NCBI GenBank assembly: GCA_007994965.1
Contig: VOPW01000001.1
Location: forward strand, 3,844,001-3,908,000
Direction: 5' to 3'
Length of the DNA: 64,000 nt
Origin: Piscinibacter aquaticus
GTDB taxonomy: Bacteria; Pseudomonadota; Gammaproteobacteria; Burkholderiales; Burkholderiaceae_C
The number at the start of each line of letters is the position of its first letter. Within the stretch, counting starts at the first letter, position 1. A program made the position numbers and the translations under genes. Below the pieces are notes generated by a model. The model searched no databases. It was not told the DNA's origin and saw only the letters and a list, made by a program, of their open reading frames with translations. Of this stretch, positions 1 through 64,000 are shown piece by piece.

Positions 1-1241
1 TCGGGCGTGCCGATGGTGGTGGTCGGCTTGGTGATCGTCGTGCCGGTGGGCAGCACGGCGGCGTAACGCGTAAAGTCGTCGATCGCCAGGTCGACGCCGG
101 ACAGCACCGAATGCTTGACGCCCAGCGCCTCGAAGCGGCCGCTGTAGTCGCTTTGCAGGTAGACGCTGTCCATGTCCTGGATCTTGTTCTGCGAGCCGCG
201 GGTCAGCACGGTGTCCGGGCCGATCGTCGCGGGCGTGACGGCGAGGCCGCCTGGCTGCAAGGCCGCCGCCGCAAAGCGGATCGCGCTGGCGCGCTGGTCG
301 CGCGCATAGCGAGCCACGCGCACGGTGGTGCGCAGCTCGTTGCGCGCATCGAAGCGGTGCACGTGGCTGGCGGTGCCGGAGCTCGCGCTGCCGGCCATGT
401 AGTCACTGGCCGCGCCGTAGTAGGCAGCCGGCTCGAAGGCCTCGCTGACTGGCCCTGCAGCCACGGCAGGCCGTAGTGGATGCCGTTCTTGTACTGGCTG
501 CGGTAGACACCCACGCTGAATTCGTCGCGCGTGCCGATGCCCCAGCGGAAGGTCGGCGCGATGCCGATCCGGTCGATCTGGTTGCCGCCGTTGTCGGCCC
601 TGGTTGACCATGGCATTGAGGCGCACCGCGGCGTTTTCGCCCGTCTTCAGGTTGAAGTCGCCGGTGGTGCGCAGGTAGCTGCCGTTGCCGAGCGTGGCCG
701 TGACCTCGTTCTGGTTCAGCAGCAGCGGCTGCTTGCTCACCGGGTTGACCGCGCCGCCGGTGGAGCCGCGGCCGAACAGCATCGAGGCCGAGCCGCGCAG
801 CACCTCGAGGCGATCCCAGTTGAAGCTGTCGCGCTCGTAGAAGCCCGGGTCGCGCATGCCGTCGAGGAAGATGTCGCCGGTGGCCTGCAGCGAGAAGCCG
901 CGCAGGCGCACGTCTTCCTCGGCGCCCTCGGCGGCCTGGAAGGTGATGCCGGCGGTGTTGCGCAGCGCATCCTTCATCGTGTCGAGGTTGCGGTCGTCGA
1001 TCAGCCGTTCGGTGACGACCGTGATCGACTGCGGGATGTCGCGCAGCTCCTGCTGGCCCTTGCCGATGCGCGACTCGGTGGCGCGCACGCTGTCCTTGCC
1101 GGTGGCCTCGGCCTGCGCCTTGACCTTGATCGGCGCCAGCGTGGTGTCCTTGCCCTCCTCGGGCGCGGCGTTCTGGGCGTGGGCGCTGCCGAGGGCGAGC
1201 GCGAGGGTGCCGGCCCAGGCCGGCAGGCGGTTCTTCTTCAT
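1..1241 (-). CDS. TonB-dependent siderophore receptor (partial, C-terminus outside window)
   Basis: Outer-membrane TonB-dependent receptor, probably for a catecholate-type ferric siderophore. The ATG at 1241 opens a 22-residue signal peptide ending S-A-H-A before QNAAPEE. A plug domain follows with D-I-P-Q-S-I-T-V-V-T, D-V-R-L-R-G-F, D-G-M-R-D and R-G-S-A-S-M-L-F-G-R-G-S-T-G-G, typical of the Fiu/BfrD branch. The reading frame changes near 600 and again near 465, with good family sequence on both sides, so I read these as sequence errors. The gene runs off the left edge. It lies 8 bp after exbD in the same direction, giving an iron-uptake operon tonB-exbB-exbD-receptor. The exact ligand cannot be told from sequence. 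Confidence 0.88.
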   Translation of the reverse strand, partial: MKKNRLPAWAGTLALALGSAHAQNAAPEEGKDTTLAPIKVKAQAEATGKDSVRATESRIGKGQQELRDIPQSITVVTERLIDDRNLDTMKDALRNTAGITFQAAEGAEEDVRLRGFSLQATGDIFLDGMRDPGFYERDSFNWDRLEVLRGSASMLFGRGSTGGAVNPVSKQPLLLNQNEVTATLGNGSYLRTTGDFNLKTGENAAVRLNAMVNQGRQRRQPDRPDRHRADLPLGHRHARRIQRGCLPQPVQERHPLRPAVAAGPVSEAFEPAAYYGAASDYMAGSASSGTASHVHRFDARNELRTTVRVARYARDQRASAIRFAAAALQPGGLAVTPATIGPDTVLTRGSQNKIQDMDSVYLQSDYSGRFEALGVKHSVLSGVDLAIDDFTRYAAVLPTGTTITKPTTTIGTP

Positions 1242-1249
1242 GGTCCTCC

Positions 1250-1669
1250 TCAGGGGTTCTCAGGGTCGCTGACGAATCCGACCTTGGTCAGTCCGGCGCG
1301 CGAGGCGTCGGCCAGCGTGCGGGCCACATGGCGGTAGGGGACTGCCCGGTCGGCGCGCAGATGGATCTCCGGCTGCGGCTGCAGCGTTCCGGCCGCCGCG
1401 AATCGGGTGTTGGCTTCCGCGCGGGTGACCGCTTCGCCGTTCCAGAACAGCGCGCCGCTGCCATCGATGGCGAAGTCGACCTTGTCGGCCTTGGCTCGGT
1501 TGACCTGCGCGCTGGCGCGCGGCAGTTCGAGCTTGACGGCGTGGGTGAGCAGCGGCGCGGTGACGATGAAGATCACCAGCAGCACCAGCATCACGTCGAT
1601 GAGCGGCACCATGTTGATGTCGGACATCGGCGCACCGGCGCGCTGCGAATCGAAGCTGGCGAAGGCCAT
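1250..1669 (-). CDS. exbD: ExbD, TonB-system proton channel subunit
   Basis: 139-residue inner-membrane protein of the TonB-ExbB-ExbD motor that energises the outer-membrane receptor. One N-terminal transmembrane helix starts at M-V-P-L-I-D-V-M-L-V (about residues 20-42). The Asp at residue 25 falls where the essential proton-carrying Asp lies in this family. The rest is the periplasmic domain. Length is normal and the frame is intact. It follows exbB by 13 bp and precedes the receptor gene by 8 bp, so the four genes are probably one Fur-controlled transcript. Confidence 0.93.
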   Translation of the reverse strand: MAFASFDSQRAGAPMSDINMVPLIDVMLVLLVIFIVTAPLLTHAVKLELPRASAQVNRAKADKVDFAIDGSGALFWNGEAVTRAEANTRFAAAGTLQPQPEIHLRADRAVPYRHVARTLADASRAGLTKVGFVSDPENP

Positions 1670-1682
1670 GGTCTGCCTCCGC

Positions 1683-2434
1683 TCAAGCCGCGGCGCGCGG
1701 CGTGATGGCGCGCACCGTCGATGCCGCAGGCGCGTCGGCCGCCGCCAGCGGCTGGCCCATCGCGACGAAGGTATGCACCTCGTAGGCGAAGGCGTCGAGG
1801 TGCGACAGCATCACGCGGTTGGCGCGCGTCAGCCAGTTGTAGCCCACCACCGCGGGGATCGCGACCGCCGTGCCGAGGCCGGTCATGATCAGCGCCTCGC
1901 CCACCGGGCCGGCGACCTTGTCCAACGTGCCGGCGCCGCTCATGCCGATCGCCACCAGCGCGTGGTAGACGCCCCAGACCGTGCCGAACAGGCCGACGAA
2001 GGGCGCCGTGGCGCCGACGGTGGCCAGCACCGCCAGGCCGTTTTCCAGCCGCGTGGTCTCCTCGTCGAGCACCTTCTTGATGGTGCGGGTGACGAAGTCG
2101 CTGGCGGTGCCGGCTTCTTCCAGCTTGGCCGCGCCGTAGCGGGCGTGGTGCGTCTGCGCCTGCATCGCGTGGCTGGCCAGTGCGAGAACGGGTCGTGCGA
2201 GCCGTGCGTCGCGATCTCGTGCTGCACCGCCTCGAGCGAGGTGGCGTTCCAGAAGAAGTTCAGGAAGGCGTGGCTGCGGCGGCGGCGCGCCACCAGCGTC
2301 AGGCCCTTGAGGGCGATGATCACCCACGACAGCAGCGACATCAGCAGCAGCACGGCCAGCAGCGTCTTGCCCACTGCATCGCTTTGCGCGATGAAGTGGC
2401 CGAAGCCCAGGGACGATTCGGCGTTCACGTTCAT
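1683..2434 (-). CDS. exbB: ExbB/TolQ-family proton channel
   Basis: Inner-membrane partner of ExbD. The start M-N-V-N-A-E-S-S-L-G-F is fixed by a 4-base ATGA overlap with the tonB stop (2431-2434), a sign of translational coupling. The first transmembrane helix lies in L-L-A-V-L-L-L-M-S-L-L-S-W-V-I-I. The MotA/ExbB core comes later, with G-A-T-A-P-F-V-G-L-F-G-T-V-W-G and then G-L-G-T-A-V-A-I-P-A-V. The frame changes near 2180, between these parts; both halves match the family and the total length is normal (about 250 residues), so a one-base error is the likely cause. Confidence 0.9.
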
Positions 2435-3125
2435 TTCTCCAGTTCGAAGGGAATCGGGATGCGCGCCCAGCCCGCGGTGGGCTGGCCGCCTTCGGTGGGC
2501 GGCTTGAAGCGCGCGCGGCGCACGCCTTCGAGCGCGGCCTCGTCCAGGCGCACGAAGCCGCTGGACTGCAGCACCTGCAAATGTTTCGGCAGGCCGTCGG
2601 TGCCGACGAAGACGCGGACCACGACGAGCCCGGCTTCGCCCTGGCGACGCGAAGCGCGCGGATAGACGGGCTCGGGGGCGGCTCGAGGTACTGGATCGCC
2701 GAGGCCGGCAGCTCGCGCGGTGCGACGGGCGGTGGCGGCGGAGCGGGCGGCGTGGGTGCTGCCACCACGACCACCGGCGGTGTCGGTGGCGCCACCGGTG
2801 CCGGCTGCGGCGGCGGAGGCTCGGGCACGACGAAGGCCGCCGGCTGCTCGGCACGCGGCGCGGCGGCGATCACCGGCGCCGGGGGCGGCGGTGACTTCGG
2901 CGTCACGGTGGGCGGCGGCGGTGCGGGTGGCTCGGGCTGCGGCGGCGCTGGCGGCGCAAGCAGCTCGACGAAGATCGGCGCGGCGTCGGTCACCGCACTG
3001 CGCACCGCATCGACCTGCAGCAGGCCCCATGCTGCAGCCCCATGCAACGTGACGATGGCGGCAACGGCAGCGCGGCGCTGTGCAGTCGACAGATCGTCGC
3101 GGTTCGAAGCAGGAAAGCGGTTCAA
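2431..3125 (-). CDS. tonB: TonB energy transducer
   Basis: Periplasm-spanning protein that carries ExbB/ExbD energy to the receptor. The N-terminus has one hydrophobic anchor (A-A-V-A-A-I-V-T-L-H-G-A-A-A-W). A long proline-rich linker follows (repeated P-P-A-P and P-E-P-P-P), and then a TonB C-terminal domain with P-V-Y-P-R-A-S, G-L-V-V-V-R-V-F-V and A-R-F-K-P-P. The best start in frame is TTG at 3125; a stop lies upstream at 3159-3161 with no ATG between. The frame changes near 2680. It is first gene of the operon and sits directly behind a Fur-box-like site. Confidence 0.9.
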
Positions 3126-3161
3126 GGCGGACTCGTGTTTGCCAGCAGCCCAACTAGCTTA

Positions 3162-3180
3162 ACACGAATCATTCTCATTT
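3162..3180 (-). promoter_or_regulatory. Fur box upstream of tonB
   Basis: Read on the minus strand the site is AAATGAGAATGATTCGTGT. The left two thirds match the AATGAGAATGATTCTCATT form of Fur box common in proteobacteria. It starts 37 bp before the tonB start codon, which fits iron repression of the tonB-exbB-exbD-receptor operon. Binding by Fur is inferred. Confidence 0.7.
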
Positions 3181-3232
3181 GTGCCTGCGATTGAAGAACT
3201 GTGGCTGTCGGGCACAGGTGGCGCAAGAAGAA

Positions 3233-3252
3233 GGGCCCGCCGAAGCGGGCCC
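3233..3252 (-). terminator. Rho-independent terminator after the Alx-like gene
   Basis: Perfect 8-bp stem GGGCCCGC/GCGGGCCC with a four-base tetraloop (TTCG as read on the minus strand). On the minus strand it is followed by TTCTTCTT. It lies about 45 bp past the stop of the metal-transport gene at 3297. Confidence 0.75.
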
Positions 3253-3296
3253 TGTCGAAGGAGGAGATTCAGCTCGGCATACGAGCCGCGCGCGGG

Positions 3297-4289
3297 TCAG
3301 TTGCCCTGCGGCAGCGCCTTCGGCTTGGCCTCGGGCAGCTTCGGCGCGGTGCGCACGCTCCACACCATCGTGATCGCGAGGATGCCCACGACCACGCCGA
3401 GCGACACCAGCACCGGGATCTTGTAGATGTCGATCAGCAGCATCTTGGTGCCGATGAAGACCAGGATCACCGCCAGGCCGTAGCTGAGCAGGTGGAACTT
3501 CGCCGCCATCGCCGCGAGCAGGAAGAACATCGCGCGCAGGCCGAGGATGGCGAAGATGTTGGAGGTCAGCACGATGAACGGGTCGTCCGTGATCGCGAAG
3601 ATCGCCGGGATCGAATCGACCGCGAAGATCACGTCGGTGATGCCGACCAGCACCACCACCATCAGCAGCGGCGTGGCGATGCGCTTGCCGTTCTCGACCG
3701 TCCAGAACTTCTCGCCGTCGAACTCCTTCGACACCGGCATGAAGCGGCGCAGCAGCTTCAACGCGGGGTTGTCTTCCAGGTCCTGCTCCTTGCCGGCGGC
3801 CCACCACATCTTGATGCCGGTGAGCAGCAGGAAGGCACCGAACACGTAGAGGATCCAGTGGAACTTGGCGATCAGGATGCCACCGACCAGGATCATGACC
3901 GTGCGCAGCACGATCGCGCCGATGATGCCGATCATCAGCACCCGCTTCTGGTACGCCGGCGGCACCGAGAAGTAGGTGAAGATCATCAGGAAGACGAAGA
4001 TGTTGTCGACGGCCAGCGACTTCTCGATCAGGTAGCCGGTGAGGAACTCGAAGGCGCGGGTATTCGCCTCGGCGGCGACGGCCGGATCCTCATGCGTCTT
4101 CAGCGCCCACCAGAAGAGCGCGTTGAAGGCGAGGCTCAACGCCACCCAGATGATCGACCAGCGCACCGCCTCAGGCACGGTCACCTCGTGCGCGCCCTGC
4201 TTCTTGAGCACGACGAAGTCGACGAACAGTGCCACCAGCACCGACACGATGAAAAACGCCCACAGCCAATCCGGCGCCACAGTATTCAT
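3297..4289 (-). CDS. alx: TerC/Alx-family metal (manganese) exporter
   Basis: 330-residue polytopic membrane protein of the TerC family, close in length to E. coli Alx (about 320). It has about nine hydrophobic segments. Acidic residues within membrane segments include L-A-V-D-N-I-F-V-F and F-A-V-D-S-I-P-A-I-F, the family hallmark. Start ATG at 4289 is preceded by GGGAG. The leader carries a yybP-ykoY riboswitch, which in this family is a Mn2+ sensor, so export of excess Mn2+ is the likely job. The frame is intact. Two shorter TerC paralogues occur at 26629 and 27647. The substrate is inferred from riboswitch and family. Confidence 0.87.
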   Translation of the reverse strand: MNTVAPDWLWAFFIVSVLVALFVDFVVLKKQGAHEVTVPEAVRWSIIWVALSLAFNALFWWALKTHEDPAVAAEANTRAFEFLTGYLIEKSLAVDNIFVFLMIFTYFSVPPAYQKRVLMIGIIGAIVLRTVMILVGGILIAKFHWILYVFGAFLLLTGIKMWWAAGKEQDLEDNPALKLLRRFMPVSKEFDGEKFWTVENGKRIATPLLMVVVLVGITDVIFAVDSIPAIFAITDDPFIVLTSNIFAILGLRAMFFLLAAMAAKFHLLSYGLAVILVFIGTKMLLIDIYKIPVLVSLGVVVGILAITMVWSVRTAPKLPEAKPKALPQGN

Positions 4290-4354
4290 GGCAAGACTCC
4301 CTTGAGTTGTTCGAGCACACAGGGCGACGGACGAGCCGCCGCGAAGGGTGCCGA

Positions 4355-4476
4355 AGAGTCTTGCGGGGTCCGTGCGGCGGTTTCCACCGCATCGGACTGC
4401 GAGCCCGGCCGGCGGCCTGGCGGCCACCGACGGATTGACGGGCTGCGCGACGGCATTGCACCGTTCGCTACTCCCC
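4355..4476 (-). promoter_or_regulatory. yybP-ykoY (Mn2+) riboswitch
   Basis: Minus-strand leader of the Alx-like gene. It begins with AGGGGGAGTAGC (around 4467-4478) and ends with CCGCAAGACTCT (around 4355-4366), the two conserved ends of the yybP-ykoY class. GC-rich pairing segments lie between. The spacing of about 120 bases is normal. The aptamer ends about 65 bases before the start codon, room for an expression platform. Mn2+ sensing is established for the class. Confidence 0.85.
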
Positions 4477-4550
4477 CTTCAGCGGCGTGGATTGTGCCTG
4501 CCCATCACTTCTCCCCAGAAGATCCGGGGATATGCGGTTATTCTTCTCGC

Positions 4551-4916
4551 ATGAAGATCATCGTCCGTTGGCTGCTGCTCGCATCGGCGCTGCTGCTGGT
4601 GGCCTATCTCTACCCCGGCGTCACGGTCACGAGCTTTGCTTCGGCCATGATCGCCGCCTTCGTCATCGGCGTGCTCAACACGCTGCTGCGCCCGCTGCTG
4701 GTGCTGCTGACGCTGCCGGTCACGCTGCTGACGCTCGGGCTGTTCCTGTTCGTCATCAACGCGCTGATGTTCTGGGCGGCCGCGCAGGTGCTCGACGGTT
4801 TTGCGGTGGCCGGCTTCACGGCCGCGCTGATCGGCTCGCTGATCTACAGCGTCTGCGGCATCGTCATCGACGCCGCAATGGAACGCCTGTTCTCGAGCGC
4901 CTCCTCAGCCGCCTGA
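4551..4916 (+). CDS. Phage holin family 4 (PF04020-like) small membrane protein
   Basis: 121-residue inner-membrane protein with four hydrophobic helices. It matches the common bacterial family named after phage holin 4 but usually not phage-borne: L-N-T-L-L-R-P-L-L-V-L-L-T-L-P preceded by F-V-I-G-V, and later L-F-V-I-N-A-L-M-F-W. Function is unknown in the family. It is divergent from the riboswitch-controlled transporter, and its last 12 bases overlap the 3' end of pbpC convergently. No prophage genes are nearby. The frame is intact. Confidence 0.85.
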   Translation: MKIIVRWLLLASALLLVAYLYPGVTVTSFASAMIAAFVIGVLNTLLRPLLVLLTLPVTLLTLGLFLFVINALMFWAAAQVLDGFAVAGFTAALIGSLIYSVCGIVIDAAMERLFSSASSAA

Positions 4917-7063
4917 TCGCGCTGCGGCCGAGGCGCTCTTCAGCGTCGCACCGCGCACCTCGAACCGCACGCTCTGCAGCACGCGCCCACGCGCGTCGCG
5001 CAGCTCCAGCTCGTGCCGGCCCGGCCACGGCGCCCAGCGCAGCGCACTGCCCTGCCCGATGCGCCGGCCGTTGAGCCACCAGACGCCGCGCTCGCCTTCG
5101 AAGACGATCTGCTGCGCGGCCGGCGGGATGTCGGGGTCGAGCGCGAAGCGGCTGCCGTCGCGCGGGCTGCTGATGCCCCAGCCGCGCGGCAGCGTGGCAC
5201 CAGCACCGTGCACGCGCTGCGGCGCCAGCTGAGCCGTGTCTCGCTGCCGGCCCTGCTCCGTGCCGGCGAGGAAGAGTTCGTCCCGCGGCGGCTCGCGATC
5301 GGCGTCGAAGCTCACACGCTGGCTCACCACGCCGGGCGGTGGCGCCGGTGCGCGAGAAGGCCGGCCGGCGTGCAGCGCCGCGACGAGCTCGTGCCAGATC
5401 GGCGCCGCACCGCTGACACCCGACACCTCGTGCATCGCCTCGCCGCTGGCGTTGCCCACCCACACACCGACGGTGTAGCGGTCCGTGAAGCCGATGCACC
5501 AGTTGTCGCGCAGATCCTTGCTGGTGCCGGTCTTCACGGCGGCAAAACCGCGCATGGCGAGTGAACTCGCCAGGCCGAAGGTGCGCGCACGCGCGGCGTT
5601 GTCGGCGAGGACGTCGACGACCCGGTGCACCGACGCCGCCTCGGCGACGCGGCGCTCGGTCGCGGCCGAGCTGCCACGCAGCGACGGCGCGCTGTACAGG
5701 CCGCCGCGCGCCAGCGTGCGGTAGGCGTTGGTCAACGCGAGCAGCGTCACGTCGGCGCTGCCCAGCGCGAGTGCATGGCCGTGGAAGCCGCCACTCTCGC
5801 TCGGCGCCGGGCCGAAGGCCGCCAGCCGGGCGAACAGTGCATCCGGCCCGAGCATCGCACCGGCGCGCACCGCCGGCACGTTCAGGCTGTTGCCCAGCGC
5901 GGTGCGCACGCTCACCCAGCCCTTGAAGTCGCGGTCGTAGTTCTGCGGCAGGTACAGGCCCGCGGCGGTGGCGATCTGCGCTGGCGAATCGTCGAGCAGG
6001 CTGGCCGGGGTGAGCAGCCGGCGCTCGAAGGCGAGCTGGTAGACGAAGGGCTTGATCGTCGAGCCGGGCTGCCGCCGCGCCAGCACGCCGTCGACCTGCG
6101 CCGCGGCCGAGGTCGCGCCGTTCGCGCCGACCCATGCGAGCACCTCGCCGCTGGCGTTGTCGAGCACGACGATCGCGCCGTCTTCGACGTTGCGGCCGGA
6201 GAGCTCGGCAAGCTGGCGGCGCAGCGCGGCAATGGCCGGGCGCTGGACACGTGCATCGAGCGTGCTCGATTGCCGCGGCACCCCGGCCGGATCGATCAGC
6301 TGCCGCGCGAAGTGCGGCGCGAGCTGTTCGCCGAGCGGCATGCCGCCGCGTCGCGACAGGGCCGCCTCGGTGATCACGAGGAGGCCCTCGCAGCCGAGGG
6401 ACTGCTGCTGCAGCACCTCGCAGGCGCGCTGCGCCACGCGCGACGGCGCCGCATTCGGCGCGCGCACCAGCGCCGCGACGATCGCCGCCTCGGTGTCGTC
6501 CAGGCCGCTCGCATGCTTGCCGAACAGCGTCTGCGCGATCGCGCTCACGCCGACCAGTTCCCCGCGCAGCGCACCGAGTTGAGGTACGCCTCGAGGATCT
6601 GGCTCTTGCGCCATTGCCGCTCGAGCTGCACCGCGGTCAGCGCCTGGCCGAGCTTCTGTGTGGGGCTGCGACCGCCCGCGGGCCGCGCGAGGCCGTCGTC
6701 GAGCAGGCCGGCGAGCTGCATCGTCAGCGTCGACGCGCCGCGGGTGCGCGTATTCCACAGGTTGCCCCAGGCGCTGGCCGCCACGGCGCGCCAGTCGATG
6801 CCGCTGTGCTCGTGGAAGCGCTTGTCTTCGCTGAGCACGATGGCGCGCAGCAGCGCCGGCGACATCTCGTCGAGCGGCACCCAGGGCAGGCGGCGCACCG
6901 CCTTGTCGACGCGCAGCGTCTGCACCGGCACGCCGTGGCGGTCGAGCAGCACGACGTCCGACGGCCGATGCGCGGCGCGCACCTCGTCGAAGCTCGGCAG
7001 CGCTTGCGCGGCCAGCGGCAGCGCCAGCGTCAAGGCCGCGAGCGCCGCTCGCACCGATCTCAC
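4905..7063 (-). CDS. pbpC: Penicillin-binding protein 1C
   Basis: Bifunctional peptidoglycan synthase of the PbpC type, acting at the inner membrane. In order: an N-terminal signal/anchor, a GT51 glycosyltransferase domain (E-D-K-R-F-H-E-H-S-G-I-D-W), a transpeptidase domain with S-T-I-K-P-F near 6050 and K-T-G-T-S near 5530, and a C-terminal BiPBP_C-type domain. The start is GTG at 7063, overlapping the stop of the alpha-2-macroglobulin gene by four bases. Total length is about 720 residues, normal for the family. One frame break near 6565 separates the first part of GT51 from the rest. The pairing with a macroglobulin gene is the classic pbpC arrangement. Confidence 0.92.
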
Positions 7064-10000
7064 GGCGCCACCTCCACCGCCGCATTGGGCAGTTCGCCGA
7101 AGCTCTCCGGCGCATACATCGCCTCGACACGCGTCGGCGGCAGCGCGAAGCGGCCGGGGTTGTTCAGCCGCAGCGTGTACTCGACCACGTGACGACCGCG
7201 CGGCAAATACTCGTAATAGCTGCGGAAGGCCTCGAAGCTGCGCTCCTCGTAAGCCGGCCACGCGTGGCCCTCGCGCTTCTCGCCGCGCGTCGCGATGGCC
7301 GAATCGCGGCCGAGGCCCGAGCCGAGCAGCGTCGCGCCGCCGGGCACCGGATCGCTGACCACCACCCAGGTCATGTCGGACTGCGCCTCGATCTCCAGCC
7401 GCACACGCATCACGTCGCCGCGCGACCAGCGGCCCTTCTCCTTCTGCTCGATGCCACTGACGCTGCGCGTGATCGCATAGCCCGCGCGCAGCGGCGCCTT
7501 CAGCGGAATCGCCGCCACGCTCTGCACCGTGAGCCAGGGTCGGCCGGCGCCTTCGTGCGCCACGTTCAGCGTGCCGGCGGCGGCAGGCCAAGGCAGCGAG
7601 TGAACCGCCTTGCGGCCGCGCCGACCAGTCGAGCGTCTGCGGCGCGCCGCCCGATTCCGCCACGCTGCGGCCCGCCACCGGCACGCTCTCGAACTGGCGG
7701 CGAATTTGTCGAGCGCGAGCGAGCCCCAGAGGTTCGCCGTGGTGGTGAGCCAGGGCGCCGCGCTTCTGCCGCGCGAGGCTGCCGACCACCAGGCGCGACA
7801 GATCCTCCTTCCACTGCGGATCGTCGAGCGTGGCGAGGATCAGCTTGGCGGCGTTGGCATCGGCGCTGTCCATCAGCCACCACCAGAAGTCGTCGTCCTC
7901 GTTCGAAAAGCGCAGCGTGGTGCCGGCGAAGGTCAGGCGCGCACGCACGATCTGCTGGGCCTCCTCGATGCGCCTGGCGCGTTCGGGGATGCCCTCGACG
8001 CGGCGCAGGATCGCCAGCCAGTCGATCACCGCCGCGGTCGGCCAGAGGTTCGGCGTCAGGTTGACCGAGCCGAGCATCTTCGGTTGCGCGCGGCCGTGGC
8101 GCGACAGCGCTTCGATCGCGGCGATCTTGCGCACGTCGAGGTCGGCGCGCGGCGACCAGAACCTGCGCTCGATGCGGCCTTCGACAAAGGCGGTCAGGCC
8201 ATCGAGCATCGCCGCGCGCGGTGCGTCGGGCAGCGCGAAGCCGGCCTCGTGCGCAGCGGCGAGCACATGCGCGGTGAGCCGGTCGCTGCCACGCGCGCCG
8301 TCTTCGGCGCGCGGCGGGAAGTAGTTCGCCAGGCCTTCGGCGTCGAGGTAGGTCGGCAGCGCATTGCTCACCTCCGCCCACAGCGCCGCATCGCGCAGAC
8401 CCACCGCCTTGGCCACCTTCTGCTCGAGACAGATGAAGGGATAGGTCTCGAAGAAGCGGCGCATGCCCGGCAACGCACTGCTCAGCTTGGGCTGCAGGCC
8501 GATCGTGAGGCCGCCGCGCGGGATCGCATTGACCTTCAGCGCATCGGCCGGCGCCGTCACCGGCAGCGTGAAGCGGCCTTCGAGCGGCACCAGCGTGGCC
8601 TGCAGCACGCGCAGCGGCACGGCGGCGCTGACCAGCTGCGTGAGCTTCAGGCGGTCCTTCGCCGCACCGCCCTGCTCGTCGACGCTGCCTTCCCACGCGA
8701 TACTGAAGGCCGGCCGGCGGCGTCGACCGGCCAGCCGATCTCCTGCGCCGCGCCGGCGGCGAGCGTCAGCTCCTGCGCCGGCAGGTTCAGCGGCGTGCGC
8801 ACGATCTCGCCGCTGCCGCTGTTCACCGTGCCCGTCAGCGTGGCGCGGATCTTCATCGGCCGCGCGGTGGTGTTGCGGACCGTCATCATCGCGACGAAGC
8901 GGTCGCCCTCGCGCACCAGCGGCGGCAGGCCGGAGAGCAGCTGCAGGTCCTGCGTCACGCGGATGCTGGTGGCGCCGCTGCCGAAGCGCTGGCCGCCGTC
9001 GTCGGCGATCGCCACGAGGCGGAAGCTGGTCAGCGAATCGTTCAGCGGCACCTCGATCAGCGCTTCGCCCTTGGCATCGAGCACGACGCGTTCCTTCCAC
9101 ACCAGCAGCGTGTCGAACAGCTCACGCGCGCCGCCGCGACCGCCGCCGCCGCCGGCAGCCACAGCCTTGCGGCCATAGTGACGACGGCCGACGATCTCGC
9201 TCTGGCCGGTGGCGGTGGCCACGCCCCAGGCGCGCTCGCGCAGCATCGCCTGAAGAAGATCCCAGGAGTCGTTGCCGCGCAGCGCGAGCAGGCCTTCGTC
9301 CACCGCGGCGAATGCGACCTCGGTGCCGGCCAGCGGCGCGCCGGCATGCAGCACCTGCACGCGCGCCTTCGCGGTCTGGCGCACCGCGTACTGCGGCTGA
9401 TCGGCCGTGACCTTCACCTGCAGCTCGTGCTCGGCAGGCCGACCTTCAGCGCCGCCACGCCGAGCTTGAAGGCCGGCTTGGCCAGATCGACCATCGCGGT
9501 CGGCGGCTGGTGATCGGGCCCCTCGTCGCGCCATGCGCGCCACCACTCCAGCGGCTGCTTCCAGCCCCACTGGAAGAGCGAATACCACGGCACCTCGCGC
9601 ACGCGCCCGCGCAGCGCGAGCACGCTGACGTAGACGTTCGGCGCCCAGCCTTTCTCGATCTTCACGCTGATCGTCGGGTCGTCGCCGCGCAGCGTGACCA
9701 CGCGCGTGTCGATCACGCCCTCACGCTCGATGGCCACCAGCGCCGTCGCCGCGCGGAACGGCATGCGCAGCTGCAGCTTCGCCGTCTCGCCGGGCTCGTA
9801 GCGCTTCTTCTCGGGCAGCAGGTCGACGCGGTCGTCGTTGTCCTGCGCGAACCAGAGTTCGCCCTGGCGCGTGACCCAGACGCTGGCCGCGGCCTCGGCC
9901 ACATGGCCGGCGCCATCCTTCGCCGAGACGATCAGCTCCACCTGGCCGGCGCTGTCGAGCGTGGCCTCGCAGGCGAGCTGGCCACGGTCGTCGCTGTCGC

Positions 10001-12891
10001 CCCGGCACAGCGTGCTGAGTTCCTTCACGTCCGTGCGGTTGTCGTAGGCGTAGAAGCCACCGACGATGCGCTTGCGCGTGCTGATCACCTGCGCGAGCCG
10101 CGCACGCACTTCCAGCGCCCTGGCCCTTCAGCGGCTTGCCGGTGGTGTCCAGCGCCAGCGCGGTGAAGCTCACCTTGCCGCGTGCGCTGGCCCAGGAGCC
10201 GGTGCGGATGCCCGGCACCACGGCGCTGGGCCACAGGCGCAGCGTGGTCGCCACCGTCTGCGCCTCGCCGTTCGGATCGTTGTAGGTCACCTCGGCGAGC
10301 AGCTCGCTCGGCCGGGTGATGGCCGGCAGCGGCTTGACCGCGACCGTGGCCGCGCCCTGCCTGTCGGTCGCCAGCGCGAGCTTGTCGACGACGAGGCGGC
10401 CATCGCTGCGCGGCGCGTCCTCGTCGTCGGGCTCGCTCGCGGCCACGCCGCGCGGCGGCTGGAAGCTGAATTCCTCGAAGCCGGGCATGGCCACACCGCG
10501 TTCGCGCAGCAAGGCCGTGGCCTTGATCGGCGCGTTGCCCATCGCGCCGCCGGACATGAAGTTGAGCTGCACGGCCAGATCGAGCGCGGTCGGCGCGACC
10601 GGGATCTGCTTCGGCCCGCTCAGCCGTGCATCGACCAGCGGCACGCGGAACTCCTCGACGCGGAAGTCGCCGCTGTCCCAGCGTCGCTGGCGCGCTTCGT
10701 CGCCGTGAGCGCTGCAGCACGACGCGGTAGAGGCCGAGCTTGGCCGCCGCGGGGATGTTCCAGCGCGAGGTGGCGCTGCGTGTGCCATTCCAGGCCAGCG
10801 GCAGCTCAGACTCCTCGCCGCTGCCTTCGTGGACCGCGATCGCGCGGTCGGGCAGCGCCTCTTTCGCCATCGATGCGAGGCCCGAACGTGTTTCGCTGCG
10901 TACGAAATGCTTCATCGACACCGTCTCGCCGGCGCGCAGCAGCGTGCGGTCGAACACCGTGTGCGCGCGCAGCTCGGCTCGGGTCCGGCGTCGGTGGGCA
11001 CGCCGAAGCGCCAAGGCTCGATGCCCTTCTGCCAGCCGCTGAAGACGAAGGCCATGTCGGCGACGCCCTTGGCATCGGTGTGGCGCGCGGTGACGAAGAA
11101 GCCGCTGTCGGCCGGGCACTCGCCCTGCTCCACCAGCGCCTGCTCGATGCGGGCGATGCCGCTGGCATCGCTGCTGCCCTTCCACAGCGGCTGGCCGCGG
11201 CAGTCGTTGACCGTGACCTCGGCGCCTTGCACCGGCCGGGCGCGGTCGAGCGTGGTCACCCACACCAGCGCGTTCTCGCGGCCGATCTTCACGTGCACGC
11301 CGAGGTTGGTCGCGAGCACGCCGGTGCGCACGAACATCGGCGCGGCGGTCGAGCAGCGAAGCACCGAGCCGCTGCGACTCGATCTCGACGACATGGAAGC
11401 CCGGCTGCGCGAGCGGGATGCCCACCACCTCGAAGGGCCGCGGATCGCCACCGGCGAGCTGCGGCAGCGCGAGGCGCTGCGCCTGCGCATCGGCGGCGAG
11501 TAGCGACACCTCGCGCGTGGCGATGTAACGCTCGACGCGGCGCTTGACCACGCGCCCCTTCGCATCACGCTCCTCGACGGTGTCGAACCACTCGCGCTCG
11601 GGGCGGCCGAGCTCCTTGGCACTGCGCTGCGTCTCGTGGTGCTGCTGCAGCTTTGCGTACCAGGCGAGCACGTCGGCATCGCGGGTGAGCAAGCGCGTGC
11701 GCACGACGCCGCCGGAAGCCGCCGGGCGCAGATCGCCCTGAACGTGGCGCAGCGTCACCGGCAGCACCGCGCCGGCGCCTTCGCGCTCGACGATGCCGAA
11801 GGGCGCGGCGGCAAACTTGGCGATGGGCGGCGCATCGCCGGTGGCCACCTTCAGCGGAAAGCTCGTGGCATTGGCCAACGAACGACCGGCGTTGTCCTTC
11901 AGGCCGGCGGGCAGTTCGATCGTGTAGGCGGCGTTCTCGGCCAGCGGAATCGGAAACTCGATGCGCGTGGTCTCGGCCGCCTTGTCGTCGCGGTCGAATT
12001 TCGGCGCCAGCGCGTTGCCGCCGGTCGCGGGCTTGAGCTTCACCTGCTCGGCCAGCGCGCGAGGAATCGGCGCCGAGAAGCTCAGCGACATCGGCCGGAT
12101 CGGCAGGCACGGCGCGCTGGCACGCTCGCGTTCGCAGCTGAATTCCGCGAGGAAGGCGCTGCGCACGCGGTAGTCGAAATGCTGCTCGACGCTGGTGACG
12201 ACCTTCGGGTTGGCCTGCGCCGCGATGCCGCGGCCCCACACCACGCGCACCCGCGCCTCGTTGGGCAGCGGGCGCTGACAGGCCAGCAGCAGCGCACGAT
12301 CGGCTTCCTTCTGCAGGCGGCGCGCCTTCAGCACCGCATCGCGCTCGGCGCCGCCGACGATGCGCACCGGCACCCGTTCGCCGATGCCTTCGATCTCGCA
12401 CCGGTGTTGGCAGACACGCTCGCGGCGGTGGCCGCACCGCTCAAGCGCAGCAGGAAGTGCTGGTCTTCCTCGATGCTGCTGCCACTCCAGGGCTGCGCCG
12501 TGACCACCGCGGGCCCGCCGGTGCGGAAGTCGAACTCGGTGCCGCCGGTCAGCGTTCCGTTCAGCGGCTTCCAGTCGGGCCGGACCTTCACCGTGCAACG
12601 TACGCCCGGTGGTAGCGGCGCCTCGAAGTCGTAGAGCCAGACGCGGTCGGTCGACCAGCGGCCGCTGCCGGCGGGGGCGGCGCCTTCGCAGGCCACGGCG
12701 GCCGGGTCGGGCAGGCGCGGGTCGCCGAAGGCGACCACGGCCTCGTTGAAGCGCAGCGTCACCTGCCGCACCTGCGCCACTTCACCGCGCGGCGTCATGC
12801 CGGTGATGCTCGCCGCGTGGGCCGCGCTCACCGTGACCATCGCGGCCACCCACCCCAGCGCGGCCGCGCCGCGCCTCGTGTTGTTGTTCAT
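7060..12891 (-). CDS. Bacterial alpha-2-macroglobulin family protein (thioester type)
   Basis: Very large periplasmic protease-trap protein (about 1,940 residues). The signal peptide is M-N-N-N-T-R-R-G-A-A-A-L-G-W then V-S-A-A-H-A-A-S. Many macroglobulin domains follow. The thioester motif C-L-E-Q is present at 8420-8431, in P-F-I-C-L-E-Q-K, followed by the helical thioester domain. A TTTANLWG-type segment occurs near 7740, as in YfaS proteins. About ten frame breaks can be seen (near 12420, 11355, 10975, 10715, 10125, 9435, 8712, 7752, 7704 and 7590), each with family sequence on both sides. It is coupled by a 4-base overlap to pbpC, the pair thought to protect and repair the envelope after protease attack. 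Confidence 0.92.
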
Positions 12892-12943
12892 CGTGCCCCC
12901 TGGATCGCGATCCGCGGGGCAGTCTACGCGCGCCGCGGTGGGG

Positions 12944-14514
12944 TCAGCGTTGCTGCTGTTCCTGCTGCTCGGCGATCAGCGCACGCAGCTCGGCCTGCAC
13001 CGACCGGAGCCGCGAGTCGATCACCGAAGCCTCGATGAAATCCGCCGAGTTGCCCTGGCGCACCTGCGCACGGCCGGCGCGGAAGCGATCGATCGCACCG
13101 CGCAGATCACCCAGCGCATAGGCCGCTTCGCCTTCGGCGCGGCGCGAGCGCAGCGGCTCGCCGGCCTTCGCCCACAGCCGCCCCAGCATCGCCCAGGCGG
13201 TGGCGTCGGCGCCGTGCATGGCCACGCGCGTCTGCAGTTCGTCGGCGCTGCGGCACGGCGGCGTCACCGCCCGCACCGGTGAGCGCCAGCTCGGCATTCA
13301 TCAGCAGCGCGGGGCGGCTGGTGTCGCCGGCCAGCGGCTTGAGCGCCGCCGCCGCACCGGAAGCGTCGCTCCGCGCGAGCAGCACCGCCCTTGAGCATCG
13401 TCGCCCAGCGCTGGCCTTGCGCATCGGCACGCGAGCTCTCGGCGAGCAACGACTGCAGCCGCGCCAGTGCGCCGTCGGCCCGATCGGCATCGCGCAGCAG
13501 CGCCGAGGCCAGCGCGCTGCTGTACAGGTCGGCCAGCTTCTGCTGCGCGGTGAGATCGCTGCGCGGCGCATCGAGCGCCTGCCAGCGGCGCAGCGCATCG
13601 ACGCGCGTGTCCATCAGCACCCGCGCGCGAGCCTGCGCGAAGGTGTGCTCGAGGCCGGCACCCACCGGGCCGGGCGCGGGCCGCGCCTGCTCGGTGCCGA
13701 GACGCGAGCGCGCCTCGCCGATGCGCTCGCTGGTCAGCGGGTGCGAGCGCAGGTAGGGATAGCCGCCGCTGTCGTTCAGCCGCGAGGCCTGGTCGAGCTT
13801 CTCGAACATCCCGGCCATGCCCGAAGGCGCGAAGCCGGCACCGGTCATCAGCTGGAAGCCGATGCGGTCGGCCTCGCGCTCCATGTCGCGCGAGAAGTTG
13901 AGCTGACCCTGGATCATGCCGGCACGGCTGCCGGCGATCACCGCATTGGCCGCATCGACGCTGCTCGAACGGCTGGCCGCGATGATGCCGATCAGCATCG
14001 CCGCCGGGCCGATCATCGATTGCCGCTTGCTGCTGGCGATGCCCCGCGCGATGTGGCGTTGCGTGACGTGGGTGAGTTCGTGCGCGAGCACCGAGGCGAG
14101 TTCGTCGCGCGAGGCGGTGATGGCGATCAGCCCGAGGTGAACGCCGATGTAGCCGCCGGGCAGCGCAAAGGCGTTGACGCTGCGATCGCGCACGAGGAAG
14201 GTCTCCCACGCGAAGCGGGTGTCGATCTCGGGGGTGATGTGGCCGTCGCGACGCGATTGCGCAACCAGCGGCGCCCACAGCGACTGCACGTATTCGAGCA
14301 GCAGTGGGTCGTCGAGATAGGCCGGATCGCGGCGGATCTCGCGCATGATCTGCTCGCCGACGCGGCGCTCGGTGTTGACGCCGAAATCTTCCGTCGCCGC
14401 GTCGCCGAGCGCCGGCAGGTTGTTCTGCGCGCGCAGCGGCGCGGCCGGGGCGAGCAGGCTGGCGGCCAGCAGTGCGGCAAGCCAGCGGCGGGAGCGAGGA
14501 GGAGTCGTCGTCAC
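12944..14514 (-). CDS. M48 family metalloprotease with TPR-like C-terminus (BepA-like)
   Basis: Periplasmic zinc protease similar to BepA/YfgC, which acts in outer-membrane protein quality control. A GTG at 14514 opens a signal peptide ([12 protein letters not shown]). The catalytic H-E-L-T-H lies at 14069-14083 and the third ligand region is M-E-R-E-A-D-R-I-G. The C-terminal half is helical and tetratricopeptide-like and ends in a Q-rich tail (E-Q-Q-E-Q-Q-Q-R). Frame breaks occur near 13385 and 13265. It is divergent from moaC (79 bp). The start could be elsewhere because no strong ribosome site is seen. Confidence 0.85.
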
Positions 14515-14593
14515 GGGGATGGGAGCGCGCGCCGCAGCGGCGCCCGGTGCGTCGCTATCATGCCCCCGAATCGTTTCCCGAGTGTTTCCTGCC

Positions 14594-15077
14594 ATGTCTT
14601 CACCCCTCACCCACTTCGACGCGCAAGGCCGGGCGCACATGGTCGACGTGTCGGCCAAAGCGCGAGACGCACCGCGTCGCCCGGGCCACCGGCACGATCC
14701 GCATGCAGCCGGCCACGCTGGCCCTGATCACCGCGGGCACGGCGAAGAAGGGCGACGTGATCGGCGTGGCGCGCATCGCCGCGATCCAGGCGGCCAAGCG
14801 CACAGCCGATCTGATCCCGCTGTGCCACCCGCTGCCGATCACGCGCGTGGCGGTGGAGTTCGAGATCGACGAAGCCGCCAGCAGCGTGCGCTGCACCGCG
14901 CAGGTGGAAACGCTCGGCCGCACCGGTGTCGAGATGGAGGCGCTGACCGCCGTGCAGGTCGGCCTGCTGACCGTCTACGACATGTGCAAGGCCGCCGACC
15001 GCGGCATGGTGATGGACGGCATCCGCGTGCTCGAGAAGCACGGCGGCAAGAGCGGCGACTGGGTGGCTCCTGGCTGA
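14594..15077 (+). CDS. moaC: Cyclic pyranopterin monophosphate synthase MoaC
   Basis: Second step of molybdenum-cofactor biosynthesis: converts 3',8-cyclo-7,8-dihydro-GTP to cyclic pyranopterin monophosphate. The conserved block P-L-C-H-P-L-P-I-T is present. [10 protein letters not shown] carries the Asp and Lys known as active-site residues in E. coli MoaC. About 160 residues, normal. The frame breaks near 14665, just after H-M-V-D-V-S-A-K. It is the only molybdenum-cofactor gene in view. It ends 28 bp before the convergent glycosyltransferase gene. Confidence 0.93.
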
Positions 15078-15105
15078 GCGCTGTCCGCGCGCATCGGCAC
15101 TCCCG

Positions 15106-16919
15106 CTAGCGGAAGTCGCGATAGTCGTAGCGTTGCTTCGCCGGCTCGCACTGGAACGGCTTCTTCGCGCCCTCGGGCACCGGCTTGTCGCACTCGGCGA
15201 AGAAGTCGACCGACAAGGCATTGCGGAATTCGCGCAGCCGATCGGCGAGGTGGCGCGCCTTGTCGGTTTCGCCGATCTCGTCGAGCGCGGTCGCCCACGC
15301 CATCATGATGCGCGTGTCGAGAAGGTAGTGCGGTGCACGCTCGAACGCGGCCATCTGCTGCGACGGATGCTGCGCCGTCGTGGCCGCCGCGTAATCGGCA
15401 TGGTGCGCGAAGAACCAGCTGCGCTGACCCTCGGCGATGCGCTGGGCCAGCGGCGTGGCGTTGGCCGGCGGCGCGAAGATCACCGAGACGCGGCGGTAGT
15501 CGATCACCGAAGCAGCGCTGCCGAAGGTCAGCAGCGTGGCCACCAGCAGCCAGAGGCTGAAGCGCGGCCGGATCGATGCCGGCGCACGATCGGTGGCCGG
15601 CCCCCCAGCGCGATGCCGAAGGCGAACGCGGCCGGCAGCAGGAAGTAGGCGTACCACAGCGGATATTCGAGCAGGCTGTGCAGCGAGATCATCACCACCA
15701 TCGCCAGCGCGGCGCGGCGCAGCGCCATGTCATGCGGTGCGCCATCGAGTGAATCGCGCCGGGCTCGCCACAGCGCAAACAGCAGCAGCGCGACAATCAG
15801 CGCGGCCAGCGGCACGCCGAGCTCGGCGGCGAGCTGGAGCGGCAGGTTGTGCGTGTGGTCGAAGAAGGCGATGGGGCGGCCGGGGAAGACGGTGAGCGAC
15901 CAGGCGAAGTTGAACTCGCCGAAGCCCACGCCCACCCACGGGTGCGCCGCGATCAGCGACAACGCGTTCGACCAGATGGCGAAGCGTGAACTGGAGATGT
16001 CGGACTTCTGCAGCTGCACCTCGCCGCCGAACACCGCCGCCTGCTGGTGGGCGATGGCCGAGTACAGCTCGTAGAAGGCGAAGTACGCCAGCGGCGCCAG
16101 CCACAGCTGGACGCGCGCTGCGCGCGACAGGCGGCGATCGACCAGCCCCCACAACGCCAGCAGCGCGGCGCCGACCATGCCCGTGCGCGAGGCGGTGAGC
16201 GTCACCCCGGCCAGCAGCAGGAGCAGCAGAACTGGTGCAAGGCGGCGGGGCAAGCGGCCGCTCTCGGCCAGCCACAGCGTGGCGATCATGGCCCACAGCA
16301 GCAGGCTGCTCTGGTGGTTGGGCTGGCGCAGATTGCCGACCGCTCGATCGCCGAGACCGCTCACCGCGATCCACGTGCCGTCGGCCCACTGCGGCAGGTA
16401 GACCTGCACGAAGCCGATCAGCGTGCTGGCCACGCCGGCGACCATCAGACCGATGCAGAACGCAGCGAAGGCGCTGTCGCCCAGCCCGTGGCGCTGCAGC
16501 GCGGCCGCGAGCGCGGCGACCAGCATGGCCGCAGCGATCATGCCCAGCGCTGGCAGCGCCGGGCTCCAGGGCAACGCGGCCCAGAACGGCGCTGCGAAGG
16601 CGCCCGCCGCAACCAGCAGCAGTGCCGCCAGCAGTGCGGCTGGTCCCGGGCCGTGTAGCGCCCGGCCCGCGGCAGCAGGCAGGGCGGCCGCCAGCAGCAT
16701 CGCCCACGCGCCCCAGCCAACCATCGAGGCAGCCTGGTTGAGGAAGGTCGCCGACGGCGAGACGTTGAAGGCGATCAGCGTTGGCGCAGCCACCGCCGCA
16801 GCGGCCGCGAAGAAGCCGAAGGTCCACGGGACCGGCGGCTCGACGCGGCCATCGCGCGGAAGGTTGTCTGCGCTGCCCATCGACGCTGGAGGTTCCGGCG
16901 CACCGGCGGGTGCGCCCAT
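15106..16919 (-). CDS. PglL-type O-oligosaccharyltransferase (Wzy_C ligase), copy 1
   Basis: Polytopic inner-membrane enzyme of the PglL/PilO/WaaL class that moves lipid-linked glycans onto proteins, most likely pilin. About twelve membrane helices are present. G-N-L-R-Q-P-N-H precedes the ligase core. The periplasmic loop W-V-G-V-G-F-G-E-F-N-F-A-W and H-T-H-N-L-P-L-Q carries the conserved His. The C-terminal soluble part has W-F-F-A-H-H-A-D-Y and ends R-Y-D-Y-R-D-F-R, the same ending as the next gene. The frame breaks near 15600. It starts 5 bp after copy 2. The two are clear paralogues from tandem duplication. Confidence 0.87.
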
Positions 16920-16924
16920 GGCTG

Positions 16925-18672
16925 TCAACGGAAGTCCCGGTAGCTGTAGCGACGCTGCGGCGCCTCGCACTGGAAGGGCCGCCCGCCGTCCGCCGCCGGC
17001 GGCTGCGCGCAGACCGCGAAGAACGCCTCGTACTCGGGCTTGCGGAACTCCTTCAGTCGCGCAGCGATGAAGCGCGCCTTGTCCGTCTCGCCGCGCTGCG
17101 CCAGCGCGATGGCCCAGGCGTGCAGCAGGCGCGCCTCGAGCACCGCGTGCGCCGAGGCCGTCGGCGCAAGCCGCCGCGAGTCGGGCGCTGTATTGACGCG
17201 CGCAAAGTCGGCCCAATGAGAGAAGAACCAGCTGCGTGAGGCGGTCTCGATGCGTTGCGCCAGCTCCACCTCGCGGATCATCCCGAAGATCGGCAACACC
17301 CTGGAGAACTGGTACAGAGACGCCACCGAGAGCACCAGGGTGGCCACCAACCCGACCGGCAGCAGCGGTGGCGGCTCGGGACGCGGCGCAGCGGCGTCTG
17401 CCGGCGCACCGTCGGGCGTCACGAGCAGGCCGAAGAGGAATACCGTCGGCAGCAGCAGGTGCGCAAACCAGAGGTGGATCTCGATCAGGCTGAACACCGC
17501 CATGAGCAGCAGCATGACGAGCCCGGCTCGGCGTGCGCCGAGCTGCGACGGCTCGCCGCCGCGCGCCAGGCCGACGGCGCGCCACAGTGCCCAGCCGAGC
17601 AGGGCCACCAGCACAAGAGCCAGAGGGATACCCAGCTCCGCGGCAAAGTGCAGCGGCAGGTTGTGCGCGACGCTGAAGTAATCCGGCGATCGGTTCGGGA
17701 ACTCGTGCAGCGTCCAGGCGAAGTTGAACTCGCCGAAGCCGACGCCTGTCCAGGGATTCTCGCGGACCAGCGCAAGCGCTTCCGCCCACAGACTGCCTCG
17801 TGAGTTCGAGACGTCATTCTCCTGCAGCCTTGCCTGACCCCAGAACGCGACGCCCAACAGACCGGACACCGACGACACCAGACCGAACAGCAGTCCGTAG
17901 AGGACAGGTGAGGCGATCAGCCACCCACGCAGACGCCGCGGCAGGCCACGGTCGAGCGCGCCCCATAGCGCGAACAACAGCACCCCCATCGTGCCGCTGC
18001 GCGAGGCCGTGATCACGACGCCGAGCAGCAGGAAAGCGATCAGGGCACCGCTCGTGCGGCGGGACAGTCGGCCCTGGCTGTCCAGCCAGACGGCGCCTGC
18101 GATCGCCCACAGCAGCAGGGCACACAGGTGGTTCGCCTGCCGGAGGTTGCCGACCGCGCGGTCGCCCGAGAGGCTCGCGGCGATCCAGTCATTGCCGGTC
18201 CAGGCGGGCGCATAGAGCTGCATCAGCCCGATCACCGTATTGAGCACGCCGGCGACCAGCAGCGCACGGCAAAAGGCGTCGAAGGCCACGCGCCCGGCAC
18301 CGCCGCGCTGCAGGCACATGGCGGCCCAGGCAACGAGCAGCGCCGCGACCAGGCCGCCACCGCTCGACAGCGCCATCGACCAGGGCCGGCCCGTCCACAG
18401 CGGACTCGTGAGCGCACACGCGACCAGCAGCGCCAGGACGGCCAGCAGCGCCATGCCGGGCCACTCGGCGCTGCCGCGCTTCACCGAGCGGCCGGGCGGC
18501 AGGCTGAACAGCAGCAGCAGCAGCCAGAGCGACCAGCCGATCAGCGCAGTGGCCTCGTTGAAGAAGCTGGGGACGGGGGCAAGCCAAGGCCAATGACCTG
18601 CGGCAGCGCCACGGCCAGCAGCGCCCCAGCCAGGACCAGGGCAGGGCGGGCGGCAGGCTCGATGGGCGTCAC
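16925..18672 (-). CDS. PglL-type O-oligosaccharyltransferase (Wzy_C ligase), copy 2
   Basis: Paralogue of the gene at 15106 with the same architecture: membrane helices, G-N-L-R-Q-A-N-H, the loop W-T-G-V-G-F-G-E-F-N-F-A-W, V-A-H-N-L-P-L-H, a soluble tail with W-F-F-S-H-W-A-D-F, and the end R-Y-S-Y-R-D-F-R. GTG at 18672 overlaps the stop of the TfpX/TfpZ-like gene by four bases, so it is translationally coupled to the pilin accessory gene. One frame break near 18585 lies between the first helix and S-F-F-N-E-A-T. A pilin-specific TfpO/PilO role is inferred from position. Confidence 0.87.
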
Positions 18673-19447
18673 TTGATGAACCCGTCCAGCGGCAGGTAGC
18701 CACGCGGCTCGCCGTCGCTCAGAGAGACCAGCGCCACCCATTGGTCCGAGACGGGCCCGATCATTGGCATGAAGCCGAGTTGATCTGCAGGCAGGCCGAC
18801 CCGCATCACCGCCTCGTCGATGAGTTCACGACGATCGGCGTAGTGGCTCGACAGCACCGTCAACGGCCGCGCCGCACGGATGGCCTCTTCGCGTTGTGCC
18901 TCGAATGCCACCCAGCGCTCGGGCCGGAACGAGGGATGCAGGCCCTGCAGCGAGAGCTGGACACTCAGCGGATAGTCCTTGTCGGTGGGCCGCGCCGGCG
19001 CGCGCCGATCAGCTGGGGCCCGCTCAACCCGAAGTGCTGCAAGGCGGGCGGAGCCTTGTCGAGCTGGGTCGTGTCCACGTCGGGCAGCCGGACGACGCGG
19101 AACCGGTCGCCCTCGAAGGCGACGAACACCGGACGCGCCTCGATCACGGTGTAGAGGCCGTAAGCCAGCGCAGCACATTGCACCAGCACGATGGTGCCGA
19201 GATCGAGCGCCAGCTTGCGGACCCCCTTGGCCCGGTCGAAGACGACGGTGGTCAGCAGCGGGCCGCAGATCACGTCCACCGCCACCAGGATGTAGAAAAT
19301 CTCGCGACCACCGACGAGACGGTCCAGCGGTGCCGGGTAGAGCACGCCAAACACCAGCCACGCGCTTGCCGCGGCGACCAGCGCGCTGAACACGAGATGC
19401 GTGGCGCCCGCCTTCAGGGCAGAGCGCGTTCGTTGCCGAAAAACCAT
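18669..19447 (-). CDS. TfpX/TfpZ family type IV pilin accessory protein
   Basis: About 260 residues with three or four N-terminal membrane helices (H-L-V-F-S-A-L-V-A-A-A; I-F-Y-I-L-V-A-V-D-V-I-C-G-P-L-L) and a soluble C-terminal half. This is the TfpX/TfpZ pattern, known to assist assembly of particular pilin types in Pseudomonas. It lies directly behind the pilin gene and in front of two oligosaccharyltransferases, as expected. The frame breaks near 18985. A hairpin between pilin and this gene should lower its expression relative to pilin. Confidence 0.83.
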
Positions 19448-19462
19448 GAGCCGGAAACGAAA

Positions 19463-19484
19463 GAGGAGCGCTCACGCGCTCCTC
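19463..19484 (-). terminator. Hairpin between pilin and its accessory gene
   Basis: Perfect 9-bp stem GAGGAGCGC/GCGCTCCTC with a 4-base loop, followed on the minus strand by TTTCGTTT. It lies about 30 bp past the pilin stop. Probably an attenuating terminator that keeps pilin mRNA high and downstream genes low. Confidence 0.72.
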
Positions 19485-19513
19485 CTGTCTGTGGAAAATG
19501 CGACCCGAGGATC

Positions 19514-20020
19514 TTACTTGCACTCGGCCGGAGCGAAGCGGGCGGCAAGCGTGCCGGTCGTGGTGCCGGTAAAGCTGCCAGGGCTCGCGCCGGCGGCCAT
19601 GCAGCGCCAAGCCACAGACTGGGCCGGGGGCGTGAACGTCGCACCGGCAGCGGGCGGGAGTGCCGAACCGACCGGGGCATTCGGGGTCAGGTACAGCGTA
19701 CCGCCACCTGCCGCCGCCGTAGTCGAGACTTCAATGACGCCAGTGTCGCCATCAATCAGGATGCTCTGAACGTTACGCGTAGGGGCGGGGCTGGTATAGC
19801 CGAGCGCGTAGCCGGAGCCGTTAAGCGACGGATTGCCCGACGACAGCACGTCCTGCACGTTGACCTTGGCGGCCGAAGCGCCGACCAGGCCTTCAGACAC
19901 GCGGGCACGGACCGTGTAGTCCTGGTAGGCCGGCAGCGCAACGGCCGCCAGAATGCCGATGATCGCCACGACGATCATCAGTTCGATGAGGGTAAAGCCT
20001 TGTTGGAAACGACGCTTCAT
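19514..20020 (-). CDS. pilA: Type IV pilin (major pilin, PilA-like)
   Basis: 168-residue prepilin. The leader M-K-R-R-F-Q-Q-G is cut by prepilin peptidase before [10 protein letters not shown]. The Glu at mature position 5 is present. A long hydrophobic helix follows. Near the end, Cys in W-R-C-M and in P-A-E-C-K can form the C-terminal disulfide loop. The sequence is rich in Ser, Thr, Ala and Gly, suitable for O-glycosylation by the adjacent PglL-type enzymes. The ATG at 20020 is preceded by CAGGAGTCCTC. Upstream lie a sigma-54 promoter and repeated sites. The frame is intact. Confidence 0.92.
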
Positions 20021-20062
20021 GAGGACTCCTGAGAGGTTGGGGAGGGACACGGCCTGCTTCGT

Positions 20063-20078
20063 TGCGAAGGGCGTGCCA
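20063..20078 (-). promoter_or_regulatory. Sigma-54 promoter of the pilin gene
   Basis: On the minus strand: TGGCACGCCCTTCGCA, against the consensus TGGCACG-N4-TTGCA. The GG and GC are separated by exactly 10 bp as RpoN requires. Transcription would start about 30 bp before the pilin ATG. Pilin genes are commonly RpoN/PilR-dependent. Confidence 0.8.
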
Positions 20079-20118
20079 TCGAAATCGGCCCGAATTTCCG
20101 TGAAATGCACCCGCGGGC

Positions 20119-20187
20119 CTGACGCAAAGGGTCACAGTCGGTCCGGGGCTCCGGACGCGTCCGGTCTCGACTGACGCAAATGGTCAC
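20119..20187 (-). repeat. Direct repeats upstream of the pilin promoter (probable activator sites)
   Basis: Two 17-bp copies differing at one base, CTGACGCAAAGGGTCAC at 20119-20135 and CTGACGCAAATGGTCAC at 20171-20187. They are in the same orientation and 52 bp apart, about five helical turns. They lie about 40 and 95 bp upstream of the sigma-54 -24 element, where enhancer-binding proteins such as PilR bind. PilR binding is inferred. Confidence 0.65.
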
Positions 20188-20217
20188 CCGACCCAAGTGC
20201 TTGTGATCCAACGAAAA

Positions 20218-20235
20218 ACGGGCCCGAAGGCCCGT
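20218..20235 (-). terminator. Rho-independent terminator after the cyclic-nucleotide phosphodiesterase gene
   Basis: Stem ACGGGCC/GGCCCGT with a four-base loop, followed on the minus strand by TTTTC. It lies about 37 bp past the stop at 20272. It closes the signalling gene run and separates it from the pilin promoter. Confidence 0.78.
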
Positions 20236-20271
20236 TGTTCAGTGCTCGCTTTCGCCGCTTCGAGAAGCGCG

Positions 20272-21066
20272 TCACGCCTCGCCGATGCGCATCACCTGCC
20301 CCGCCGAAAGCGCACGGATGCGGTGGCTGCTGGCCAGCTTGCCGACCTCGCTCATCACCGCCTCGGTCTCGCCGGGCTTGATGTGCGTGACGTGCACTTC
20401 CACGCTGCCGGGCAGCTGCGCCAGTTCATGGCCCAGCGCGGCCGGGCACAGGTGCCGGCTGATGTAGGCGAGCTGCCGCTCCTCGTCGCTGAAGGCCGTC
20501 TCGATGACGAGGTGCGCCACCTTCATGTGGCGCAGGCGGATCCACAGCGCCGGGTTCGGCCCGGTGTCGCCCGTATAGACCCACCAGCCCTTCTCGTCGC
20601 CCTGGCCGCCATCGATCGCGAAGCCGCAGGCCGGCACGGTGTGCAAGGCGGTGATCACCTCGACGCGCTTGCCGCCGACCTCGAACTGGTTGCCCACCGC
20701 GAAGGGCACGAGTTGCAGTACCGGCTGCTCCGCACTGGGCAGCCGCGTGAAATCGGGCCAGATCACGCCATTGAAGATGTGTGCGCGCAGTGCCGCGAGC
20801 GTCTCGGGAAGCGCATGCACCTTGATCGGCCCGCGGCCGGCCGCGCGGCGGGCGCGCATCACGCTGTCGGCCAGCAGGCCGATGGCCAGCACATGGTCGA
20901 GGTGCGAGTGGCTGATCAGGATGTGGTCGATGCGCGCCAGCGCCTCGAGCGAGAGATCGCCCACGCCGGTGCCGGCATCGACGAGCACGTCGTCGTCGAT
21001 CAGGAAGGACGTGGTCCTGCAGCCAGCCGCGATGGCGCCTGAGCAGCCGAGGACTTTGACGATCAT
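20272..21066 (-). CDS. MBL-fold 3',5'-cyclic-nucleotide phosphodiesterase (class II-like)
   Basis: 264-residue metallo-beta-lactamase fold hydrolase. The metal motif H-S-H-L-D-H is at residues 53-58, a close match to the class-II cAMP phosphodiesterase signature H-x-H-L-D-H. Later ligand positions fit Y-T-G-D-T-G and V-T-H-I-K-P-G-E. The ATG at 21066 overlaps the stop of the adenylate cyclase gene by four bases. This pairing strongly suggests that the protein breaks down the nucleotide the cyclase makes. The frame is intact. A general MBL hydrolase role cannot be excluded from sequence alone. Confidence 0.78.
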   Translation of the reverse strand: MIVKVLGCSGAIAAGCRTTSFLIDDDVLVDAGTGVGDLSLEALARIDHILISHSHLDHVLAIGLLADSVMRARRAAGRGPIKVHALPETLAALRAHIFNGVIWPDFTRLPSAEQPVLQLVPFAVGNQFEVGGKRVEVITALHTVPACGFAIDGGQGDEKGWWVYTGDTGPNPALWIRLRHMKVAHLVIETAFSDEERQLAYISRHLCPAALGHELAQLPGSVEVHVTHIKPGETEAVMSEVGKLASSHRIRALSAGQVMRIGEA

Positions 21067-23201
21067 TTGCTGTCGAAGGTGCGGGTGCCGTCCCATTCGG
21101 GCGGCTCGGGTTGCAGGGACCAGCGCTCGATGCGCTCGCCGAGCTGACGATACAGGCCCGCCAGCGCCGAGCTGCCGAAGCCGTCACGCAGGGCAGCCAG
21201 CGAAGTCAGCGCCTGCTTGGCATCCTGCCGGCGGTAGTGGACGAGCGCAAGGTTCCAAAGTCGCACTTCTTCGGCAAAGCGCGAATCGTTCGCATGAACC
21301 CGCGAAACGGGCGTGAAAAGCGTCACGGCCTGCTGCTTGCCCTTGACGCGAACGCGGTCGACTTCGATGAGCGGCAGCGCTTCGCGGACGGCCTCCTTCG
21401 TGGCTTGGCCGAGCACGATGTCGACCTCGTAGATGCGCGTCAGCGCCTCGATGCGCGAGGCGAGGTTCACCGCATCGCCCATCACCGTGTAGCTGCGGCG
21501 GATGTCCGAACCCATGTCGCCGACGCACACCAGCCCGGTGTTGACGCCGATGCCCAGGCCGATCTCCGGCAGGCCGCGTTCGCGCAACTCGCGATTGAGC
21601 CCATCGAGCCGGCCGATCATCGCCAGCGCCGCCTGCACGGCATGCAGCGCGTGGTCGTCGTCGGCCACCGGCGCGCCCCAGAAGGCCATGATCGCGTCGC
21701 CGATGTATTTGTCGAGCGTGCCGCGGTGGGCGCGGATCTCTTCGGTCATCGCCGAGAAGAAGCGGTTGATCAGCGCGCGCAGTTCTTCCGGCGGCAACGC
21801 CTCGGAGATGCGCGTGAAGTTGCGCATGTCGCAGAACATGATGGTCAGGACGCGGTTCTCGGCCTGCATGCCGTAGCGCTGCGGATCGCGCGCCATCTGC
21901 GCCACCAGCTCCGGCGGCACGTAGGTACCGAACAAGCGCGCGAGCTGCCGGCGCCGCGCGCCTTCCACCACCACGCCCCAGCCGGTGATGCCAGCGTAGA
22001 CCAGGGCGGTGAGCAGCAGCGCGGAGGCCAGCGGCAGCGCCGGGCCGTGGCGGCGGTACAGCCACTGATCGATGGCGATGAGCGCTGCCGCCAGGCCGAG
22101 CGTGGCGAATGCCGCTGCCGCCGGGCGCAGGCGCGGCAGCAGCAGCGCGAGCAGCGCGGTCACGGCCAGCAGCTGCGCCACCTCGTAGCCGCGCGACCAG
22201 TCGGGCGCCAGCGGCCCGCGGCCGTCGAGCAGCCCCGAGAGCACGCTGGCGTGCACCTCCACACCGGGGTACACCGCGGCCACCGGTGTGCTGCGCAGGT
22301 CGAACACCCCGGGCGCGCTGGAGCCAACCAGCACCAGCTTGCCGGCGAGCGTGGCGGCGGGCAGCCTGCCTTCGATCAGGTCGGCCGCGGACACGTAGTC
22401 GAAGGAGCCTCCGGCCGGCCCGCCCGCGCCGCGAAACGGCACCTTCACCGCGCCACGCGCGTCGAGCGGGATGCGCAGCCGGTCGTTGCCCTGCTCGAGC
22501 TCGATCGCCGCGAGCACCGGGCCGGCCAGCACCGGCTGCACGCGCGGCGAGCCGGCATGCAGGCGCAGCATCGCCAACGCCAGCGATTCGCGCAGCGCGC
22601 CATCGACTTCGGCCAGCAGCGGCAGGCTGCGCACGACGCCGTCGACATCGGGCAGGGCGTTGAAGAAGCCCGCCACCGGCGCCGCCGTCGCCAGCGTCTC
22701 GACACTGGCGGCGTGGCCGCTCCAGCGCGCGACCGCAGGACGATCCGCACCGAGCGCTTCAGGCGGGATGACGGGCGGCGGCAACACACCGGTGCGCTGC
22801 GCGGCAGGGCCGTTCGAGACGATGTAGCCCAGCACCGCCGGCCGCCCGGCGAGCGCCCGCGCGAGCACCTCGTCGCCATGCTCTGGTTCGGCGAACGCGA
22901 GGTCGAAGCCAACGGTGGCCGCCTGCTGGCGGCCGAACAACTCGTCGGCCAGCGCGGCGATACGCTCGCGCGGCCAGGGCCAGCGGCCGATGCGGGCGGG
23001 GCTGGCGTCGTCGATGTCGACGATGACGATGCGCGGATCCTTGGTGCCCGGCAAGGCCGCCCGCAGGCGCGCGTCGTCGATGGCGAGGTCGAGCTGCTGG
23101 AGGAAGCGCAGCGGCGCGATGCCGCTGGCATGCAACAGGGTGAAGGTCAGCGCAAAGCCCAGCAGGGCCCAGCGCAGCACACGCAGCGCGCGGGGACTCA
23201 C
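21063..23201 (-). CDS. CHASE2-domain class III adenylate cyclase
   Basis: 712-residue inner-membrane signalling enzyme with an intact frame. N-terminal helix at about 8-28, a large periplasmic CHASE2 sensor (about 30-330), three helices (about 335-410), then a class III cyclase domain. Metal-binding Asp occur in M-F-C-D-M-R-N-F-T and Y-I-G-D-A-I-M-A-F-W-G. The Lys of L-D-K-Y-I-G-D sits where adenine-specific cyclases carry Lys. Transition-state N and R lie in V-N-L-A-S-R. Product cAMP is therefore likely. Start is GTG. It is coupled to the phosphodiesterase gene and lies 31 bp after the FHA gene. Confidence 0.88.
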   Translation of the reverse strand: MSPRALRVLRWALLGFALTFTLLHASGIAPLRFLQQLDLAIDDARLRAALPGTKDPRIVIVDIDDASPARIGRWPWPRERIAALADELFGRQQAATVGFDLAFAEPEHGDEVLARALAGRPAVLGYIVSNGPAAQRTGVLPPPVIPPEALGADRPAVARWSGHAASVETLATAAPVAGFFNALPDVDGVVRSLPLLAEVDGALRESLALAMLRLHAGSPRVQPVLAGPVLAAIELEQGNDRLRIPLDARGAVKVPFRGAGGPAGGSFDYVSAADLIEGRLPAATLAGKLVLVGSSAPGVFDLRSTPVAAVYPGVEVHASVLSGLLDGRGPLAPDWSRGYEVAQLLAVTALLALLLPRLRPAAAAFATLGLAAALIAIDQWLYRRHGPALPLASALLLTALVYAGITGWGVVVEGARRRQLARLFGTYVPPELVAQMARDPQRYGMQAENRVLTIMFCDMRNFTRISEALPPEELRALINRFFSAMTEEIRAHRGTLDKYIGDAIMAFWGAPVADDDHALHAVQAALAMIGRLDGLNRELRERGLPEIGLGIGVNTGLVCVGDMGSDIRRSYTVMGDAVNLASRIEALTRIYEVDIVLGQATKEAVREALPLIEVDRVRVKGKQQAVTLFTPVSRVHANDSRFAEEVRLWNLALVHYRRQDAKQALTSLAALRDGFGSSALAGLYRQLGERIERWSLQPEPPEWDGTRTFDSK

Positions 23202-23232
23202 GGCGCGGCGGCCGGGGCCCGGACCGCCCGGA

Positions 23233-23906
23233 TCAGGCCTGGACGAACTGCATCTGCGTGCCGGCGAGTTCGACGACGTCGCCGTTCTTCAGCTGCACGG
23301 TTTCGCTGGTCACCGGCGATCCGTTGATGGTGGCCGCAGCGCCCCTTCGACGTGGGCCAGCACGTAGCCGCCCGGGCGCTTGGTGATCGAGGCGACCTGC
23401 ACGCCCGGCTTGCCGACGGTGGTGACGACCTTGGTGAGCATGACTTCGCGGCCGGCCGCCGCACCGTTGAGCACCTTGATCGAGGCCGGGCCGGAACCGC
23501 CGCCGAGCGAGCCGAAGCCCGAGGCCCCGAAGCCCTGAGTCGGCTGGTAGGCCGCGGGCCCGGCCGCCGGCGCCGCGGCGCCCGGCTTCATGATCATCGT
23601 CTTCTCGTAGTCGGTACCGTCCTCGACGAGGTACTTGATCTTGTACTTGCCGATCTCGACCGTATCGTTGTGGCTGAGCAGCTGCTTCTTGATCGCCTTG
23701 CCGTTGATGTAGGTGCCGTTGGTGCTGTTCAAGTCTTCGATGAAGACGTCGGCACCCACCATCTGCAGGACGGCGTGCTCGCCGCTGACGGCGAGGTTGT
23801 CGATCACGATGTCGTTGTACGGACGGCGACCGAGGGTGGTCTTGTCCTTCGTGATCTGCACTTCCTTGATCACCACTCCGTCCAGCGATACGACCAGCTT
23901 GCCCAT
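23233..23906 (-). CDS. Double-FHA-domain phosphothreonine-binding protein
   Basis: About 224 residues. Two forkhead-associated domains are separated by an Ala/Gly/Pro-rich linker. The first has L-G-R-R-P-Y-N-D-I-V-I-D, S-G-E-H-A-V and L-N-S-T-N-G-T-Y-I-N-G-K. The second ends with A-T-I-N-G-S-P-V and L-K-N-G-D-V-V-E-L-A-G. FHA domains bind phosphothreonine, so this is the natural reader for the adjacent Ser/Thr kinase. The frame breaks near 23340, inside the second FHA domain. It is not part of a type VI secretion cluster here. Confidence 0.87.
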
Positions 23907-23959
23907 GCTCGTTGTCCTCGTGATCTCTGTTCTGTTTTCTGTCCGACCCGGGTGCGGTC

Positions 23960-24769
23960 TCAGCGCCGGAAGGGCCACCACGATCGCGCCGGTCCCGCCG
24001 GGCCGCGTACTCTGGCGAGTACCACCGAGATATTATCCTTTCCGCCTGCGTCATTGGCGGCGTCTACCAGGGCGGCCCCTACTTCGGCGAGCGAGTCGCT
24101 GCCTTGCAACAGCTGCGCGATGCTTTCGTCGTCGAGCATGTCCGAAAGTCCATCCGAGCACAGCAGGTAGAGATCGCCGGGCATCACGTCGTGCAGGTGG
24201 GTCTCGAGCAGCACGGTGTCTTCGACGCCCACGGCGCGCGTGACCAGATTCTTGTTCGCCGAGAACGCAGCCTGCTCGGCCGTGATCAGGCCGGAATCGA
24301 TCTGCTCCTGCAGCAGCGAATGATCGTGCGTGATCTGCGCCGGGCGCCCGCCACGTAGCCGGTAGCCGCGTGAATCGCCCACGTGACCCATCAGCAGGCG
24401 GCCCTCGCGGAACACGCCTACCACCAGCGTCGTGCCCATGCCGGCGTACTGCGGGTTGGAGTTGGCGGCGTTGAAGATCGCGCGGTTGGCGTTGTCGACG
24501 CAGATGTCCATCGCACGCCGCACGTCGGTGTCGGAGGCGTTGTCGGAGGCTTCCGACAGCCAGCGGCCCAGCTCGCTCTTGATGAACGAGGTGGCCATGC
24601 CGCTGGCCACTTCACCGGCGTTGTAGCCGCCCATGCCGTCGGCCAGCACGATCAGCCGCGACTCCTCGTCGACCGCCACCGAGTCTTCGTTGTTGTTGCG
24701 CGCCCGGCCCGTGTCGGTTGCGCTGAAGAACTCCAGGGTCATGGTGGAAGCGGCGTCGGGCAAGGTCAT
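23960..24769 (-). CDS. PP2C-type Ser/Thr protein phosphatase (Stp1/PppA-like)
   Basis: 269-residue metal-dependent phosphatase. Motifs: N-N-N-E-D-S, V-L-A-D-G-M-G-G, G-H-V-G-D-S-R-G-Y-R-L, L-C-S-D-G-L-S-D and G-K-D-N-I-S-V-V, with all the acidic metal ligands in place. It reverses phosphorylation by the neighbouring kinase. The start could be at 24769 or at the internal Met at 24742, since the protein family usually begins near M-T-L-E-F-F. It lies 40 bp after the kinase and 53 bp before the FHA gene. The frame is intact. Confidence 0.91.
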   Translation of the reverse strand: MTLPDAASTMTLEFFSATDTGRARNNNEDSVAVDEESRLIVLADGMGGYNAGEVASGMATSFIKSELGRWLSEASDNASDTDVRRAMDICVDNANRAIFNAANSNPQYAGMGTTLVVGVFREGRLLMGHVGDSRGYRLRGGRPAQITHDHSLLQEQIDSGLITAEQAAFSANKNLVTRAVGVEDTVLLETHLHDVMPGDLYLLCSDGLSDMLDDESIAQLLQGSDSLAEVGAALVDAANDAGGKDNISVVLARVRGPAGPARSWWPFRR

Positions 24770-24809
24770 GGGCAGGAGGGCCGGGTTTCTGGCGCCCCGG
24801 CGCTGGCTC

Positions 24810-26040
24810 TCACGAGGCGGAATTGTGCCTTGGTTCGTCGCGGCTGAACGTCACGGTTTTCTCGAACTCGTCATTTGGCGTGGCAGATGGCAGGGCCGGC
24901 GCGGCCATGGCGGCCGCCACGGCGCGCAGATCCTGCGCCATCTGCAGCCCGTCGGCATAGCGCACCTCGGGGCGCTTCTCCAGCGCCAGTGCCACGACAT
25001 CGGCCAATTCCTGGGGAAGATCGGGGCGCAGGTCGCGAAGCGCCGGGGCCGGCTCGTTGACGATCCGCCGCATCAGCTCGGCCATGCTGCCACCCTCGTG
25101 AGGCAGCTGGCCGGTGAGCAGCTGGAACAGCATCACGCCGAGCGAGTAGAGGTCGCTGCGGCCGTCGGTGCGCCGGCCCGCCATCTGCTCGGGCGACATG
25201 TACGAGGGCGTGCCCAGCACGATGCCGGTACGGGTGCGGCTGGCGTCGTCGACGCGCGCCACGCCGAAGTCCATCACCTTCACGAGGCCGCTGTCGAGGC
25301 CGACCATCACGTTGGCGGGCTTGATGTCGCGGTGGACCACGCCCTGCGCGTGCGCATAAGAGAGCGCTTCGGCCACCCGCGCGGTGATCTCCAGCACCTG
25401 CGTCACCGGCAGCAGCCGTCCGGCGGCGGTGTGGCGCTGCAGGTCTTCGCCCTTCACATGCTCCATCGCGATCCAGGCCAGCTCGCCCGTCTCGCCCGCG
25501 TCGAAGACGGTGACGATGTCGGGATGGTGCAGCCGACCGGCGGTCTCGGCCTCGCGGAAGAAGCGCTCGCGGGCTTCACCGATCTGCTCGCGGCCGAAGC
25601 TGCGTGAAAGCGCGAGGGTCTTGATCGCCACGCTCCGGCCGATCTGCGGGTCATGGCCGAGGTAAACCGCCCCCATCGAACCTCGGCCGATCTCGCTGTC
25701 GATGCGGTAGCGGCCAAGCGTCGACGGGCGCCCCTCGCCGGCAGCGGGGGTGACCTTCGCAGCCGTGACGGCGGGTGACGAGGCGTCTACCGCCGCGGGC
25801 GGCAGCGCGACCCGTCGCGGGGTGGGCCCGAGCGCGCGTCCGGCATGGCCGAACAGCCAGCCGATCAGGCCGGGCAAGGTCCACGTCGCGTTCCAGATGG
25901 CGGCCGACAGCAGCGCGGCTGCGGCCACGAGCGCCGTGACGATCCACGCCGCGGCGCGCTGGCAGCCTCGTGACGCCGAATGCAACCCACGCGGCGGCGA
26001 CCACCAGGCCGGCGACGGCAAGCGCGGCCGACGGATTCAT
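24810..26040 (-). CDS. Ser/Thr protein kinase with N-terminal membrane helices
   Basis: Hanks-type kinase. Two hydrophobic helices come first (A-A-L-A-V-A-G-L-V-V-A-A-A-W and I-V-T-A-L-V-A-A-A-A-L-L-S-A). The kinase domain follows with G-R-G-S-M-G-A-V-Y, V-A-I-K-T-L, H-R-D-I-K-P-A-N, D-F-G-V-A and G-T-P-S-Y-M-S-P-E-Q. All catalytic residues are present. No extracellular sensor (for example PASTA) is seen; the membrane part is at the N-terminus, unlike the common PknB layout. The tail is short and ends E-K-T-V-T-F-S-R-D-E, a possible autophosphorylation stretch. A frame break near 25970 lies between the two helices. Confidence 0.88.
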
Positions 26041-26142
26041 CCGCAGTCCGGGCCGGACAGGGGCGATGGCTGTCGCAGCGGCGCGTCCATGGTGGATTGA
26101 CCATAGCACAGGGCCACGGGGGCCCCGCGGCGCGCGAGGGCG

Positions 26143-26592
26143 TCAGTCGGCCAGCGTCAGCACGGCGCTGAGGCCGGCGGTGGCGGCCACCGGGTAGGCC
26201 CAGGCTCCCTTGCCTTGCGGCGGCTGTGCGGCCGACACCGGCTCATCCGTCTTGCCCACGCGCGGCTGGCGCGCATCGAGCAGGCGCACGGTGCCGAGCC
26301 GCGCCTGAAGCCGCTCACTGACCTCGTTCAGCGGCCGCTTGACGAGCATCTTCTCGACCTTGCTGCCCGGCACCCCGCGCAGCACCGGCTCGAGCCGCCC
26401 GAACAGCTCGGTGCTCCAGCGTTCCAGCCACTGCTGGCGCGCCGCGTGCGAGACCCAGCGGCCGATGTGGCGCGTCAGCGTCGGCGGCGCCGCGACGATG
26501 ATCCAGTGGGTCGGCGCCGCGCCCTGGAGCATGGGCTGGATGATGCGCAGGGCATGTTCCGCATCGTTGACGAACACGGCGATCTTTTCCAT
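26143..26592 (-). CDS. Hypothetical protein
   Basis: 149 residues, not recognised. The N-terminal half looks like a compact alpha/beta domain (M-E-K-I-A-V-F-V-N-D-A-E-H). A basic helical middle follows (V-E-K-M-L-V-K-R-P-L-N-E-V-S-E-R-L) and the C-terminus is mildly hydrophobic. It is downstream of the TerC gene at 26629 (36 bp gap), with GAGGAGAACC just before its ATG, so probably in one transcript with it and under the same Mn riboswitch. A link to metal homeostasis is only positional. Confidence 0.6.
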   Translation of the reverse strand: MEKIAVFVNDAEHALRIIQPMLQGAAPTHWIIVAAPPTLTRHIGRWVSHAARQQWLERWSTELFGRLEPVLRGVPGSKVEKMLVKRPLNEVSERLQARLGTVRLLDARQPRVGKTDEPVSAAQPPQGKGAWAYPVAATAGLSAVLTLAD

Positions 26593-26628
26593 CTCGGGTT
26601 CTCCTCGGCAGGGAAGGGCGGGGGACGA

Positions 26629-27321
26629 TCAGATGGCAGAGGCTTCGGTGCGCTCCGCGGCACGGCGCGACGACCACCACCCTGCGGCGAGCACGCCGCC
26701 GATGATCACCACGTAGGTCGCGATGCGGCTGGCGAGGTGCGGATCGTAGATGTCGTCGAGCAGCGGCTCGCTGACGATCATGTGGCCGGCGGTGTAGGCC
26801 AGGACCGCCGCCCCGATGTACATGATCGCCGGGAAACGATCGACCAGCTTCAGCACCAGCGTGCTGCCCCACACGACGATGGGGATGCTGATCAGCAGGC
26901 CGAGCACGACGAGTTCCATGCTGCCCTTGGCCGCACCGGCCACGCCCAGCACGTTGTCGATGCCCATCAGCGCGTCGGCCACGATGATGGTCTTCATCGC
27001 GCCCCAGAAGGTGCTGGCCTGCGGCCCGTGTTCGTCGCCACCCTCGCCCGGCGCCAGCAGCTTGTAGGCGATCCACACCAGCCCGAGGCCGCCGACCAGC
27101 ATCAGCCCGGGAATGCGCAGCAGCCAGACGACGCCGATCGTCATGCTGCTGCGGACCACGACAGCACCGACCGTGCCCCAGACGATGGCGCGCTTTTGCA
27201 GGTGGGCTGGCAGGTTGCGCGCGGCCAGCGCGATGACGATGGCGTTGTCCCCGGCGAGCACCGGGTCGATCAGCACGATGGCCAGCAGCGCTGACCACCA
27301 TGCGGCGGAGAAGAGTTCCAT
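26629..27321 (-). CDS. TerC family membrane protein (riboswitch-controlled)
   Basis: 230-residue TerC/YjbE-type membrane protein with about seven helices. Asp residues within hydrophobic stretches are V-L-A-G-D-N-A-I-V-I and D-A-L-M-G-I-D-N-V-L-G, the family signature for metal transport. ATG at 27321. Its leader holds a second yybP-ykoY riboswitch, so induction by Mn2+ is expected. It is paralogous to the gene at 27647 and more distant from the Alx-like protein at 3297. The frame is intact. Confidence 0.86.
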   Translation of the reverse strand: MELFSAAWWSALLAIVLIDPVLAGDNAIVIALAARNLPAHLQKRAIVWGTVGAVVVRSSMTIGVVWLLRIPGLMLVGGLGLVWIAYKLLAPGEGGDEHGPQASTFWGAMKTIIVADALMGIDNVLGVAGAAKGSMELVVLGLLISIPIVVWGSTLVLKLVDRFPAIMYIGAAVLAYTAGHMIVSEPLLDDIYDPHLASRIATYVVIIGGVLAAGWWSSRRAAERTEASAI

Positions 27322-27448
27322 GACGGCTCCAGAAGCGAGTTGCACGAAGGGCGGTGCAAGTCGCATGGGCGCAAGGACGAGGGGCGGGCCCCGTGGAAGT
27401 GCGGGTCAGACGGCTTTCGATCCTGCCGCGCATGCGGCTTGCATCGAA

Positions 27449-27580
27449 GGTCTTGCTCGGCTGAAGTGATTTGTTGTTGCCCGACAGACCGGGAGCCGAA
27501 GCTCCGTATTGACGACCTGCCGAAACTTTGGCGCACGTCTCCGGGAGCGCGTGCGGTGGAGTTGAGCTACTCCCCTTCTG
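27449..27580 (-). promoter_or_regulatory. yybP-ykoY (Mn2+) riboswitch, second copy
   Basis: Minus-strand leader of the TerC gene at 26629. AGAAGGGGAGTAGC (ends at 27566) opens the motif and CCGAGCAAGACC (27449-27460) closes it, with a central helix around GTCGTCAATACGG. These are the diagnostic ends of the class and an even better match than the copy at 4355. About 130 bases remain to the start codon. It fills most of the 325-base gap between the two terC genes. Confidence 0.88.
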
Positions 27581-27646
27581 GAGGTCAGTATAGGCGGCGG
27601 CCGCGGCAGGCCGCCATTGGTAGTAACCGACCCCCGCGGCGGGTCT

Positions 27647-28345
27647 TCAGGCGTCCGGCGCCTCGGCGCCACGCTCCCGTCCGCGGCGCTGCAGCCACAG
27701 GCCCAGGCCCACCACCAGCACGGCACCGACGGCGCCTGCGGCATTGACCACGTCGTGCGGGAGTTCGCCGAAGCGCTCCGTCACGGCCGGGTCGGTGAAC
27801 ATCATCTCGCCGGCCAGGAAGCCCAGCAGCGCCGCGCCCAGCGTGATGATGATCGGGAAGCGCTCCATCACCCGCAGCAGCAGCGTGCTGCCGAAGATGA
27901 TCAGCGGGATGCTGACCGCCGTGCCGATCACCAGCAGCGCGGTGTCGCCCTTGGCGGCGGCGGCCACCGCCAGCACGTTGTCCAGGCTCATCACCAGATC
28001 GGCGATCAGGATGGTGCGGATGGCCGCCAGCATGCCGCCGGTCTCGTGGCTCTCGCCCTCGCCACCGTCGTCCTCCAGCAGCAGCGACACGCCGATGTAG
28101 ACCAGCAGCAGCGCCCCGGCGACCTTCAGCCACGGCCACTTCAGCATCTCGACCGCGATCAGCGTGAGCACGATGCGCATCACGATCGCGGCGCCGCTGC
28201 CCCAGAAGATCGCCTTCTTCTGCTGCTCGGGCGGCAGCGAGCGGGCGGCCAGCGCGATGACGACGGCGTTGTCGCCGGACAGCACCACGTTGGCGAGGAT
28301 GATCGATCCGAGAGCGGCCCAGAAGGCGCCGGAGGTGAGGTCCAT
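27647..28345 (-). CDS. TerC family membrane protein (no riboswitch seen)
   Basis: 232-residue paralogue of the gene at 26629, with N-V-V-L-S-G-D-N-A-V-V-I and L-V-M-S-L-D-N-V-L-A-V. An acidic loop (L-E-D-D-G-G-E-G-E-S) replaces that of its neighbour. Start ATG at 28345. Its own leader (28346-28472) lacks the GGGGAGTAGC element, so control differs from the other two TerC genes. The frame is intact and the gene lies upstream of the riboswitch of the next TerC gene. Confidence 0.85.
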   Translation of the reverse strand: MDLTSGAFWAALGSIILANVVLSGDNAVVIALAARSLPPEQQKKAIFWGSGAAIVMRIVLTLIAVEMLKWPWLKVAGALLLVYIGVSLLLEDDGGEGESHETGGMLAAIRTILIADLVMSLDNVLAVAAAAKGDTALLVIGTAVSIPLIIFGSTLLLRVMERFPIIITLGAALLGFLAGEMMFTDPAVTERFGELPHDVVNAAGAVGAVLVVGLGLWLQRRGRERGAEAPDA

Positions 28346-28373
28346 GACGAGGCCCGTTTTGTCGGAATGAAGT

Positions 28374-28399
28374 GGAGGGCCGCGAGGGCCCTCCTTTTT
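28374..28399 (+). terminator. Plus-strand hairpin with T-run between sucD and terC
   Basis: Stem GGAGGGCC/GGCCCTCC followed by TTTTT on the plus strand. The flanking genes are both on the minus strand, on which the hairpin is preceded by A5 and has no U-tract after it. Its orientation is therefore opposite to any visible gene. Confidence 0.5.
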
Positions 28400-28440
28400 G
28401 TAGCGAGCTGCCCGAATTCTAGGCAGCGCTCCGACCGGGT

Positions 28441-28462
28441 GCGTTCGTACTACTACGAACGC
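28441..28462 (-). terminator. Perfect hairpin after sucD
   Basis: GCGTTCGTA/TACGAACGC, 9-bp perfect arms around a 4-base loop, 10 bp past the sucD stop. No U-run follows, so it may protect the 3' end of the sucCD mRNA or assist Rho rather than act as an intrinsic terminator. Confidence 0.5.
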
Positions 28463-28472
28463 GCGGCGCCGC

Positions 28473-29366
28473 TCAGAGCATGGCCTTCAGCAGGCGCCCC
28501 ATCTCCGACGGGTTGCGCGTCACCTTGAAGCCGCACTCTTCCATGATGGCGAGCTTGGCATCGGCGGTGTCGGCGCCGCCGGAGATCAGCGCGCCGGCGT
28601 GGCCCATGCGCTTGCCCGGGGGCGCGGTGACGCCGGCGATGAAGCCGACGATCGGCTTCTTCATGTTGGCCTTGCACCACCGGGCGGCATCCGCTTCGTC
28701 GGGGCCGCCGATCTCGCCGATCATGATCACGGCATCGGTGTCCGGATCGTCGTTGAAGGCCTTCATCACGTCGATGTGCTTGAGGCCGTTGATCGGGTCG
28801 CCGCCGATGCCGACCGCGCTGCTCTGGCCGAGGCCGATCTCGGTGAGCTGCGCCACCGCTTCATAGGTCAGCGTGCCCGAGCGCGAGACCACGCCGATGC
28901 GGCCCTTCCTGTGGATGTGGCCGGGCATGATGCCGATCTTGATCTCGTCGGGCGTGATCAGGCCGGGGCAGTTGGGCCCCAGCAGCAGCGTCTTCTTGCC
29001 GCCGGCGGCTTCCTTGGCCTTCATCTTGTTGCGCACGATCAGCATGTCCTTGATGGGAATGCCTTCGGTGATGCAGATCACGAGGTCGAGATCGGCCTCG
29101 ACGGCCTCCCAGATGGCATCGGCCGCGCCGGCCGGCGGCACGTAGATCACGCTGACGGTGGCGCCGGTCGCCTGCTTGGCGTCCTTCACGCTGGCGTGGA
29201 TGGGAATGCCCTCGAAGCTCTCGCCGGCCTTCTTCGGGTTGACGCCGGCGACGAAGCAGTTCTTGCCGTTGGCGTAGGCACGGCAGCCCTTGGTGTGGAA
29301 CTGGCCGGTCTTGCCCGTGATGCCCTGGGTGATGACCTTGGTGTCCTTGTTGATGAGGATGCTCAT
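28473..29366 (-). CDS. sucD: Succinyl-CoA synthetase alpha subunit (ADP-forming)
   Basis: 297-residue TCA-cycle enzyme subunit. The CoA-binding Rossmann domain has [11 protein letters not shown], and G-P-N-C-P-G-L-I-T follows. The phosphorylated active-site His is in [10 protein letters not shown]. The frame is intact. It follows sucC by 27 bp. With SucC it makes ATP from succinyl-CoA. Confidence 0.96.
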
Positions 29367-29393
29367 GTCGGTTCTCTCTGGCAGACGGGTGCG

Positions 29394-30554
29394 TTACTTG
29401 ACGGCGGCGACGATCTTCGTCGCGGCTTCGGCCATGGTGTCGGCGCTGATGATCGGCAGGCCCGATTCGGCGAGCATCTTCTTGCCCAGCTCCTCGTTCG
29501 TGCCCTTCATGCGCACCACCAGCGGCACCTTCAGGTTGACCGCCTTGCAGGCGGCGATCACGCCCTCGGCGATGGTGTCGCAGCGCATGATGCCGCCGAA
29601 GATGTTCACCAGGATGGCCTTCACCTTGGGCGAAGACAGCATGATCTTGAAGGCCTCGGTGACCTTCTCCGCTGTGGCGCCGCCGCCGACATCGAGGAAG
29701 TTGGCCGGCTCGCCGCCGAACAGCTTGATCGTGTCCATCGTCGCCATCGCCAGGCCGGCGCCGTTGACCAGGCAGCCGATGTTGCCGTCGAGCTGGATGT
29801 AGGCGAGGTCGAACTTGCTGGCCTCGATCTCGGCCGGATCCTCCTCGTCGAGGTCGCGGTAGGCGACGATCTCCGGGTGGCGGAACAGCGCGTTGGAGTC
29901 GAAGTTGAACTTCGCGTCGAGCGCGATCAGGTTGCCCTTGCTGTCGCAGTTGAGCGGATTGATCTCGACCAGCGAGGCATCCGTCTCCATGTAGCAGCGG
30001 TACAGGTTCTTGAACAGCTCGATCGCCTGCGCATGCGAGCCTTCGGGCAGGCCGATGGCCGCGGCAATCTTCTTGGCCTGCGCATCACCCAGCCCGGTCA
30101 GCGGATCGATCACCTCGGTGATGATCTTCTCCGGCGTGCTGTGGGCGACTTCCTCGATGTCCATGCCGCCTTCGCTGGAGGCGATGAACGCCACCTTCTG
30201 CGACGCGCGATCGGTGACCAGCGAGACGTAGTACTCCTTCTTGATGTCCGCGCCTTCCTCGATGTACAGGCGGCGCACCTTCTGGCCCTCGGGGCCGGTC
30301 TGGTGCGTCTTGAGCTGCATGCCGAGGATCTGGCCGGCCAGCGCCTTCACGTCGTCCAGCGTCTTGGCGACCTTCACGCCGCCGCCCTTGCCGCGGCCGC
30401 CGGCGTGGATCTGCGCCTTCACCACCCAGACCGGGCCGCCGAGCTTCTGCGCCGCTTCGGTGGCTTCCAGCACGCTGAAGGCTGGATAGCCGCGCGGCAC
30501 CGGCACGGAAAACTGGCGCAGGATTTCCTTGCCCTGGTACTCGTGGATCTTCAT
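29394..30554 (-). CDS. sucC: Succinyl-CoA synthetase beta subunit
   Basis: 386-residue ATP-grasp subunit. The N-terminus is [12 protein letters not shown], as in all SucC. The nucleotide-binding part includes [14 protein letters not shown] and L-E-I-N-P-L-type sequence (E-I-N-P-L-N-C-D). The C-terminal part has [10 protein letters not shown]. The frame is intact. It overlaps the upstream DUF2889 gene by four bases, and sucD follows. Confidence 0.96.
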
Positions 30555-31153
30555 GGGAGTGTCTCGCTTGCTCGGGTTGCAGAGGGAAGAGAAGTGGTCG
30601 CGGAGTCTTGCTTGCCCCGGTACCAGCGCGGATAAAAGAGTTTCACGGCCTCGCCGTCGGAGCGCAAGGCGTGGCAGCGGTCGATCTGGAAGGGCCGGTG
30701 CTCGCTGTCTTCGCGGGTGTCGATCACCTCGCCGGCGAACGCCTGGATCACTGCGGTCGGCAGCACCTGGGTCAGCTCGGTCAGGTGCGTGCAGCCGAGG
30801 CTGCCGCCCAGGCGCTCCTTGACCGCGGCGCGGAAGCCCTTGAGCAGGTTCAACCCGGCCAGCGCGCGATAGGCGTCACCGTGGTCGTCGCATTGGCCCG
30901 GGTAGGGCATCCAGCGGGTTTCGGAGCCGGCCTCCACGATATTGAGCTGCTCGTCGACGACGAGGCGCAGCAGCATGTCGTGGATCGGGTCGCCGGCCTT
31001 GCGCAGGCCGCCGGCCAGCTTGGCGTCACGCGTCTTGGTGTCGCGGATCTCGGCATCGACCTCCCACAGCCCGTTGCCGCGCGCATAGACGTGGACGTCG
31101 ATGCTGCGGCGGTGCTTGAGCTTTCGCTCGGGCGCGGCAGGCGGCAGAGCCAT
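30551..31153 (-). CDS. DUF2889 family protein
   Basis: 200-residue protein of unknown function, matching the DUF2889 pattern: [20 protein letters not shown], then G-C-T-H-L-T-E-L and a C-terminal F-Y-P-R-W-Y. The Cys and His residues suggest a metal or cofactor site, unproven. It is first in a run with sucC and sucD and overlaps sucC by four bases. A 145-base gap to recX upstream must hold the promoter. The frame is intact. Confidence 0.82.
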
Positions 31154-31298
31154 GGAAACGGACCGGTGGGTGCTGTGTCGGTGAGCGCGGCACGCAGCGG
31201 GGCTGTCACTCCACCGTCACCAGCGCGAACGGCGCGCAATGTAGCATGCTGCGCTGCGTCAAAGCTGACGGCTGGCTGGCAGCGGCGTGGCGCCCGGC

Positions 31299-31828
31299 TC
31301 AGTCTTCGTCGAGGGGAGAACCCGCCGCACGCAGCACGCGGCGCACCGTTTCCGGCGAAAAACCGCGGCTGGAAAGAAAACGCGCCTGCCGGGCACGTGC
31401 CGCCGCATCGGTGGCTGACGACTCGAACTTGCGCGACCAGACCTCGCGGGCGCGGTCGAATTCGCTGGCTTTCAGCGCCTGGGCGGCGTCGGGATCGAGC
31501 GCGATGCCGTGCTGGGCCAGTTCCTGCCGGATGCGCAGGTTGCCGTGGCGCGCCGCCCGCGCGTGGATGCGCGATTCGGCGAAGCGCTGTTCGCTCAGGT
31601 AGCGGTTGGCCTCGAGCCAGTCGAGCACCTCGGTCACGCGCGCCATCACCTCGCCGGGAGGCGGCGCCTCCACCGACTCCGGCGAAGCGCCGGCCTGGGC
31701 CTGGGCCACCAGCGCGCGAGCGTGCGGCAGCAGCTTGCGCTGCAGCTCCGCGCGGCTGTGCTCGCGTTGCGCGAGCCACTGCATCGCCCGCGCCTTCAGC
31801 GAGCGCGGCACGGGCGCGCCCCGCGGCT

Positions 31829-31832
<4 letters not shown>
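31299..31832 (-). CDS. recX: Recombination regulator RecX
   Basis: 177-residue modulator of RecA filaments. Helical repeats include [30 protein letters not shown] and R-F-L-S-S-R-G-F-S. The ATG overlaps the recA stop by four bases (31829-31832), so it is translationally coupled and SOS-controlled with recA. The frame is intact. Confidence 0.94.
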
Positions 31833-32872
<1,040 letters not shown>

Positions 32873-32915
32873 GCGGCGTTCTCCTGGGGAAGTTGGCGGG
32901 ACTGTAGCGCAAAAG

Positions 32916-32931
32916 CTGGATGTTTGTACAG
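32916..32931 (-). promoter_or_regulatory. LexA (SOS) box of recA
   Basis: CTG-N10-CAG; on the minus strand, with two flanking bases, TACTGTACAAACATCCAG. It matches the proteobacterial LexA site (TACTG-N10-CAGTA) and lies 44 bp upstream of the recA start. Confidence 0.85.
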
Positions 32932-33005
32932 TAGCGCCGGCATCGTCTTTCGGGGCTCCCTACAATGGGGGTGACGGCCCTGCGAGAGCCGATGAGGAGA
33001 CACCG

Positions 33006-33675
33006 ATGCGCATTCTTGTCGCCGAAGACGATCAGGTCCTGGCCGACGGGCTGCTGCGCTCGCTGCGCAACGGCGGCTACGCGGTCGACCGCGTCAGCAG
33101 CGGCACCGAAGCCGATGCCGCGCTGGCCTCCCACGAGTTCGACCTGCTCATCCTCGACCTCGGCCTGCCCAAGCTGCACGGGCTCGAGGTGCTGCGCAAG
33201 CTGCGCGCGCGGCTCGTCGATGCCGGTGCTGATCCTGACCGCCGCCGACAGCGTCGAGCAGCGCGTCAAGGGCCTCGATCTTGGCGCCGACGACTACATG
33301 GCCAAGCCGTTCTCGCTGCAGGAGCTGGAAGCGCGCGTGCGGGCCCTCACTCGCCGCGGCCTCGGCACCGCGTCCACCGTGATCAAGCACGGCCCGCTGA
33401 CCTTCGACGCCACCGGCCGCGTGGCGTACATCAACGACCAGATGATCGAACTCTCGGCGCGCGAGCTGTCGCTCCTCGAGGTGCTGCTGCAGCGCGCCGG
33501 GCGCCTGGTCAGCAAGGATCAGCTGGTCGAGCGGCTGTGCGAGTGGGGCGAAGAGGTCAGCAACAACGCGATCGAGGTCTACATCCACCGCCTGCGCAAG
33601 AAGATCGAGCAGGGACCGGTGCGCATCGCCACCGTTCGCGGCCTCGGCTACTGCCTGGAGAAGATCGCGGCCTGA
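33006..33675 (+). CDS. OmpR-family response regulator (TctD-like)
   Basis: About 223 residues. The receiver domain has A-E-D-D-Q-V-L, the phospho-acceptor Asp in L-L-I-L-D-L-G-L-P, and Lys in Y-M-A-K-P-F. The winged-helix DNA-binding domain has V-Y-I-H-R-L-R-K-K and R-G-L-G-Y-C-L. The frame breaks near 33220, within the receiver. It is followed by its sensor kinase (41 bp). In TctD relatives the target is tricarboxylate uptake, but no such transporter is nearby. Confidence 0.88.
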
Positions 33676-33716
33676 GCCGCGGCCGGCTGCGCGCGGCGCC
33701 GCTATCCTGAGCGCCG

Positions 33717-35264
33717 ATGCCCAACACCCGGAAGGAACAACGCTCCCTCTTCGGCGAGATCCTCGACTGGATGCTCGCGCCGCTGCTGCTGCTGTGGCCG
33801 ATGAGCGTGGCGCTGACACGGCTGGTGGCGCAGGGCATCGCCAACAAGCCCTTCGACCGCGAACTCGGCGAGATGACCCGCGTGCTCGCCAAGCAGGTGA
33901 TGGTGCTGAAGACGGTCGACGACCGGCTCACGGCCGAATTCACGCTGCCCAGCGGCGCCTCGGAGATCCTGCACACCGACCAGGACGACGACATCCACTA
34001 CCAGTGCTCGGGCTGCGCGGGGAACTGCTCAGCGGTGAACTGAGCCTGCCGCTGCCGCCGGAAGACGAGCCCAAGGTGCCGGGCGAAGTGCGCTTTCGCG
34101 ACGGCGAGATGAACAGCGACGACCTGCGCATCGCCTACGTCTGGGTCACGCTGCGGGCGGCGCGGCCGAGCCGAGCATGGCGCTCGTGCAGGTGGCCGAG
34201 ACGCTGGGCAAGCGCTCGCGGCTGGCCACCGAGATCATCAAGGGCGTGATCCTGCCGCAGTTCGTGATCCTGCCGCTGGCGGTGCTGCTGGTGTGGCTGG
34301 CGCTGGTGCGCGGCATCGCGCCGCTCAACGAGCTGCAGCAGCGAATCCGCCGCCGCGACAGCAGCGACCTCTCGCCGATCGACGAGCGCGATGCACCGGA
34401 GGAAGTCTCGCCGCTGGTGCGCGCGATCAACGACCTGCTCGCGCGGCTCGACCAGTCGATCGCCACGCAGAAGCACTTCCTCGCCGACGCAGCCCACCAG
34501 CTGAAGACGCCGCTGGCGGGCCTGCGCACCCAGGCCGAGCTGGCGCAGCGCGAGATCGATGCCGGCCAGCGCGACCCGAAGGAGCTGAAGAAGTCGCTGC
34601 AGCAGATCTCCCACTCCAGCCAGAGCGCGGCGCACATGGTCAACCAGCTGCTGGCGATGGCGCGCGCCGAGAACCGCGAGCAGCAGGTCCAGCGCCAGAC
34701 CGTCAACCTGGCGCGGCTGGCCACGGAGACGGTGCGCGACTTCGTGCCGCGCGCGCTGGAGAAGCGCATCGACCTCGGCTACGAGGGGCCCGAGACCGGG
34801 CGGGGTGCGAGCAGCGGCCAAGGTGCCCTGGTCAGCGGCAACCCGCTGCTGCTGCGCGAGCTGATCCGCAACCTGGTCGACAACGCGCTGCAGTACACGC
34901 CGGCCGGCGGCACCGCGACCGTGCGCATCGTCGACGATCCGTTCGGCCGGTGGTGGTGCTGCAGGTCGAGGACTCAGGCCCCGGCATCCCGGTGGCCGAG
35001 CGCGAGCGTGTGTTCCAGCCCTTCTACCGGACCCTCGGCACCGACGTGGACGGCAGCGGCCTGGGCACGGCGATCGTGCGCGAGATCGCCGTGCAGCACG
35101 GCGCGCAGATCCAGCTCGAGGACGCCAACCTGCGCTACCGCCCGGGGCTCAGCGACCAGGGCGGCGCGGCCTTCGGCCCCGGCGCGCGCTTCACGCTGCG
35201 CTTCCCGGCCGCCAACGCCCGCCCCGATGCCGAGCCGGCACCGGCGGGCTCAACGCCGGCGTAG
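33717..35264 (+). CDS. Sensor histidine kinase (TctE-like)
   Basis: About 515 residues. First membrane helix M-L-A-P-L-L-L-L-W-P-M, then a short periplasmic part, a second helix (F-V-I-L-P-L-A-V-L-L-V-W-L), HAMP, DHp with the phospho-acceptor His in A-A-H-Q-L-K-T-P-L, and a GHKL ATPase with N-L-V-D-N-A-L-Q-Y-T, D-S-G-P-G-I-P and G-S-G-L-G-T-A-I-V. Frame breaks lie near 34010, 34165 and 34950. The end overlaps the 3' end of the convergent dehydrogenase gene by 15 bases. Confidence 0.88.
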
Positions 35265-36121
35265 CAGCGCGAGCAGGCTGGCGTCGTCGAGCGACGCGAA
35301 ACCGCTGTCGCACGCGCGCGCGAACAGCGCCGCCGCGCTCTCGCCCACCGGCGTGGCCAGCCCGGCGCGCCGCGCCATGTCGAGCGCGAGGTGGGTGTCC
35401 TTGTTCAGCAGTGTGGTGTGGGCACGCGGCGCGAGATCGCCGGCGATGGCGCGGCGCATGCGGTCCGAGCCGATCCAGCTCTGGCCGCTGGAGCGCTCGA
35501 TCACGTCCAGCGCCGGGCCGGCATCGAGCCCCGCGCGCTCGGCCAGCGCCAGCACTTCGGCGGCACCGGCGAGGTTGATGCCGGCCAGCAGGTTGTTGAC
35601 GAGCTTCATGCGGGCGCCATCGCCCGGCCTCTCACCGAGCCGGAAGACCGCCCCCGACAGGGCCTCGAACACCGCGCGCTGGCGCTCGAAGGTCTCGCCC
35701 GCGCAGGCGACCATCAGGCTCATCGTGCCCTCGCGCGCACGCAGCGGGCCGCCGGACATCGGCGCATCGATCGGCGCGAGGCCGGCATCGGCAGGCGCAC
35801 GGCGAACGACTCGGTGTCGTGCGGCGCGATGGTCGGGCACAGCATCACCGCGGCGCCGGCGGGCAGGGCCGCGGCAAGACCCTCCGCACCGAAGAGCACG
35901 GCCTCGGTCTGCGCCGCATCGACCACGGCCACGATCGCGCAGCGCGCGCCGCTGGCCGCTTCGGCGGGTGAGGCGCACACCACCAGCCGCTCGCTGCGGG
36001 CCAGCGCCTCGCGGGCCGGATCGATGTCGCGCACCTGCACCGCGAAGCCGCGGTCGCGCAGCCGCAGCGCCATGCCCAGGCCCATGTTGCCGATGCCGAC
36101 GACGGCAACCCGGTCGTTCAT
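35250..36121 (-). CDS. NAD(P)-dependent beta-hydroxyacid dehydrogenase (HIBADH family)
   Basis: About 290 residues. The Rossmann start is V-V-G-I-G-N-M-G-L-G-M-A. D-A-P-M-S-G-G is the substrate loop. Catalytic Lys is in M-K-L-V-N-N-L-L-A-G. It belongs with 3-hydroxyisobutyrate, tartronate-semialdehyde and similar reductases; the exact substrate is not clear. The ATG at 36121 overlaps the rodA stop by four bases, tying it to the cell-shape operon. The frame breaks near 35790. Confidence 0.84.
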
Positions 36122-37299
36122 GTCTGGACGAGTCGGCGGCTCTTCGAGATCGACATCAGGATGCCGAGCCCCAGCCCGAGCGTCACCATCGCCGTGCCGC
36201 CGTAGCTGATGAAGGGCAGCGGCACGCCCACCACCGGCAGGATGCCGCTGACCATGCCCATGTTGACGAAGGCATAGGTGAAGAAGCTCAGCGTGATCGC
36301 GCCGGCCAGCAGCCGGCTGAAGACGGTGGGCGCCTCGGCGGCGATCATCAGGCCGCGAAAGATCAGGAACACGAAGCCGAGCAGCAGCAGCCCGCAGCCG
36401 ATCAGCCCGAACTCCTCGGAGAAGGCCGCGAAGATGAAGTCGGTAGTGCGCTCGGGAATGAACTCGAGGTGGGTCTGCGTGCCCTTCATGAAGCCCTTGC
36501 CCTCGATGCCGCCGGAGCCGATGGCGATCATGCCCTGCAGCGTGTGAAAGCCCTTGCCGAGCGGATCCTTGGTCGGGTCGAGCAGCGTGCAGACACGCTG
36601 CTTCTGGTAGTCGCGCAGCACCGGCCACTTGACGTCGGGTTCGCAGATCGCGTCGCCGGACATGACCAGTGCGGTGATCGCCACCGCGCCGGTGATCATG
36701 ATCGGGATGATCAGCTTCCACGACAGGCCGGCGAAGAAGATCACGAACAGGCCGGCCGAGGCGACGAGGATCGCGGTGCCGAGGTCGGGCTGCTTCATGA
36801 TCAGCCCGACGGGAATCGCCAGCAGCAGCGCGGCGGCGATGAAGTCCGGCGTGCGCAGCTGCCCCTCGCGGCGCTGGAACCACCAGGCCAGCGTCAGCGG
36901 CACGGCGATCTTCAGCATCTCGCTGGGCTGGATGACGATGCCGACGTTGAGCCAGCGCGTCGCGCCCTTCTTCGTGATGCCGAAGAACTCCACCGCGAGC
37001 AGCAGGATCACGCCGAGCACGTAGAGCGGCACGGCCAGGCGCATCAGCCGCTGCGGCGGGATCTGCGCGACGACGAACAGCACGGCCAGCCCGATCAGCA
37101 TGTTGCGGCCGTGGTCGACGAAGCGCGTGCCGTGGTCGAAGCCGGCCGAGTACATCGTCAGCATGCCGGCGGCCGCCAGCAGCAGGATGGCCAGCGACAG
37201 CGGTCCGTCGAAGCCGGTGAAGACCGGCAGGATGCGCTGCAGGATCGAGGGCCGCTCGAAGGCGACATTCATTGGCGCGGGGCGGGTGCCGAGGTTCAT
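36118..37299 (-). CDS. rodA: Rod-shape SEDS glycosyltransferase RodA
   Basis: About 393 residues with ten membrane helices. The SEDS polymerase makes glycan strands for elongation. G-A-T-R-W-L-N and P-S-E-M-L-K-I-A come early; Q-P-D-L-G-T-A-I is the conserved loop carrying the catalytic Asp; G-V-P-L-P-F-I-S-Y-G-G is near the end. The start at 37299 overlaps the mrdA stop by four bases; an internal Met (37272) is an alternative. The frame is intact. Confidence 0.95.
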   Translation of the reverse strand: MNLGTRPAPMNVAFERPSILQRILPVFTGFDGPLSLAILLLAAAGMLTMYSAGFDHGTRFVDHGRNMLIGLAVLFVVAQIPPQRLMRLAVPLYVLGVILLLAVEFFGITKKGATRWLNVGIVIQPSEMLKIAVPLTLAWWFQRREGQLRTPDFIAAALLLAIPVGLIMKQPDLGTAILVASAGLFVIFFAGLSWKLIIPIMITGAVAITALVMSGDAICEPDVKWPVLRDYQKQRVCTLLDPTKDPLGKGFHTLQGMIAIGSGGIEGKGFMKGTQTHLEFIPERTTDFIFAAFSEEFGLIGCGLLLLGFVFLIFRGLMIAAEAPTVFSRLLAGAITLSFFTYAFVNMGMVSGILPVVGVPLPFISYGGTAMVTLGLGLGILMSISKSRRLVQT

Positions 37300-39323
37300 C
37301 GTGCGCCGCCCGTCTCGGCGCTGCCCTGCGCCACCTTCTGCACCGACGGCGCGCTGGCCGCGGCCAGCGCCGGCAGCACCGTCGTGGCACCGGGCAAGGT
37401 CACCTCGGCGGCCGGCCGCTGCTTGCCCACCGGCGGGCCCGACTTGCCCTCGCGCGTCAGCGCGATGTCCTCGTCGCTCGGCCACAGGCCGGACAGCGCG
37501 TAGTCGAACACGCGCCGCGAGATCGGCGCCGCCGCCTCGGAGCCGAAGCCGGCGTTCTCGACGACGATGGCCAGCGCGATGGTCGGCGCCTCCAGCGGCG
37601 CGAAGGCCATGTACAGCGAGTGGTCGCGCTTGTGCTCCTCGAGCTTGGCGGCGTTGTACTTCTCGTTCTGGCGGATGCCCACCGCCTGCGCGGTGCCGGT
37701 CTTGCCGCCGGTCTTGTACGGCGCGCCGAGGTAGGAGCGGACCGAGGTGCCTTCCTGCGTCACGCCGTACAGCGCGCGGTTGATGAGTTCCACGTGCTCG
37801 GGCTTGAGCGGCAGCGGCGGCAACGCGACGCTGGAGGTCGGCCGGCGCTCGCCGGTGGCCACGTCCTCGACCTCGCGTACCAGCCGCGGCTTGTAGCGCT
37901 GGCCGCCGGAGACCAGCGTGGCGGTGGCGCTGGCCAGCTGCAGCATCGTGAAGTTGTTGTAGCCCTGGCCGATGCCCAGCGAGATGGTCTCGCCGGCATA
38001 CCACTTCTGCAGCTCCGGCTTCTTGTAGGCCTTGCGCTTCCAGGCCGTCGACGGCAGCAGGCCGGTGACCTCGCCCTCGACGTCGATGCCCGTCTTGCGG
38101 CCGAAGCCGAAGGGCTCGAGCTGCTCGTGCATCAGGTCGACGCCCATCTCGTTGGCCAGCGAGTAGTAGTAGACGTTGCTCGACTTGATGATGCTGCGCG
38201 CCATGTCCACCGGGCCGAGGCCGTGGTCGCCGTGGCTGCGGAAGGTATGGTTGCCGAACTGGAAGGTGCCGCCATCGAAGATCACGGCTGGCGCTGCGCT
38301 TGCCGGTGTTCAGTGCCGCCATCGCCATGAACGGCTTGAAGGTCGAGCCCGGCGGGTAGGTGCCGCGCAGCGCGGTTCAGCAGCGGCTTGTCGATCGACT
38401 CGTTGAGCTCCTTCCAGCTCTCGTGGTCGATGCCGTCGACGAACAGGTTGGGGTCGAAGGTCGGCTTGCTGACGAAGGCCAGCACCTCGCCGCTGCGCGG
38501 ATCGAGCGCCACCAGCGCGCCGCGACGGTCGCCGAACAGCTGCTCGACCAGCGCCTGCAGCTTGATGTCGATCGACAGCACCACCTTGTGGCCGGGCGTG
38601 GCCGGGTTGCTCTTCAGACGCCGGACCGGCCGGCCGCCGGCGCTGGTCTCGACTTCCTCGAAGCCGGTGGTGCCGTGCAGCTCGGCCTCGTAGCTCTGCT
38701 CGACGCCGAGCTTGCCGATGTACTCGGTGCCGCGGTAGTTGGCAGCGTCCTCCGTCTCGTCGATGGCTTCCTTCTCGGCTTTGGTTGATGCGGCCGATGT
38801 AGCCGATCAGGTGGCTGCCGGTCTCGCCGAGCGGATAGTTGCGGAACAGCCGCGCCTTGATGTCGACGCCGGGGAAGCGGAAGCGCTGCGCGGTGAAGCG
38901 GGCCACCTCCTCGTCGGTCAGCTTGGTGCGGATCGGCAGCGACTCGAAGCTCTTGCTCTCTTCCATCAGCCGCTTGAAGCGCTTGCGGTCGCGCGGCTGG
39001 ATGTCGACCACCTCGGTGAGCTGCTCGATCAGCGGCTCGAGCGCGCCGGCCCGCGACGGCGAGATCTCCAGCGTGTAGGCCGAATAGTTGTTGGCCAGCA
39101 CGACGCCGTTGCGGTCGACGATCAGTCCGCGGTTGGGCACGATCGGCACCACCGCGATGCGGTTGTTCTCCGCCTGCGTGGCCAGTTCCTCGTGCTTGAC
39201 CACCTGCAGGTGCACCGGGCGCGCGCCGAGCAGCCCGAAGCCGAACAGCACGAAGGCGCCCGCGGCCAGCAGCCGCGTGTTGAAGCGCGACAGCTCCTGC
39301 TCGACGTTCCTGATTTCGGTCAC
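37296..39323 (-). CDS. mrdA: Penicillin-binding protein 2
   Basis: Class B transpeptidase of the elongasome, partner of RodA. The start is GTG at 39323. An N-terminal anchor (L-L-A-A-G-A-F-V-L-F-G-F-G-L-L-G) precedes a pedestal domain (N-R-G-L-I-V-D-R-N-G). The transpeptidase motifs are S-T-F-K-P-F near 38340 (visible across a break), S-S-N in I-I-K-S-S-N-V-Y, and K-T-G in G-G-K-T-G-T-A-Q. About four or five frame breaks fall between 38280 and 38790. Total length is normal (about 675). It is essential in rods, so the breaks are very unlikely to be real. Confidence 0.93.
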
Positions 39324-39338
39324 GGCGACCCGATCCTG

Positions 39339-39857
39339 CTAGAGGGGACGATTCTCGTCCGGATCGGGCGGCCTGCGCTGCGGCGCGAGCAGCACCCATG
39401 TGACCAGAGGCCACAACAATGCCTCGAACACCGGCGCGAGCAGCAATTCCCAGCCGGGGAACATGCCGCCCGCGATCAGGCGCACCACCAGCGAGACCAG
39501 ATGAGCGGCGAAGAACAGCGGCAGGATCTGCACCGCCTGCGAGGGCACCGTGAACCACAGCAGCCGGCGGTGGATGGTGGTGGCGAAGAAGCTCAGCAGC
39601 GTATAGGCCAGCGCATGCTGGCCGAGCACCGCGCCGTCGTGCACGTCCATCGCCGGGCCGAACACGAAGGCGGCGCCGATGCCGACGCGGCGGGTCTGGT
39701 GCACGTTCCAGAACACCAGCACCACCGCGAGGAAGTCGGGCATCGCCGGCACGCGGCCGAGCGGCACCGGGTTGAGCAGGAAGGCGAAGACCAGCGTCAG
39801 CCAGACGAACAGCGGGTTGGCCGGCAGCAGCAGCGTATCGCCACGCGGCATGATCAT
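39339..39857 (-). CDS. mreD: Rod shape-determining protein MreD
   Basis: 172-residue membrane protein with about five helices (F-V-W-L-T-L-V-F-A-F-L-L-N; D-F-L-A-V-V-L-V-F-W-N-V-H). Part of the MreBCD elongation complex. The start may be at 39857 or at the Met two codons later. A GGGAG site lies upstream. The frame is intact. It lies 28 bp after mreC and 15 bp before mrdA. Confidence 0.9.
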   Translation of the reverse strand: MIMPRGDTLLLPANPLFVWLTLVFAFLLNPVPLGRVPAMPDFLAVVLVFWNVHQTRRVGIGAAFVFGPAMDVHDGAVLGQHALAYTLLSFFATTIHRRLLWFTVPSQAVQILPLFFAAHLVSLVVRLIAGGMFPGWELLLAPVFEALLWPLVTWVLLAPQRRPPDPDENRPL

Positions 39858-39885
39858 GACGCGTACTCCCGGTCTCGCCGCATGA

Positions 39886-40805
39886 TCATCGCCGGCCCCC
39901 TCGCTTCGCCGGCGCGCTGGCGGCGGATTCCACCGGCTCCGGCTTGGCCGGCAGCTGCGCGGTCAACGGCTCCAGCACCAGCACATGCCGGCCTGACGGC
40001 GTCGGGCGAGGCCACCGGCTCCAGCAGGATGCGCGCGAAGCTGGTGTCGATCTTGCGATCGACCAGCGTGACCTTGGCCACCGGCAGGCCCGGCGGGTAG
40101 ATGCCGTCGACGCCGGGAGGTCGTCAGAAGGTCGCCCGCCTGCACGTCGGCATTGCCGGCCATGAAGCGCAGCTCCATGCCGTTGCGGATGCCGAAGGCG
40201 GCGCTGCGCAGCTGGTTGCGGGTGTTCAGCACGGGAATGGCGGCGTCCTTGTCGGCCAGCAGCGTGACTTCCGACGACAGCGGATACACCCGCGTGACCT
40301 GCCCGAGCACGCCGGCATCGTTGATCACCGGCGACGCGATCACGACGCCGTGCGTCGCGCCGCGGTCGATGATCACCTTGCGCGAGAACGGATCCGGCGC
40401 GTCGTAGAGCACCTCGGCGGCCATCGACTTGACCGTCAGCGCCGGGCGCAGCTCCAGCAACGCGCGCAGCCGCTGGTTCTCCGCCGTCAGCTGCTCGACG
40501 CGCGAGGCCCGCTCGGCCCGGCGGGCGAGGTCGCGCCGGGCGGCCTCTTCCTTGGCCAGCGCACCCTGCAGGCCGAGCAGGTAGTCGCTGCCGCCCTCCC
40601 AGGCCGCCACCGGCACCAGCAGCATCCGTTCGACCGGGTGCAGCGCGGTGGCGATCGCCGCGCGCAGCGGCCGGGTGAGCTCGAAGCGGGTGTCGGCCAC
40701 CATCAGGAAGATGGCCAGCGCCGAGAAGAAGGTCAGCCGCGTCAGGGCCGAGGGGCCCTGGCGGAAGAACGGGGGCGGCGTGCGGTCGAGGGTACCGAGG
40801 GGCAT
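39886..40805 (-). CDS. mreC: Rod shape-determining protein MreC
   Basis: About 306-residue periplasmic scaffold. One N-terminal membrane helix, then a coiled coil (E-E-A-A-R-R-D-L-A-R-R-A-E-R) and beta domains (V-I-I-D-R-G-A-T-H-G-V). Frame breaks near 40120 and 39995; when both are bridged the protein ends K-R-G-G-R-R with TGA at 39886-39888. One of the intermediate frames would run to 39854, which I think is an artefact. It follows mreB by 47 bp. Confidence 0.9.
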
Positions 40806-40852
40806 GGCCGCAGTGCGCGTGGGGCCGCGTCAGCGCGCGGCGACAGCCGGCG

Positions 40853-42090
<1,238 letters not shown>

Positions 42091-42115
42091 TCACCCTGTT
42101 TCCGCCTGACATTCC

Positions 42116-42415
42116 ATGGCCCTCACCCCGCAAGACGTCAGCCGCATCGCCCACCTCGCCCGGCTGGAGCTGTCCGCCGCCGAGCAGGCCTCGCTGCTCG
42201 CCCAGTTGAACGGCTTCTTCGGCATCGTCGAGCAGATGGGCGCGGTCGACACCACCGGCGTCGAGCCGCTGTACACGCCGCTGTCGGCGGTTCAGCAGGT
42301 GCAGGCCCGCCTGCGCGACGACGCCGTCACCGAGACCGACCAGCGCGCGCTCAACCAGCGCAGCGCGCCGGCGGTGGAAGACGGGCTGTTCCTGGTGCCC
42401 AAGGTCATCGAATGA
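42116..42415 (+). CDS. gatC: Aspartyl/glutamyl-tRNA amidotransferase subunit C
   Basis: 99-residue small subunit that holds GatA and GatB together. Conserved I-A-H-L-A-R-L-E-L at the start and L-R-D-D near the C-terminus. The frame is intact. Its stop overlaps the gatA start by four bases (ATGA). First gene of gatCAB, which makes Gln-tRNA(Gln) and/or Asn-tRNA(Asn) by amidation. Confidence 0.95.
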
Positions 42416-43899
42416 AACAGATCCACGAAATGGGCGTGGCCGAGCTGGGCCGCGCGCTGGCCGCGCATGAGGTCACCAGCCTGGAGGCCACCACTGCGCT
42501 GCTCGACCGCATGGCGCAGCATGTCGCCCTCGGCGCCGTGCTGGCCAGCGACCGCGACGGCGCGCTGGCAGCCGCCGCCGCCGCCGATGCCCGCCGGGCG
42601 GCGGGCGAAAATTCGCCGCTGCTGGGCGTTCCGATCGCCCACAAGGACATCTTCACCACCGCCGAGCTGCCCACCACCGCCGGATCGAAGATGCTCGAGG
42701 GCTACCGCAGCCCCTTCGACGCCACCGTGGTGGCTCGCCTCGCGCAGGCCGGCACGGTGACGCTGGCCAAGCTCAACTGCGACGAGTTCGCGATGGGTTC
42801 GGCCAACGAGAACTCGGCCTACGGCCCGGCGAAGAACCCCTGGGACACCAGCCGCGTGCCCGGCGGCTCCTCCGGCGGCTCGGCCGCCGCGGTGGCGGCG
42901 CGCACCGGTACCCGCGGCCACCGGCACCGACACCGGCGGCTCGATCCGCCAGCCGGCGAGCTTCTCCGGCATCACCGGCATCAAGCCGACCTACGGCACC
43001 TGCTCGCGCTTTGGGCTGGTCGCCTTCGCCTCCAGCCTCGACCAGGCCGGCCCGATGGCGCGTTCCGCCGAAGACTGCGCGCTGCTGCTAGGCGCGATGA
43101 GCGGCTTCGACGAGCGTGATTCCACCAGCGCGCAGCGCCCGCCGCAGGATCTTCACGCCCAGATGCTCGCACCACGCGACGGCGCCACGGCTGCCGGGCC
43201 GCTGGCCGGGCTGCGGATCGGACTGCCGAAGGAGTTCTTCCCCGCCGCGCTGGCCGCGGATGTGAACGGCGCCGTGCGCGGCGCGCTGGCCGAGCTCGAG
43301 AAGCTCGGCGCGACGCTGGTCGACGTCAGCCTGCCCCGCACCGAACTCTCGATTCCCGTCTACTACATCATTGCGCCGGCGGAGGCGAGCTCGAACCTGT
43401 CGCGCTTCGACGGCGTGCGCTACGGCCACCGCGCCGGGAAGTACACCGACCTGCTCGACATGTACAAGAAGAGCCGCAGCGAGGGCTTCGGCCCCGAGGT
43501 CAAGCGGCGCATCATGATCGGCACCTACGTGCTCAGCCACGGCTACTACGACGCCTACTACCTGCAGGCGCAGAAGCTGCGCCGCATGATTGCCGACGAC
43601 TTCCAGCGCTGCTTCACCCAGTGCGACGTGATCGCCGGCCCGGTGGCGCCCAGCGTGGCGTGGAAGATCGGCGCGCAGGGCGACGACCCGGTGGCCGCCT
43701 ACCTCGCCGACATCTTCACGCTGCCAGCCAGCTGGCCGGTCTGCCCGGCATGAGCGTGCCCGCCGGCTTCGGCGAGGGTGGCATGCCCGTCGGCCTGCAG
43801 CTGATCGGCAACTATTTCCAGGAAGGCACGCTGCTGCACGCGGCGCACGCCTTCCAGCAGGCGACCGACTGGCACGCCCGCACGCCCAGCGGGTTCTGA
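42412..43899 (+). CDS. gatA: Aspartyl/glutamyl-tRNA amidotransferase subunit A
   Basis: About 495-residue amidase. The Ser-cisSer-Lys triad is visible: Lys in I-A-H-K-D-I-F, Ser in P-G-G-S-S-G-G-S, and Ser in D-T-G-G-S-I-R-Q-P. It releases ammonia from glutamine for GatB. Frame breaks near 42910 (one extra G in ACCGGTACC explains it) and near 43730 (one missing C in AGCTGG restores L-P-A-S-L-A-G-L-P-G-M). Essential, so these are likely sequence errors. Confidence 0.94.
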
Positions 43900-43902
43900 A
43901 CC

Positions 43903-45354
43903 ATGAGCAGCCCCCAACTCATCCGCGGCTACGAGGTCGTCATCGGCCTGGAGACGCACGCGCAGCTGTCCACCCGCTCGAAGATCTTCAGCGGCTCGAG
44001 CACGCAGTTCGGCGCCGCGCCGAATACGCAGGCCTCGCCGGTCGATCTCGCCCTGCCGGGCACGCTGCCGGTACTCAACCGCGGCGCCGTCGAGCGCGCC
44101 ATCCGCTTCGGCCTCGCGGTGGGCGCCACGGTGGCGCCGCTGTCGATCTTCGCGCGCAAGAACTACTTCTACCCCGACCTGCCCAAGGGCTACCAGATCA
44201 GCCAGTACGAGATTCCGGTCGTGCAAGGCGGCGAGGTGGAATTCTTCATCGGCGAGAAGCGGCACGTGGTGCACCTGACCCGCGCCCACCTCGAGGAGGA
44301 CGCCGGCAAATCGCTGCACGAGGATTACCACGGCCAGACGGGCATCGACCTGAACCGCGCCGGCACGCCGCTGCTGGAGATCGTCACCGAGCCCGACATG
44401 CGCAGCAGCGCCGAGGCCGCCGCCTACGCGAAAGCCCTGCACACGCTCGTGACTGGCTGGACATCTGCGACGGCAACATGCAGGAGGGCTCGTTCCGCTG
44501 CGATGCCAACGTGTCGGTGCGCCGGCCGGGCGCGCCCTTCGGCACGCGGCGCGAGATCAAGAACCTCAACAGCTTCAAGTTCCTGCAGCAGGCGATCGAC
44601 TTCGAGGTGCAGTGGCAGATCGACCTCATCGAGGACGGCGGCCGCGTCGAGCAGGCCACCGTGCTGTTCGACCCCGACACCGGCGAGACGCGCGCGATGC
44701 GCACCAAGGAAGACGCGCACGACTACCGCTACTTCCCCGACCCCGACCTGCCGCCGCTGGTGATCGCGCCGGAGTGGGTGGCGCGCGTAAAGGCCGAGAT
44801 GCCCGAGCTGCCGCGCGTGATGGCGCAGCGCTTCCAGGCCGACTACGGCCTGCCCGCCTACGACGCGGCGATGATGACGCAGGGCAAGGCAATGGGCGAC
44901 TTCTTCGAGGCGGCGGCGAAGGCCTGCGGCCAGCCCAAGCTGGTGGCCAACTGGCTGATGGGTGAGGTGTCGCGGCGGCTCAATGCCGAAGACCGCGGCA
45001 TCGAAGCCAGCCCGGTAAGCGCGGCGCAGCTGGCCGCGATGATCGGCCGCATCGCCGATGGCACGATCTCGAACAACGGCGCGAAGCAGGTCTTCGACGC
45101 GCTGTGGACCGGCGCCGGCAGCAACGTCGATGCGGTCATCGAGGCCAAGGGCCTGAAGCAGATGTCGGATACCGGCGAGCTGGAGCGCATCCTCGACGAG
45201 GTGCTGGCCGCCAATCCGAAGTCGGTCGAGGAATTCCCGCGCCGGCAAGGACAAGGCCTTCAATGCGCTGGTCGGCCGGGCGATGAAGGCGAGCAAGGGC
45301 AAGGCCAACCCGGCCCAGGTGAACGAGCTGCTGAAGAAGAAGCTGGCGGGCTGA
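43903..45354 (+). CDS. gatB: Aspartyl/glutamyl-tRNA amidotransferase subunit B
   Basis: About 484 residues. The kinase-like cradle domain starts [13 protein letters not shown]. Later come [21 protein letters not shown] and the C-terminal YqeY-like tail ([12 protein letters not shown]). Frame breaks near 44452 and 45245; at 45245 an extra C in TTCCCGC explains the change. The stop TGA is at 45352. It lies 3 bp after gatA. Confidence 0.94.
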
Positions 45355-45375
45355 TCGGCGCCCGCCGCACCGGCC

Positions 45376-46101
45376 TCAGGGCTTGGCCGTCTTCGGCTTG
45401 CCCGGCGCCGAAGCCGCAGCCTCGGACGAGGCGATGATGCCCATCGAGCCCGGCTGCGCGCCGCCCCACAGCTTGCGCAGGCGCTCGAGTTCGTCGTCGT
45501 ACAGCTTGTCGATGCGCACGATCTCGGCCTTCTGGTTCGTCACCAGATTGCGCTGCGCCTCGGCGGCGGCGTCATTGGCGTCGATCGCCTGCTTGAGCTT
45601 GAGCGGCAGCTGCTTGCCGACGTAGAACTCGGTCTCGTCCTGCAGCGGCTTGCGTTCCTTCTCGAGCGCCGCCGGGCGCGATTCGGAGATCTTCAGGCTC
45701 TTGCGCACATCGTCGAGCGCGGCTTCGCGGGCCTTCTTGTGCGCCGCCTCGTTCGGGAAGCGCTGCAGCAGATTGCGGTCGCGGCGTACCGCTTCACGCT
45801 GCTGGGCGCGGGCCAGTGCGGCCTGCTGCTCGCGCGCCTCCATCTCGGCGCGCTCGTCGGCCGTGGGTGGTGGCGGCCGGACCGCGCGCACGGATCCGTC
45901 TCGGTTGTGCTCGCGCTGCTCCAGTTCATTGCACTCGCGAATCGGCCGATCCGAGGTGTACTTCCTGCCGTTGATCTCGCAGCTATAGATGCCTGCGGCC
46001 TGGACCTGGGAGTGCGCCACCGCGCTCAGCAGCACCACGGCCAGCGCAGCCGGCAGGCCGGCAGCACTCGTCACGCAGAGTCGGGGCAGGGAAGTGGGCA
46101 C
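45376..46101 (-). CDS. DUF4124-type periplasmic coiled-coil protein
   Basis: 241 residues. A signal peptide ends S-Q-V-Q-A-A. The DUF4124-like start is [18 protein letters not shown] long charged coiled coil follows ([15 protein letters not shown]), and the tail is Ala/Lys/Pro-rich. Function unknown. Its ATG is two bases after the pyrE stop, so it is co-transcribed with pyrE. The frame is intact. Confidence 0.75.
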
Positions 46102-46102
46102 G

Positions 46103-46780
46103 TCAGATTCCGTAGCGCTCGCGGTAGGCGGCCACGGCCTGGTAATGGGTGGTCAGTCCGGGAGCGGCAGTCGGGTTCAAGTATTGCAGCAAGTCGGAAA
46201 GCGTCGCAATCGCCGCCACCTTCAATCCGAGCTCCTGCTGGACATACTGCACGGCCGACCACGGCATGTCGACGCCCTTCTCGGCCGCCTTCTCCTGGCG
46301 GTCCAGCGCGATGGCCACGCCGCAGGGCGTGGCGCCGGCGGCCTGGATCATCGAGATGGATTCGCGCACCGAGGTTCCGGCAGAGATGACGTCGTCGATG
46401 ATGAGAACGCGCCCGGCCACCGGCGCGCCGACCAGCGTGCCACCCTCGCCGTGGTCCTTGGCCTCCTTGCGGTTGTAGGCGAAAGGCACGTTGCGGCCCA
46501 GCCGTGCCAGTTCGATGGCCACCGCCGCCGCCAGCGTGATGCCCTTGTAGGCCGGACCGAACAGCATGTCGAACTCGATGCCCGAGGCGAGCAGGCGGCG
46601 TGCATAGAATTCGGCGAGGCGGCCGAGCTTGGCGCCATCGTCGAACAGGCCGGCGTTGAAGAAGTAGGGCGACAGCCGGCCCGCCTTGGTCTTGAACTCG
46701 CCGAAGCGCAACACGCCGGCGTCGACCGCAAACCTCACGAAGTCTTGCGCCAGGGCATCGGTGGCGGGGCTCGTCGTCAT
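46103..46780 (-). CDS. pyrE: Orotate phosphoribosyltransferase
   Basis: 225-residue pyrimidine biosynthesis enzyme (orotate + PRPP to OMP). N-terminal [18 protein letters not shown]-binding motif [13 protein letters not shown]. Start ATG at 46780 with GAGGAA upstream. The frame is intact. The start codon is only 13 bp from that of the divergent exonuclease gene. Confidence 0.95.
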
Positions 46781-46793
46781 CGGAGGCTTCCTC

Positions 46794-47579
46794 GTGTTCC
46801 GTCTCGTCACGCTCAATCTGAACGGCATCCGCTCGGCAGCGACGAAAGGCTTCGAAGCCTGGGCCGAAGGCGTGGCGGCCGATTGTATGGGGTGCAGGAA
46901 GTCAAGGCCCAGGCCGCGGATGTGAAGGATCGCTTCGAGGTGGTGGCCGGGCTGACCGGCCACTTCCACTTCGCCGACAAGAAGGGCTATTCCGGCGTCG
47001 GTCTGTACACGCGCAAGAAGCCGAGCGCAGTGATCACCGGCATCGGCAACCCTGAATTCGACGCGGAGGGCCGCTACGTCGAGGCGCGTTTCGACAACGC
47101 CCGGCGCAAGCTGTCCATCATCAGCTGCTACTTCCCGAGCGGCTCCAGCGGCGAGGAGCGCCAGCAGGCCAAGTTCCGCTTCCTGGCCTTGATGGCCCCG
47201 CACCTGAAGCAGCTCAAGGCCGAGCGCGAGTTCATCCTCGTGGGCGACGTGAACATCGCCCACAAGGAGATCGACCTGAAGAACTGGAAGGGCAACCAGA
47301 AGAACAGCGGCTTCCTGCCGGAAGAACGCGCCTGGATGACCGAACTGCTCGACAGCATCGGTCTGGTCGACGTCTTCCGCACCCTGAACCCGCACCCCGA
47401 GCAGTACACGTGGTGGAGCAACCGCGGTCAGGCGTGGGCGAAGAACGTCGGCTGGCGGCTCGACTACCACACTGGCCACGCCGAAGATCGCCGCCACCGC
47501 GCGGCACGAGCACATCTACCTGGAGCAGCGCTTCTCCGACCATGCGCCGCTGGTGATCGACTACGACTTCAGCCTGTAG
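46794..47579 (+). CDS. xth: Exodeoxyribonuclease III (AP endonuclease)
   Basis: About 260-residue Mg2+-dependent DNA-repair nuclease of the EEP fold. Start GTG at 46794 behind GGAGG. Motifs: [36 protein letters not shown] and S-D-H-A-P-L. Frame breaks near 46885 (a G-run short by one) and 47470 (one extra base in TACCACACTGG). It ends overlapping the convergent esterase gene by 11 bases. Confidence 0.93.
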
Positions 47580-48251
47580 CGTCGAACACCCGCAGCAGCC
47601 ACGCGTTGAGGTGGCCGATCTCCTCGGGGCACACCGAGTGCTCCATCGGGTATTCGTGCCACTCCACCTCGTGGCCCAGCGCCAGCAGCGCATCGCGCGA
47701 AGCTGGCCGCGCTGCGGCACGACGATCGAATCCTCGCTGCCGTGCGCCAGGAAGATCGGCACGCCCCGATTGGCGTCGCTGCGTTCGGCGGCGGTGCTGG
47801 CCGCCAGCGGCAGGTAACCCGACATCCCGACCAGGCCCGCCAGCCGCTCGGGGTAACGCAGCCCGGTCATCAGCGTCATCGCGCAGCCCTGCGAGAAGCC
47901 GGCCAGCACGATGCGGTTCGCCGCGATGCCTCGCTCACGCTCGCGGTCGATCAGGGCGGCGATCGCGGCCTGGGATTCGCGCAGCCCGGCTTCGTCTTCG
48001 CGCCGCTGCAGATCGGCGCCGAGGATGTCGTACCACGCGCGCATGCGGTAGCCGCCATTGATCGTCACCGGCCGCACCGGCGCATGCGGGAAAACGAAGC
48101 GCACCGCACCCACCGCCGACAGATCGAGCGCCTCCGCCACCGGCACGAAGTCGCTGCCATCGGCGCCCAGGCCGTGCAGCACGATGATCGTGGCCACCGG
48201 GTGTTCGCCGGTGGCGCCTTCCAGGCATTCGAGTTCGACAGGGGTGCTCAT
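47569..48251 (-). CDS. Alpha/beta-hydrolase carboxylesterase (phospholipase/carboxylesterase family)
   Basis: About 227 residues. Oxyanion region I-I-V-L-H-G-L-G-A-D-G-S-D. Nucleophile Ser in L-A-G-F-S-Q-G. Asp in H-G-S-E-D. Catalytic His in M-E-H-S-V-C-P-E-E, seen after bridging a frame break near 47695. Small cytosolic esterase close to Pseudomonas EstB. Bridging gives a stop at 47569-47571, so the gene overlaps exonuclease III by 11 bases. Confidence 0.88.
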
Positions 48252-48332
48252 GGCGGCATTCTGGGCCCTCGCGCCGGGGCCTGCGCTGGGCTAAGGTGGC
48301 AGCCCCATTCCCAGAAGACCGAGGAGACAGCC

Positions 48333-48652
48333 ATGATCAAGGTCAGCGTGATGTACCCGAACAAACGGCGCCCGCTTCGACCACGCCTATTACCGCGACA
48401 AGCACATGCCGCTGGTGAAGTCGCGCATGGGCGCGGCCTGCCTGTTCTACACGGTGGACAGGGGGCACGGCCGGCGGCGCGCCGGGCGAAGGGCCGACCT
48501 ACGTGGCGATGTGCCACATCTACGCCGACTCGGTGGAGTCGTTCCAGGCCGGCTTCGGGCCGCATGCGAAGGAGATCCTCGCCGACATCGCCAACTACAC
48601 CGATCTCGCGCCGGTGATGCAGATCAGCGAGGTGGTAGTCGGCCAGACCTGA
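48333..48652 (+). CDS. EthD-family dimeric alpha/beta-barrel protein
   Basis: About 106 residues. M-I-K-V-S-V-M-Y-P-N-K, then F-D-H-A-Y-Y-R-D-K-H-M-P-L-V and a C-terminal I-S-E-V-V-V-G: the EthD/ferredoxin-like barrel pattern. The Y-Y-R-D-K-H-M-P stretch is typical. RBS GAGGAG upstream. Frame breaks near 48372 and 48470. Such proteins help degradation pathways. It ends 15 bp from the convergent mobR, so a link to aromatic degradation is possible. Confidence 0.8.
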
Positions 48653-48667
48653 GGACGCTGCTCCCCC

Positions 48668-49089
48668 TCAGTCCAGGCCAAGCGCCTTGCGCGCCAGCGC
48701 GAGAAAGCTGGCGCGCTCCTTGGCCGTCAACGGCGCCAGGATCTCGGCCTGCAGCGCTTCCACCACCGGCCGCGCGGCGGCCAGCTGGCGGCGTCCGGCG
48801 GCGGTGAGCCGCAGCAGCCGGGCACGCCGGTCGTCGGGGCTGACCTCGCGTTCGATCAGGCCCTTCTGCTCGAGTCGGTCGACCACGCCGCCGATCGTCG
48901 CGCGGTCGAAGCTGATGGCCGCCGCCGGCTCTCGCTGGTCGATGCCCGGCCGCTCGGCGATCGCATCGAGCGCCGCGAACTGCACCGAGGTCAGGTCGAA
49001 GCCGGCGGCCTGCGTGACCACGGGTAGACCTGCGTCGATTGCTGGTGCAGGCGCCGTATCAGGTGGCCGGCCATCTCGGTTCTGTCCAT
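48668..49089 (-). CDS. mobR: MarR-family regulator, MobR-like
   Basis: About 140 residues. Winged helix with F-D-L-T-S-V-Q-F-A-A-L-D-A-I, F-D-R-A-T-I-G-G-V-V-D-R-L-E and the wing S-P-D-D-R-R-A-R-L-L. The start is placed at 49089 (GGAG eight bases upstream); 49101 is possible. The frame breaks near 49030. It is divergent from the 3-hydroxybenzoate hydroxylase gene. In Comamonas testosteroni a divergent MarR protein, MobR, represses mobA and responds to 3-hydroxybenzoate, so the same role is inferred. Confidence 0.83.
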
Positions 49090-49109
49090 GCCGCACTCCA
49101 TCGGGTCGG

Positions 49110-49139
49110 TTGACCCCAATTGATATGTATGCATATCAT
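49110..49139 (+). promoter_or_regulatory. Likely mobA promoter
   Basis: TTGACC (49110-49115), an 18-bp spacer and TATCAT (49134-49139) on the plus strand. The spacer and -10 overlap the palindromic operator-like site, the expected layout for MarR-type repression. Confidence 0.55.
49121..49138. promoter_or_regulatory. Palindromic MobR operator candidate
   Basis: TGATATG-TATG-CATATCA: perfect 7-bp arms around four bases, AT-rich in a GC-rich genome, centred between the divergent mobR and mobA. Size and symmetry suit a MarR dimer. Confidence 0.68.
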
Positions 49140-49185
49140 ATGCGAACTTATCGCTTGCCGGCTCTCGCCGCCCGAAGGAGACCCC

Positions 49186-51119
49186 ATGCAATTCCACCGC
49201 GACGGCTTCCGGCCCGGCGACCCCGATGTGCAGCCGCCCGCCCCCCGGCCACCGGCGTGCCGGCGATCCGCTGCCGGAGACGGTCGACGTGCTGATCGCC
49301 GGCTCCGGGCCGGCGGGCCTGTGCTGGCGGCGCAGCTGGCGCGCTGGCCGCAGATCCGCACGATGCTGGTCGAGCCCAAGCTCGCACCGATGGAGAAGGG
49401 CCGGGCCGACGGCATCAGCGTGCGCTCGATGGAGATGTTCCAGGCCTTCGGATTCGCAGAGAAGGTGGCGCGCGAATCGGTGTGGATCAACGAGACCACC
49501 TTCTGGGCGCCGGACGGCACGGCGCCGCCTTTGTCGCGCGTGGCCCGCGTGCAGGACGTGCCCGACGGCATCTCCGAGATGCCGCACGTGCTGATCAACC
49601 GGGCCCGTGTGCACGACATGTTCCTCGACGTGATGCGCAACGCACCGACGCGGCTTGTGCCCGACTACGGCCTGAAAGTGGCCGACCTGCGCATCGACCC
49701 GGCTGCAGCCCAGTACCCGGTGACGGTGGCGCTCGAACACACCGCGCCCGGCCAGGAAGGCCGGCGCAGCACCGTGCGCGCCAACTACGTGATCGGCTGC
49801 GACGGTGCGCGCTCCAGCGTACGCAGCGCGATCGGCGGCGCGCTGCATGGCGATGCCGCTCATCAGGCCTGGGGCGTGATCGACCTGCTGGCGGTGACCG
49901 ACTTCCCCGACTGGCGCATGAAGTCCTTCGTGCGCTCGCACGACGAAGGCATCCTGATGGTGCTGCCGCGCGAAGGCGGGCACCTCGTGCGCCTGTACGT
50001 GGAGCTCGATGCGCTCGGCGAGCACGAGCGAGCCGCCGACCGCGGCATGAACGCCGACGACATCATCGCCAAGGCGCAGCGCATCTTCCGCCCGTTCACG
50101 CTCGAGGTGAAGGAAGTGGTCTGGTGGTCGATCTACGAGATCGGCCATCGCCTGACCGACAAGTTCGACGACGTGCCCGCCGACCGGGTGGCCAGCCGCT
50201 CGCCGCGCGTGATGCTCGCCGGCGACGCCTGCCCACCCACAGCCCGAAGGCCGGCCAGGGCATGAACGTGTCGATGGGCGACACCTTCAACCTCGGCTGG
50301 AAGCTGATCGCGGTGCTGACCGGCCGCGCCGACGCCGCGCTGCTGCACAGCTACTCCGGCGAGCGCCGCGCCGCCGCCAAGGCCCTGGTGGACTTCGACC
50401 ACCAGTGGGCGCGCGTGGTCGGCGGCAGCGCCGGCAGCGGGCTGCAGTTCGATCCGGCCACCGCCGGCCTGCCGGTGGTGGCGCGCGCCTTCATCAACAA
50501 CCTGCCCTTCACCTGCGGGCTGACGATCCAGTACGAGCGCAGTGCGCTCACCGGCGAGACCACCCATCAGGCGCTGGCTTCCGGCTTCGAGATCGGCAAG
50601 CGCTTCCACTCCGCGCCGGTGATCCGCCTCGCCGACGCGAAGCCGATGCACCTGGGCCACTGCATCGAGGCGGATGCGCGCTTTCGCCTCTTTCTCTTCG
50701 CGCCCGCTGGTGATGCGGGCCAGGCCGGCGGGGCGATCGCCTCGCTGTGCGACTGGCTCGAGCACGACGCCGCCTCGCCGCTGCGCCGCCACACCGCGAC
50801 CGGCGAAGACGTCGATGCGGTGATCGACACGCGCGCGGTGTTCCAGCAGGGCTTCCGCGCACTGGACTTCGCCGCGATGCCGGCGCTGCTGCGCCCGCGC
50901 GTCGGCCGCCTCGGCCTGTGCGATTACGAGAAGCTGTTCTGCGCCGACCTGACGCGCGGCGAGGACATCTTTGCCATGCGCGGCATCGACCGCGAGCGCG
51001 GCTGCATGGTGGTGGTGCGCCCGGACCAGCACGTCGGCCACGTGCTGCCGCTGTCGGCACGCGCCGCCCTGGGAGACCACTTCGCGGGCATTCTGCGCAG
51101 GCGCGGCGCGGCGCGCTAG
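49186..51119 (+). CDS. mobA: 3-hydroxybenzoate 4-monooxygenase (FAD-dependent)
   Basis: About 645-residue flavoprotein hydroxylase that converts 3-hydroxybenzoate to protocatechuate. The N-terminal M-Q-F-H-R-D-G-F-R-P-G-D-P closely matches Comamonas MobA. FAD motifs: I-A-G-S-G-P-A-G-L, I-G-C-D-G-A-R-S and A-G-D-A-C then S-P-K-A-G-Q-G-M-N. C-terminal thioredoxin-like domain with V-V-V-R-P-D-Q-H-V. RBS GAAGGAG. Frame breaks near 49240, 49313 and 50237. The TAG stop (51117-51119) lies inside the target duplication of the IS element that follows. No downstream protocatechuate genes are in the window. Confidence 0.9.
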
Positions 51120-51120
51120 A

Positions 51121-52057
51121 TGTTGAGTTCAAGAGGTTGCTCACGGCCGGGATGCGGGTCATGGGCGGCTGGCGGTTCAGGGCGGAGTGTGGCCGATGCC
51201 AGTTGTAGCGGTGCAGGAAGGGCTGCAGAGCGGCCTCGCGCTGCGCTGAGCTGACGTAGGGCTGGGCATAGGCCCACTCGCGCAAGCTGGTCTGGACGAA
51301 GCGCTCGGCCTTGCCGTTGGTCTTGGGGGTGTAGGGCCGAGTCTTGATGTGCCGGATGCCGAGTTCGTCGCAGGCAGCCTTGAAGGTGTTCTTGTAGCCC
51401 GTGCCGTTGTCTGTCATCACGCGCTCGATGCGCACGCCCAGGCTGGCGTAGTAGGCCACCGCTTGGCGCAGGAACTGCACGCAGCTATCGGTCGTCTCGT
51501 CGGGCAGCACCTGCGCGAACGACACACGCGAGTGGTCATCGATCGCCGGGTGAACCATCTGCCAGCCGATGCCGCGCTTGGTCGTGCGTCTGTCGCCGGT
51601 GATGCGGTGGCCGATGCCATCGATGTGCATGAGCTTCTTGGTATCCAGGTGCAGCAGCTCGCCTGCAGCTGCGCGCTCGTAGCGCACCACGGGCTGCGGC
51701 GGCTCCAGCGACTTCAGTCGGGACAGTCCCAATCGTTTCATGCAACGGCTGACCGTCGCCACACCGCAGCCGGCCTGCTCGGCGATTCGCCATAGCGGCC
51801 AGCGGCGGCGCCGTAGATCCTCCAGCTGCGCTTGCTTTTGGGCCGTCAGCGCTCGTGGGCTGCGCTTCGGACGAGAACTGCGATCGGCGGCCTGCCGCAC
51901 CTTCCGCCTTGAAGCGGGCCAGCCACTTGAAGCCGGTGCGCTTGCTCACGCCTGCCGCCTCACTCGCGGCGGACATCGTCCAACCCTCGTTCAGCACTCT
52001 GCTGACCAGCAGGGCTCGACCTTTGGCCGTCAATCTCGCATGCTTGTGGCTGTTCAT
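51121..52057 (-). CDS. IS481-family transposase
   Basis: About 312 residues. Start M-N-S-H-K-H-A-R-L-T behind AGGAG. Helix-turn-helix domains (M-S-A-A-S-E-A-A-G-V-S-K and I-A-E-Q-A-G-C-G-V-A-T-V-S) precede a DDE core: L-H-L-D-T-K-K-L, M-T-D-N-G-T-G-Y and K-A-E-R-F-V-Q-T, then H-R-P-H-S-A-L. The frame breaks near 51893. No in-frame stop occurs inside the element; in the next frame the TAG of the target duplication would end the protein exactly at the element boundary. Cut-and-paste or copy-out mobility was not tested. Confidence 0.87.
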
Positions 52058-52143
52058 CCGTTCTCCTGTCCAGGTTGCGGGAGGTCTCGACAACCCCAGC
52101 TTCCCAAATCAGGAACGGATGAACAACCTATCGGAACATCACA
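51121..52143 (-). mobile_element. IS481-family insertion sequence (about 1,023 bp)
   Basis: Complete element. The inverted ends start TGTTGAGTTCAAGAGGTTG (51121) and, read from the other end, TGTGATGTTCCGATAGGTTG (to 52143); they share GTTC, AGGTTG and TCA. It encodes one transposase and is flanked by the 6-bp duplication GCTAGA. It sits between the 3' ends of two convergent genes and damages neither. Confidence 0.88.
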
Positions 52144-52144
52144 G

Positions 52145-52930
52145 CTAGAAGCGATAGCGGTAGGTCAGACCGAGGCCGAGATCGGGGCTGGCCGGCTCGA
52201 AGCCCCGGGTCACGTACAGCTGCAGGCGCTGCGGCCCGCTGCTGCAGGCACCGTACACCGTCAGCTCGCTGAGCGGCCCGAGCCGGCCGATCGCACGGCG
52301 TCGATCGTGGTAGCCCCCGAGCTGGCAGGCGTCGCTGACCTTGCCGAACACGCCGATCTCGCCGTACCACGGGTCTCGGTAGGGCACGTAGCCGGGCACG
52401 TCGCCGGTCTTTCGCCACCCCAGGTGGCCGAAGGCCGTCAGCCCTGCCAGCGCCTTGTACAGCTCCAGCTGCACGGCGACATCGTTCGCTCCGGTGCCGA
52501 GACCCTTCTCCAGCCGGCCGGTGTGCGACTTGAACTTCAGCGTCAGGTCGATGCCCACGCCGTCGCGCGTGAACTCGTTGAGCTCGCCGGTGAGCTTCAG
52601 CCAGATGTCGCCCAGGCCGCTCTCGCGCAGCATGGCGCCGCCCACCGTGCCGACACCGGGCACCACCTGCGCCGGCGACTCGATGCGCACGTACGGCACC
52701 TCCAGCTGCGCGGTGAGTGGACCGCTGCGGTGCCGCAGCACCAGCGGCATGGTCAGGATGCGCGTGTCGGCGGCTTCGCCGTACCGGCCGCGGGTGAATT
52801 CCGCGGTCAGCTGCACGTCGGTGCGGCTCGGCTCGTCGACGTCGAAGGCCCGGCAAGGCCCGGCGAGGGCCGACGCGGCGGCGAGCAGGATGCTCGCCCG
52901 CGCCAGACCGCGGTGTCGTTGCAGGACCAC
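52145..52930 (-). CDS. Outer-membrane beta-barrel protein (Phenol_MetA_deg-like transporter)
   Basis: About 261 residues. GTG start at 52930 behind GAGGGG. A signal peptide ends C-R-A-F-D-V. Alternating amphipathic strands continue to the C-terminal L-T-Y-R-Y-R-F, a Phe-ended barrel signature for Bam insertion. Similar to the MetA-pathway/transporter family found in aromatic-degradation loci, which would suit the mobA neighbour. The stop TAG (52145-52147) is in the IS target duplication. The start is 8 bp after the EKV-repeat gene. The frame is intact. Confidence 0.75.
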   Translation of the reverse strand: MVLQRHRGLARASILLAAASALAGPCRAFDVDEPSRTDVQLTAEFTRGRYGEAADTRILTMPLVLRHRSGPLTAQLEVPYVRIESPAQVVPGVGTVGGAMLRESGLGDIWLKLTGELNEFTRDGVGIDLTLKFKSHTGRLEKGLGTGANDVAVQLELYKALAGLTAFGHLGWRKTGDVPGYVPYRDPWYGEIGVFGKVSDACQLGGYHDRRRAIGRLGPLSELTVYGACSSGPQRLQLYVTRGFEPASPDLGLGLTYRYRF

Positions 52931-52938
52931 GCGACCCC

Positions 52939-53199
52939 TCAGCCGACCTTCTCGACCTTCTCGACCTTCTCGACCTTTTCCACCTTCTCGACCTTCTCGG
53001 CCTTCTCCGGCCGCTCGGCCTTCTCGGTGCGCTCGGCGCGGGCCAGCACGATGGCCGCGGCGGCCGCACCGACCTTCTCCACCTTCTCGACCTTTTCCAC
53101 CTTCTCGACCTTCTCCGTGCGCTCGGCGCGGGCGGAAGCGTGGCCGGCGAAGGCGGCGGTCAGCATGGTGGCGGTGATGGCGATCATGAGCTTGGACAT
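52939..53199 (-). CDS. Small secreted EKV-repeat peptide
   Basis: 86 residues, not recognised. The signal peptide M-S-K-L-M-I-A-I-T-A-T-M ends at H-A-S-A. The mature part is almost only E, K, V, A and R: A-E-R-T then five E-K-V units; a hydrophobic A-A-A-A-A-I-V-L segment; A-E-R-T again; E-K-A/E-R-P/E-K-A; six more E-K-V units; and a final Gly. The second half looks like a duplication of the first. A charged helix is likely. It is upstream of, and probably co-transcribed with, the outer-membrane protein gene. Confidence 0.62.
   Translation of the reverse strand: MSKLMIAITATMLTAAFAGHASARAERTEKVEKVEKVEKVEKVGAAAAAIVLARAERTEKAERPEKAEKVEKVEKVEKVEKVEKVG
52945..53120 (-). repeat. Nine-base tandem repeats in the EKV gene
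   Basis: Arrays of GACCTTCTC-type 9-mers (plus strand) at about 52945-52999 and 53071-53117, six and five full EKV units with small variants. Units are multiples of three, so copy changes would keep the frame. Confidence 0.7.
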
Positions 53200-53233
53200 G
53201 GGAACTCTCCTGTCGGATGGTTGGACGATCACG

Positions 53234-53254
53234 CTGACCGCACACGGCGGTCAG
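53234..53254. promoter_or_regulatory. Inverted repeat before the EKV gene
   Basis: CTGACCGC-ACACG-GCGGTCAG, 8-bp perfect arms, 35 bp upstream of the EKV-peptide start. It could be an operator or an mRNA leader hairpin. Confidence 0.45.
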
Positions 53255-53361
53255 GCCCCGATCGAAGGCCGGGACGACCAAGGGATAGCCACTCGCGTGC
53301 CAGCGGCGAAGTCCAGGCAAATCAAGCACTTGGCGCGTCGAACGCCCGGGCCGCCGCTGCA

Positions 53362-53381
53362 GGTGGGTGACTTCACCCACC
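53362..53381. promoter_or_regulatory. 20-bp palindrome between the EKV gene and yceI
   Basis: GGTGGGTGA-CT-TCACCCACC, perfect 9-bp arms with a 2-base centre, in the 297-base divergent region 53200-53496. It looks like an operator for a dimeric regulator of one or both genes. No other clear feature is seen in this gap. Confidence 0.55.
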
Positions 53382-53496
53382 CGATGGGGCGCAAATCGGG
53401 AGAATGGGCGCAGCCGGCCCGGTGTGCGCGGCGCCGGGCCCGAGCGTCGATACGGCGCGGCGCCGATCGTCGTGTGGCATCACCCCGGAGAACCGC

Positions 53497-54072
53497 ATGA
53501 AGACCCGACCGACCGCGCTCGCGCTGCTGCTCGCCGCCTCGACCGCCACCGCCGCACCCACTGCCTACACGATCGACCCGACGCACACCTACCCGAGCTT
53601 CGAGGCCGACCACATGGGCATCTCGGTGTGGCGCGGCAAGTTCAACAAGAGCAGCGGCAAGGTTCTGTACGACAAGGCCGCCGGCACCGGCACGGTGGAA
53701 ATCGTGACGGAGCTGGCGAGCGTCGACTTCGGCATGGACGCGCTGGCCACCTGGGCACGCGGCAAGGACTTCTTCGACGTGAAGAAGCACCCACGCGCGG
53801 TCTTCAAGGGCACCCTGCAGTCACCGGTGAACGGCGTGCCGACGCAGCTGGCCGGCGAGCTCACCCTGCACGGCGTGACGCGGCCGCTGACGCTGACCGT
53901 GCATTCGCTCAGGTGCATCCAGCACCCGATGCTCAAGCGCGACTACTGCGGCGCCGATGCCAGCGGCAGCTTCAACCGCGACGAGTTCGGCCTGAGCGCG
54001 GGCAAGGACTACGGCTTCAAGATGAATGTCGACCTGCGCATCCAGGTGGAGGCAATCGCGCAGCAGCCCTGA
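53497..54072 (+). CDS. YceI-family periplasmic lipid-binding protein
   Basis: 191 residues. A signal peptide ends T-A-T-A-A-P-T. The lipocalin-like YceI domain has [12 protein letters not shown], the central [15 protein letters not shown] and a late R-D-Y-C-G-A-D. Family members bind isoprenoid-type lipids in the periplasm. The frame is intact. ATG behind GGAG. The Cys pair (L-R-C and Y-C-G) could form a disulfide. Confidence 0.88.
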
Positions 54073-54227
54073 GGCGCTTCAGGCCGTGCCCGGCGCACTG
54101 GCCGAGCAGCGACACGGTGCGCTCCGGGTCGGCCGTCTGGCGCGGCGGCTCGGCAGGGCGCGATTGCCGCAACGCAACGCACGCGCTGCAGCCCCCACTA
54201 GCATCGTGCGAAAGGAGCGCACGGATC

Positions 54228-56048
54228 ATGAACGCCAGACTTCTTCGGGGCCTGTCCCACCTTGCCGTGGTGGTGTGCCTCGGCATCACGGCCTGCGGCG
54301 GCGGGGGCGGTGGCGCCACGCCGGCGCCGGCGGCGCCGGCCATGACCTTGCGCGTGCAGCCGGTCAAGCTGTTCCAGTTCAGCTGGGCCGACGTATCCGG
54401 CGCGACCGAGTACCGGCTGCTCGAGGCGCCCGATGCCACCGCGGCGTACGGCCGGGTGGCCATCATCGCCCCCGGGTGGGGCAGCACGAGCTAACGGTGT
54501 CGCTGCCCCAGCGCATCAATGCCCGCTACCTCCTGCAGGCCTGCAACACCGCCGGCTGCACCGACTCGGCCCCGGTGGCGGTGTCGGGCACGCTCGAGGC
54601 CGGGGTGGGCTACGTCAAGGCCAGCAACGCGGGCGAGAGCGACTTCTTCGGCGGACCCATCAACTTCTCCGCCACGCCCGTGGCCCTGTCCGCCGACGGC
54701 ATGACGCTGGCCGTGGGTGCAATGGGCGAGTCGAGCAGCGCCACCGGCGTCGACGGCGCGCAGGCCGACGACTCGATGCGCGGCAGCGGTGCGGTCTACG
54801 TCTTCCGCCGCCAGGGATCGAACTGGGCGCAGCAGGCCTACCTGAAGGCCAGCAACACCGACGCCAGCGACACCTTCGGCAACAGCCGGCCTTGTCCGCC
54901 GACGGCAGCACGCTGGCCGTGGGCGCCTTCTGGGAAGCCAGCAATGCCACCGGCATCGACGGCGACCAGAGCAACAATCTCGCCTTGCGCAGCGGCGCGG
55001 TCTATGTCTTCACGCGCAGCGCGCAGGTGTGGTCGCAGCAAGCCTACGTGAAGGCCAGCAACGCCGAGGCCGGCGACGGCTTCGGCTTCAGCTTGGCATT
55101 GTCCGGTGACGGCAGCACGCTGGCGGTGGGCGCGTATAGGGAGGGCAGCGCCGCCACCGGCATCGACGGCAACCGGGGCCGACAACTCGGCTGCCATGAG
55201 CGGCGCGGTGTACGTCTTCACGCGCAGCGGCACCGCTGGTCGCAGCAGGCCTACGTGAAGGCCAGCAACACCGGTGCCGGCGACGACTTCGGGCGCTCGC
55301 TGAGCCTGTCCGCCGACGGCAGCACGCTGGCCGTGGGCGCGGCCTTCGAGAGCAGCAGCGCCACGGGCATCGACGGCGACCGGGCCTCCAACTCGGCGTC
55401 GGGCAGCGGCGCGGCCCTTACGTCTTCACGCGCAGCGCAGCACTGGTCGCAGCAGGCCTACCTGAAGGCCAGCAACACCAACGCCAACGACACCTTCGGC
55501 GGCAGCCTCGCGCTGTCGGCCGACGGCAACACGCTGGCGGTGGGCGCCTTCCGCGAGTCGAGCAACGCCACTGGCGTCGGCGGCGACCAGAGCGAAAACT
55601 CGGCGGCGCTGAGCGGCGCGGTCTACGTCTTCACGCGCAGCGGCGCCACTGGTCCCAGCAGGCCTACGTGAAGGCCAGCAACACCGCAGCCGGCGACGAC
55701 TTCGGCATCGCCCTGGCCTTGTCGGCGGACGGCAACACGCTGGCCGTGGGCGCCGATCAGGAGGACAGCAGCGCCGTGGGCATCGGCGGCAACCAGGGCG
55801 ACGACTCGGCGCCGGGCAGCGGCGCGGTCTATCTGTTCACGCGCAACGGCGCCAGCTGGTCGCAGCGAGCCTACTTGAAGGCCAGCAACACCAACGGCAA
55901 CGACCGGTTCGGGGTGGCCCTGGCGCTGAACGGCGACGGCAGCACGCTGGCCGTGAGTGCGATCTACGAAAGCAGCAGTGCCACCGGCATCGGCGGCAAC
56001 CAGTCCGACAACACCGCCGGCTCCGGCGGCGCGGTGTACCTGTATTGA
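54228..56048 (+). CDS. FG-GAP-like seven-repeat beta-propeller lipoprotein
   Basis: About 606 residues. A lipobox signal (L-G-I-T-A-C) is followed by poly-Gly and A-P-A-P. A fibronectin-like start ([13 protein letters not shown]) precedes seven repeats of 60-70 residues. Each repeat has K-A-S-N, then D-x-F-G, then L-S-A-D-G-x-T-L-A-V-G-A, then E-S-S-x-A-T-G and A-V-Y-V-F-T-R, then W-S-Q-Q-A-Y. Seven such units fit a closed seven-bladed propeller, as in integrin alpha heads. Frame breaks near 54478, 54893, 55185, 55420 and 55650. Surface role unknown. No promoter partner is evident. Confidence 0.8.
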
Positions 56049-56084
56049 GCATTCGGCGCGACACATCCGGGCAGTGCCGGGGGT

Positions 56085-56320
56085 TCAGGGGGCGGCCAGG
56101 GATTCGGCCAGGGCCGCCATGTCCTCGGGCGAAAGCCGCGCGGCGACGTTGCGCATCACGCGCCCCTTGTCGTCGCAGCGCTCGCCGCTGCCGAACCGCT
56201 GCGCCTGCAGTGGCGGGCCAGACGGGCCGGCCCGCCGTGCGCCGCATCGCCCTCGCGGCACAGGCGTCCGTCTTGCGCCACCAGCTTGGCTTCGGGCCGC
56301 TGAAGCTCCGTGTCGACAGC
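56085..56320 (-). pseudogene. Remnant of a class I cytochrome c gene
   Basis: The minus strand ends Q-A-Q-R-F-G-S-G-E-R and R-V-M-R-N-V-A-A-R-L-S-P-E-D-M-A-A-L-A, the usual C-terminus of cytochrome c4-like proteins. Upstream in another frame, V-A-Q-D-G-R-L-C-R-E-G-D-A-A-H-G resembles the stretch before a heme site, but no C-x-x-C-H is found and the start is missing. It is too short for a working protein. It fills most of the 398-base gap 56049-56446. Confidence 0.45.
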
Positions 56321-56446
56321 CTCCCCGATCAGATCGCTGACTTATCCTCCGATCCACGCGCTCGGATCATGCGTGCTCCAGAACTCCCGGCTGCGAATGA
56401 GGCAGCGAGCGCCGGAGTCGACACAGAGTCCAGATAGACCAGCACC

Positions 56447-57088
56447 ATGCCCTTCCAGCACCGCACCCTGCCCGTCACCGCCTTCCAGCAGAACTGCTCC
56501 CTGGTGTGGGACGACACCACGAAACAGGCCGCGCTGATCGATCCGGGCGGCGACATCGACGTGCTGCTCGGCGCAGTGAAGCAACTCGGCCTGACGCTCG
56601 AGCAGATCTGGCTCACCCATGCCCACATCGACCATGCCGGCGCCACCGGCACGCTGGCGCGCACGCTCGGCCTGCCGATCATCGGCCCGCACGAGGGCGA
56701 CCAGTTCTGGATCGATGCGCTGCCGCAGCAGAGCCAGATGTTCGGCTTCCCGCCCGCCGAAGCCTTCACGCCGACGCGCTGGCTGCACGACGGCGACACG
56801 GTGCGCATCGGCCAGTGCGAGCTGCAGGTGCGCCACTGCCCCGGGCACACGCCGGGCCACGTGGTGTTCTACGAGCCGACGACGAAGCACGCGTTCGTGG
56901 GCGACGTGCTGTTCGCCGGGAGCATCGGCCGCACCGACTTTCCGCAGGGCGATTTCGACACGCTGGTGGACTCCATCACCTCGCGGCTGTGGCCGCTGGG
57001 CGACGATGTGCGCTTCACCCCCGGCCACGGGCCGCAGAGCAGCTTCGGGCAGGAGCGGCGCAGCAACCCCTTCGTCGGCGGCACCTGA
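56447..57088 (+). CDS. MBL-fold metallohydrolase (YcbL/glyoxalase II-like)
   Basis: 213 residues. Metal motif T-H-A-H-I-D-H-A-G, then C-P-G-H-T-P-G-H, V-G-D-V-L-F-A-G-S-I-G-R-T-D and T-P-G-H-G-P. The layout matches YcbL, a one-domain hydroxyacylglutathione hydrolase relative. The frame is intact. Convergent with the M48 protease at 57110. The substrate is inferred from family. Confidence 0.88.
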   Translation: MPFQHRTLPVTAFQQNCSLVWDDTTKQAALIDPGGDIDVLLGAVKQLGLTLEQIWLTHAHIDHAGATGTLARTLGLPIIGPHEGDQFWIDALPQQSQMFGFPPAEAFTPTRWLHDGDTVRIGQCELQVRHCPGHTPGHVVFYEPTTKHAFVGDVLFAGSIGRTDFPQGDFDTLVDSITSRLWPLGDDVRFTPGHGPQSSFGQERRSNPFVGGT

Positions 57089-57109
57089 GGGCCGCCGCGC
57101 CGGCTGCGC

Positions 57110-58018
57110 TCAGGCCTTCTTCGGCGGCTCGAAGCGCTGCGTTGGCCGGGGCGCGCGCTGGTACAGCGGCTGCACCTTGGGAAGGTTGTCCTGGATGTCC
57201 TTGATGCGCGTCGGGCCCGAGGGGTGGGTGCTGATGAACTGCGGCGGCGCGCCCTTGGAGGCTTCGGCCATCTTCTGCCACAGCGTCACGCCGGCGGCCG
57301 GGTCGTAGCCGGCGCGCGCGGCGAGCTCGATGCCGATCAGGTCGGCCTCGGATTCGTCCTCGCGGCTGAACTTCAGCGTCAGCAGCTGGCCGCCCATGTT
57401 GAGCAGCGAATCGCCGGTGCTGCCCAGGCCGAGCAGCGCCGAGACCACGCCGGCGCCGATGCGCGTGGCCGCCGTCTTGCCCATGCGCTCGCGGGCGTGC
57501 TCGCGCAGCGCGTGCGCCGCCTCGTGGCCCATGATCATGGCCACTTCGTCGTCGTTGAGCTGCAGCTGCTGCAGGATGCCGTAGTAGAAGGCGATCTTGC
57601 CGCCCGGCATGCAGAAGGCATTGATCTCCTTGCTGCCGATCAGATTGACTTCCCACTTCCAGTTGCGGGCGCGCTCGTTCCACTCGTAGGTGTGCGGGAT
57701 GATGCGCTGCGCGATGGCGCGCAGGCGGATCAGTTGCGGGTGGTTGTCGGGCGCCAGCGCCTTCTTCGACGCAGCCTCCTGGCGCATCTGGCCGTACTGC
57801 GCGGCGGCGGCCTGCTCGATCTGGTCGGCCGACACCAGCTTGGTGAAGCTCGACTGCTTGCCGACGTCCACGCCCTCGCGGGCCAGCGCCGGCAGCGAGG
57901 CGGCGGCGATCAGCCCGCCGGTGAACAGCCGCCGCGAGTGCAGCGCGCAGCGGCAGCCGCGCGCATGCACCATCGCGGGCAGTTCGACCTGGGCATCGGT
58001 GCGGAAGCAGTCGTTCAT
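57110..58018 (-). CDS. M48 family metalloprotease (LoiP/YcaL-like)
   Basis: 302 residues. After an N-terminal extension (R-R-L-F-T-G-G-L-I-A-A-A-S-L) comes an M48 domain with catalytic G-H-E-A-A-H-A-L and the third ligand in E-D-E-S-E-A-D. I-N-A-F-C-M-P-G-G-K-I-A-F-Y is typical. Start ATG at 58018; an in-frame TTG at 58027 is less likely. It lacks the TPR tail of the BepA-like protein at 12944. The frame is intact. Envelope quality control is inferred. Confidence 0.87.
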   Translation of the reverse strand: MNDCFRTDAQVELPAMVHARGCRCALHSRRLFTGGLIAAASLPALAREGVDVGKQSSFTKLVSADQIEQAAAAQYGQMRQEAASKKALAPDNHPQLIRLRAIAQRIIPHTYEWNERARNWKWEVNLIGSKEINAFCMPGGKIAFYYGILQQLQLNDDEVAMIMGHEAAHALREHARERMGKTAATRIGAGVVSALLGLGSTGDSLLNMGGQLLTLKFSREDESEADLIGIELAARAGYDPAAGVTLWQKMAEASKGAPPQFISTHPSGPTRIKDIQDNLPKVQPLYQRAPRPTQRFEPPKKA

Positions 58019-58039
58019 GGCATGCAATCTACGGCAAGT

Positions 58040-59602
58040 TCAATCATCGGCGCCGGGTGCGGATTTCGCGGCCGCCGGGTCGCTTTCAAGGGCGCGCACG
58101 GGGCCGCGCAGCCACCAGAGCATCCACAACGCCGGCAGCGCGGCCAGCGTCGACACGAGGAAGAACACCGGCCAGCCGATCGACTCGGCCAGCACGCCGG
58201 CCAGGGGCCCCACCCACACGCGGCCCACCGAGGCGAAGGCCGACAGCAGCGCGAACTGAGTGGCGGTGAAGCGCTGGTTGCACAGGCTCATCAGGAAGGC
58301 GACGAAGGCCGCCGTGCCCATGCCGCCGGAGAGGTTCTCGAAGGCGATCACCATCAGCAGGCCGCCGTCCACCGGCGTGGCCGCGGCGAGCTTGACGAAG
58401 CCCCAGTCGAAGGCGGGGATCGTCAGCCCCGGCATCACGCCCTTGCCGTTGACCGCCAGCCACCAGAAGCCGAGGTTGCTGGCCATCTGCAGCAGCCCGA
58501 AGAGGAACAGCGAGCGCCACAGGCCGAGCTTGAGCATCAGCGCGCCGCCGAGCAGCGCGCCGCCGATGGTCAGCCACAGGCCGATCACCTTGTTGACCAC
58601 GCCCACCTCCGCCGGCGCATAAGCCATGCTCTTGAGCAGGAAGGGCGTCATCAGCGAGCCGGCGAAGGCATCGCCGAGCTTGTAGAGCACGATGAAGGCG
58701 AGGAAGGCCGCGGCGCCCGGCTGCGCGAAATAGTTCGACAGGCCCGACAGCAGCGTCTCGAAGCGCGCCTTGCGGGCGGCGAAGGCCGCCAGCGGCAGCG
58801 TCACCGCAATGCCGGCGAGCAGCGCGAGCAGGTCGGCCCACTTCGGCGCGGAAGGCAGCAGCGCGCGGGCGAGCGGGTTGAAGACGCGGTCGGTGAGCCC
58901 AAAGCCGATCGCCACCGCCACGACCAGCGCGAAGAAGCCGATCAGGTCGTGGCGCGCCGCGGTCTTCGGTGCGGCGGCATTCGCCGAGCGCGGCAGCAGC
59001 AGCGCCGAGACCACCGCCGCGGCCACCATCACACCGGCCATGAAGCGGTAGACCTCGGGCGAGGTCCAGCCGCCGCCCTGGTTGGGATCGGTCCAGATCA
59101 GCGCCGGGCCGCCGGAGACGATCATCGCAAGGCGATAGCCGAGCACGTTCAGCGAGGAACCGAGGCCGCGCTCGGCGGCCGGCAGCAGATCGGTGCGGTA
59201 GGCATCGATCACCACGTCCTGCGAGGCCGAGACGAACGCCACCAGCACGGCCAGCAGCGCAAAGGCGCGCGTCGCGTCGGCGGGCGAGGTGGCCGCCATC
59301 AGCATCAGCACGCCGGCCAGCGCGAGCTGCGTGATCACCAGCCAGCCGCGGCGCCGACCGAGCCAGGGCAGCTCGAAGCGGTCCATCAGCGGCGCCCAGA
59401 GGAACTTGAAGGTGTAGGGCAGGCCCACGAGGCTGAGGAAACCGATGGTGGCCACGTCCAGGCCCTCCATGCTCAGCCGGGCCTGCATGGCCCGGCCGGT
59501 CAACGCCAGCGGCAGCCCGGAGGCGAAGCCCAGCACGGTGACGACGAGGAGGCGGTGCCCGGGCGGCCGGCGCTGCGCGGCGGTGCGGTGTGAGGAAGGC
59601 AC
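58040..59602 (-). CDS. ampG: AmpG-family MFS muropeptide permease
   Basis: About 520 residues with 12-14 membrane helices. The start V-L-G-F-A-S-G-L-P-L-A-L and P-L-M-D-R-F then R-R-R-G-W are typical of AmpG, which imports anhydromuropeptides for recycling. A-S-Q-D-V-V-I-D-A-Y-R is diagnostic. Start taken as GTG at 59602; 59629 (GTG) is possible. The frame is intact. Fits the wall genes elsewhere in the window. Confidence 0.85.
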   Translation of the reverse strand: MPSSHRTAAQRRPPGHRLLVVTVLGFASGLPLALTGRAMQARLSMEGLDVATIGFLSLVGLPYTFKFLWAPLMDRFELPWLGRRRGWLVITQLALAGVLMLMAATSPADATRAFALLAVLVAFVSASQDVVIDAYRTDLLPAAERGLGSSLNVLGYRLAMIVSGGPALIWTDPNQGGGWTSPEVYRFMAGVMVAAAVVSALLLPRSANAAAPKTAARHDLIGFFALVVAVAIGFGLTDRVFNPLARALLPSAPKWADLLALLAGIAVTLPLAAFAARKARFETLLSGLSNYFAQPGAAAFLAFIVLYKLGDAFAGSLMTPFLLKSMAYAPAEVGVVNKVIGLWLTIGGALLGGALMLKLGLWRSLFLFGLLQMASNLGFWWLAVNGKGVMPGLTIPAFDWGFVKLAAATPVDGGLLMVIAFENLSGGMGTAAFVAFLMSLCNQRFTATQFALLSAFASVGRVWVGPLAGVLAESIGWPVFFLVSTLAALPALWMLWWLRGPVRALESDPAAAKSAPGADD

Positions 59603-59649
59603 GCGCCGATTATCCTGACCGCCACGCACCGCCTCGAAGGAGACCCGCC

Positions 59650-60111
59650 ATGCCCGACCACGACCTCGTCATCTCGCGCCTGCTGAAGGCGCCGCGCGCG
59701 TCGCTGTGGCGCGCCTGGACCGAGCCGGAGCGCTTGAAGGAATGGTGGTGCCCCAGACCCTGGGTGACCGAGGTGCGCGCCTTCGATCTGCGCCCGGGCG
59801 GTGCCTTCCACACTTTCATGTCCGGCCCGGACGGCGGAACCAGCGACAACCCCGGGTGCTTCCTCGAGATCGTGCCCGGCGAGCGCATCGTCTTCACCAC
59901 GTTGCTGCTGGCCGATTGGCGCCCCGCCACGCCCTGGCTGCCGATGACCGCGGCGATCGCCTTCGCCGACGAAGCCGGCGGCACGCGCTATACCGCCACC
60001 GTGATGCACCCGGATGCGGCCACGCGCGATCGCCATGCGCAGATGGGCTTCCACGAAGGCTGGAACCTGTGCATCGACCAGCTCGAGGCCTTCGCGCTGG
60101 TCCACCCCTGA
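59650..60111 (+). CDS. SRPBCC (AHSA1-like) domain protein
   Basis: 153 residues. Hydrophobic-cavity fold: L-K-A-P-R-A-S-L-W-R-A-W-T, E-W-W-C-P, D-L-R-P-G-G-A-F-H, and the C-terminal helix G-W-N-L-C-I-D-Q-L. RBS GAAGGAGAC. Ligand and role unknown. The frame is intact. Divergent from ampG by 47 bp and convergent with the anti-sigma gene by 16 bp. Confidence 0.88.
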   Translation: MPDHDLVISRLLKAPRASLWRAWTEPERLKEWWCPRPWVTEVRAFDLRPGGAFHTFMSGPDGGTSDNPGCFLEIVPGERIVFTTLLLADWRPATPWLPMTAAIAFADEAGGTRYTATVMHPDAATRDRHAQMGFHEGWNLCIDQLEAFALVHP

Positions 60112-60127
60112 CGGGCTTGCGCGCCGC

Positions 60128-61001
60128 TCAGGAGGCCGGCTTCGGCCGCGGTTCGCCTTCGACCGGCCGTCGATCGCCTGCGCCAGCGCCAGCAGCCGCT
60201 CCTTCGGCAGCTCGCCGACGATCGCATAGCCGCAAGCGGGGTGGCCGGGGCTTGCGCCCTCGACCCAGTAGAACAGGCCGGTCTTGCCCTGCTGCTCGTA
60301 ACGGAAGGCGGCCGGCGTGCCGTCTTCCGGCTTGCGCAGGTAGACCGTCACGCGCAGCGGTGTCTGGCCGGCCGGCACCTCGCCGATGGCCTGGTACATC
60401 AGCTGCGCGCTCGGGCCCTGCGCATCGGGCAGCAGCCGGCCGCCGACCAGCTCGAAGCCCTGGGCACGCAGGTCGTAGAGCTTGACCGGCATCTCCAGCC
60501 GGCGTGTGAGCCAGCGCGCGAGGTGTTCCTCCTGCGCCTTCACTTCCACCGGGTGGCGCACTTCCGGCACATAGACGCTGTGCGCCACCGCGGCGCGCTG
60601 CACCCAGGCGTGGCCATTGGTCGCGGCGAGCACGCCAGCGGGGAGACGAAGCCAGCGCGGCTGCCGGGCGTTCCATCCGCCACACCAGCGCGGCGCCGAC
60701 CGCCCCGCCGAGCACGAACACCGCCAGCGCCGCCGCCCAGCGCTGCCAGCCTTCGAAGGCGCTCGCGGCCCGCGCCGGGCCGCGCCGCCAGACGATCTGC
60801 TCCAGCCGCTGCGGCACCGGCTCGGCCAGCACCGCATCGAGCCGCGCGCGCAGCGCTTCGCCATCGGCGGCCCACAGGCGCACACGCGCCGCGTCTTCCG
60901 GATGGTCGCGCAGCCAGGCTTCGACGCGTGCCGCCTCGGTGGCATCGAGCTGGCCATCGAGCCAGGCGCTGAACAGGGTGTCGTCGATCGGGGCGTTCAT
61001 G
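60128..61001 (-). CDS. Membrane anti-sigma factor
   Basis: About 291 residues. Helical anti-sigma domain (S-A-W-L-D-G-Q-L-D-A-T-E-A; D-H-P-E-D-A-A-R-V), one helix (W-A-A-A-L-A-V-F-V-L-G-G-A-V-G-A) and a periplasmic domain (V-P-E-V-R-H-P-V-E-V; Y-A-I-V-G-E-L). Frame breaks near 60660 and 60160; the end at 60128 depends on the second. It starts 18 bp after the ECF sigma gene, so the two form an operon. Confidence 0.84.
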
Positions 61002-61019
61002 GTCGTTCGGTAGTCACGC

Positions 61020-61549
61020 TCACACCACGCGGCGCAGGCCGCGGGCATTGGCGGGCGAGCGGCCGTCGAGCAGATCGCGCAGCGCCGTGCGGGCGCGCGA
61101 GATGCGCGACATCACCGTGCCCACCGGGATGTGCAGCACGTCGGCACATTCGGCGTAGGTGAGCTGTTCGAGGGTGACGAGCAGCAGCGGCTGGCGCTGC
61201 TCGACCGGCAACCCGGCCAGCGCGGCCAGCAGGTCCAGGCGCAGGCCGAGGTCGTTGCCCACGGCGGGCAGCGCATCGATCACCGCATCGCCGTCGACCC
61301 AGCTGGCGCGCTTGTCGCGGCGCCGCTCGTCCATGAAGGCGTTGTGCGCGATCGACAGCGTCCAGACGAGGATGTCGCGCCGCTGGTCGAACTGGTGCCA
61401 GTGGGCGAGCGCCCGCTCCAGCGTGGTCTGCACCAAAGGTCGTCGGCGGCGCTGGCGTCGAACACCAGCGAGCGCGCATAGCGGCGCAGCCGCGGGATGG
61501 TGCCCAGCAGCTGCTGACGGAAGGCGGTCGGTGCGTCCACAGCGGGCAT
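61020..61549 (-). CDS. ECF RNA polymerase sigma factor
   Basis: About 177 residues. Region 2 has L-R-R-Y-A-R-S-L-V, D-A-S-A-A-D-D-L and W-T-L-S-I-A-H-N. Region 4 has L-P-V-E-Q-R-Q-P-L-L-L-V, Y-A-E-C-A-D-V-L and G-T-V-M-S-R-I-S-R-A-R. The frame breaks near 61440. Paired with the anti-sigma gene. The exact signal is unknown. Confidence 0.89.
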
Positions 61550-61618
61550 ACGGCAGGGGGTGGTGAATTATTCCCCCGCGCCCGACCCGCCGCGGGGCGC
61601 TGCGAGACAATCTCACGC

Positions 61619-62140
61619 ATGACGCCGATGACGCCCGCGCCTGCCCAGGCGAGAACGCCCACCTTCTCGTCGCTGGAGTTCCGCGCGGCGCTGGGCATGT
61701 TCGCCACTGGCGTGACGATCGTCACGGCGCGCGGGCCTGACGGTGCGCCGGTGGGCCTGACGGCCAATTCGTTCAACTCGGTGTCGCTGACGCCGCCGCT
61801 GGTGCTGTGGAGCCTGTCACGCCGCGCCGGTTCGATGGCGGCCTTCAGCGCCGGTTCGCATTACGCCATCAACATCCTCGCCGCCGACCAGCATGCGCTG
61901 GCCGAGCGCTTCGCCAGCAAGGCGGTCGACCGCTTCGCCGGCGTGGCCTGGCACGAAGGCACGGCCGGCGCGCCGGTGATCGACGGCGCGGTGGCGGTGT
62001 TCGAGTGCTTCAACCGCAGCCGCTACGACGAAGGCGACCACGTCATCTTCGTCGGCGAGGTCGAGCGCTGCGCGCACCGCGCCGGCGCGCAGCCGCTGAT
62101 CTTCCACGGCGGGCGCTACTACACCGAGCTGCCGCTGTAG
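61619..62140 (+). CDS. Flavin reductase-like FMN-binding split-barrel protein
   Basis: 173 residues. F-A-T-G-V-T-I-V-T-A, G-L-T-A-N-S-F-N-S-V-S, P-P-L-V-L-W-S-L and a C-terminal F-H-G-G-R-Y-Y. It is the reductase component type that supplies reduced flavin to two-component monooxygenases. No partner oxygenase is adjacent. The frame is intact. Divergent from the ECF sigma gene by 69 bp. Confidence 0.88.
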   Translation: MTPMTPAPAQARTPTFSSLEFRAALGMFATGVTIVTARGPDGAPVGLTANSFNSVSLTPPLVLWSLSRRAGSMAAFSAGSHYAINILAADQHALAERFASKAVDRFAGVAWHEGTAGAPVIDGAVAVFECFNRSRYDEGDHVIFVGEVERCAHRAGAQPLIFHGGRYYTELPL

Positions 62141-62155
62141 CGCGGGCCGCAACGC

Positions 62156-63192
62156 TCAGCCGGCCAGGCCGGCATAGGCGGCTTCGAGCTCCTGCGTGAC
62201 GGCCGCCACCAGCGTGCGCGCCAGATCGTGCCGGCCCACACGCGCGGGCCGGCCGCTGTCGGGCAGCGAGAGCGTGAAGGCGCTGTCGTCATCGACCAGT
62301 TCGACCACGCGAAGCCGCGGTTGCACCGCCCGCACTTCACCCACCAGCGTATCCCACTCGGCGCCGGCCGCGCCACTGACGATCAGATCGGGCGTGCGGT
62401 CGTGCAAGGCGCTGCGTGCCTGCTCCAGCGAGGCGGCCACGTCGACCCGCCAGCCGGCGCCGCGCAGCAGATCGGCCGCCAGCACCCGCGAGCGCTCCAG
62501 CGGCTCGATCAGCAGCAGCTGCCGGCGCGCGTCGAGGTGCGAGCGCGGCAGCCCCTCCGGCGCGAACCGCTGATCCTCATCCGCCGCTCGACCACCGAGA
62601 TCGATCACCAGCGTCACACCCTCGCCGGTCGCCGGGCGGTGCGGTTGCAGGCCGCGCGCACGCGCGAGCACATCGAGCAGCAGCCAGTGCACCTCGTCGA
62701 TGCCGTCGGCAGGGCTGCCGCCCTTGCGCCGCACACGCACCACCACCAGCGGGCGCACCGGGTCTGCGCGGCGTTCGAGCTCGCAGTGCACCTCCTCGCC
62801 GAGCCGTGTCGCGTGGTCCAGCAGCAGCTCGAGCAGCTAGTCGAGCACGCCGGCCACCGCGCGCACCGCGAAGGCTTCGCCCTGCGCCGGCGGTGCCACG
62901 AGGCGCACGCCGCGGCGCCGGGCGGCCGGCTGCCAAGCCGCGCAGGCGCCGACCAGCGCCGTGCGCAGATCGATCGTCTCGATGCAACGCGAGCCTTCGC
63001 CCCCGAGCATGCGGGCGATCTCCTGCAGCTGGATCGCCAGATGGCGCAGGCGCTCGACGGCGGCGTCGATGTCCTCGGGCCGTGCCGCAACGGTTGCGCC
63101 GGGCGCCATGCGCCGCTGCAGCGCATCGAGCGAGACCGCGAAGGCCTGGCCCACTGGCCGAGCAGCTCGGGCGGAATGTTCACGATGTTCAT
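62156..63192 (-). CDS. Degenerate sensor/receiver-like protein, interrupted by an in-frame TAG
   Basis: About 345 residues. Start M-N-I-V-N-I-P-P-E-L-L-G-Q-W. A helical segment (L-R-H-L-A-I-Q-L-Q-E-I-A) and an ATPase-like stretch resemble a histidine kinase without clear N and G boxes. The C-terminus (L-L-L-I-E-P-L-E-R-S-R, P-D-L-I-V-S-G) resembles a receiver domain. The frame breaks near 63155. TAG at 62837-62839 interrupts the frame after A-G-V-L-D, and L-L-E-L-L-L-D-H continues on; TGG to TAG would explain it. It lies 13 bp after the secretion ATPase gene, so likely in the same operon. Confidence 0.55.
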
Positions 63193-63205
63193 CGCACGGT
63201 CCCTC

Positions 63206-64000
63206 TCAGGCGTTGGTGGCTGCCAGCACCTCGGGCAGGTCGGTCAGGCCGGCCAGCACCTTGGCGATGCCGTCCTGCCGCAGCGTGGCCATGCCGCCAG
63301 ACCGGGCCGCGGCCTGCAGCGAGGCCGCATCGCCACGGTGGCGGATCAGCCGGCGCACCTCGTCGTCGGCCAGCATCAGCTCGTGGATGCCCATGCGGCC
63401 GTGGTAGCCAGTGCCGCCGCAGTGGTCGCATCCGCGCCGGCGGCGCAGCCGGATGCGGCCCGTGGCGTCGCCGTGCTCGGCCTGCCAGTGGCGGCGCAGC
63501 GCGGCATGCGCGTCGCCAGCGTGCGCCGCGTCGTGCGTGCCGAGATACTGCGCGGCCAATGCGTCGAGCTCATCCTCACCGGCGATCTCGGCGTCGCTGC
63601 AATGCGTGCACAGCGTGCGCACCAGCCGCTGCGCGAGGATGGCCAGCAGCGAATCGGAGAAGTTGTAGGGATCGAGGCCGATCTCCAGCAACCGTGCGAT
63701 GCTCTCCGGCGCCGAATTGGTGTGCAGCGTCGAGAGCACGGTGGCCGGTGAGCGAGGCCTCGACGGCGATGCGCGCAGTCTCTTCGTCGCGCATCTCGCC
63801 GATCATGATCACGTCGGGGTCGGCACGCAGGAAGGTGCGCATCGCCGATGCGAAGGTCCAGCCGATGCGCGCATTGATCTGCACCTGGCGAAGCCCTTCC
63901 TGGGTGATCTCCACCGGGTCTTCGGCCGTCCAGATCTTGCGGCCGTCGGTATTGATGTCGCGCAGCACCGAATGCAGCGTGGTGGTCTTGCCGCAGCCGG
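63206..64000 (-). CDS. GspE/PulE/PilB-family secretion ATPase (partial, N-terminus outside window)
   Basis: C-terminal ATPase of a type II secretion or type IV pilus-like system. Walker A G-C-G-K-T-T-T-L-H near 63980. Asp box E-D-P-V-E, Walker B I-G-E-M-R-D-E-E-T-A, His box L-S-T-L-H-T-N-S, and a zinc C-M domain with C-T-H-C and C-D-H-C. The frame breaks near 63748. It runs off the right edge. Whether it belongs with the pilin at 19514 cannot be told. Confidence 0.88.

Follow-up and report, generated by a model that had tools for sequence, protein, structure and literature searches.

The window, the whole 64,000-nucleotide stretch of Piscinibacter aquaticus DNA that was analyzed, carries five signaling genes in a row on the minus strand. 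They encode a Ser/Thr kinase, a PP2C phosphatase, an FHA protein, a CHASE2 adenylate cyclase, and a phosphodiesterase (PDE)-like protein, and a pilin gene with its neighbors lies downstream. Domains were called by Pfam/NCBIfam profile searches. The features are as follows.

24810–26039, minus strand: Ser/Thr kinase with a PknB-like domain and an N-terminal membrane segment (Pfam/NCBIfam, motifs)
24846–24866, minus strand: kinase C-terminal tail FEKTVTF, resembling the FHA linker motif (sequence comparison)
23960–24769, minus strand: PP2C phosphatase, Stp1/IreP family (NF033484)
23233–23906, minus strand: FHA adaptor with a canonical FHA domain, a linker, and a degenerate second FHA-like domain; reading frame interrupted near 23317
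23589–23612, minus strand: linker motif DYEKTMIM, candidate phospho-threonine switch (sequence comparison)
21063–23201, minus strand: CHASE2 class III adenylate cyclase (Pfam and residue alignment)
20272–21066, minus strand: predicted MBL-fold atypical class-II-like cAMP phosphodiesterase with SHSHLDH (Pfam, motif, PDB profile)
20217–20236, minus strand: hairpin resembling a terminator, downstream of the PDE gene and conserved in four relatives
20119–20135 and 20171–20187, minus strand: two 17-bp boxes, GTGACC(A/C)TTTGCGTCAG, upstream of pilA
20063–20078, minus strand: weak sigma-54-like −24/−12 match with one mismatch, before pilA, at a conserved position
19514–20020, minus strand: type IV major-type pilin (N_methyl and Pilin domains, Pfam)
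18669–19447, minus strand: TfpX/TfpZ-like accessory protein for type IV pilins, with its coding sequence divided between two frames
16925–18703, minus strand: PglL-like protein of the O-oligosaccharyltransferase/O-antigen ligase family
15528–17789 (frame), minus strand: second PglL-like gene, after the first

A preliminary description of this DNA had reported five same-strand genes with gaps of 31–53 bp and a last overlap of four bases, and the coordinates agree. The intergenic spacers measure 40, 53, and 31 bases, and the cyclase stop and the PDE-like start overlap as ATGA. Two of the five genes are frameshifted relative to close relatives. The FHA gene has one base fewer near 23317 than the intact L003 and L004 loci. 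The kinase N-terminus switches frame near 25975, such that its ATG at about 26039 lies in a frame other than that of the kinase domain, and the continuous open reading frame covers 24810–26021. The assembly, with a completeness of 77.14%, contains further genes that appear frame-broken, namely an rpoD-like gene (read by eye) and the TfpZ-like gene. Assembly error is a more likely source of these breaks than gene loss.

The kinase domain matches PF00069 with an E-value of 7e-48 and carries the motifs GRGSMG, VAIK, HRDIKPAN, and DFG. The model for PASTA kinases (PknB/Stk1, NF033483) reaches 312 bits against a cut-off of 450 and covers the kinase part only, and the Pfam scan of the kinase revealed no PASTA family. 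We considered the kinase-tail motif FE(K/R)TVTF as a general rule and rejected it: besides the window it occurs in L003, L004, L005, and L007, is altered in L006, and is found in none of the other kinase tails compared. The phosphatase passes the Stp1/IreP model (242.3 bits against a cut-off of 230). A plasmid search with this protein returned two distant phosphatases and nothing else.

The FHA gene matches PF00498 with an E-value of 5.9e-19 in a whole-genome search (6.9e-23 for the L003 orthologue). Its product had been called a double-FHA protein, which is accurate for the first domain but not for the second. The first domain possesses the phospho-threonine residues (GR, SxxH, NG); G26, R27, S41, H44, and N63 are invariant and G64 is nearly so in 34 aligned rows. 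The second lacks GR and SxxH in the alignment and scores 14.3 bits, which is under the PF00498 cut-off of 20.7. Between the two lies a conserved motif, DFEKTM(V/I), within a disordered linker of the structure model (residues 98–142, pLDDT < 50). Its strict pattern is present in 58 of 80 FHA rows, including the window protein; L014 is counted twice among the rows, which also include two fragments, L017 and L019. Only two occurrences were found in 187,316 residues of other cluster-family segments. Among the 22 rows missing it, two are fragments that lack the linker, and others are L014, L060, and L124, in which the cyclase is present. The conserved motif provides a concrete candidate site for a phospho-switch, and its threonine may be phosphorylated by the co-encoded kinase.

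By profile and fold comparison, the latter made with the first domain only, the nearest solved FHA domains are those of GarA, OdhI, and DgcB. The phosphorylation sites of GarA and OdhI are ETTS motifs. As described in the source excerpts available, these actinobacterial proteins likewise have a kinase-controlled threonine beside the FHA domain, but they regulate 2-oxoglutarate enzymes. The L003 protein falls outside GarA/OdhI proper, scoring 59.2 bits with the OdhI model NF041660 (cut-off 200), and its motif follows the first FHA domain, whereas in GarA and OdhI the motif is N-terminal to FHA. DgcB, a Bdellovibrio diguanylate cyclase, has an LEK-pT-SIV tail that is bound by its FHA domain and is tied to activation of its cyclase domain (PMC6733907, in the portion available). 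Both systems combine an FHA domain and a nucleotide cyclase with a threonine segment in which Glu (−2) and Lys (−1) precede the threonine, a hydrophobic residue stands at −3, and hydrophobic residues follow at +2 and +3. The linker motif has Met at +1, where the consensus given in that portion of the paper has Ser. DgcB differs in being a single protein that makes c-di-GMP and has its tail N-terminal to the FHA domain, whereas here a separate adaptor is encoded beside a cAMP enzyme and the motif follows the first FHA domain.

The cyclase contains CHASE2 (1.4e-54, 185.8 bits) and Guanylate_cyc (5.8e-23, 81.9 bits) domains, both above cut-off. Residues D458, D502, K498, D576, N579, and R583 are invariant in 25 aligned relatives; we take D458 and D502 to bind metal, K498 and D576 to select adenine, and N579 and R583 to act on the transition state. 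The only other class III cyclase in this genome is fused to an FHA domain. Searches of the genome turned up just two FHA domains and just two class III cyclases; each FHA domain is paired with a cyclase, in one case within a single open reading frame. Of 250 genomes, 53 carry relatives of the fusion, and 85 of the 87 fusion matches listed extend into the FHA part. These fusions link FHA to cyclase in a second way, and the FHA protein may control cyclase activity. The cyclase C-terminal tail (WDGTRTF) was examined as a shared phospho-motif and rejected; it is equally conserved in cyclases that have no nearby FHA gene and its threonines vary, which marks the tail as characteristic of these cyclases in general. 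The Sinorhizobium enzymes CyaD1, CyaD2, and CyaK are also CHASE2 class III cyclases and make cAMP for the CRP-family regulator Clr (PMC13001267, in the portion available), but the term FHA appears nowhere in the main text of that paper.

Conservation of the gene order in relatives, which had been set beforehand as one point on which the proposal could fail, was observed. All five genes occur in order on one strand in 32 of 80 loci, although the PDE match of one of these, L074, is weak. Contig ends interrupt many of the remaining loci. The 80 loci span betaproteobacteria and some gammaproteobacteria; they were selected by similarity to the cyclase, and so overstate its presence. Counts from 250 genomes of the order refer to the places listed (120 FHA, 112 cyclase, 128 PDE, 102 motor, and 27 cNMP-rhodanese), with weaker matches left out. 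Among the 120 FHA orthologues listed, 62 are followed by the cyclase, 25 directly by a PDE-like gene, and 33 by neither. The cyclase–PDE junctions are tight and many overlap. Of 77 loci, 71 have PP2C immediately upstream of FHA, whereas a kinase was found upstream in only 42. The gene linkage is well supported. In three genomes of the window's own family (G093, G133, and G204), a pilin comes after FHA and neither a cyclase nor a PDE is matched, suggesting that the FHA protein can work without cAMP.

Pilus genes are recurrent downstream neighbors. A PilB-like motor gene lies within 3 kb after the PDE-like gene at 86 of the 128 PDE places listed, often followed by a GAF-HD-GYP protein and then a type IV pilin. 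Of the 77 FHA loci, 32 have a same-strand pilin no more than 9.5 kb downstream, and in none of the 77 was a pilin found upstream or on the opposite strand. Because the downstream stretches vary in length, and are shorter than 9.5 kb in 38 of the 77, an apparent absence often reflects a cut-off sequence. The motor of the relatives has a strong T2SSE domain and MshEN, as do the c-di-GMP-binding MshE-type ATPases, but it differs from these in an added GAF domain and scores below the PilB and GspE cut-offs (L022: 455.9 against 675.65 bits for TIGR02538, and 408.6 against 630.25 bits for TIGR02533). Searches of the window genome gave no motor at 1e-180 and no cNMP-rhodanese protein at the threshold used. 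In the window lineage the pilin is kept, after the terminator-like hairpin. The preliminary description had called this pilin glycosylated. The TfpZ-like and PglL-like genes that follow make glycosylation plausible; the modification itself is not visible in a sequence.

The recurrence of the five-gene run in many related bacteria, often directly ahead of type IV pilus genes, points to a probable switch in the control of surface filaments. We give about even chances to a Ser/Thr-phosphorylation switch that acts by way of the FHA linker to set the cAMP used by a type IV pilus or a related filament. Counting against it are the FHA places that lack both enzymes, the rows without the strict motif, the loci in which no kinase was found upstream, the conservation of the cyclase tail regardless of FHA, and the missing motor and cNMP-rhodanese genes of the window genome. 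The membrane kinase and PP2C would set the phosphorylation of the threonine in the linker (E-K-T), and the phosphorylated linker would bind the first FHA domain of the same protein, in cis or between molecules. Binding could alter the contact of the FHA protein with the cyclase, and perhaps with the phosphodiesterase, to move cAMP up or down, and cAMP would then serve filament function. The direction of signaling and the biochemistry are deduced from gene families and order, and a pilus output is likewise presumed. In most relatives the pathway would continue through the PilB-like motor with its c-di-GMP-type MshEN domain, the GAF-HD-GYP protein, and the pilin; the window lineage appears to have dropped the motor part. 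Only tentatively do we extend this to a pilus-control locus widespread among betaproteobacteria, where a kinase/PP2C-switched GarA/DgcB-like FHA protein directly sets the CHASE2 cyclase and a class-II-like PDE, and cAMP and c-di-GMP converge on a dedicated motor and pilin. No description of the five-gene pilus-linked locus was found in the literature searched. Eukaryotes couple protein kinases closely to cAMP, whereas for bacteria they are generally regarded as separate topics. A conserved run of writer, eraser, reader, cAMP maker, and probable breaker beside pilus genes, together with a candidate threonine, makes a pathway from Ser/Thr phosphorylation through cAMP to the pilus directly testable. 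If true, bacteria would possess a Ser/Thr-kinase-to-cAMP pathway for a surface filament, and a function would be provided for a common, unstudied FHA family and for the PilB-like GAF/MshEN motor, which accompanies the run in dozens of sampled genomes.

It is possible, if somewhat unlikely, that the locus has two arms, with kinase, PP2C, and FHA targeting the pilus machinery itself (its motor or the assembly of pilin) and cyclase and PDE forming a parallel arm. PP2C and FHA are the most constant pair, and are followed directly by pilin or motor with no cyclase or PDE in L105, L119, L120, L128, and L133. There is also a precedent in Sulfolobus, where the FHA protein of the ArnA/ArnB pair, the kinases ArnC and ArnD, and the phosphatase PP2A regulate the archaellum, a type-IV-pilus-like filament; this network is archaeal, has a vWA partner, and is described with no mention of cAMP enzymes in the source portion available. 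However, the cyclase–FHA fusions favor a direct link, as do the 51 of the 120 FHA cases listed in which the cyclase gene is flanked by FHA and PDE. That the genes are co-located regulators without cross-talk, held together by shared expression alone, we regard as quite improbable: partial versions exist in many combinations, but the order is kept across beta- and some gammaproteobacterial loci of the 80-locus set, and fusions exist. A detached type VI secretion pathway (PpkA/PppA/Fha) would offer the same three activities of kinase, PP2C, and FHA. This origin is extremely improbable and was rejected, as the TagH model TIGR03354 on L003 is far under its cut-off (42.9 against 120.25 bits) and the recurrent neighbors are pilus genes.

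The MBL protein could be another phosphodiesterase or an RNase-Z-like hydrolase, and the operon would then make cAMP and not break it, which we consider unlikely. A start at 21096 is open to its reading frame, but the alignment with relatives begins at 21066, which overlaps the cyclase stop. The protein matches Lactamase_B_2 (PF12706; 2.4e-15, 57.1 bits) and PDEase_II (9.7e-12). The model for cyclic nucleotide-degrading PDEs (NF041851) reaches 36.3 of the 400 bits that its cut-off requires, and RNase Z models, at 40–44, are likewise far under cut-off. By fold, yeast PDE1 (Z 26.6) could not be told apart from the Bacillus anthracis ELAC homologue (26.9) or YhfI (26.6), and Escherichia coli ZipD/RNase Z was close (25.2). 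Against this reading, the best PDB profile match is yeast 3′,5′-cyclic-nucleotide PDE1 (1.4e-12), narrowly ahead of RNase Z (9.1e-11), and the gene directly follows the cyclase at 78 of the 128 PDE places listed. Furthermore, SHSHLDH agrees with [T/S]HXHXDH, the signature of atypical class-II PDEs. Rv1339-type enzymes of this class share the MBL fold, the signature, and RNase Z kinship (PMC9293780, in the portion available), but the NCBIfam model of that kind is the one left unreached here. We infer that the protein degrades cAMP.

The region before pilA holds candidate control elements. CRP sites have N6 spacing, and the CRP/Vfr-type site that had been suggested at pilA does not fit the two 17-bp boxes there, which are conserved and spaced TGA-N9-TCA. 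At one mismatch or fewer, these boxes are the only two in the genome. CRP has a phosphate-binding Arg. In L085, the strongest cNMP-binding match in the genome and CRP/FNR-like when read by eye, His occupies this position, and we thus do not claim it as a cAMP receptor. For the sigma-54-like element, 0.96 matches are expected by chance in the window, and at least two matches arise in 24 of 100 shuffles. The sole point in its favor is that its position is kept in five aligned loci.

The preliminary description had reported five same-strand genes with gaps of 31-53 bp and an overlap between the last two, and this arrangement is borne out. The genes occur in the following order:

24810 to about 26039, minus strand, Ser/Thr kinase
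23960-24769, minus strand, PP2C phosphatase
23233-23906, minus strand, FHA protein
21063-23201, minus strand, CHASE2 class III adenylate cyclase
20272-21066, minus strand, MBL-fold phosphodiesterase (PDE)-like protein

The first four genes are separated by 40, 53, and 31 bases, and the cyclase and PDE-like genes share ATGA. Each of the four enzymes retains its active-site motifs. The active-site residues of the cyclase are invariant across 25 relatives, as are the metal ligands of the MBL-fold protein across 27. Labeling the latter a PDE is probably correct because its best profile match is yeast PDE1 (1.4e-12) and it carries the motif SHSHLDH, although it falls far short of the NF041851 cut-off. 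The kinase in the window is a short form; the kinase open frame spans at least 840 residues in 29 of the 37 kinase-bearing loci, and a CHASE2 domain is present in both long-frame kinases examined from relatives. Two genes of the run have broken frames compared with intact relatives. Sequencing error is the likely cause, since the assembly (three contigs) is 77% complete and a TfpZ-like gene and an rpoD-like gene (identified by eye) are also frame-broken.

Conservation of the gene order, proposed earlier as a check, was indeed observed. All five genes occur in the same order on one strand in 32 of the 80 loci retrieved with the cyclase as query, including one (L074) with a weak PDE match. Piscinibacter defluvii (L007) is one cultured relative that carries the run. 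Of 250 genomes sampled from the same bacterial order, 151 have an FHA orthologue (E <= 1e-15), 152 a member of the cyclase family (E <= 1e-40), and 147 a PDE-family member (E <= 1e-30). When 120 FHA places were compared, the FHA gene was followed by cyclase and then PDE in 51, by cyclase with no PDE among the matches listed in 11, by PDE directly in 25, and by neither in 33. Likewise, 51 of 128 PDE places have the FHA-cyclase-PDE arrangement, 27 have cyclase then PDE with no upstream FHA among the matches listed, 25 have PDE directly after FHA, and 25 have PDE alone. These counts show pairwise linkage among the three genes. The gene immediately before FHA is PP2C in 71 of the 77 loci with FHA, and a kinase lies upstream in 42. 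In two gammaproteobacterial records (L045 and L054), the kinase-PP2C-FHA trio is on the opposite strand from a nearby CHASE2 cyclase, and therefore the trio and the cyclase are separable. Two other loci (L126 and L127, from genomes G028 and G106) carry two tandem PP2C-FHA pairs on one strand, separated by a kinase on the opposite strand, and lack both cyclase and PDE.

The FHA protein had been described as a double-FHA protein, which holds in part. Its first domain is canonical, but the second FHA-like domain, which follows a disordered linker, is missing the phospho-threonine residues. The linker contains a conserved island, D-F/Y-E-K-T-M-V/I-L/M. A strict form of this pattern, [DEQ][FY][EDN][KRA]T, is present in 58 of 80 FHA rows, and the segments from other cluster families, 187,316 residues in all, contain it twice. 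A sequence resembling this motif, FE(K/R)TVTF, is found in the kinase tail in the window and in four other loci (L003-L005 and L007). The closest solved FHA domains by profile are those of GarA, OdhI, and DgcB, which also rank high in the fold comparison (Z 15-17 across 92-98 residues). According to the DgcB report (PMC6733907), the FHA domain of this protein has the protein's own tail, N-L-E-K-pT-S-I-V, as its ligand, an interaction that the authors connect with the switching on of the attached diguanylate cyclase. The shared pattern given there (hydrophobic residues at -3, +2, and +3, Glu at -2, and Ser at +1) agrees with the linker motif except for Met at +1.

With the genes, their order, the fusions, the motif, and the neighbors of the run established, we infer each biochemical step of the following model. 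The kinase and phosphatase would act on the linker threonine, creating a phospho-switch that would alter the hold of the FHA protein on the cyclase and possibly also on the PDE. The cAMP would serve a type IV pilus. Every component belongs to a known kind. DgcB (PMC6733907) provides a precedent for an FHA-controlled cyclase, and control of a type-IV-like filament by FHA, kinase, and phosphatase proteins is already known for the archaellum. A search of the open-access literature, with subscription papers mostly outside its reach, found no description of this gene run.

Searches of the window genome found PF00211 cyclases and PF00498 domains, two of each. One pair belongs to the five-gene run, and the only other cyclase and FHA domain found are joined in a fusion:

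L095:4345-5349 (contig C1 of the window genome), minus strand, class III cyclase-FHA fusion, single ORF with cyclase then FHA

Relatives of this fusion are present in 53 of the 250 genomes, and 85 of the 87 matches listed run into the FHA part. Because an operon pair and a single-ORF pair are both found, the cyclase-FHA pairing exists both as adjacent genes and as a fusion. The same genome also encodes, about 53 kb outside the window (G000:C1:3790075-3791019, minus strand; L090:1396-2445), one ORF with a Ser/Thr kinase domain and then a cNMP-binding domain, which resembles a cAMP/cGMP-dependent kinase, with its N-terminal part in a different frame.

In relatives, the run extends to an ATPase of about 795 residues (GAF, MshEN, and T2SSE domains), a GAF-HD-GYP protein, and a type IV pilin. 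The ATPase is a PilB-like motor with an added GAF domain (for example, L022:12003-14378) and is present in 107 of the 250 genomes (E <= 1e-180). It lies within 3 kb after the PDE gene in 86 of 128 PDE places, 71 of these within 600 bases, and a PDE gene is upstream in 86 of 102 motor places compared. In a minority of cases, a cNMP-binding and rhodanese protein lies between PDE and motor; in these three loci it comes immediately after the PDE gene:

L009:10978-12063, cNMP-rhodanese protein after the PDE gene
L022:10939-12003, cNMP-rhodanese protein after the PDE gene
L059:11093-12181, cNMP-rhodanese protein after the PDE gene

This protein, found in 24 of the 250 genomes (E <= 1e-30) and directly after the PDE gene in 14 of 27 places, is a possible candidate for the cAMP receptor of the run. 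The window genome and six other listed family members have no match to the motor at E <= 1e-180 or to the cNMP-rhodanese protein at E <= 1e-30.

A same-strand downstream pilin lies within 9.5 kb in 32 of the 77 loci with FHA, and in 16 of the 39 that have at least 9.5 kb of downstream sequence; in none of the 77 was a pilin found upstream or on the opposite strand. Within the family of the window genome, there are short forms of the run: PP2C-FHA-cyclase-pilin in one genome (G171), PP2C-FHA-pilin in two (G204 and G133), and FHA-pilin with no called PP2C in another (G093). Cases in this family where a pilin follows FHA and neither a cyclase nor a PDE is matched, together with the loss of the strict motif in three loci that have a cyclase (L014, L060, and L124), are the strongest evidence against the phospho-switch model. 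The FHA protein may instead act directly on the pilus machine.

In the window, the pilin is followed by TfpZ-like and PglL-like genes and preceded by these elements:

20217-20236, terminator-like hairpin after the PDE gene
within 20119-20187, two 17-bp boxes, GTGACC(A/C)TTTGCGTCAG, upstream of pilA

Given this hairpin, which is kept in four relatives, pilA probably has its own transcription. The boxes, which are TGAC-N7-GTCA dyads at a spacing of 52 bases, are the only two copies genome-wide when up to one mismatch is allowed, and they are recognizable in the four relatives. A weak sigma-54-like match lies closer to the pilA start than the boxes, and its position is conserved.
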